Part shown: positions 1 through 23,038 of the stretch, piece after piece
Position numbering within the stretch: the first letter of the stretch is position 1
How the letters are laid out: each line of letters starts with the position of its first letter
IMG/VR virus record: IMGVR_UViG_3300044638_002512
Coordinates: 1-23,038 of that record
Reading direction: 5' to 3' (one strand)
DNA length: 23,038 bases
Source of the DNA: a virus
Made by a program: the position numbers and the translations under genes
Notes under the pieces: generated by a model
What the model saw: the letters and a program-made list of their open reading frames with translations, nothing else
The model's database searches: none
Told to the model about the DNA's origin: nothing

Positions 1-183
1 TTCTCCGATGACGGTCAGATTGAGCGGCTCGATCTGGATGCTCGGAACGACACCCGATTGCAGCGTCAAACGGTCTACAACGAAGATTCGCGTGGTCGCA
101 AGGGTCGCAGGAATCTGCGACTGAATGCGCGTGACCATCGACGCGAAGAAAGTCTCCAGCGTTGTAGAGGTGGTCACGCTCAC
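1..183 (-). CDS. Tail-region structural protein, N-terminal part only (runs off the window)
   Basis: An open frame of 61 codons starts with GTG at 183 and stays open to base 1, so the gene is cut by the window edge. The GTG overlaps the TGA stop of the upstream 422-aa gene (GTGA), which is the coupling used throughout this cluster. The visible protein begins MSVTTSTTLETFFASMVTRI (GTG read as Met) and has no motif I recognise. Its position after the tail chaperone and a structural protein suggests another tail or virion protein, but that is inference from gene order only. Confidence 0.6.
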   Translation of the reverse strand, partial: MSVTTSTTLETFFASMVTRIQSQIPATLATTRIFVVDRLTLQSGVVPSIQIEPLNLTVIGE

Positions 184-1448
184 GGAATCACGCTGTTGGT
201 AACGGTCGGCGGTGTGCCCGCATCCGTGGTTGGCAGTTCAACGCCATTAGCAAACGGAGCGAAGAACCGTTCGGTGTACGAAAGCACGGACGAGGCGTAG
301 TTGTTTGTCACCTGCACGGTCATGCGGTCGCCGATACGCCAGTCGGTCGCGCCGCTAATAATCTGGAAGAACTGGCCGTTTGTTCCACCCTGCGCCGGAA
401 CGTAAACAAACATTCCGTCGATCGCCACTTCAAGTCCCGAAGCGGTGCTGTCTTCCGCAGAGAAATTGGCATAAAGAGCAGTTACAGGTGCATCAAAACT
501 GCTGCGATATGACGAAGTGACGAGTGTCCAAGTTGTAGCCGTTGGGGTGACTTCCGCCGAAGCCGCTGCCGAAGACGTGTTGTCCTCTAGTTCTAGTCTA
601 ATGTCTCGCGTAGCGGTTCCAGCCAATTTCTTGTACCAAAACCCGAAAATCACTCTCTTACCCGGCCCAAGTGCTTGTGTTGGAATTGTCTGCGTTATTT
701 CTGTCTTAAAACTGTTGCTACTGATCTTCAACGCAGACGATCCGCGCATCGCTCCGCTAGTCAGTTGCGAAATCATGGTTGAGTTGGACAAAATCGTCCA
801 ACCATCCGGCAAGCCACCCACCCACGTTTCAAACGTGCCGTTCGTGACGAGGTTCGTTCCCGCCGTGTAGTCATTGCTCGCCATCGTCGTCGACAGTCCC
901 GTGCCACCCGGCCACAGGCTGTCGTTGATGTTGTTATATGCCGCGCTCCCGGTCACGCTGAAGACCTCGCTACCAGCCGCCGCGCCCGTCGTGGTGTCGC
1001 TGATGCATTGGAACTGGAGCAAGTCCGTCCGGCTCATTTGCGACGCTTCGCCAAACACAACGGTTCCCGTGCCCGTACCCGTGCGGCTGACCGCACCGAT
1101 GGTCACGGTGTTCTCGAGCAACGTGGTTCCGCCCGCTCGCATCTGCCTAGCCAGTTCCCGCATGGCCGGAATCGTGGACTTCGGAATGTTTGCGTTGTCC
1201 GCCGTAACCATCTCCGTGAGGGTCTTGGTCGCACCCTGCACGGCGGTAGTAATCGTCGCGTCGGTGCTGTTGTAGATCCCAAGGAACTGGTTGAGGACGG
1301 GCGTGAACATATACCGCGTGGCTGCGGTGTATTGCGCGTCAAGGTTGGTCGCGCGAGTCACGATGCCCGAGCGAGCATCCAACTGCGTCTTGGCGATGCC
1401 GAAATGCCCGCCGAGTCGGTTGTAGAGCGTGGTGAGAGATACGGTCAT
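180..1448 (-). CDS. Virion structural protein with a carbohydrate-binding-like domain
   Basis: This 422-aa protein starts with ATG overlapping the TGA of the frameshifted chaperone frame (ATGA at 1445-1448). Residues 1-190 look like an alpha/beta virion protein. Residues about 198-355 start with LVTNGTFETWVGGLPDGW and end with AIDGMFVYVP. That pattern (NG-FE at the front, a final strand near the end) is typical of CBM4/9 or galactose-binding-like jelly-roll domains. Residues about 356-422 resume a beta-rich segment (FFQIISGATDWRIGDRMTV). The domain is known for glycan binding in many secreted and phage proteins; host-surface or capsule binding here is inference. The DNA coding for the domain is visibly less GC-rich than its flanks, so it may be an insertion. 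It sits where a tape measure would be expected, but nothing in it resembles a tape measure. Confidence 0.7.
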   Translation of the reverse strand: MTVSLTTLYNRLGGHFGIAKTQLDARSGIVTRATNLDAQYTAATRYMFTPVLNQFLGIYNSTDATITTAVQGATKTLTEMVTADNANIPKSTIPAMRELARQMRAGGTTLLENTVTIGAVSRTGTGTGTVVFGEASQMSRTDLLQFQCISDTTTGAAAGSEVFSVTGSAAYNNINDSLWPGGTGLSTTMASNDYTAGTNLVTNGTFETWVGGLPDGWTILSNSTMISQLTSGAMRGSSALKISSNSFKTEITQTIPTQALGPGKRVIFGFWYKKLAGTATRDIRLELEDNTSSAAASAEVTPTATTWTLVTSSYRSSFDAPVTALYANFSAEDSTASGLEVAIDGMFVYVPAQGGTNGQFFQIISGATDWRIGDRMTVQVTNNYASSVLSYTERFFAPFANGVELPTTDAGTPPTVTNSVIP

Positions 1449-1956
1449 GCGCGGTTCCTATCTGTCTTGAGGCTCTCCAGCATCATTTCGACTTGTTCCC
1501 GAGCCGATGGGGGCTTGCTGGTAATCGCAGATTTGAACTCATGTTCTGCGGTTTTGTCGCCCAAAGCAAGACGAACGGACATCAACGATGGCAGGCTGTG
1601 CCATGCGTTAGCCATCCGCAGGTTCATCATGCAGCCCAACGCCATCTCTTTCGGCATGGCGTAAGGGCTTACGCCGTAGACGGCCATGAACATCGCTACG
1701 GCGCGAGCGCTTTTCCCAACTGCTGCAGCCTCATCGTGACCTTCAGGCCGATTGCCAGCAGGTATGCATCGGGCAACGCTGCAACTACGTCGGAAGGCTC
1801 GGCGCACTTTCGCACCACCTCGATCAGTTGCGCGTTCTGGTTCTCCTCGACCTTGCCATTCAAGGCGACTTCGGCCATGACGAGCATCCCGTCGATGGTG
1901 AACTCCTTGCCCTGAATCGTCACTCGGATATTGAAATCGTCGTTCTCGGTAGCCAT
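1445..1956 (-). CDS. Tail assembly chaperone, -1 frameshift product (gpGT-like)
   Basis: The long form of the tail chaperone is made by -1 slippage on GGGAAAA at 1717-1711. The zero frame runs from ATG at 1956 to the AAA codon at 1711-1713 (82 codons). After slippage base 1711 is read again and translation continues as SARAVAMFMAVYGVSPY to a stop at 1445-1447, giving about 170 aa. The extension is helical, ends KPPSAREQVEMMLESLK, and its stop overlaps the next start, which supports its being translated. In lambda-like siphoviruses G and GT chaperone tape-measure assembly and are made in a fixed ratio by exactly this kind of slip. No start codon with a good SD precedes the extension, so an independent gene is less likely. 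Confidence 0.82.
1696..1956 (-). CDS. Tail assembly chaperone, unshifted product (gpG-like)
   Basis: This 86-aa protein lies directly after the tail tube candidate, where siphoviruses keep gene G. It starts MATENDDFNIRVTIQGKEF, a small beta-rich start (N-terminal strand pair), then a helical part (VRKCAEPSDVVAALPDAYLL) and ends LGKALAP at a TAG at 1696-1698. The stop lies 12 bases past the slippery heptamer, so most ribosomes would release here and a minority would shift. Only a weak SD precedes the ATG. Sequence similarity to a named family is not obvious to me; the assignment rests on size, position and the frameshift arrangement. Confidence 0.8.
   Translation of the reverse strand: MATENDDFNIRVTIQGKEFTIDGMLVMAEVALNGKVEENQNAQLIEVVRKCAEPSDVVAALPDAYLLAIGLKVTMRLQQLGKALAP
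1711..1717 (-). promoter_or_regulatory. Programmed -1 ribosomal frameshift site GGGAAAA
   Basis: On the minus strand the bases read TTG GGA AAA GCG in the zero frame, so the heptamer G GGA AAA fits X XXY YYZ in the correct phase. The -1 frame after it is open for 88 codons. About 40 bases downstream there is a 7-bp stem with a 4-base loop (GGCGTAA GCCC TTACGCC), and smaller GC stems lie closer. GGGAAAA is a known efficient slip site in phage tail chaperone genes. Confidence 0.85.
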
Positions 1957-1977
1957 GTCGGAAGTTTATCCGATGGG

Positions 1978-2484
1978 TCAAGTACTCGTGCCGACTGTGT
2001 AGATGGCTCGGCCAGCCGTCACGGGCAGAATCTCAAACCGGAAAGCGGCGCGAGTCGGCTTGTTCCCGATGTCGCGGAGGTTGTGCGAGATTAGGCGCAA
2101 CCTGTCCACGGTGTAGGTGGGTCGCCCAGCAATGGTCGGAGACACGAACAGCGCGATCAGGTTGTCCGCCGTGCCAATTGCAAGCGCACCGACTTGCGGG
2201 AATGTAACGCCACTAGTACCAGATCCCTTGCAGGCATCAAACAAGGCGACAATTTGCGTCGGATTGTAAGTCACCATCGTGAAGTTCACGAAGGCAGTCG
2301 CGCCCATGAGGATTGCTTCGGCAGGCATCGTGCCGAACTCGTTGGTCTGAATGTCGGTGTACTTGTACTCAATCTCGATGTTGAACAGATCGTCGTTATC
2401 CGTTCGGCCAAGATCGGCATACGAGGATGTGGTCGTACCCCATCGAATGACGTGCGGGCCTGTGATGTTCAGGATTGAAGACAT
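1978..2484 (-). CDS. Major tail tube protein candidate
   Basis: A 168-aa protein with an excellent SD (GGAGG, 8 bases before ATG). It is predicted mainly beta: it begins MSSILNITGPHVIRWGTTTS, contains FNIEIEYKYTDIQTNEFGTM in the N-terminal third and ends in strands (RAAFRFEILPV). Size, beta content and its place just before the frameshifted chaperone all fit a siphovirus tail tube subunit. I do not recognise a family-level motif, so the call rests on position and composition. It follows the tail completion protein with a 21-base gap, and the chaperone follows after 21 bases. Confidence 0.5.
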   Translation of the reverse strand: MSSILNITGPHVIRWGTTTSSYADLGRTDNDDLFNIEIEYKYTDIQTNEFGTMPAEAILMGATAFVNFTMVTYNPTQIVALFDACKGSGTSGVTFPQVGALAIGTADNLIALFVSPTIAGRPTYTVDRLRLISHNLRDIGNKPTRAAFRFEILPVTAGRAIYTVGTST

Positions 2485-2505
2485 TGGATTTCCTCCGTGG
2501 TGAGT

Positions 2506-3081
2506 TTATCTAGCACCCAATGCACGAGCGATAGAACGCGCCACCTCGCGGCGGGCTGTCTCGGGCATCGCAAAGATCGGTCGGGCGGGAATCGTCACGC
2601 CCTTGCCTGCTACGAGTCCCGCAGGCTTGGAGATTGGGTAGGTCGCGTTCGATGGCTTTGACTTGCGCTTCGTCCCGGCCCTGCGCTTGGCCTCGTCCTG
2701 CACCACCCATTCCTTCGCGGCCTTCCGGGTGAACGGGATGAAGTTCGGCCCGCTGGTTCGGAATCCGGTCTGGTGCAGCGCGGCGATAAGGCTGCCCTGC
2801 AGGGTCATGCGAACCCCGTTTGCCACCGCAGCCGTGGTAGCCGTCAGGCTGCGGAATGTCTCGCCCGTGTCGTACAGCGGAACCCCGCCCCGCCGGTAAT
2901 GGGCCTGCTCCCGCTTGCGCTTGCCCTTGCCCACGATGATCTTGGCCGTATCCGCCCATAGGGGCGCGTAGCCGCCCACGTCGCTGCCCCGGGCCTTGAT
3001 ACGGGCCTGCGCCTGCTTCACCAGCACCCGAGCGACCTCGGAGCCTTGTAGCCGCTTCAGGAGCAGGGCGCGAATATCCAT
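2506..3081 (-). CDS. Phage virion morphogenesis / tail completion protein (Mu gpG-like)
   Basis: This 191-aa basic protein has the hallmarks of the virion morphogenesis family (Mu gpG, P2 gpS type). There is a helical start, a central segment LYDTGETFRSLTATTAAVAN followed by a strand pair, a TGF---GPNF loop, and a C-terminal VTIPARPIFAMPE, where PARPxF is the family's best conserved patch. Such proteins join heads to tails or cap the tail. It lies between the gp36-like adaptor and the tail tube candidate, which is the usual place. The SD before its ATG is weak and the gap to the upstream gene is only 10 bases, so translation is probably coupled. Confidence 0.7.
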   Translation of the reverse strand: MDIRALLLKRLQGSEVARVLVKQAQARIKARGSDVGGYAPLWADTAKIIVGKGKRKREQAHYRRGGVPLYDTGETFRSLTATTAAVANGVRMTLQGSLIAALHQTGFRTSGPNFIPFTRKAAKEWVVQDEAKRRAGTKRKSKPSNATYPISKPAGLVAGKGVTIPARPIFAMPETARREVARSIARALGAR

Positions 3082-3091
3082 CGTTTATGCG

Positions 3092-3583
3092 TCAGAACGC
3101 TTGAGTGCGCCGGGTCGGGAAGAACGTGCTATCCGCGTTCATGGCGAGGCTCCCGCGCGTTGAGGACATAATGACCTCAACGGTAGCCGTACCGCTGGCC
3201 CGCTTGATGTCCACCGCGAACAGCCGCTTCCCGTCCCGCAGGTCGGATAGGGTCGCCTGCGCTCGGTTGGCCTTGGCCTTGACGCTCTCCGGCACGTCGC
3301 CGCCTCGCCGCTCAAACAGGAAGCAGAGCGCGAGATCCGCCACCAGCCCGCGAAGCATCCCGTTTCCATCGGTAGCCAGCGTTTCAAGTTCGGACACCGT
3401 GTAGGCGTTCGATCGGGTAGCCGCGCTCGCCACCTCCTCGCCCGCCCGGAGCAGGCTTTCGGTAATGATCGTGCTGCTCGCTACCGTACCGTCCGAGTTG
3501 GTATCCGATGCAAGTTCGGCCAGCAGGCGCGTATCGACGTACAGCGCGAAGTTGGCGTTCGACAGGAGTTGCGCCATCGGCAT
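3092..3583 (-). CDS. Head-tail adaptor, Mu gp36-like (DUF1320)
   Basis: A 163-aa protein with a strong SD (GGAGG, 8 bases before ATG at 3583; an in-frame ATG at 3577 is a less well placed alternative). It shows the DUF1320 pattern: an early YVDTRLLAELASDTNSDGTV segment, then a long helix with AGEEVASAATR and ETLATDGNGMLRGLVADLAL, and FLFERRGGDVPESV before a C-terminal helix. In this family the C-terminal part usually mentions a cluster of basic/aromatic residues, as in FFPTRRTQAF here. The role known for Mu gp36 relatives is at the portal-tail interface. It is the first gene after a terminator-like hairpin behind the capsid gene. Confidence 0.65.
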   Translation of the reverse strand: MPMAQLLSNANFALYVDTRLLAELASDTNSDGTVASSTIITESLLRAGEEVASAATRSNAYTVSELETLATDGNGMLRGLVADLALCFLFERRGGDVPESVKAKANRAQATLSDLRDGKRLFAVDIKRASGTATVEVIMSSTRGSLAMNADSTFFPTRRTQAF

Positions 3584-3604
3584 AGTTCAATCCTCCAAGA
3601 AAGA

Positions 3605-3633
3605 GGGCCGCCCGGTGGTTAGCCGAGCGGCCC
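3605..3633 (-). terminator. Terminator-like hairpin behind the major capsid gene
   Basis: On the minus strand an 11-bp stem with one G-U pair (GGGCCGCUCGG / CCGGGCGGCCC) and a 7-base loop is followed by TCTTTCTT. It lies 27 bases after the capsid stop and ends close to the SD of the next gene. This fits an intrinsic terminator or attenuator that makes capsid mRNA more abundant than adaptor and tail mRNA. The U tract is interrupted, so read-through is likely. Confidence 0.65.
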
Positions 3634-3659
3634 GTAGTTGCTGCCGTTAGGGGCCGCTA

Positions 3660-4694
3660 TCAGTCAGAGTTCGCGTCCGCGATGTAGAGAGCCGAGAGCG
3701 GAGCCGTCAAAACGGTCGCGCTGTTGTCGGTCACGCTACCGCGAACGCGGCGGTTCCACGGATCGTCAAGAGTCTCGACGGTCATGTCCTCATAGGCGAA
3801 GATGGTTGCGCTGCTGAAGGACGGGCCCTCATTGCCAACCAGACCGCCGGGACGGCTCACGAACACCATTCCGGGCGCGCTCTCCGTACCGTAGAAGAAC
3901 CCACGAGTGTTCGCGCCGCCCTTACGGGTGGACACTCGCACCGTGTCATCAACCACCACGCCGCCCAGACCGAAGAGGGTCTGCGGGAGGCCGTAGGCCG
4001 CGAAGGTATCGTCGCCCTTCAAGAACGACAGAGCGGCGGGGTAGTTCTTGACGTAATCACGGACGCCATCGTTGGTCGCCATGATGCGAGCAGTCGTTGG
4101 ATTCACCACCAGCAGAATGTCCTTCGCAGACACAGCGCCAACCGTGTTCTGAACGATCTTTTCGATCGCTGCACGAATGATCTTCTGCACACCATCAGCG
4201 CTGGTGATGTTGGTGCCACTGACCAGATCGCTTGCCTTCGCGAAGTAGTTCGATCCGGTGGTGTAGTTGCCCGCGGTGGTCAACTGCGTAGCCATGCGGA
4301 ACGAACGGTGCGTCATCATCTTCGCAGCCGCAATGCGAGCGTGGCTAGCCACGACATCCCACTGCGCCTGACGAGCAGTCTCCTGCGGGATGTGGAACGA
4401 CGACTGGAAGCGCTGGCAGGTGAACTGCAGCCAGTCAATGTCGCTGTTGATGCCCGTGGGACGATCCTCGCCGAGAGGCCACTGGTAGTCCTGCGTGTTG
4501 ACCACGCGGGCAGTCTCCTCCTCGTCGATGCGAAGGTAATAGCCGCTCATCTGCTGCACGGGCACGATCTGCGCGTACTGCGTGATGGGGAAACGATTGA
4601 CGGCGCGGGTGAACTCAATCTGAATCTGACCCGTTGCCGCCGAGAAAGTTGGGATGAAGGTATTCAGCCCACCGCCAATTCCGACTTCAGCCAT
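3660..4694 (-). CDS. Major capsid protein
   Basis: A 344-aa protein with a good SD (AAGGAG) before its ATG. Its position after protease/scaffold and decoration protein, its length and its composition fit an HK97-fold capsid subunit. Readable features are an N-arm, a strand-rich region with IDEEETARVVNTQDYQWPLG, a helical spine (ARIAAAKMMTHRSFRMATQL), a segment with AKDILLVVNPTTARIM and DYVKNYPAALSFLK, and a P-domain-like strand with LFGLGGVVVDDTVRV. The first residues MAEVGIGGGLNTFIP repeat almost exactly a peptide inside the upstream protease/scaffold protein (residues 182-193 there). The shared peptide may mark the capsid delta domain or a scaffold contact. No coding damage is seen. Confidence 0.88.
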   Translation of the reverse strand: MAEVGIGGGLNTFIPTFSAATGQIQIEFTRAVNRFPITQYAQIVPVQQMSGYYLRIDEEETARVVNTQDYQWPLGEDRPTGINSDIDWLQFTCQRFQSSFHIPQETARQAQWDVVASHARIAAAKMMTHRSFRMATQLTTAGNYTTGSNYFAKASDLVSGTNITSADGVQKIIRAAIEKIVQNTVGAVSAKDILLVVNPTTARIMATNDGVRDYVKNYPAALSFLKGDDTFAAYGLPQTLFGLGGVVVDDTVRVSTRKGGANTRGFFYGTESAPGMVFVSRPGGLVGNEGPSFSSATIFAYEDMTVETLDDPWNRRVRGSVTDNSATVLTAPLSALYIADANSD

Positions 4695-4731
4695 TTGTCA
4701 TTTCTCCTTGTGTTGGGGGTTGGCTGTTAGA

Positions 4732-5142
4732 TCAAGCGTAGTAACGCCAGCCGGACACCTTCTGGACGCGAATGATGAGGCCATCCGAGCCGCTCTGAAG
4801 GGCGACGTAACCGTGGAAACGAGCGCCGGTGGTCGTGGTTGCAGTCTGCGCCTTGCCGTTCGCATCCGACTCCACGAGAGCGCCACGGGTGATGTTGCCG
4901 CTGCACTGCACGAGCACAACGTCGCCACCCTGAAGGGTGATCGGATCGGTGCTGGCCGCGTGAAGGTCGCTGCCAGTACCAACCGCAACCTTGGTGCTGC
5001 CATCGGAAACGCCGAGAACAGTCGTAGTGGCTTCAGCAGCCTGCAGGCCCGTATCGTCCGCAGCAGTCGAAACCTTGACGAAACGCCACGGGTAGATGTC
5101 GCCGCCCGCGATGAGTGCCGGAGTGTCAGAGAAAGATCCCAT
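4732..5142 (-). CDS. Capsid decoration / cement protein candidate
   Basis: This 136-aa beta-rich protein lies between protease/scaffold and capsid genes, as lambda gpD-like or DUF2190-like decoration proteins do. It starts MGSFSDTPALIAGGDIYPWR and continues with alternating short strands; characteristic pieces are VLGVSDGSTKVAVGTG, ITLQGGDVVLVQCSGNITRG and GARFHGYVALQSGSDGLIIR. The glycine-bounded strands and the small size suit a trimeric cap on the capsid surface that stabilises the shell after expansion. An AAGGA SD lies in front of the ATG. The family assignment is by pattern and context, not by a diagnostic motif. Confidence 0.6.
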   Translation of the reverse strand: MGSFSDTPALIAGGDIYPWRFVKVSTAADDTGLQAAEATTTVLGVSDGSTKVAVGTGSDLHAASTDPITLQGGDVVLVQCSGNITRGALVESDANGKAQTATTTTGARFHGYVALQSGSDGLIIRVQKVSGWRYYA

Positions 5143-5160
5143 GATCGTGCTTCCTTTCGA

Positions 5161-5826
5161 TTAGGCCTTCTGGCCCGAATACTTGGCGAAAAGCGACTTG
5201 AACTTCGTCAGGTCGCCAGCGGCCTCATGCACCGCACGAGCGGTAGCGGCCTTGATGTCCATGCTCTCGTGAGCCTCGTCGGTGACGGTGTGCTGCGCAA
5301 CGGTCGGCACGTTGATGGGATTCTTCGCCATCGTCGCCTTCCAAAACGCCATCTTCGCGGTGGGGTTGGCCGTGTCGGCCAGTTCCTCAACCATGCTGTT
5401 GCGGAACTTGCCGCAGCGGTAGCCGTCGCGGATCATCGAATCGACCTCGCGACCGAAACGCTCAAGGCGCAACTGACGCTCAAGTTCCTGCACACGAGCG
5501 AACAGAGCCTTCTCGCTGGTCTTGCCCTTGCTCATCTTTGACTTTCCGCCGTAAGCGGCCTCCATCTCCTCGTCCTCCTCCTCCTCCTCCTCCTCGCCGG
5601 AGTGGGAGCCGATGTCCACGTGGACACCATCCTGCATCTCGTCCTTGTCCTCGGCGGCGTAGGCCATCTCGGCCTCGTCCTCGGCAGCAATCGCAGCCGC
5701 GTCAGCCTCCTCGGCCATCTTGTCCTCGTCCTCGTCAGCAGCGCACTCGTCTGCCGCAGCAGCCGCGAGAGCCTTCTTAGCCTCCTCGGCGTCCTGCTCC
5801 ATCTTCTTCTTCATCTTGCTTGGCAT
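5161..5826 (-). CDS. Possible separate scaffold protein from an internal start
   Basis: Inside the protease/scaffold frame, ATG at 5824-5826 (Met201) is preceded by AGGAAGAAAGCCC, a passable SD. It would give a 221-aa protein starting MPSKMKKKMEQDAEEAKK, which contains the whole acidic coiled-coil scaffold part and no protease. Nested scaffold genes of this type are known in lambda (Nu3 in C) and Mu (Z in I). The start could be used or not; the sequence only shows that it is possible. Confidence 0.4.
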   Translation of the reverse strand: MPSKMKKKMEQDAEEAKKALAAAAADECAADEDEDKMAEEADAAAIAAEDEAEMAYAAEDKDEMQDGVHVDIGSHSGEEEEEEEDEEMEAAYGGKSKMSKGKTSEKALFARVQELERQLRLERFGREVDSMIRDGYRCGKFRNSMVEELADTANPTAKMAFWKATMAKNPINVPTVAQHTVTDEAHESMDIKAATARAVHEAAGDLTKFKSLFAKYSGQKA

Positions 5827-6426
5827 GGGCTTTCTTCCTGTTCCTGACGGGATGAAGGTGTTGAGTCCACCTCCGACCCCCATTTCACCGAACTTTGCCT
5901 TGGAGTCAATAGAAACGCGCACAACTCCCATAGGCCGCTCGAAGACCACCTTCGAGCCGTGCTTACCGAATCGCGTGTCGGGCAGCGGCCTGCGCGGCGT
6001 ATCACGGCCAAGCAGAGCGACTTCCGACAGGTGATTATCCTTCCAAATCTCCGCGCTGCGACGGGGATAGGCGTTCGTCGCCAGCAGCGAGTCGAACGCT
6101 TCCTTCGGCATCTCGACATCGCCGACCACATAGGCCACGCCGTTGCGCTCCTCGTAGCGAACGCTGGTGATGTCGCCGACCGCCTCGGGCCGCGTGGGCT
6201 TGCCGTCCTTCTCGTGTTCGATGACGAGTTTGGGACGGGAGCCGCGCTGGATGAACTTGCCCGTGCGGGAAACGATGTCCTTCACGCGGGCGTTGTCATA
6301 GCCCTGCATGGCCTCGTCCTCGTCCGAGTCGATGGACGGATCGAAGCCCATGAACAGTTCAAGGTTGCGGATGCGAACCTTGCCTTCCTCGGTGTTCTCG
6401 ACAGTGTGGGAGGCTTGCATGGTCAC
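5161..6426 (-). CDS. Head maturation protease fused to scaffold (Mu gpI-like)
   Basis: The 421-aa protein begins with GTG at 6426, overlapping the previous stop (GTGA); an in-frame ATG at 6420 is an alternative. Residues 15-165 look like the gpI-type prohead protease: KLVIEH (H71 as likely catalytic His), a VGDI--VRYEE strand pair, then AYPRRSAEIW (S124 as candidate serine) and LSEVALLGRDTPRRPLPDTR. Residues 182-193 carry the GGGLNTFIP peptide shared with the capsid N-terminus. Residues 200-295 are a highly charged Ala/Glu/Asp helix with a run of glutamates near 279-284; residues 303-421 hold a coiled coil (VQELERQLRLERFGREVDSM) and a helical tail. Protease plus scaffold in one chain is known from Mu, where an internal start also gives scaffold alone. 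Confidence 0.8.
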   Translation of the reverse strand: MTMQASHTVENTEEGKVRIRNLELFMGFDPSIDSDEDEAMQGYDNARVKDIVSRTGKFIQRGSRPKLVIEHEKDGKPTRPEAVGDITSVRYEERNGVAYVVGDVEMPKEAFDSLLATNAYPRRSAEIWKDNHLSEVALLGRDTPRRPLPDTRFGKHGSKVVFERPMGVVRVSIDSKAKFGEMGVGGGLNTFIPSGTGRKPMPSKMKKKMEQDAEEAKKALAAAAADECAADEDEDKMAEEADAAAIAAEDEAEMAYAAEDKDEMQDGVHVDIGSHSGEEEEEEEDEEMEAAYGGKSKMSKGKTSEKALFARVQELERQLRLERFGREVDSMIRDGYRCGKFRNSMVEELADTANPTAKMAFWKATMAKNPINVPTVAQHTVTDEAHESMDIKAATARAVHEAAGDLTKFKSLFAKYSGQKA

Positions 6427-7007
6427 TTGCCGAAGTAGAAGCGATCCTCGACGGCCATCGTGTCCTTCTCGCCGGGGCGAGCGTTCTTGTCTCTGAACTT
6501 GCCGCCAGCCAACTTTAGGTTTGCAATCGCATTTTCAACTTCCGCATCCTTGAATCGTTCCGGATGAGTCATCATTTCATACACCACAAGCCAAGCGATT
6601 AGGTCGGCTTTCTTCGCCTTGTTGCCATACTTCAGCATTGCCTCTTGAAGCATTGTCGCGCTCGCATTGCTCAATGCCATCTTGTCCTTCGCGCCGGGGC
6701 GGGAGAACTTCTTTGCTTCTTCAGCAGCCCGTAAAAGCGAAGCAGGCATGATCTTTTGCACAGCAGGAGCCGAAGTGCGAACCTTTGCATACGCCCGATG
6801 CGCCTGACCAGACTTTGCCAAATCGGCAATTTCGGCGAGGTGCGCGGCAATGGAAGCGGCTTCCCATTCAGCGTTCATTCCATCTTCTGTGCGCTTTCCC
6901 TTCATGTCCTTTGACTTTTGCGTCCACTCCATTGCCAGACGGTTCAGCGCAGCAATGTCCTGCTGACTGAACGGCGGCTGCGCAAACTTTGTCTTCTCAC
7001 TTGCCAT
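6423..7007 (-). CDS. Modular head-region protein with RPG-type linkers (194 aa)
   Basis: A 194-aa basic, helical protein with an excellent SD (GGAGGTGA) and an 11-base overlap with the preceding gene. It reads as two helical modules separated by short linkers: residues 1-100 (starting MASEKTKFAQPPFSQQD), linker FSRPGAKDKMALSN at 101-114, a module with DLIAWLVVYEMMTHPERFKD up to 170, and a final ARPGEKDTMAVEDRFYFGK. The last eight residues EDRFYFGK match the N-terminus of the neighbouring 407-aa protein (EDKFYFGK). I recognise no enzymatic motif. Its place between MuF and the protease suggests an internal head or minor virion protein. The DNA is somewhat less GC-rich than the portal gene. Confidence 0.65.
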   Translation of the reverse strand: MASEKTKFAQPPFSQQDIAALNRLAMEWTQKSKDMKGKRTEDGMNAEWEAASIAAHLAEIADLAKSGQAHRAYAKVRTSAPAVQKIMPASLLRAAEEAKKFSRPGAKDKMALSNASATMLQEAMLKYGNKAKKADLIAWLVVYEMMTHPERFKDAEVENAIANLKLAGGKFRDKNARPGEKDTMAVEDRFYFGK

Positions 7008-8220
7008 TCTTCACCTCCACATTCCAATAGCGTCCGGTGGTAGCCACGGGACTGGTTGCGCTGTAGCCCTTCGACGCGACCCGCCGCCCGAAATCGCGGG
7101 CAAGGTCTGCGTCCTCAAACGAAATCACGAGCGTATCGCTGCCGACCTGCACGGCCCGCCATCCGCCGTCCGGCATCGCCTTCGCCGCGAGCAACTTGCC
7201 GAGCATGGGCGACTTGCTCGCCTCGGCAAACGCGCCGCGCTCAAGGCTGGATGCGTCGAAGGTGTCGGGCTGGCCGGGGCGGGCGAAGCCTTCCCGCATC
7301 AGATAATCCTCAATGTCACCGATAGCCCGGTTTCGCTCACTGACATTCTTGCTTGTGGATGCTGTGCGAATCGCCTTCTGCAAGCCTGCTCCAGCATTGC
7401 CGCCGATTGATTGCGCGGCCCGCATCATTTCCTGCGCGGCCTGCTTCCCTCTCGCAGTCCCAAACTCTTCGTAGAGAACTTGCACATACGCCGCAATGGT
7501 GTCCATGCCGGAAAACTTCTCCTCGCCACCCGCTGCGTTCTTCATCGGCACACAGTTCGGCACGGTCTTGCCGTCCTTCTGCTTCGTGCCGACAGGCTCG
7601 TAGCCCTCCCAACACGCGCCCTCCATGTCAAACCGCTCGGGCTGGCCGGGGCGGGAAGCCTTTAGCCCCTCTGCTGCGTAGGCAATAGCATCTCTCATCG
7701 ACGAGAACATTCGGTGGGTGTTGAACCCCGAAACGCCTTCGATGCTGGCAGTCCAGCCCCATCCTCCAAGGCGCGACCATCCCTTGTTCAAAACTCCGGA
7801 AACTGGCTTTCCGTTGATTGTTGCGGAAAAGTTTCGTTCGTCTTCATTGCTCCCCTTGCCAATCTTGATATCGGAAATCTTCGCAAATCGCTCGGGCTGG
7901 CCGGGGCGGGAATGCGCGTCCACGCGAACGTGCGATATTGCTCCAGAGGTCAAAACAACATACTTGCCACCCTGATAAATCCGCAGATCTCCCTTACTAT
8001 CTACCTTGAACAAGGGCGTGCCCGATGCCTTCCACTTTGCATAGTTCTTGGGCGTAATGACCGTGCTTTTCATCATGTTGGAGAGATACACCGTTTTCCC
8101 GGCTGCAAGTGCTGCTTCGATCTTGTTCAGCACCGTCTGACCAATCGATGCCTGCGATGATTCCTCAAACCGCTCGGGCTGGCCGGACTTGCCGAAGTAG
8201 AACTTGTCTTCTGTGTTCAT
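6997..8220 (-). CDS. Modular head-region protein with four RPGQPERF linkers (407 aa)
   Basis: Four copies of a linker divide this 407-aa protein into modules: SGQPERF at 12-18, SRPGQPERF at 104-112, SRPGQPERF at 189-197 and ARPGQPDTF at 313-321. Module A (19-103) has GKTVYLSNMMKSTVITPKNY; module B (113-188) is strand-rich with WSRLGGWGWTASIEGV; module C (198-312) begins ACWEGYEPVGTKQKDGKTVP and NCVP, a small motif seen in other phage head proteins, then a helical part; module D (322-407) is alpha/beta with GGWRAVQVGSDTLVISFED. The start ATG overlaps the MuF stop (ATGA). Catalytic motifs are not visible. A minor head or internal capsid role is inferred from position. Modules A and B have lower GC than C and D, which suggests they were acquired separately. 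Confidence 0.7.
   Translation of the reverse strand: MNTEDKFYFGKSGQPERFEESSQASIGQTVLNKIEAALAAGKTVYLSNMMKSTVITPKNYAKWKASGTPLFKVDSKGDLRIYQGGKYVVLTSGAISHVRVDAHSRPGQPERFAKISDIKIGKGSNEDERNFSATINGKPVSGVLNKGWSRLGGWGWTASIEGVSGFNTHRMFSSMRDAIAYAAEGLKASRPGQPERFDMEGACWEGYEPVGTKQKDGKTVPNCVPMKNAAGGEEKFSGMDTIAAYVQVLYEEFGTARGKQAAQEMMRAAQSIGGNAGAGLQKAIRTASTSKNVSERNRAIGDIEDYLMREGFARPGQPDTFDASSLERGAFAEASKSPMLGKLLAAKAMPDGGWRAVQVGSDTLVISFEDADLARDFGRRVASKGYSATSPVATTGRYWNVEVKNGK
7265..8186 (-). repeat. Dispersed direct repeat coding for the RPGQPERF linker
   Basis: A near-identical DNA block occurs at 7265-7283, 7633-7656 and 7889-7911, with a shorter version at 8171-8186. The plus-strand core is CTCGGGCTGGCCGGGGCGGG. 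Copies are 230 to 370 bases apart and always in the same reading frame. Related but diverged versions code for RPGAKDKM and RPGEKDTM in the next gene (near 6690 and 6470). Confidence 0.85.
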
Positions 8221-9275
8221 CGTTTGAATCCGGGGTCGGGGTACTCGCCTCTGTCGATGATGCGTTGCCGTGCTGCGTTATATCGCGCAAGTGCCTTCCG
8301 ATCTAGCGTTTCGTCCTCGCGCACGAAACCCATCTCGCGGGCCTCGTCAAAGGTCACGGGCGTTAGCGCACCTCGGCAGTTGAAGCCGTTGGGCGGCACA
8401 AGCCCCTGCCGCTTGAAGTCCGCAGCCGTGGCGATATAGCCGTCCATCTGCCAATGGCTACCGGGGTTTCGGCTCTGCCCTCTGCGCCGGTAAACGCCAC
8501 CCGGTGCACCGCGCGTCCGGCTGTCGTGAATCTCGACTAGCCGCAGCAGCGGTGCCCACCGGGCCACGGCAGGCTTGTCCATCACCTCGGCGGTCGCCTC
8601 GTTGTACGCCGTCGCCGTGTTCGTACGGTAGACCGTTTCCAGCCGCGCCGTGGTCATCCCGATGATGCCTTCGACCTGCGCCCGCCGGATGAAGCCCGAC
8701 AGCCCCCCCGTCTTCAGCCCAGCCGGAATCGCGCTTGTTTCGATGCTGCGGGCGATGAGGTCGCGTAGCCGGGTCGCCTGCGCCGCCGTCGCGCCCTTGA
8801 CGCGGAAAGAGCCGTCTAGCGTGTCGCGCAGGGCCTCCAGTCGCTTCGTGAGGTCGCGTAGGGCCGTGCGGCTCTCCGTGCTTGCGATGCGGTCTGCAAG
8901 CCGCTGCATCTCCCTGCGGATGCGCCGTGTCTCCGACCACGAACGCGGGATGCGTCGCCGGAACGCTCGCAGGGCTTCCCAGAACACTCCCGGCTCAAAG
9001 CCGACCTCAACCGTAAGTTCCGCGAACGTGTCCGGCTTCTCGTCCGGCCATTCCTCCGGCTCCCATTCGTTCCCCTGCTGCTTCGTGGCCGCGTAGGCGC
9101 GCGCCTGTCCCGCAAGTACGGTTAGGGTCAGCACTTGGCTCAACGCTTCGCCGTACCGCTCCCACGCCTCGGCAGCGTCCTCCGGCTCCTCGCGCACCTG
9201 CGCAGCAAGGGCGGCGCGATACCACCGCGCTACCTCGCGCAGACCGCGCTTGTAGATTCGGTCGAACTCCGTCAC
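8217..9275 (-). CDS. MuF-like minor head protein
   Basis: This 352-aa protein follows the portal gene with an ATGA overlap. The C-terminal 160 residues show the phage Mu F-like head morphogenesis domain: RLETVYRTNTATAYNEA, then LVEIHDSRTRGAPGG, SHWQMDGYIATAADFKRQGL and PPNGFNCRGALTPV, including the conserved histidine and cysteine of the domain. The N-terminal half is a basic helical region rich in R/E (SETRRIRREMQRLADRIAST). Members of this family are minor capsid proteins attached to the portal, needed for head assembly or ejected with the DNA. Some carry toxin domains at the C-terminus; here nothing follows the domain except a short tail (ERGEYPDPGFKR type ending), so no toxin is visible. 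Confidence 0.85.
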   Translation of the reverse strand: MTEFDRIYKRGLREVARWYRAALAAQVREEPEDAAEAWERYGEALSQVLTLTVLAGQARAYAATKQQGNEWEPEEWPDEKPDTFAELTVEVGFEPGVFWEALRAFRRRIPRSWSETRRIRREMQRLADRIASTESRTALRDLTKRLEALRDTLDGSFRVKGATAAQATRLRDLIARSIETSAIPAGLKTGGLSGFIRRAQVEGIIGMTTARLETVYRTNTATAYNEATAEVMDKPAVARWAPLLRLVEIHDSRTRGAPGGVYRRRGQSRNPGSHWQMDGYIATAADFKRQGLVPPNGFNCRGALTPVTFDEAREMGFVREDETLDRKALARYNAARQRIIDRGEYPDPGFKR

Positions 9276-11248
9276 TTGCGGCGGCGGGCCTTGGGCTTGG
9301 CAGCCTTGGCCTTACGGCCACGCTTTGCGGCTACGCGCTTGCGTCCGGGCTTGGAGTGCAGTTCCCCGCGACGCTTCATCGACAGCGCGATAGCCACGGC
9401 TTGATCCTGCGGGTAGCCCTCGTCGCGCAGCAGCGCGATCTTGCGGCTTACCGCATCATCCTTCGCGGCCTGCGTGTCCTTGCCTTCGGCCTTGTCGAGT
9501 TCCTTGTCCTTGCGCTTGGCCCATGCCCTGCCGGGATCGCCGCCCCACAGAAGCCACGCGATGTAGCCCGCTGAATCCTCGCCCCAGCCCTCGCCCTGCT
9601 TGTCCACCTCGTGCCGAGCAAAGTACGAGTTCATGCGTCGCACCGTGGACGGCGAGAGCGTCTTGCGGTTCGACAGGTCACGCGCCCGAGCCACGCCGAC
9701 TTCCGTGCCGCCGCGCCCGTGCTTCTTCCGCAGTTCCAGCCCGCGCTTCGCTGCGTTCGCCATCTCCTCGGTCGGGGTCAAGTCCACGTCCGACAGAGCG
9801 AACTTGTCCTTGGCGAACGGGGTCGGCTCCTCCGCCTCCGGCTCGCCTGCCATCGGCCCAATGTCGAGTCCGCCGATGCCGCCCATGCCTCCCTCGGCAG
9901 GGGCCTGCAACACGGCTTCGTCATCCTCCGGCTCGGCCAGACCAAGCACCTTCCGCGCCTCGCGCTCGCTGACGCGGCCACCCAACTTCGTGAAGGCTTC
10001 GATGGCCTTCATGTATTCATCCGGGTTCGGCTTGCTCACGCTGAACGAGAACTGCGGCGGGGTTCCATCGTCGCCGAAGTTGAACCGATAGAGCGGCGTG
10101 ACGATTTCGCGCGTGATCGTTTCCCCGAGCGCGTTGGCGATGTAGGTCAACTGGCGGTTGAGCGTCTGCGCGTGTTGGTCGCCGATCGAACTGCCGAGTC
10201 CGCTAGTGACCGCCTGCGAAGTGCCCGTCTGGCCAAGGATCACTTCCTTGATGTTCTCGGTGAGATACTCCACCATCTTTGCGAAAGCCTCGGCATTTCC
10301 GCCGTTCGGCTCAAGGATCTTGATGTCGTAGCCCGCATCCGTGCCGTCGCCGTTCTTCGGGATCAGCACCGAGACATCGCCGAGCAAGTTCTGCATGGCC
10401 GTTTCCATGTCGGCCTTCGCAGCGTCGTTGCCCACCGGGTAGTTGCCCACCCGGATGCCCATGCTGTATCGCTCAATGTAGGTCGCCCAATTCTGTAGCG
10501 CGGCCTGCTTGAGCGACCAGTAGTACCACACGAGGTCGCGCATACCTCGACCGAGATAGGCATTCTCGGCCTCGTATGGATCGTCGAAATCCACGCCCTG
10601 CGGCTGGTAGGTGTGGAGCGCGATCGTGCTGCGCTGCTCGTCATCGAGCGGCAGGACGCGGCTATCCCAGCCGATCACCGTGCCATTGATCTTGTCCGTG
10701 TCCGGGGCTGCGCCGCCGATGGTCTGCGTGTAGTAGCGCGGGCCGACCTTCAGGCCGAGTTGCCCGAGTTCGGTCATGGTCAGGCTGTCACCGTGGATCG
10801 GCAGCCAGTCGCGCAGGTACACGGTTTCACCATGCTTGCCGAACACCATGTTCACCGCGCTGCGCCCGTACCAGAGCGCATCCAGCAAGTGCCGCATGAG
10901 GTCGGTAAATCGCGGCGTGTTCTTCAGGAGTTTGTTGATGAACGCGGCCTGCTCGGTCGCGTCCTCATCGCCCTGCATATCGGCGGGGCATTGCACCGCC
11001 CACTCCGAGCAAGCGACCGAGAGTTGCAGCATGAGCAGCGGCCCCATGATGTCGGGGTCGTAGCGCATCTGCCGCTGTAGGTTCCGATCCTTGCGGAACG
11101 CGAGCGAGCCTTGGCGAAGGATCTTGTTGACCGAGAGGTAGTACGAACGCTGCATCTCGACAGGCGTGACAAGTGCCTGAAAGACGGGCGCGGCTCGCAC
11201 CATGTCTGCTGCTTGAGTCTGGTTCGCTTCGCTGTTGAGTTCGTTCAT
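9272..11248 (-). CDS. Portal protein (DUF935 / Mu gp29 type) with extra C-terminal modules
   Basis: A 658-aa protein. Residues 1-440 match the DUF935 portal pattern: RDPDIMG-type segment (MRYDPDIMGPLLMLQLSV), ALWYGRSAVNMVF, WYYWSLKQAALQNWATYIER with YSMGIRVGNYP, VILGQTGTSQAVTSGLGSSI and QLTYIANALGETITREIVTP. The portal forms the dodecameric DNA entry channel and docks the terminase. Residues 440-480 are an acidic, glycine-rich linker ending FAKDKFALSD. Residues 486-580 form a helical module with LRKKHGRGGTEVGVARARDL and SAGYIAWLLWGGDPGRAWAK, and 600-630 another with RDEGYPQDQAVAIALSMKRR. The last 28 residues are almost only Lys, Arg and Ala. The two modules occur in other phage head proteins, as I recall; their role is unknown. 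Confidence 0.88.
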   Translation of the reverse strand: MNELNSEANQTQAADMVRAAPVFQALVTPVEMQRSYYLSVNKILRQGSLAFRKDRNLQRQMRYDPDIMGPLLMLQLSVACSEWAVQCPADMQGDEDATEQAAFINKLLKNTPRFTDLMRHLLDALWYGRSAVNMVFGKHGETVYLRDWLPIHGDSLTMTELGQLGLKVGPRYYTQTIGGAAPDTDKINGTVIGWDSRVLPLDDEQRSTIALHTYQPQGVDFDDPYEAENAYLGRGMRDLVWYYWSLKQAALQNWATYIERYSMGIRVGNYPVGNDAAKADMETAMQNLLGDVSVLIPKNGDGTDAGYDIKILEPNGGNAEAFAKMVEYLTENIKEVILGQTGTSQAVTSGLGSSIGDQHAQTLNRQLTYIANALGETITREIVTPLYRFNFGDDGTPPQFSFSVSKPNPDEYMKAIEAFTKLGGRVSEREARKVLGLAEPEDDEAVLQAPAEGGMGGIGGLDIGPMAGEPEAEEPTPFAKDKFALSDVDLTPTEEMANAAKRGLELRKKHGRGGTEVGVARARDLSNRKTLSPSTVRRMNSYFARHEVDKQGEGWGEDSAGYIAWLLWGGDPGRAWAKRKDKELDKAEGKDTQAAKDDAVSRKIALLRDEGYPQDQAVAIALSMKRRGELHSKPGRKRVAAKRGRKAKAAKPKARRRK

Positions 11249-11251
11249 AGT

Positions 11252-12679
11252 TCAAGATCCATAGAGCCTCCACAGTTTCGGGCGATTGCTCGATACCGTG
11301 GTTGGCTTTGCTTGTGGATCATAACGGCGGGTTCTGCCATGCTGTAGCAAATCGACCACCGCATCTACGGTGTCATCATGCTCACCAGCAGGGAAAGCGA
11401 CCATCTCATCGCGGATTGGCTCTTGGGACGGTTCGAGCCTGCCGTCCGCTCGGCATCGAAGCCGGAGCCGCCCTTGCTCGACCATCGGCTGCGCCTCGCT
11501 GGCTCGCGTCACCTTGTCCTTCGTCCGGGCAATCTTCAGCACGGGGATGCGCGTGGACTGTGCGAGTTGCTGGCAGAGGCCCGCTTGCGGCCCATTTCCT
11601 TCCGCGAGGATCTGCGAAACGCCTAGCCGCTCGCAGGCATCCACCGCGCGTCGCATGAAGTCGGGGAAGGTGGCCTGCACCCGCAGGCATTCAAGTACCC
11701 AGCAGTTCGCGTCCTTGTCGATCAGCGCGATAACGCAAACGCTGTAGTCGCCGGATTCGTCCCGCTTCTCGGTGAACGCCCAGTCGATCGCCGCGACCAC
11801 GCGCCCGTTGTTCTGCGCGTACTCCGATGGGTCGTTCGCGTAGAAGCCCGCTTCAATCCACTCGGGCCGGAAGATCAGGCTGTCTTGGCTGATCGGGATG
11901 AGTTCATAGGCGCGGGCGTATCCGAGCGGCCCCATCTCGCGCCTCTGGCTCTCCAGCACCTCGGGCGTAAAGACCTCGCCCCACGGCGACTCAAAGCCCC
12001 TGCACGGCTTCCAGAACAGCGTCCCGTCCTGCTCGGCTGATCGCTTCCAATCTGCGGTTAGGTCATCGTTGTGGTAGGGCGTGAACAACCGCCATGTACG
12101 CGGCTTGCCTGCGCTGAAGTCCCGCATTGGCAACCAGTTATTGCGCCACGCCTCTTTCACCTTGGCCCGCTCGGCTGGCACAAGGATCGAGTTTCGCAGG
12201 TCGCATACGTCATCGCCGCAGAGCAAGTCCGCGCGTCCGCCTGCGCGACCAAAGATGTTTGCCGCCTGCATCGTGGCATCGCGGTGCATCGACGGGGACT
12301 TCACCACGATCTCGTTGCTGCCGTCCGTGGACGGGTCAGGCTTGACCATCTTGATGTCGGGGAACACGATGCCGTAGACCTCGGAGCGCATGATCTGCAC
12401 CACCATGCGGATCTGTTCTTGCGCCTTCGCTACGGTCTGCCCGATGTGCTTGATGCGGATAGACGGGTTCCGGCCAATCTCCCACGCCTGCCGGATACCC
12501 AACTGCACCGACTTGCCGTGACCACGCGGCATCCCAATGGCGGCATCGCCGTGCTTCGATAGGTGCGCCTGCATCGCGGTGTGCAAGCCCGACTGGCTGA
12601 ACCCAAGCCACTCCGCGAATACGTCCGGGCATTCCCTCGCGGCCTCGGCTATCGCCTGCTGGTCAGGATCGAGTTTCAT
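11252..12679 (-). CDS. terL: Terminase large subunit
   Basis: The 475-aa protein has the full motor and nuclease layout. Walker A is PRGHGKS at 51-57, Walker B is LLCGDD at 152-157. The C-terminal RNase H-like nuclease has AIDWAF with D299, then D311 in ESGDYSVCV, an acidic AEGNGPQAG at 359-366 and EHDDTVDA at 433-440, giving the metal-binding acids. It cuts concatemeric DNA and pumps it into the prohead through the portal. The gene overlaps the preceding one by 17 bases and lies 3 bases before the portal gene. Arrangement with a DUF935 portal and MuF protein resembles the Mu-type head module. Confidence 0.93.
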   Translation of the reverse strand: MKLDPDQQAIAEAARECPDVFAEWLGFSQSGLHTAMQAHLSKHGDAAIGMPRGHGKSVQLGIRQAWEIGRNPSIRIKHIGQTVAKAQEQIRMVVQIMRSEVYGIVFPDIKMVKPDPSTDGSNEIVVKSPSMHRDATMQAANIFGRAGGRADLLCGDDVCDLRNSILVPAERAKVKEAWRNNWLPMRDFSAGKPRTWRLFTPYHNDDLTADWKRSAEQDGTLFWKPCRGFESPWGEVFTPEVLESQRREMGPLGYARAYELIPISQDSLIFRPEWIEAGFYANDPSEYAQNNGRVVAAIDWAFTEKRDESGDYSVCVIALIDKDANCWVLECLRVQATFPDFMRRAVDACERLGVSQILAEGNGPQAGLCQQLAQSTRIPVLKIARTKDKVTRASEAQPMVEQGRLRLRCRADGRLEPSQEPIRDEMVAFPAGEHDDTVDAVVDLLQHGRTRRYDPQAKPTTVSSNRPKLWRLYGS

Positions 12680-13076
12680 CCGTGCCGAGTCTACGGGCGA
12701 TGATGGCCCGCGCCCGCGCGGCTACCTCCGGGCTAATGACCACGCGCTCGGTGGCTTCTCCATCGTCCAGCCGCTCCATCTTGTCGAGTGCAATCGCTGC
12801 GTTGATCTTGTCCCGCGCCATCGCGGCCAGCACTTCGGCGGCTCGTAGGCGGTCGCGTGGCTGTGCTGCGTCGTTTGCAAGGATTCGGGCGCAGATACCC
12901 GGCGCGGCTCGCCAGACGGCTTCCGGTATCTCCCAGCCGTGGTTCACGGCCTTCTGCAACAGGCGCAGGGCCGACCGCTGCCGACTCTCCGGCTCATCCA
13001 GCACGGAAGGGGGCTGGTCTACCGGCGGCGGCTCAATCGGCTCGTTGGGCTTTGGTTTGGCCCGCTTTCTATCCAC
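12663..13076 (-). CDS. Terminase-adjacent protein, possible small terminase subunit
   Basis: This 137-aa protein starts with GTG at 13076 (AAGG 8 bases upstream), overlapping the methyltransferase end by 8 bases. The first 30 residues are Pro-rich and charged (KPKPNEPIEPPPVDQPPSV). The rest is helical: RSALRLLQKAVNHGWEIPEA, PRDRLRAAEVLAAMARDKIN and an ending with VVISPEVAARARAIIARRLG. It lies directly before terL, where small terminase genes usually are, but I see no clear DNA-binding helix-turn-helix and do not recognise the family. A packaging role is inferred from position only. Confidence 0.55.
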   Translation of the reverse strand: MDRKRAKPKPNEPIEPPPVDQPPSVLDEPESRQRSALRLLQKAVNHGWEIPEAVWRAAPGICARILANDAAQPRDRLRAAEVLAAMARDKINAAIALDKMERLDDGEATERVVISPEVAARARAIIARRLGTDETRS

Positions 13077-14241
13077 GCTGCGCCTTCTTGCCCGTTAGGG
13101 TTTCCCACCGCTTCACAATGACATCGCAGTAGGCGGGGCTGATCTCCATGCCGTAGCACTTGCGGCCAAGTTGCTCGGCGGCGATCAACGTCGTGCCCGA
13201 GCCAAGGAACGGATCGTAAGAAAGCCCTTGCGGAGCGGTGCTGTTTCCCATCAAGTATGCAAACATCGTCACGGGCTTCATGGTTGGATGTTCTTCGCTT
13301 CGACTTGGTCTATCGAATCGCAGAAGCGTTGTTTGCTTTCTATCGCTGTACCAACCGTGCGCGGCTCCATCTTTCCAGCCGTACAAACATGGCTCGTGCT
13401 GCCATTGGTAATCCTGTCGCCCCATCACCAGAACATCCTTTGTCCAAATCAAGCACTGCCTAACAGTCTGATCGCAGTCCTTGACCGCACCGCGAAAGTT
13501 GTATCCCTCGCTGTCGGCGTGGAAGATGTAGAAAGATGCACCGGGCTTCATCGCATCGAATGCTGCCTTGAAACAGGCAAACAGGAACTTTCTAAACTCC
13601 ACATCGCCCATGCTGTCGTTTGCAACTTTCAGCGCGTCTTTCGTCTTGCCCGTGTAATCGACGTTGTATGGCGGATCGGTCAGCATCAAATCGGCGCGCT
13701 GTCCGTTCATCAGCCTTTCAACATCCTCTCCCTTCGTGCTGTCTCCGCAGAGCAAGCGATGCTCGCCAAGCAGCCACAGGTCGCCCGGTTTCGTGATGGG
13801 ATCTACCGGAGCCTCCGGCACCTCGTCCTCCTGCACCTCGACCGTGGCTTCGGCCAGCGCAGCGATTTCCTTCTCGGTGAAGCCTGCCGCCCGCGCTAGT
13901 TCTTCGTCCTCGATCTGCAACGCGGCCAACTGCTGCGCGAGCGCGTCATCGTCCCACTCGGCCAGTTCCGCCGTACGGTTGTCGGCGATGGCGTAGGCGG
14001 TCGCCTCGCTGCCCTGCAACGCCGTGCGGACGATGTTGATGTGATCCCAACCCAAAGCCTTCGCGGCCATAACCGTGCCATTACCGGCGATGATGATGCC
14101 CTTGTCGTTGACCAGCACGGGCCGCTGCTGGCCGAACCGGGTCAGGCTCGCCTTGATCGCGTCAAGGTTGTTTGCGGGATGCCGCCGGACGTTGGCCGGG
14201 TCGAGCGTCAAGGTGTCGATCTTCACGCGCTGTGTTTGCAT
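13069..14241 (-). CDS. ParB-like domain / beta-class DNA methyltransferase fusion
   Basis: I take ATG at 14241, giving 390 aa; longer upstream reading lacks sense. Residues 1-95 are a ParB/sulfiredoxin-like domain (VRRHPANNLDAIKASLTRFG, VLVNDKGIIIAGNGTVMAA with the G-N-G patch, AYAIADNRTAEL). Residues 150-390 are an amino-methyltransferase: LLCGDST, catalytic DPPY at 189-192, then a region up to about 325, then SYDPFLGSGTTLIAAEQLGR with the AdoMet-binding FLGSGT and GMEISPAYCDVI. Motif IV before motif I makes it the beta class (N6-adenine or N4-cytosine). Such fusions are common in phages next to terminase and protect phage DNA from host restriction, or act in regulation. No restriction enzyme gene is nearby. 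The ATG lacks a good SD and sits behind a hairpin. The middle part has lower GC. Confidence 0.88.
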   Translation of the reverse strand: MQTQRVKIDTLTLDPANVRRHPANNLDAIKASLTRFGQQRPVLVNDKGIIIAGNGTVMAAKALGWDHINIVRTALQGSEATAYAIADNRTAELAEWDDDALAQQLAALQIEDEELARAAGFTEKEIAALAEATVEVQEDEVPEAPVDPITKPGDLWLLGEHRLLCGDSTKGEDVERLMNGQRADLMLTDPPYNVDYTGKTKDALKVANDSMGDVEFRKFLFACFKAAFDAMKPGASFYIFHADSEGYNFRGAVKDCDQTVRQCLIWTKDVLVMGRQDYQWQHEPCLYGWKDGAAHGWYSDRKQTTLLRFDRPSRSEEHPTMKPVTMFAYLMGNSTAPQGLSYDPFLGSGTTLIAAEQLGRKCYGMEISPAYCDVIVKRWETLTGKKAQRG

Positions 14242-14254
14242 GGCAGAAATGCTA

Positions 14255-14278
14255 CCGCCCCCACGGAAGCAGGGGCGG
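14255..14278 (-). promoter_or_regulatory. Hairpin in front of the methyltransferase start
   Basis: The minus strand holds a 7-bp perfect stem CCGCCCC / GGGGCGG with a 10-base loop, ending 13 bases before the ATG of the methyltransferase. The only purine-rich stretch that could serve as SD is inside the stem. It is the same stem sequence as in the leader of the ERF gene, with another loop. It could lower translation or act as a weak terminator behind the 45-aa gene; there is no U tract. Confidence 0.45.
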
Positions 14279-14302
14279 CGGCACCGAACAATCCTTTGTC
14301 CG

Positions 14303-14440
14303 TCAGTCCTTCTTACCGGGAATCCATCCGGCGATCTTCGACAGCGGGACGAGATGCCCGCCGATGTAGCCGATTGCAAAGGCGGCCACGGCTCCCCACA
14401 CACTTCCGATCAGACTCTCAATGCTCGCAAGCGTCATCAT
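14303..14440 (-). CDS. Small one-TM membrane peptide (45 aa), holin-like candidate
   Basis: A short gene, easily missed, with a strong SD (AAAGGAG) 8 to 9 bases before ATG ATG at 14435-14440. The 45-aa product begins MMTLASIESLIGSVWGAVAA. It has one hydrophobic segment at about 10-33 with several glycines, and ends with GWIPGKKD. It starts 2 bases after the lipoprotein gene. A short hydrophobic protein with a basic tail beside a possible spanin could be a holin or holin regulator, but no endolysin is recognisable in the window. The GWIP-K ending echoes GWIPKPK in the upstream lipoprotein. Confidence 0.7.
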   Translation of the reverse strand: MMTLASIESLIGSVWGAVAAFAIGYIGGHLVPLSKIAGWIPGKKD

Positions 14441-14442
14441 GG

Positions 14443-14961
14443 TCAGACTCCTTTCGCGTGAGATTGTACCGCGCGTCTGTACGCGGCGTCGAACTCGGCA
14501 TCCTGCGCCCTCATGGCAGCAATGGCCTCCCTCGTAGTCTCTGGCCGCGCGTCATCGACGGCGGCGGCAAGCAGGCTAGCCGCACGGGCCTTCGGCTTGG
14601 GAATCCAGCCCAGCGCAGCCCGGACGGCCCCAAGGATGCCGGATGCCGTCAGCAGCCACACGGCGGCGGCTCCGGCGGCGGCAATGGCAAGCCAGCGGAT
14701 CAAACCAGACCACCACGGTTCACGATCTACCACGCCCGGTAGCGCGGCGTGAATCGACTGCGTGGCCTTCCCAATCGCTACCGCCTCGCCCGCAATCGTC
14801 GCCGCGTCCGCAATCGTTTCCGGCTCCGCAGACCGCTCACCGATGCGGATAGCCAGCGCGTGAATCGTGCCTGCCCGCTCCCCGATCCCATTGGCCTCGA
14901 CTGCGATCCGCTCCGACGCGGAGCAGCCGACGAGGAGCAGGCAGGCGAGTGCGATTCTCAC
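14443..14961 (-). CDS. Lipoprotein with an internal TM segment, candidate unimolecular spanin
   Basis: I choose GTG at 14961, which overlaps the upstream stop (GTGA), because it puts a lipoprotein signal at the very start: MRIALACLLLVGCSAS, lipobox LVGC with Cys13. The 172-aa protein then has an Ala/Ile/Glu-rich helical region (residues 18-75), a second hydrophobic stretch LIRWLAIAAAGAAAVWLLTA at about 87-106, then LGWIPKPKARA and a helical charged tail. A lipid anchor at the N-terminus plus a TM further on is the layout of unimolecular spanins, which fuse outer and inner membranes at the end of lysis in Gram-negative hosts. The long C-terminal tail after the TM is not typical. Without an adjacent endolysin this stays a hypothesis. 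Confidence 0.65.
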   Translation of the reverse strand: MRIALACLLLVGCSASERIAVEANGIGERAGTIHALAIRIGERSAEPETIADAATIAGEAVAIGKATQSIHAALPGVVDREPWWSGLIRWLAIAAAGAAAVWLLTASGILGAVRAALGWIPKPKARAASLLAAAVDDARPETTREAIAAMRAQDAEFDAAYRRAVQSHAKGV

Positions 14962-15764
14962 GAGTAGAACGAAACCGCAACGCCAGAACTTGACACGGTT
15001 CCCGTACCTGAAGCCATCGACGTGCTCAATGCGATGGTTCCTGCCGCGCTGCTGGAGAACGTCAGGAAGCAAAGCAGTTCGTCGCAACCGTGGGTTGGGA
15101 GAATGCCGTACTCAATCGACGGGAGTGTGGCCACGGTGGTGTTATTCGCCATTGATCCGGCTGCGATTTGGGCTGCTGCTGCGCCACCACTTGCCAAACC
15201 ACCGAACATCGCCGAAACATACGTTCGATTCAGATTTCCCGTTCCACCCCACGTCGGTACGGTAGTTGCAAGGGGGCTTTGTCCTGCAAAGTTCTCATAG
15301 TGCAGAACTGCACCAGTACCGCCTGACGATGCGGTGTAATGCACGCGACCAAGGAACTTCCAATGACCGTAGGTTGCAGGATTGACTGCATTTGTAAGAG
15401 CCGCAGCGTATGGGTCGTTTGCGTACACGCCGCTCTGCGTCCTGAATCTTCCAAGGAACATGACATACGCAAGCGTGGCCGATGCGTGTGTGAAGGTCGC
15501 GCTCACGCTGTTGAGTTGAGCCGTCGTTGCCCCCACCGCAACCGTGGTCGTGAAATACGGAATGAATCCGCGCGATCCGGCGGGGATGCTCGTTCGGATC
15601 GAATAAGCGCCGTTGCCGGTTCCGTCAATGATTTCGTTCACGTTTAGGGGCTGAACGATTGACTTCGTGATGTCAGTTTGGACGGTGTAAAGCGCGCTGT
15701 TACCCGTCGAGCGTTGCGAGAGGCGTGGATAGTCACCGGGATTGAACTGCGTGAATGAGGGCAT
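14958..15764 (-). CDS. Beta-rich Gly/Ser/Thr protein, probable virion surface protein
   Basis: This 268-aa protein starts in a TAATG overlap with the upstream gene. It is rich in Gly, Ser, Thr and Ala and predicted beta, starting MPSFTQFNPGDYPRLSQRST, with FIPYFTTTVAVGATTAQLNS and an ending TGTVSSSGVAVSFYS. It has no signal peptide and no membrane segment. Such composition is common in phage fibre, tip or capsid-decoration proteins. I do not recognise the family. It is odd that it lies far from the tail genes, between a one-TM protein and the lipoprotein. It might be a head fibre or receptor-binding component moved to this place. Confidence 0.6.
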   Translation of the reverse strand: MPSFTQFNPGDYPRLSQRSTGNSALYTVQTDITKSIVQPLNVNEIIDGTGNGAYSIRTSIPAGSRGFIPYFTTTVAVGATTAQLNSVSATFTHASATLAYVMFLGRFRTQSGVYANDPYAAALTNAVNPATYGHWKFLGRVHYTASSGGTGAVLHYENFAGQSPLATTVPTWGGTGNLNRTYVSAMFGGLASGGAAAAQIAAGSMANNTTVATLPSIEYGILPTHGCDELLCFLTFSSSAAGTIALSTSMASGTGTVSSSGVAVSFYS

Positions 15765-16048
15765 TACTTCGTCCTTTCGAGTCGGTCGATGCGAATGATG
15801 ATGCTTTCGATTTTCGCGCCGAACTCTCGGTCGGTCGCGGACAGGCTTCCCACGGTCTTGGCAAGGTCGCTGGTGATCGCGGCGAGTTCCTTGATGCGCT
15901 CGCCGTGACCGTCGAGCATCGCGTCACGCCTGCCGATGGTCATAAACACGGCTGCGATGCTGCCGAGCAGAACAAGCGTCTGCACTCCCTGAAGCACGGT
16001 CTGCACGGACACCTTGTGGCTCAAGTTCGATTCTGTCTGCTCGCTCAT
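15764..16048 (-). CDS. One-TM protein with coiled-coil tail (94 aa)
   Basis: ATG at 16048 overlaps the upstream TGA (ATGA), which fixes the start; longer upstream reading is a shadow of the metalloprotein gene. The 94-aa product has a polar start (MSEQTESNLSHK), one TM at about 15-38 (VLQGVQTLVLLGSIAAVFMT) and a long heptad-like helix to the end (RIKELAAITSDLAKTVGSLS then ESIIIRIDRLER). This shape fits i-spanin-like or holin-like proteins and also small phage membrane proteins of unknown role. Neighbouring a lipoprotein and a 45-aa membrane peptide, it may belong to a host-lysis group. Confidence 0.68.
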   Translation of the reverse strand: MSEQTESNLSHKVSVQTVLQGVQTLVLLGSIAAVFMTIGRRDAMLDGHGERIKELAAITSDLAKTVGSLSATDREFGAKIESIIIRIDRLERTK

Positions 16049-16356
16049 GTCTTTGCCTTGTGACGGGATGCTAGCGGCTTGCGCCGCCACCCCAAAGAGA
16101 AAAGGACACGCGCGATGTCGTGGGCCGTTTCGGTCACGGCCTCCTCGGAAAGCGAAGGGAGGCTCGCGTGTAGCACCTCGTGGATTGCGGTATCCAAGAG
16201 GTCGCGCTGGGGCAGGTTGCGGCGGATTCGGATTGTGGGGTGTCGCCCCGGCGGATGGTCGCAGTCCCCGAGCGCGTCGCGTGGCATCTCGCGGGCCGGG
16301 ACGAGGCGCACCCGCCACTTGCGGCCAGCGATGCTTACGCGGGCCTCATGTTGCAC
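16045..16356 (-). CDS. Small HExxH metalloprotein (putative zinc peptidase)
   Basis: The 103-aa frame starts with GTG at 16356 (GGAG 9 bases before it) and overlaps the phosphoesterase gene by 11 bases. Residues 52-63 read DLLDTAIHEVLH, giving the zinc-binding HExxH at 59-63; the following LPSLSEEAVTETAHDIARVL could supply a third ligand (E71, E72 or H79). The N-terminal part is a strand pair (RVSIAGRKWRVRLVP and HPTIRIRRNLP). Similar small HExxH proteins are frequent in phages and are usually annotated as hypothetical or zinc peptidase; their substrate is not known. An endolysin role is not supported, as no wall-binding or peptidoglycan peptidase pattern is seen. Confidence 0.68.
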   Translation of the reverse strand: MQHEARVSIAGRKWRVRLVPAREMPRDALGDCDHPPGRHPTIRIRRNLPQRDLLDTAIHEVLHASLPSLSEEAVTETAHDIARVLFSLGWRRKPLASRHKAKT

Positions 16357-17305
16357 GGGTCAACTCCGCAGCGAGTCGGTATTCCTTCTGCGTCCCCGCG
16401 ATATGGAGGCGCATCCAAACCGCGCCAAGCCCCTTTGGTGGCAATCCACGTTCCACGCTCCAGCCCGAATGGCCGTCGGCGTGCTCATCTTTGTAAGTAC
16501 CTAATCTGCAATGGATCTGCTCGTCTAGGACGATTTCCGCGTTCCCGAGAAACTGCCGCAGGCGTTCACGCGCGAGCGGCACGATCCAATGGTGGTGCGA
16601 ATGGCCTGATATGAGCAGGTCAGCGTCCGGGTAGATCGAAGCATCACGTCTGGTTGTCAAGACCCCGTGGGACATGAATGCTCCGCCACCGGAACCGTGG
16701 AAATAACGACAGCGGAACGAGAACGATCCGCCTTGTCGAGATACGAGCCGGAACAGAACGTAGCCGCCGTATCCGCCGGAGTAGACGGGACACGGCCCCG
16801 CCGCGCTCAAACCAGCACATACGCGCTCGGTGTAATCCACCTCGTGTCTTTTGAGGATGCTCTGTTCGTGATTGCCCCTTCCAATCGTCACGAAGCGATC
16901 CGCCCACGGGCTGTAGAACTTCACGGCCTCGCGCACCACCGCGTCGAGGTAGTCACCGCATTGGTATTCCTCGCGCAACGCCGAGCGGTCAGCCCGCAAA
17001 TCGAACTTTCCTTGCATTAGGCAGCCGTGGTCGCCTACGTCGATGCAGCCGCCTTTGCGCCGCTTCAACTCGTCTAGGTGCTTTCGCTCCAAGTCCCAGT
17101 CGGTGTGCGCGTTATCGTGATGTCGGTCGCTGGATAGCAGGCCCCACCATTCAAACTGGTGCGGTGTCTCGCACAGCATCGTCACGCGGTGAATGTTGCG
17201 GGACAGTTTCTCAACCGTCCATTGCGTACCCGGCGTGATGCCTTCGCGCCAATGGTGATTCTTCAACTCCTCGCGGATTCGGGCCTTGTCGCACTTACGC
17301 GCCAT
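16346..17305 (-). CDS. Metallophosphoesterase (calcineurin-like)
   Basis: This 319-aa protein has all the metal-binding motifs of the family in order: D60-R-H62 in LLSSDRHHDN, GD at 91-92 in IDVGDHGCLM, GNHE at 144-147, H203 in YFHGSGGG, and GHSHHH at 234-239. The enzyme hydrolyses phosphate esters with two metals. Family members in phages act on DNA ends, nucleotides or protein, so the substrate cannot be named. Next to a RusA-like resolvase, a role in DNA metabolism is plausible (inference). The usual first motif is D-x-H followed by a small or hydrophobic residue; the HHDN here is a variation. It overlaps the resolvase gene by 11 bases. Confidence 0.85.
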   Translation of the reverse strand: MARKCDKARIREELKNHHWREGITPGTQWTVEKLSRNIHRVTMLCETPHQFEWWGLLSSDRHHDNAHTDWDLERKHLDELKRRKGGCIDVGDHGCLMQGKFDLRADRSALREEYQCGDYLDAVVREAVKFYSPWADRFVTIGRGNHEQSILKRHEVDYTERVCAGLSAAGPCPVYSGGYGGYVLFRLVSRQGGSFSFRCRYFHGSGGGAFMSHGVLTTRRDASIYPDADLLISGHSHHHWIVPLARERLRQFLGNAEIVLDEQIHCRLGTYKDEHADGHSGWSVERGLPPKGLGAVWMRLHIAGTQKEYRLAAELTRAT

Positions 17306-17753
17306 TGTTTGCCTCGTATTTCTTCAGGTGTATTTCAACTCGCGGGTTCTTGCTATCCACGAGGATGACGAGCGGCAGGTGCGTGATTGCGTTGTCATCG
17401 TGAAGCAAGCCAGCGTCTACCAGCCCGTCGAAGGTCGCCTTCAGACTGGCTAGGCAATTGTCCTTGTCGCGTCGGCGCACGTCTCGCGCGTACCAATGCA
17501 CTTCGGCGGTCGCCTCTTTCCAGCCGCCCTTGACGTTGGCCTCGTACATGGAGACTTGTGCCGCTGCCCAAGCCTCTACGCGCGCCCGCTTCGTAGCCTT
17601 GGCTTTCACCGCCCAATGGCATCGCGCGTTCGGCGAGAGCGTTCGCGCGGGGATGCCGACGGTGACGGTAAGTACCTCGGGCATCAATGCATGATGCCAC
17701 GCGGTTATCCATCGGAGAAGGAGATCGGCCATCCTTGGCCTTTCGTCGCTCAT
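17295..17753 (-). CDS. rusA: RusA-like Holliday junction resolvase
   Basis: Residues 27-150 match the RusA family: a start strand LTVTVGIPARTLSPNARCHW, a basic helix (AVKAKATKRARVEAW), then RRRDKDNCLASLKATFDGLV with the metal-binding D96 and D98-N99, and DAGLLHDDNAITHL with D119/D120. RusA cuts four-way junctions at symmetric sites and in phages resolves recombination and packaging intermediates. It suits a phage with ERF annealing. The first 23 residues (MSDERPRMADLLLRWITAWH) look extra compared with the family; a start at Met24 (17684) or at Met8 with AAAGG upstream is possible. I keep the first ATG. Confidence 0.85.
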   Translation of the reverse strand: MSDERPRMADLLLRWITAWHHALMPEVLTVTVGIPARTLSPNARCHWAVKAKATKRARVEAWAAAQVSMYEANVKGGWKEATAEVHWYARDVRRRDKDNCLASLKATFDGLVDAGLLHDDNAITHLPLVILVDSKNPRVEIHLKKYEANNGA

Positions 17754-17763
17754 GGCGAGAATG

Positions 17764-18012
17764 CTACTCGTCGGACGGCGGCCTGCGCTTGCGGCGCGGG
17801 ATCGGCTCGACGGCGGCGAACACTTGCGCGGCTAGTCGCAGCCCGTGTATCGCCTCCTCCATGTCGATCGCTCCGGGGTAGTGCCGCAGGCATCGCCGCG
17901 CCTCGTTCCGCACGTCCTCCGGTAGTCCCGGCGTTCGCTTGGGATCGCACAACGCACCTAGGAAATGACGAGTCTTTGCGATGGCTCGGAATCGTTCGAC
18001 TGGCAGCGTCAT
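17764..18012 (-). CDS. BPSL0761-like family protein
   Basis: A small 82-aa protein beginning MTLPVERFRAIAKTRHFLGA, then LCDPKRTPGLPEDVRNEARR and LRHYPGAIDM. This matches my memory of the BPSL0761 family, with TR-FL at the start, P--VR-EA in the middle and LRHYP. The function of the family is not known; it is frequent in Proteobacteria and their phages. The C-terminus is basic (PIPRRKRRPPSDE). The gene follows a 51-base gap that holds a small stem-loop (18036-18052, CAAAC / GTTTG). An AGGGAGA stretch about 10 bases before the ATG may be the SD. Confidence 0.6.
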   Translation of the reverse strand: MTLPVERFRAIAKTRHFLGALCDPKRTPGLPEDVRNEARRCLRHYPGAIDMEEAIHGLRLAAQVFAAVEPIPRRKRRPPSDE

Positions 18013-18063
18013 GGGCGCAGTTCTCCCTTATCCCTCAAACGGAAAGGGTTTGCGCTGGTCATT

Positions 18064-18210
18064 CTAACGTCGCTCTCGCGCCTGTTCGCCTTCGCACTTC
18101 TTCAGTTCGTCGCGTAGCCGTTTGATCTCCGCAGCGGCCTCCAGCGCGATGCCGTAGCCGTAGGCCTGCCATAGCCCTTCCAGCCGTTCCACAAGGTCGC
18201 GTTCGTTCAT
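18064..18210 (-). CDS. Small coiled-coil protein (48 aa)
   Basis: A 48-aa protein starting MNERDLVERLEGLWQAYGYG with a clear SD (GAGGAG) in front of ATG at 18210; extension upstream of this start has no support. The rest is a charged helix (ALEAAAEIKRLRDELKKCEG). It resembles the short helical proteins just upstream, which share AA-EI--LR segments. Function unknown. It is the last of four helical genes of this kind in a row. Confidence 0.62.
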   Translation of the reverse strand: MNERDLVERLEGLWQAYGYGIALEAAAEIKRLRDELKKCEGEQARERR

Positions 18211-18248
18211 AGACCGTTCTCCTCGTCCATCTTGGCGAGCCAATCCAG

Positions 18249-18611
18249 CTATGATTCGCGGAAGCAGTTCCAACCGCGCACCGTTGCGGTATCGCGTGGC
18301 GTATTGCCCGTGTCTAATCCCTGCCACACGCACACTTCCTGCCTCGCCTCGTCGCGCTGATCTAACGCAATCTGCAGCCCCGCTCGTAGGCTGCTGATTT
18401 GATCCTTCAGTTCCGCGATATGGGATGCCTCCATCTCGCAGCGCGCTCGCAGCCGCCGAACCTCGTCTTCGGACAGCCGCGAACTTTCCAACGCCATCGA
18501 AACCTTTGATTGAGCCTCGGCTAGCAGTTGAGCAATTCGCGTTTGAAACGCCGCTACCGCTGGCGGTGGCGTGATCGCGTATGCCTCGTGGTTATCGCGG
18601 TGGTCGGTCAC
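18249..18611 (-). CDS. Coiled-coil protein with RGWxCF tail (120 aa)
   Basis: I choose GTG at 18611, since AAGGAGG lies at good spacing and the start overlaps the upstream stop (GTGA). The 120-aa protein has a short variable start, then a long coiled coil from about 22 to 90 (RLSEDEVRRLRARCEMEASH, ELKDQISSLRAG), and a C-terminal part with RDEARQEVCVWQG at 86-98 and RGWNCFRES at 112-120. The same two short motifs end the upstream 81-aa protein, so these genes are paralogues. Function unknown; the paired cysteines could bind metal or form a disulphide. Confidence 0.68.
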   Translation of the reverse strand: MTDHRDNHEAYAITPPPAVAAFQTRIAQLLAEAQSKVSMALESSRLSEDEVRRLRARCEMEASHIAELKDQISSLRAGLQIALDQRDEARQEVCVWQGLDTGNTPRDTATVRGWNCFRES

Positions 18612-18853
18612 TTGCCGTCCTCCTTGAAGCAGTCCCAGCCGCGTTCCTGTGCATACTGCTGCGGATGTTGCACACGCATTCCCGCGCGCTGCCAACCCAC
18701 TGCGAATTCGCACACCTCCCGCCTCGCCTCGTCGCGATCCCGGCGCAGGCTTTCGATCTCATCCGCCGCGACGGTCATTAGGTTCTCGTCTCCCAACTTA
18801 TGCCGAAACTCTGACGCGACTTCTCGCAGCGCGTCGATGATGTCTTGTGTCAT
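18608..18853 (-). CDS. Small helical protein with RGWxCF tail (81 aa)
   Basis: ATG at 18853 overlaps the previous stop (ATGA) and defines an 81-aa protein; the longer upstream frame is a shadow of the previous gene. It begins MTQDIIDALREVASEFRHKL, continues with TVAADEIESLRRDRDEARRE and ends RGWDCFKEDGK. The RDEARREVC and RGWDCF motifs return in the next gene. Function unknown. The type is common in phage early regions, where small helical proteins are often variable between relatives. Confidence 0.65.
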   Translation of the reverse strand: MTQDIIDALREVASEFRHKLGDENLMTVAADEIESLRRDRDEARREVCEFAVGWQRAGMRVQHPQQYAQERGWDCFKEDGK

Positions 18854-19305
18854 GCGAACACTCCTTTCATGTCCATTGCCGCCCACACGACGCCACGCGC
18901 GTATTCCGACCACTCCTCGACCTTGGCCGGTAGCGGCTCGGCTGTGAGCGCACCGATCTTCCGTGCGTAGGCGACGCCTACGGCGATCTCCTCGCGGGTA
19001 GCAAGAAGCAAGATACGCTTCATGTCCTCGCGGTCGCGCCTGACTTGTTCTTCGTTGATGCCCTCGTTGTCCGCCTTGGCTGCGATCTCGTTTCGTCGTC
19101 GGAGTCGCCGCACCTCGCCGACGATTTCCTCGACGGTGCATTGTGCGCGCGCGAGCGTTCGCCGCAGGCTCTTGACCGCTTGCGTCAAGTCTGTTTCGTT
19201 GTAGGGGGCGAGAGCCGCCATCGACTCCTCGTATTTCTTGCTAGACGGCTTTGCCCAAGTGCTGCTTGGGAAATGCTCTATGACGATCTGCGCTGCTGGT
19301 GTCAT
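18850..19305 (-). CDS. Hypothetical helical protein (151 aa)
   Basis: A 151-aa protein that begins inside the end of the DUF1376 gene (ATGA overlap) with a fine SD (GGAGG). The start (MTPAAQIVIEHFPSSTWAKP) is followed by a long helical region (SLRRTLARAQCTVEEIVGEV, RRLRRRNEIAAKADNEGINE, RDREDMKRILLLATREEIAV) and a C-terminal part with YARKIGALTAEPLPAKVEEW. I do not recognise the family. It belongs to the replication operon by spacing and may be an accessory protein of DNA metabolism. Confidence 0.62.
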   Translation of the reverse strand: MTPAAQIVIEHFPSSTWAKPSSKKYEESMAALAPYNETDLTQAVKSLRRTLARAQCTVEEIVGEVRRLRRRNEIAAKADNEGINEEQVRRDREDMKRILLLATREEIAVGVAYARKIGALTAEPLPAKVEEWSEYARGVVWAAMDMKGVFA

Positions 19306-20060
19306 CGTGCCTCCGGTACGGGGTCAAGGTATCGCTGCTGCGAAAGCCAAGTCGCTGGGTGCGGGATGTATTGCTGCTCTTTGTTGCGGTACTGTTCTGC
19401 CATCCGAGCGATGTGCTCTCGGAACACTTCGACGGCGGAATCCATCTCGGGCAATTCCCATTCGTCTGCGTAAGCCCGGATCGCTTGCTCCAGCAATTTC
19501 ATCGCGCGACCCTTGCCGACCTTCCTCGGAAACAGATTCCAAAGCCGCTCTAGCGCACCGTCTGGTATCGGCAACTTCCTCTTTCGATTATCAGACGCAG
19601 GCTCGGCAACGCCGAGCGAATGTGTTTGACCGCTCTCGCTCTCGTTCCCGATCTCGCTATCGGTATCGCTTTCGTTATCGTTATCGTTGGCATCGTTTCG
19701 CATTGCTCCCGCATTGCTCCCGCTATGCCACCGCATTGCCGCCGCATTGCGAGCCTGCTGCCGCTTCCGGTCGCCTGCCGCAAGGCTCCGGGATCGGATC
19801 TCCTCGCACCGGATGTTCCGTAGAAGCCCGTCCGGCCCCTGCGTGAACTTGCGCTTGATGCGATCCCAATGGGCCACCGTTCCGGGAGCGATCTCCTCTA
19901 GCACTTGCGGATCAGGGTTCAAGCCGCCGTTGCTGTATTGCTCACAGAGCAGGAACAAGTAAGCCATCGCGGCATCGGCGGGCCAGCCTCGCGTAGACCA
20001 CGCGAACCGCTGGTAGTAGAACGGCATGAAGCCCAGCGCACCTTCGGGTTGTAAACTCAT
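19302..20060 (-). CDS. DUF1376 replication protein (YdaU-like)
   Basis: Residues 8-90 match DUF1376: GFMPFYYQRFAWSTRGWPAD, a helix with AMAYLFLLCEQYSNGG, and LEEIAPGTVAHWDRIKRKF, a winged-helix-like part. A basic helix (DRKRQQARNAAAMRWHSGSN) and a tract of alternating acidic and polar residues (about 123-143) follow. The C-terminal part (ALERLWNLFPRKVGKGRAMK up to YIPHPATWLSQQRYL) resembles the end domain of phage replication proteins that load helicase. In YdaU/GpO-like genes the middle often holds the replication origin; this gene has five 11-bp repeats exactly there. The start overlaps the stop of a possible 28-aa ORF. Confidence 0.8.
   Translation of the reverse strand: MSLQPEGALGFMPFYYQRFAWSTRGWPADAAMAYLFLLCEQYSNGGLNPDPQVLEEIAPGTVAHWDRIKRKFTQGPDGLLRNIRCEEIRSRSLAAGDRKRQQARNAAAMRWHSGSNAGAMRNDANDNDNESDTDSEIGNESESGQTHSLGVAEPASDNRKRKLPIPDGALERLWNLFPRKVGKGRAMKLLEQAIRAYADEWELPEMDSAVEVFREHIARMAEQYRNKEQQYIPHPATWLSQQRYLDPVPEAR
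19631..19690. repeat. Tandem degenerate hexamer tract, 10 units
   Basis: Ten consecutive 6-base units of the form CGNNNN, e.g. CGCTCT, CGTTCC, CGCTAT, CGTTAT, read on the plus strand. In the DUF1376 frame each unit codes for an acidic and a polar residue (such as Asp-Asn, Glu-Ser), giving a low-complexity tract. Units become richer in A and T towards the iterons. Units vary at the last four positions but keep CG. Confidence 0.7.
19700..19754. repeat. Five 11-bp iterons, candidate replication origin
   Basis: Five contiguous direct repeats read on the plus strand as GCATTGCTCCC, the same again, GCTATGCCACC, GCATTGCCGCC and GCATTGCGAGC. The period of 11 is not a multiple of three, so coding pressure alone does not explain it. 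It lies in the middle of the replication protein gene next to a more AT-rich tract (about 19655-19699). This is the arrangement of lambda ori inside gene O. Binding of the DUF1376 protein is inference. Confidence 0.6.
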
Positions 20061-20143
20061 CGAAGCCTCTCTGCGGCCTGATACGCCGCTATGGGGTTAG
20101 AAGCGGCTCGCCCCACAATGGCGGGCCGTTTCGCTTCCATCAT
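20057..20143 (-). CDS. Possible 28-aa peptide between two replication genes
   Basis: The gap between the 108-aa gene and the DUF1376 gene is filled by a frame of 28 codons. Its first ATG (20141-20143) overlaps the upstream TGA (ATGA), and its TGA (20057-20059) overlaps the ATG of the DUF1376 gene. The peptide begins MMEAKRPAIVGRAASNPIAA and is Ala/Arg-rich. No strong SD is visible. It may be a true small protein or just a coupling ORF that carries ribosomes into the replication gene. A 5-bp stem (GCGGC / GCCGC, 20073-20089) lies in its end. Confidence 0.42.
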   Translation of the reverse strand: MMEAKRPAIVGRAASNPIAAYQAAERLR

Positions 20144-20466
20144 CCCGGATTCCCGAGCGATTGCAAGCGTTCCGTTCCTCGGTCAATCTGCGTCTTTACG
20201 TCATCCAGCCACGCCTGTCTGTCCGTGGGTGTCCGGTAGAAACCATGCGCCGCCTGCTGCATCGCTAACGCGGTCGCAGCCGTACAACCGATCAGTTTGG
20301 AAATGCCTGTCGGCGTTGCGCTAGTGAACGTGTGCAGCGCGTCGAACGCGAGCCGCCTAGCGGCTACCGCGTCCTTCCCAATGCCGCTATTTGGCTGGGG
20401 GAACGCGAAGCCTCGCGCTCGTAGTGCGGCCTCGACAGCGGGGATAACGATGCTTGGTGCGTACAT
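20140..20466 (-). CDS. DnaA-domain-IV-like DNA-binding protein (108 aa)
   Basis: A 108-aa protein one base after the Gp157-like gene. Residues 32-75 (KDAVAARRLAFDALHTFTSA then TPTGISKLIGCTAATALAMQ) follow the pattern of DnaA domain IV, where a basic helix (VxARxxAxxLxxxxT) precedes the helix-turn-helix (ISxLxGxxxxTALxAxxxA). The final helix has DRQAWLDDVKTQIDRG. It would bind DNA without any ATPase part. Its place before the DUF1376 gene and the iterons suggests a role in replication initiation or its control. The similarity is by pattern and not strong, and another HTH family is possible. Confidence 0.55.
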   Translation of the reverse strand: MYAPSIVIPAVEAALRARGFAFPQPNSGIGKDAVAARRLAFDALHTFTSATPTGISKLIGCTAATALAMQQAAHGFYRTPTDRQAWLDDVKTQIDRGTERLQSLGNPG

Positions 20467-20467
20467 C

Positions 20468-20983
20468 TCAACTCACTTTCAGGTAGGGCTGCTTCGGAAC
20501 AAGGTACGCGAACGGCAGCGTTTGGCCGGACTCCAGCGCGGCCCGGATCGCGTCCTTGTCGGGGGTGATCTTGATCTCCTCGCGCGTGAACTCCGGCGGG
20601 ACATCGCCGACGATCTCCATGCTCGGCTTGCCACCCGGCATCGCAGCCGTCGCCCGCCAGCGCGGCGACTCGACCTTCTTCATGCCCTGCGCCTGCATCG
20701 CGCGAAGCACCTGAACCTTGAACCATTCGGCCACCGCCTCGTCGCGCTTGGCGCGGGCCTTCAGCCTGTCGGCCTCTGCCTTGCGAGCCGCCGCGCGGTG
20801 TTCGATCTCCGCGACGAGCGACAGCACATCGTCGATGGCTGCGGGCAGATTCTCCGCCTGCTGCGCGAGGATGTCGAAATGGCCCTCCATCTCGGCGGTA
20901 AGTTCGCCCTCGCTCTCGGTGAGCATGGTTTCTAGTTCGCGGGCCGCGTTGCTTGTCTCGTACAGTCGTTGAATTGCGCTCAT
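20468..20983 (-). CDS. Gp157-like protein (siphovirus Gp157 family)
   Basis: The 171-aa protein has the typical Gp157 layout: N-terminal helices (MSAIQRLYETSNAARELETM, LTAEMEGHFDILAQQAENLP), a coiled-coil section rich in Ala, Lys and Glu (IEHRAAARKAEADRLKARAK), and a C-terminal strand part with KKVESPRWRATAAMPGG, PEFTREEIKITPDKDAIRAA and LPFAYLVPKQPYLKVS. Family members were described in Streptococcus phages in connection with resistance to superinfection, and they often stand beside single-strand annealing proteins, as here. An AGGAGAAGG SD precedes ATG. The hairpin-bearing leader is the same type as that of the ERF gene. Confidence 0.8.
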   Translation of the reverse strand: MSAIQRLYETSNAARELETMLTESEGELTAEMEGHFDILAQQAENLPAAIDDVLSLVAEIEHRAAARKAEADRLKARAKRDEAVAEWFKVQVLRAMQAQGMKKVESPRWRATAAMPGGKPSMEIVGDVPPEFTREEIKITPDKDAIRAALESGQTLPFAYLVPKQPYLKVS

Positions 20984-20997
20984 GGTGTTTCCTTCTC

Positions 20998-21050
20998 CTG
21001 AACGGTTCAGGCCGTCCCGCCCACGTATGGGCGGTGGGGCCGGAGCCGTT
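20998..21050 (-). promoter_or_regulatory. Leader hairpin element of the Gp157-like gene (copy 2)
   Basis: The minus strand has CCGCCCA TACG TGGGCGG (21017-21034), a 7-bp stem with UACG loop. Outside it GGCC pairs with GGCC and AACGG (21046-21050) pairs with CCGTT (21001-21005). CCGTT is also the loop centre of a second, exclusive hairpin CTGAA-CCG-TTCAG (20998-21010) which touches the SD. So two alternative folds are possible. Confidence 0.6.
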
Positions 21051-21055
21051 TTCTT

Positions 21056-21373
21056 TCAGGCATTTCGGTTGTAGGTGTTGGACAGCACGAGGTCGCGAAT
21101 ATCGCTCGCGATGTCAGACGCGGTTTCGCGCGCGGAGTGGAAGCGGTGTCGCAGTCCCCACTCGTATGCTCCGCTGGTTGCGCGCGACCAGCCAAACACC
21201 CTTCCAGCGGGCGCGTCGAGGTAAAGCGCATTGCCAGCCTCCTTGTTCATCTGTGGGAAGTAAGCGAAGGTTCCGCGCATCGCGACCCACTTGATCAGTT
21301 GCGCGAGAATGCACTTTGGCATTCCGGCAGCGCGCGCTTCTTCAAGATTTGCGATTCCGTTTTGTGCGAACAT
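21056..21373 (-). CDS. Orphan early protein (105 aa)
   Basis: A 105-aa protein preceded by AAAGGA and by the second promoter-hairpin leader. It starts MFAQNGIANLEEARAAGMPK, has LAQLIKWVAMRGTFAYFPQM, a strand part with GNALYLDAPAGRVFGWSRAT, and ends in a helix with HRFHSARETASDIASDIRDL. I recognise no motif. It is the first gene of its transcription unit and stands before the Gp157-like gene, exactly as the 128-aa orphan stands before the ERF gene. The two orphans do not look related in sequence. Confidence 0.65.
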   Translation of the reverse strand: MFAQNGIANLEEARAAGMPKCILAQLIKWVAMRGTFAYFPQMNKEAGNALYLDAPAGRVFGWSRATSGAYEWGLRHRFHSARETASDIASDIRDLVLSNTYNRNA

Positions 21374-21401
21374 TGTGGTGTCCTTTGGTTTGAGGTGTCT
21401 C

Positions 21402-21420
21402 GCAAGCCGCCCCGGCTTGC
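21402..21420 (-). promoter_or_regulatory. 5' leader hairpin of the second early unit
   Basis: A perfect 7-bp stem with 5-base loop on the minus strand: GCAAGCC GGGGC GGCTTGC. It starts 8 bases after the -10 box, so it would form nearly the 5' end of the transcript. The matching hairpin of the first unit has the same loop but two changed base pairs that keep the stem. Confidence 0.7.
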
Positions 21421-21428
21421 ATGGGTGA

Positions 21429-21456
21429 ACTGTACCCCATATCGGCGCAGACGCAA
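21429..21456 (-). promoter_or_regulatory. Sigma70-like promoter, second early unit
   Basis: Minus-strand TTGCGT (21451-21456), a 16-base spacer and TACAGT (21429-21434). The 18 bases from GCCGATATGG to TACAGT are the same as in the promoter of the first unit. An imperfect palindrome (21469-21485, CATTCC--AGGAAATG) lies just upstream of the -35 box. Confidence 0.6.
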
Positions 21457-21500
21457 GGCTTTCTTATACATTTCCTCTAGGAATGTTTGAGATGCCGCAT

Positions 21501-21552
21501 AACCCCTAGCCGGGGAGGGACTTGCGTCAACCTCCCCGGCCTTCCGGGGGTT
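21501..21552 (-). terminator. Large hairpin behind the ERF gene
   Basis: A 10-bp perfect stem (GCCGGGGAGG 21509-21518 with CCTCCCCGGC 21531-21540) with 12-base loop is enclosed by another 6-bp stem (AACCCC / GGGGTT, 21501-21506 with 21547-21552) that reaches the ERF stop codon. It separates the ERF gene from the next promoter. There is no U tract, so it may be a rho-independent terminator of weak type, a barrier to 3' decay, or both. Confidence 0.55.
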
Positions 21553-22493
21553 TAGAACGGGATCTCGTCTTCGACAGCCCCGACCACAGCCGCCGCTGGC
21601 TGCTCGGATGCTACCGCAGTCCGCAGGCCGTAGAGCGTCCAGCCGTATTGGCCTTCCTGCACGAACGCCTCGACCGTATCGCCGCCCATCGCGTCTTGCG
21701 CGGCCTGCATCAACGCCTGATCGAAGCACGAGCACCATTGCTCGCCGTTGCCCGTGTCGAACAGGATCGGCCAGCGGTTCCCGCCCTTGGCCGTGGGCTT
21801 GCCCTGCCCGACCTTGACCACCTTCAATCCCTGTCGCCAAGTGCAGTCCTTCGCGGGTCGCGAGGCCATTACCTCGCCAAACGCGCTAGGGGCCGTTGTG
21901 GCGGGTTCCTGCGCCTTGGCCGGGGTCGGGGCAGCCTGCGGGGCCGGAATCGAACGTGGGGCATCCTGCGCGGTCTGTCGGGATACCGGAGCGTTTCCGC
22001 TAGAGTTGCCCGCAGGTGTAGCGGAATTGCTCCGCGCCGGGGCCGGGGCTGCCTTGCGAGGCTGATACTTGGAATCGTCCTGCCGATCCATTTCGTTCTC
22101 GTCTTCGCGCGGAACGAGGAGCAAATCCCGGAGGTAGTAGCCCATCGAAGCCGTGAGTGCGCCAGCCATCGCCTTATCAATCGGCTGCTGGCCGCGCGGA
22201 ACGGCCACCCACGCCACCTCATCGGTGACGCTCTCTCCGCTACCCGCGTGGGTAAGGATGAACTGGCTCGTGACCAGCCCGCCGCCCTCCGGCGTTCCAT
22301 CGAACTTCCAGCCCGCGCGGCGCAAAGTCAACCCGGCTCCGTGCAGAACTTCGCGGCAGGCCGCGATCATCGTTTCGCTGCTCGTGTATGCGTACCCGTA
22401 GGTGCCGCCCTTGAACTGACTGTCCTTCCCGACGCTCGGGAGGGCGCGTTGCGCCGCCAGCAGGGCGGTCGCCAAAGTCTCGGTCTTGCTCAT
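21552..22493 (-). CDS. erf: ERF-family ssDNA annealing protein with OB-like domain and SSB-like tail
   Basis: ATG at 22493 with a strong SD (AGGAGA) gives 313 aa; the longer frame upstream is a shadow. Residues 1-135 match the ERF annealase family: MSKTETLATALLAAQRALPS, FKGGTYGYAYTSSETMIAAC, a strand region with LTLRRAGWKFDG, then AVPRGQQPIDKAMAGALTAS and MGYYLRDLLLVPREDENEMD. ERF proteins anneal complementary single strands in phage recombination. Residues 140-205 are a Pro/Ala/Ser linker. Residues 217-295 look like an OB-fold (QGLKVVKVGQGKP, NRWPILFDTGNGEQWCSCFD, VEAFVQEGQYGWTLYGLR). The chain ends EDEIPF, as bacterial SSB proteins do (DDDIPF), a known docking tail for recombination proteins. 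No separate SSB gene is in the window. Confidence 0.85.
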   Translation of the reverse strand: MSKTETLATALLAAQRALPSVGKDSQFKGGTYGYAYTSSETMIAACREVLHGAGLTLRRAGWKFDGTPEGGGLVTSQFILTHAGSGESVTDEVAWVAVPRGQQPIDKAMAGALTASMGYYLRDLLLVPREDENEMDRQDDSKYQPRKAAPAPARSNSATPAGNSSGNAPVSRQTAQDAPRSIPAPQAAPTPAKAQEPATTAPSAFGEVMASRPAKDCTWRQGLKVVKVGQGKPTAKGGNRWPILFDTGNGEQWCSCFDQALMQAAQDAMGGDTVEAFVQEGQYGWTLYGLRTAVASEQPAAAVVGAVEDEIPF

Positions 22494-22508
22494 GGTGTCT
22501 CGTTTCTC

Positions 22509-22563
22509 CTGCAAACGGTGCAGGCCGTCCCGCCCCCGTAGGGGCGGTGGGGCCAGAGCCGTC
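22509..22563 (-). promoter_or_regulatory. Leader hairpin element of the ERF gene (copy 1)
   Basis: The minus strand has CCGCCCC TACG GGGGCGG (22530-22547), a stem with a C(UACG)G loop, which is the very stable UNCG class. GGCC pairs GGCC and ACGG pairs CCGT outside. An alternative small hairpin CTGCA-CCGTT-TGCAG (22509-22523) overlaps the SD region. Stem changes relative to copy 2 are compensated on the other side. Confidence 0.62.
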
Positions 22564-22948
22564 AAGCCGCCGCAGAGATTCCCCACGGGGCATCGTCGTA
22601 ACCCGGCAGCGCAGCGATGGCGCGACGGCGGATGAGGTCGATGAGTTGCTTGGCAACGCTGCCGTGCCATTCCGGATGCTCGCAGGACTGATACTCCAAG
22701 CAGGCGAGGCACGAGAGGATGTGCAGCGCGGGGATTTGCTTGTAGTGGTAGTAAGCCGCGCTGGGCAGGGTCGCATCGGTCGATTCGTCGTAGCGGTAAT
22801 TCACGCTCGCAACATTCTCGGCATACAGCATCGACGCAATTTGGACGCAGGTCATTCGCTCGTGAGTGGTGGGATGCTGGACTCGGTTTAGTTCGCCGAA
22901 GGTTGCAATCGCTGCGAAGGTTTCAGCGGTGCAGATGTATGCGCTCAT
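22562..22948 (-). CDS. Conserved-looking phage orphan (128 aa)
   Basis: A 128-aa protein with AAAGGA 8 bases before the ATG, first gene of the first early unit. It starts MSAYICTAETFAAIATFGEL, then MLYAENVASVNYRYDESTDA, LHILSCLACLEYQSCEHPEW and ends AIAALPGYDDAPWGISAAA. The pieces NV-SVN-RY, YQ-CEHPEW and LPGYD-APWGI recall a family I have seen in many phage genomes without an assigned function. No catalytic motif is clear; three cysteines and two histidines in the middle could bind metal. Its link with the ERF gene suggests an early function. Confidence 0.68.
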   Translation of the reverse strand: MSAYICTAETFAAIATFGELNRVQHPTTHERMTCVQIASMLYAENVASVNYRYDESTDATLPSAAYYHYKQIPALHILSCLACLEYQSCEHPEWHGSVAKQLIDLIRRRAIAALPGYDDAPWGISAAA

Positions 22949-22977
22949 TGTCAGGTTCCTTTCGGTTAGGTGTCTCT

Positions 22978-22996
22978 GTCAGCCGCCCCGGCTGAC
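22978..22996 (-). promoter_or_regulatory. 5' leader hairpin of the first early unit
   Basis: A perfect 7-bp stem with 5-base loop on the minus strand: GTCAGCC GGGGC GGCTGAC, six bases after the -10 box. The sequence after it (AGACACC) is also shared with the second unit. It probably caps the 5' end of the mRNA. Confidence 0.7.
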
Positions 22997-23002
22997 GTTC
23001 GT

Positions 23003-23030
23003 ACTGTACCCCATATCGGCACGAATGCAA
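23003..23030 (-). promoter_or_regulatory. Sigma70-like promoter, first early unit
   Basis: Minus-strand TTGCAT (23025-23030), 16-base spacer and TACAGT (23003-23008). Both boxes, the spacing and most of the spacer agree with the second unit's promoter, which strengthens both calls. Sequence further upstream is outside the window. Confidence 0.6.
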
Positions 23031-23038
23031 CCCCTTCC

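Follow-up and report, generated by a model that had tools for sequence, protein, structure and literature searches.

Origins of replication located inside genes are already known, and several described systems offer close comparisons. Plasmid iterons measure about 17-22 bp and are, as a rule, situated outside the gene of their initiator. In bacteriophage lambda, the origin carries four copies of iterons that are inverted repeats of about 19 bp, to which dimers of the O protein bind (PMC5043065). In bacteriophage SPP1, two sites of one design are found about 13 kb apart, one of them, oriL, belonging to gene 38 and the other, oriR, lying outside it, and the replisome organizer gp38 works together with a helicase loader and a DnaB-type helicase (PMC6316719).

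The virus contig considered here, a record of 23,038 bases analysed over its whole length and called the window below, carries an array of repeats in its initiator gene that can be set beside these systems. As in SPP1, direct repeats and a proposed AT-rich unwinding element are found inside the initiator gene (PMC6316719) and, as in gene O of lambda, iterons are followed within this gene by an easily melted and strand-asymmetric region (PMC5043065). The design differs from that of SPP1 by its 11-bp iterons, its 7-bp odd-palindrome core and its tandem tract of 5-7 bp units, and the window has a single site. Unlike the inverted repeats of lambda, the units of the window are direct repeats of 11 bp with a 7-bp core and do not qualify as iterons of the lambda type; the initiator is likewise of the DUF1376/Lin1244_N type and not of the O type. 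The resemblance to SPP1 considered here is one of origin design. With the iteron plasmids P1, F, R6K and RK2, the window has in common helically phased repeats, a replicon-specific initiator and an adjacent, proposed AT-rich unwinding region; no match of its initiator to a plasmid Rep family was seen. The evidence presented here indicates that the site is most probably an origin of phage replication, contained within the gene of the initiator that would act on it.

The initiator gene, its iterons and its hexamer tract

The initiator gene occupies positions 19302..20060 on the minus strand and encodes a protein of 252 amino acids, in which a winged-helix-like N-terminal domain, a disordered linker and a helical C-terminal domain follow one another. 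The N-domain (aa 12-95; 19776..20027, minus strand) is the proposed reader of the iterons. It is modelled by AF2 with pLDDT values mostly of 77-91, and the predicted order of its secondary-structure elements, H-H-H-H-E-E-H, by itself suggests a winged-helix-like fold; a profile of this domain returned no significant match among PDB sequences. The linker (aa 107-159; 19584..19742, minus strand), where pLDDT falls below 50, takes in nearly all the iterons and the tract. The C-domain (aa 165-223; 19392..19568, minus strand) is swapped among relatives.

A preliminary description of this DNA had placed a DUF1376 domain in the frame. Taken alone, the match to PF07120 (DUF1376) is weak, with an E-value of 5.5e-4 and a score of 20.7 bits that lies below the Pfam gathering cut-off of 30.1. 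The assignment is nevertheless backed by the relatives of the protein and by its matches to PHROG families of primosomal proteins (phrog_9327, E 1e-13) and of replication initiation proteins (phrog_270 and phrog_9474). Since the alignment covers positions 2-83 of the 86 in the profile and DUF1376 is matched by 49 of the 81 homologues that bear an array, we treat the window protein as a divergent relative of this family and not as a certified member. The gene just upstream (20140-20466), which had been likened to DnaA domain IV, did not sustain this comparison: a Pfam search of its product up to E 10 gave no match.

The five direct repeats previously noticed at 19700-19754 are confirmed, with a spacing of exactly 11 bp on the minus (coding) strand and four perfect cores out of five. 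Counted in the direction of the gene, the perfect core GCAATGC is found at 19744..19750, 19733..19739, 19711..19717 and 19700..19706, the last of these adjoining the tract, and the third repeat carries at 19722..19728 the degenerate core GCATAGC, a variant seen again in many relatives (all on the minus strand). The perfect cores occupy two reading frames, so that the 11-bp period, already suspected to be unfit for codons, is neither a codon nor a protein repeat. A search for the iteron pattern gave one occurrence in the window, whereas 100 dinucleotide shuffles gave none.

Ten 6-bp units (AACGAT AACGAT AACGAA AGCGAT and so forth; 19629..19688, minus strand) make up the proposed DNA unwinding element. 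On the coding strand, this tract is 72% purine and poor in T. Its units do become richer in A+T towards the iterons, as the preliminary description had it: going away from them, the A+T content per unit is 4, 4, 4, 3, 3, 2, 2, 3, 2 and 2. The absolute AT content is moderate, the first 30 bp being 43% GC. Within the gene, stability is lowest over the 40 bp at 19659-19698, which are situated at the junction of iterons and tract, mostly inside the latter; 3% of all 40-mers of the window melt more easily.

Codon choice and arrays in and outside genes

Repeats in a coding sequence may be a by-product of low complexity in the protein, or a minisatellite generated by slippage in a disordered linker and functionless as DNA. 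The linker is indeed predicted to be disordered, the number of hexamers differs among relatives, and slippage is easy in tandem arrays. Such an explanation has to contend with the distribution of cores over two or three frames and with core codons that are fixed next to spacer codons that vary. Synonymous-codon shuffles preserving the protein matched the core count of the window at a frequency of 0.0003, with P about 2e-4 in its relatives. Two of the relatives, L011 and L012, display eight perfect tandem cores spanning all three frames, and the total of nine in L011 was reached in 0 of 20,000 synonymous shuffles. In the RNAAAMRW motif of the window's relatives, the two spacer Ala codons vary at the third position (GCG, GCA or GCC) while the third Ala, located in the core, is always encoded by GCA and the Asn always by AAT. 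The Ala preceding Met in the linker is encoded by GCA in 22 of 22 cases, against 55 of 329 (17%) elsewhere (Fisher 2e-16), and the Asn preceding Ala by AAT, again in 22 of 22 (5e-14). The iteron repeats are a signal at the level of DNA, preserved to the letter in hundreds of related viruses irrespective of frame.

A scan independent of any protein, using the pattern GCAATGC-N4-GCAATGC-N4-GCAWWGC across 2.9 million virus contigs, returned at least 120 stretches. Among those listed, 105 arrays fall within a single cluster of homologous genes and, with few exceptions, are found on the coding strand; the cluster has 81 nonredundant members, 49 of them matching DUF1376 and 24 matching Lin1244_N. 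About a dozen arrays among the matches listed lie outside genes. In contig 3300033388_000375, the array of the initiator gene ends in GCAATGCTAAAAGAAAAGAAAAGAAAA and an intergenic array about 8 kb away ends in GCAATGCTAAAAGAATAGAAAAGAAAAG, so that a single genome contains the module both as coding and as non-coding DNA. One copy in the gene and one further copy recall SPP1, with a distance of about 8 kb instead of ~13 kb. The pair GCAATGC-N4-GCAATGC (GCAATGCNNNNGCAATGC) was looked for in six records of relatives, 15-40 kb long, and no second site was found in any of them. Another contig, L047, which has a DUF1376-like gene, carries two GCAATGC arrays ~340 bp apart (5206-5234 and 5550-5578), a configuration that suggests duplication of the linker or of the gene.

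Linker periodicity in the DUF1376 and Lin1244_N families

For a test extending to the whole family, DUF1376 genes of viruses and bacterial genomes were collected by a search with the N-domain only, blind to the content of the linker, which gave 112 nonredundant genes. The self-similarity of each linker at each lag was compared with synonymous shuffles at P<=0.01, a threshold at which about 1 gene is expected. Lags of 11 and 22 bp were in excess in 36 and 25 of the 112 genes and lags of 7, 14 and 21 bp in 53, 43 and 15, with a weaker excess at 6 bp (19 genes); lags of 10, 13, 16, 17, 19 and 20 bp stayed close to chance. Neither the N-part nor the C-part of these genes gave a 7- or 14-bp signal; the N-part gave a weak 11-bp signal in 11 genes. 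A clear signal at 11, 7 or 6 bp was wanting in 18 of the 112.

The cores of these linkers are odd palindromes that fall into the classes GCANTGC, GTTNAAC and CCANTGG. Repetition of an identical palindrome at a distance of 11, 22 and 33 bp was counted 36, 30 and 15 times, where about 1.5 are expected for each. The 11-bp array precedes the tract in all 13 genes of the set where both are strong. On one strand, the tract has a composition of A.45, C.35, G.10 and T.10, with CCA occurring once per 6 or 7 bp. The 40-bp segment of lowest stability in the gene begins just past the last core in 31 genes out of 48, where about 4 would be expected.

The Lin1244_N genes, gathered by an unbiased search with a close alignment, have linkers with excess periodicity at 11 and 22 bp and at 5 and 10 bp. 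Pairs of GCANTGC at the former spacings are present in 26 of 28 genes and are followed by a (GGAAA)n tract of period 5. Within the sequence coding for the N-domain, most genes of this family (L317-L396) also have a further GCANTGC pair with a spacing of 22 bp, at offsets, counted from the start codon, of about 141 and 163. Simple lag counts revealed no clear 11-bp array in phages Ab105-1phi and Rb1; the design is therefore common and not universal. For a third initiator-like N-domain, that of the L049 type, the phage collection yielded no relative.

The excess periods of 5, 7 and 11 bp do not fit codons, and one core is common to two Pfam families and to sites outside genes. On the combined grounds of synonymous shuffles, linker periodicity and the fixation of core codons, we reject a coding or low-complexity origin of the repeats and regard a slippage product devoid of function as scarcely credible.

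The gene ydaU of the E. coli Rac prophage (DUF1376) belongs to the same family as the initiator gene of the window. Its linker contains GTTCAAAC-like repeats at steps of roughly 11 bp, then an A-rich 6-bp tract (L137, 10505-10640, E. coli K-12). It differs from the window by another core and by imprecise spacing, and a GCANTGC array is absent from it. This repeat region is a candidate site of the Rac origin oriJ, of which no mapped position was found in the literature searched.

Proposed recognition of the iterons, neighbouring genes and probable function of the site

The class of the core follows the N-domain: nearest neighbours agree in core class at 0.96 when they are chosen by identity of the N-domain, at 0.69 when chosen by C-domain and at 0.53 at random. 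In the relatives of the window, the C-domain is replaced and the N-domain, the iterons and the tract are kept. Among loci L002-L015, the C-domain and the overlapping downstream gene differ, while the N-domain and the iterons stay. The tracking of the core class with the N-domain, together with the replacement of the C-domain, fits the winged-helix domain as the part of the protein that would read the iterons.

The next gene (18850..19305, minus strand) overlaps the stop codon of the initiator gene and has homologues downstream of it in relatives. Its product gave no significant Pfam family and is, by position only, a putative helicase loader or partner. In named phages possessing the initiator gene, a DnaC-like loader, a DnaB-like helicase or a primase/helicase is encoded directly downstream.

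As in known in-gene origins, several phased repeats stand inside an initiator gene beside an easily melted and strand-asymmetric region. Iterons spaced by a helical turn, a tract that opens easily, one site only in most of the genomes and a gene of initiator type make an origin of the lambda/SPP1 kind the best reading. The proposal of a candidate origin made from the window has gained support from conservation at the DNA level throughout the family, from the occurrence of the module outside genes, from the covariation of core and winged-helix domain and from the helicase or loader neighbours in relatives. At such an origin, the five 11-bp iterons (core GCANTGC) would present themselves once per helical turn on the same face of the DNA and would be bound by the winged-helix N-domain of the very protein they help to encode. 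The resulting complex would strain and open the adjacent AT-graded, strand-asymmetric tract. Recruitment of the replicative helicase would then fall to the C-domain, probably assisted by the protein that the next gene encodes, and replication would start at the iteron/tract site. The disordered linker would be the stretch of the protein that tolerates being written in origin sequence.

The main rival of the origin reading is an operator, through which the initiator, once bound, would repress or adjust the operon it belongs to, or keep the prophage silent, replication starting elsewhere. Palindromic cores in phased arrays are the usual form of operators, an autoregulatory operator inside the gene would conserve its cores equally well, and the array of L062 lies just 5' of a Lin1244-like gene. 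The arrays are however located ~300-400 bp into the gene, away from promoters, and are directly followed across distant clades by the easily melted, strand-asymmetric tract of 5-7 bp units, which an operator does not easily explain; the copy found outside genes, which has the same tract and is ~8 kb away from the initiator gene, speaks against it as well. We consider an operator improbable. GC skew does not decide between the two: the 23-kb fragment has no extremum at the iteron site, and in three named phages, two of which lack GCANTGC arrays, the minimum of the detrended skew lies 1.4-3.7 kb off the linker, strand switches being a confounding factor.

Phased iterons in plasmids also act as partition and incompatibility sites, and the array might accordingly be another kind of cis site used by the initiator, for the start of packaging, for partition, or for recombination or incompatibility. 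The array is however situated in a gene that belongs to replication-initiation families and has helicase or loader genes, not terminase or partition genes, as neighbours; this position and the melting tract that would be left unexplained make such a role very unlikely.

Taken as origins, the sites would extend well beyond the window. We on balance favour the view that DUF1376 and Lin1244_N form a superfamily of self-addressed initiators with the origin in the linker, built of class-specific 11-bp odd-palindrome iterons (GCANTGC, GTTNAAC, CCANTGG and perhaps GTGCAC) followed by a clade-specific strand-asymmetric tract of 5-, 6- or 7-bp units. The assignment to DUF1376/Lin1244_N, the class-specific iterons and the clade-specific tract appear to be new with respect to the literature searched, chiefly freely accessible published papers; the five of these papers that mention DUF1376 and the two that mention DUF4373, one to three times each, refer to no origin in their titles or abstracts. 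The two families are encoded by very many phages and prophages and are listed as of unknown function or barely annotated. If the view is true, a mechanism could be assigned to these large and poorly defined gene families, a sequence rule would locate origins in prophages and make them readable in thousands of uncultivated viruses, and oriJ of Rac would be predicted inside ydaU. In that case, the origin placed inside a gene, as lambda and SPP1 have it, would represent a design that recurs, with a DNA signal overwriting a disordered linker in all frames, and the core letters, which change along with the DNA-binding domain, would constitute a directly testable recognition code.

Elsewhere in the window, the protein encoded at 6997-8220 (minus strand) consists in part of differing segments separated by about four repeats of a (R/S)PGQPERF-like motif, and the neighbouring gene 6423-7007 contains a stretch related to these repeats. 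A capsid-like protein starts with VGIGGGLNTFIPT and the protein upstream of it contains MGVGGGLNTFIPS (3660-4694 and 5161-6426, minus strand); this shared motif is possibly a maturation cleavage signal. The gene at 13069-14403 (minus strand) encodes a DNA methyltransferase fused to a ParB-like domain.

Follow-up and report, generated by a model that had tools for sequence, protein, structure and literature searches.

How well an annealase performs in different species is believed to hinge on a match with the SSB of the host, which limits recombineering tools. Phage T7 gp2.5 adopts an OB fold and carries an acidic C-terminal tail whose last residue is Phe. In almost 80% of the Firmicutes phages that carry erf, this gene adjoins ssb (PMC8093625). 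In the tip of the E. coli SSB, the Phe sits deep in a hydrophobic pocket of the partner protein and the carboxylate is gripped by a basic lip; removal of the Phe, or replacement of the Pro by Ser, breaks or weakens partner binding, and an SSB linker of 11-20 residues is a sufficient minimum (PMC10164576). The tip of the HK620 SSB, NDYPPF, is required for the stimulation of annealing (PMC5928155). The C-terminal domain of Redbeta is a three-helix bundle that binds the host SSB, and loss of this contact abolishes recombination in vivo; the same domain binds the phage exonuclease (PMC8303780).

ERF proteins, OB folds and SSB tips are each known. Their fusion, which we describe here in the window (i.e., the whole stretch of 23,038 nucleotides of viral DNA that was analysed) and whose OB domain and tip are common to two annealase families, appears to be new. 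A search of the open literature, with many subscription papers outside its scope, found no description of an ERF or RecT protein with a fused OB domain and an SSB tip.

Results

Domain architecture of the window protein

The initial annotation had placed an ERF annealase at 21552-22493, and its coordinates, reading frame and domain were all borne out (Table 1). The position of the start codon agrees with that in relatives L002, L005-L009 and L011-L014. Residues 8-149 match Pfam PF04404 with 29.7 bits (cut-off 25), and the product matches PHROG 155 with an E-value of 1.2e-10. ERF is the only annealase-head family that the protein matches; the RecT/Redbeta profile (PF03837) does not recognize it. 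Foldseek matches of this region to Rad52 are weak (E about 0.03), and the AlphaFold model of the N-terminal part is of low confidence.

Table 1. Coordinates of the annealase gene, its parts and the neighbouring genes in the window.
Feature	Position	Strand	Evidence
erf gene, 313 aa	21552..22493	-	ATG start, TAA stop, protein end ...VGAVEDEIPF
ERF annealase domain, residues 8-149	22047..22472	-	PF04404, PHROG 155, weak Rad52 structural matches
Disordered Pro/Ala-rich linker, residues 150-204	21882..22046	-	pLDDT
OB-fold domain, residues 205-293 (predicted)	21615..21881	-	pLDDT, OB topology, Foldseek
Variable flexible spacer, residues 294-307	21573..21614	-	47% pairwise amino-acid differences, low pLDDT
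SSB-type tip EDEIPF, residues 308-313, I-P-F invariant	21555..21572	-	Alignment, conservation, profile comparison
Gp157/Gam-like gene, downstream of erf	20468..20983	-	PF05565 96.8 bits
Replication initiation/primosomal protein, same module	19302..20060	-	PHROG 9327 E 1e-13
RusA-like Holliday junction resolvase, same module	17295..17753	-	PHROG 34 E 2e-21
Predicted metallophosphatase/DNA repair exonuclease	16346..17305	-	PHROG 7339 E 2e-6

In the AlphaFold model, pLDDT stays below 50 across residues 122-203, in agreement with the disordered Pro/Ala linker that had been proposed. The structure prediction also recovered the proposed OB-like C-terminal domain: residues 218-293 form an OB barrel, in the order strand-strand-strand-helix-strand-strand, with a pLDDT of about 90. 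When predicted alone, with 21 aligned copies, the C-terminal domain reaches a mean pLDDT of 81. Its top structural neighbours in the PDB, as identified with Foldseek, are OB folds that bind single-stranded DNA, namely human SSB1, the Rpa1 OB domain, HIN domains, RecG, PriB and bacterial SSBs. Because these matches have E-values of about 1e-3 and TM-scores of about 0.5, they assign the domain to a fold, not to a family. A viral structure library returned general OB and SSB matches only.

Sequence searches with the C-terminal domain in Pfam, PHROGs, NCBIfam, the PDB and phage records gave no usable match, and the SSB profile PF00436 matches nothing in the window record. Against a profile built from SSBs of phages and bacteria, the profile of the domain aligned over its final 11 residues only, and weakly, at 12% probability. 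The resemblance to SSB thus lies in the tip, the barrel sequence having no detectable SSB homology. A broader scan of viral sequences, made with a profile of greater divergence, added one fragment (L097) and otherwise returned phages already found. As read from sequence and predicted structure, the window protein is an ERF annealase domain followed by a disordered Pro/Ala linker, an OB barrel and a disordered EDEIPF tail.

Conservation of the C-terminal tip

Residues 295-313 are predicted by AlphaFold to be disordered (pLDDT < 50), and the chain ends in Pro-Phe after hydrophobic and acidic residues; both are features of SSB C-termini. The I, P and F of the window tip are those that end the tip of E. 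coli SSB, and the spacer of about 15 residues fits the minimum linker length reported for SSB (PMC10164576).

That the terminal EDEIPF copies the SSB tail, as the initial annotation had it, was upheld by the alignment: the I-P-F ending is found in every one of the 21 C-terminal domains in the alignment, which are 44-95% identical to the window copy. A further relative (L016/L037) was excluded, since its annealase gene carries many frameshifts and is apparently of low sequence quality. Among 19 dereplicated sequences (171 pairs), I-P-F never differs in amino acid, and its synonymous codon differences amount to 25%, with variation in the Ile and Pro codons, whereas 47% of the pairwise comparisons in the spacer (residues 294-307) differ in amino acid. 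Invariant positions number five among the 20 of the tail; the probability that they would cover the last three by chance is about 0.009. Acidic residues are mostly kept, yet they vary beside the I-P-F, as in QHIPF, DHIPF and DGIPF. Ser296 and Val304 are also invariant.

We also took a census of PF endings among six-frame ORFs of at least 60 amino acids from the window and from eight records of related phages. Of 1,710 ORFs, nine have PF as their last two residues, and these nine are the annealases.

The same C-terminal module on a RecT head

When viral contigs were searched with just the C-terminal domain, four phages (L061, L068, L069 and L070) emerged in which the same half of the linker, the OB domain and the IPF tip are joined to a RecT/Redbeta head. 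PF03837 is present in all four, with scores of 109 bits in L061 and 97 bits in L068; none of the 13 ERF-headed records tested contains a RecT gene. Identity between the C-terminal domains of the RecT-headed proteins and those of ERF-headed L029, L011 and L007 reaches 87%, and in the tree these four proteins group as a single clade (100/98) within a mixed clade of eight ERF-headed and the four RecT-headed proteins (95/98). DNA homology between the two versions begins in the linker, at about residue 167 of L007, with the breakpoint at L080:3010 and L007:4502. The simplest reading of these sequences is that a RecT head took the place of an ERF head in a single event, with the linker, OB domain and tip retained. 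Since the module is found on a RecT head nested among ERF-headed relatives, it would work independently of the head, and the tail is probably a functional unit in its own right.

The replication genes that flank the annealase (Gp157-like, replication initiator and others) have a gene order common to ERF- and RecT-headed phages. Two RecT-headed phages carry the Gp157/Gam-like gene in the same position, with 65-68% identity, and the replication initiation/primosomal gene is also found in two. In the RecT-headed L080, the RusA-like resolvase is 75% identical and the metallophosphatase/DNA repair exonuclease 73% identical; the latter is a possible partner nuclease of the annealase. No gene of the SSB family PF00436 was found in the ERF- and RecT-headed records covered by the search, many of which span 31-40 kb; should some of these contigs be incomplete, as they may be, an SSB gene could have escaped detection. 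DUF669 and PF10991 were found in none of 18 records searched, in a test whose positive controls were weak.

Tips and ssb genes in other ERF and RecT elements

A PF tip is present in none of 25 other ERF proteins, 23 of them encoded by phages or plasmids with a wide variety of hosts, plus L033 and L074. In six of these cases ssb lies directly beside erf, and the encoded SSBs end in DDDLPF, DDELPF, DDDIPF, EDLPF, DDLPF and EDIPF. ERF or RecT proteins with no tip, accompanied by a nearby ssb that encodes one, occur in elements of Brevibacillus, Paenibacillus, Yersinia, Staphylococcus and Arsenophonus and in cyanophage S-H1. The RecT proteins nearest to the swapped head, from cyanophages Mae-JY09 and S-H1, both lack the tip, and the nearby SSB of S-H1 ends in EDVPF.

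An ERF from outside the family, in a Nitrospirota genome (L073, 1126-1983, minus strand), ends in EEKDDLPF. Because this ending stands on a different C-terminal region, ERF tips probably arose more than once, with L073 as an apparent independent gain. When viral contigs were searched with this ERF, no relatives were found. Nitrospiraceae was considered as the host on the basis of L038 and rejected, this relative lying on a contig of 3.9 kb that may be mis-binned; the SSB of the bin that contains it (L039, 1492-1899) ends in EVEEQG, with no IPF tip.

Other features of the window

Beside a minor head gene (6997-8220 and 6423-7007, both on the minus strand), short modules that are unrelated to one another are separated by a recurring peptide, SRPGQPERF/ARPGQPDTF, and the related phages L040, L047 and L049 have this peptide with other modules around it. 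The recurrence suggests processing sites or module shuffling. The predicted major head protein begins with the motif G[VI]GGGLNTFIP, which is repeated inside the neighbouring ORF (3660-4694 and 5161-6426, minus strand); both copies are conserved in relatives, and the neighbouring ORF is perhaps a protease/scaffold. A DNA methyltransferase with a fused ParB-like domain (13069-14403, minus strand) adjoins the terminase genes.

Discussion

We propose that in the window protein an annealase carries an SSB-like module in cis, which combines an OB domain with a bait for host SSB-interacting proteins. The conservation of the tip and its match to the end of the E. coli tip, the length of the spacer, the predicted OB fold, the occurrence of the module on a RecT head, the failure to find ssb in the phage records searched, the tips on adjacent ssb products elsewhere and the precedent of HK620 favour this reading, to which, judging from sequence and predicted structure, we give somewhat better than even chances. 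Against it stand the lack of detectable sequence homology between the OB domain and SSB, the variable acidic residues beside I-P-F and the tipless SSB of the Nitrospiraceae bin, the one cellular bin with a relative. By analogy with its family, the ERF domain would assemble into a Rad52-type oligomer, by which complementary single strands are annealed. The OB domain, on its flexible linker, would provide a second surface for single-stranded DNA in each subunit; its fold is predicted, and it probably binds DNA. The free, disordered EDEIPF would dock in the hydrophobic pocket and basic lip of host proteins that bind the SSB tip, with RecO, PriA, RecG, RecQ and exonuclease I as candidate partners. 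Since the window protein presents the tip itself, it would dock on the partners of SSB, not on SSB. With many tips per ring, host replication-restart and repair proteins would be brought to the phage DNA under annealing. That is, a two-gene cassette of erf and ssb may have been condensed into one polypeptide, in phages whose records hold no SSB gene.

The initial annotation had gone on from the copied SSB tail, which stands, to suggest that it recruits host repair proteins or replaces SSB; from the sequences, with the module kept in the head swap and ssb not found, this is the best available reading. That a built-in tail widens the host range is speculation, and the premise behind it has to be reversed: it is Redbeta that contacts the host SSB, through a helical domain, while the window protein offers a tip of its own. 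A broader claim, on which we are tentative and inclined to doubt, is that linker, OB domain and tip constitute a portable SSB mimic, used on ERF or RecT with a polarity opposite to that of annealases that bind the tip of the host SSB, and makes the annealase independent of a cognate SSB.

An alternative that we consider unlikely is that the tip folds back on its own OB groove or on the annealase ring, and is displaced by single-stranded DNA, so as to regulate loading. T7 gp2.5, T4 gp32 and E. coli SSB have acidic tails for which such a role has been proposed. The SSB tip does interact with the OB domain of SSB itself (PMC10164576), and a mobile acidic tail beside an OB domain, the two always occurring together, fits this scheme. 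Autoinhibition by charge, however, would preserve acidity above I-P-F, and it is the acidic positions that vary while I-P-F does not; self-folding and partner docking can, moreover, coexist, as they do in SSB. Less probable still is docking of the tip on a partner encoded in the phage module (the Gp157/Gam-like protein, RusA, the metallophosphatase or the replication initiator) and not on host proteins. The same downstream genes do accompany ERF- and RecT-headed versions, and the Redbeta C-terminal domain binds the exonuclease of its own phage (PMC8303780), but the sequence gives no need for an SSB-type tip in such an interaction, and the tip matches the host code.

That code, and the many tips that ring-shaped annealases would display together, would also be consistent with a decoy that titrates or blocks the SSB-dependent ExoI, RecJ and RecQ of the host, protecting the single strands of the phage; we regard this as very improbable, as a decoy would not require an OB domain fused to the annealase at the annealing site. 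Finally, the copies are closely related (44-95% identity to the window copy in the domain), as would be the case if the IPF ending reflected chance or recent common ancestry and had no function, but we give this next to no credence given the zero changes at three adjacent positions versus 47% in the spacer, the lack of any other ORF ending in PF in the nine records, and the persistence of the tip through the head swap.

A natural module with its own predicted OB domain and tip, already exchanged between two annealase families, offers a direct test of the role of the tip at annealing sites. The OB-tip module may also serve as a tag for annealases in laboratory strains.

Comparison with known systems

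Bacterial SSB (PF00436) has an OB fold, a flexible linker and an amphipathic IPF tip, as does the window protein; the window OB domain, however, has no detectable sequence homology to that of SSB and is fused to an annealase. T7 gp2.5 and herpesvirus ICP8 combine single-stranded DNA binding and annealing in one polypeptide, as predicted here, but lack a separate ring domain of the ERF/RecT type, and differ in fold arrangement and ancestry. In phage HK620 an SSB-like tip, comparable to that of the window protein, stands on SSB-HK620; this SSB and Sak4 are, however, two separate proteins, and Sak4 is RecA-like, not ERF or RecT. ERF proteins of the P22 Erf type (PF04404) with an adjacent ssb resemble the window in the annealase domain, in the Gam/Gp157-type neighbour and in the presence of a tip within the cassette (PMC8093625). 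The cassettes known so far have the tip on an SSB of its own gene, whereas in the window, where ssb was not found, the OB domain and the tip are on the annealase. Lambda Redbeta/RecT, lastly, shares its RecT-family head with the four RecT-headed relatives, and likewise has a C-terminal domain for partner contacts. The polarity is nonetheless opposite: the C-terminal domain of Redbeta binds SSB, whereas the predicted OB domain of the window protein presents an SSB-like tip.
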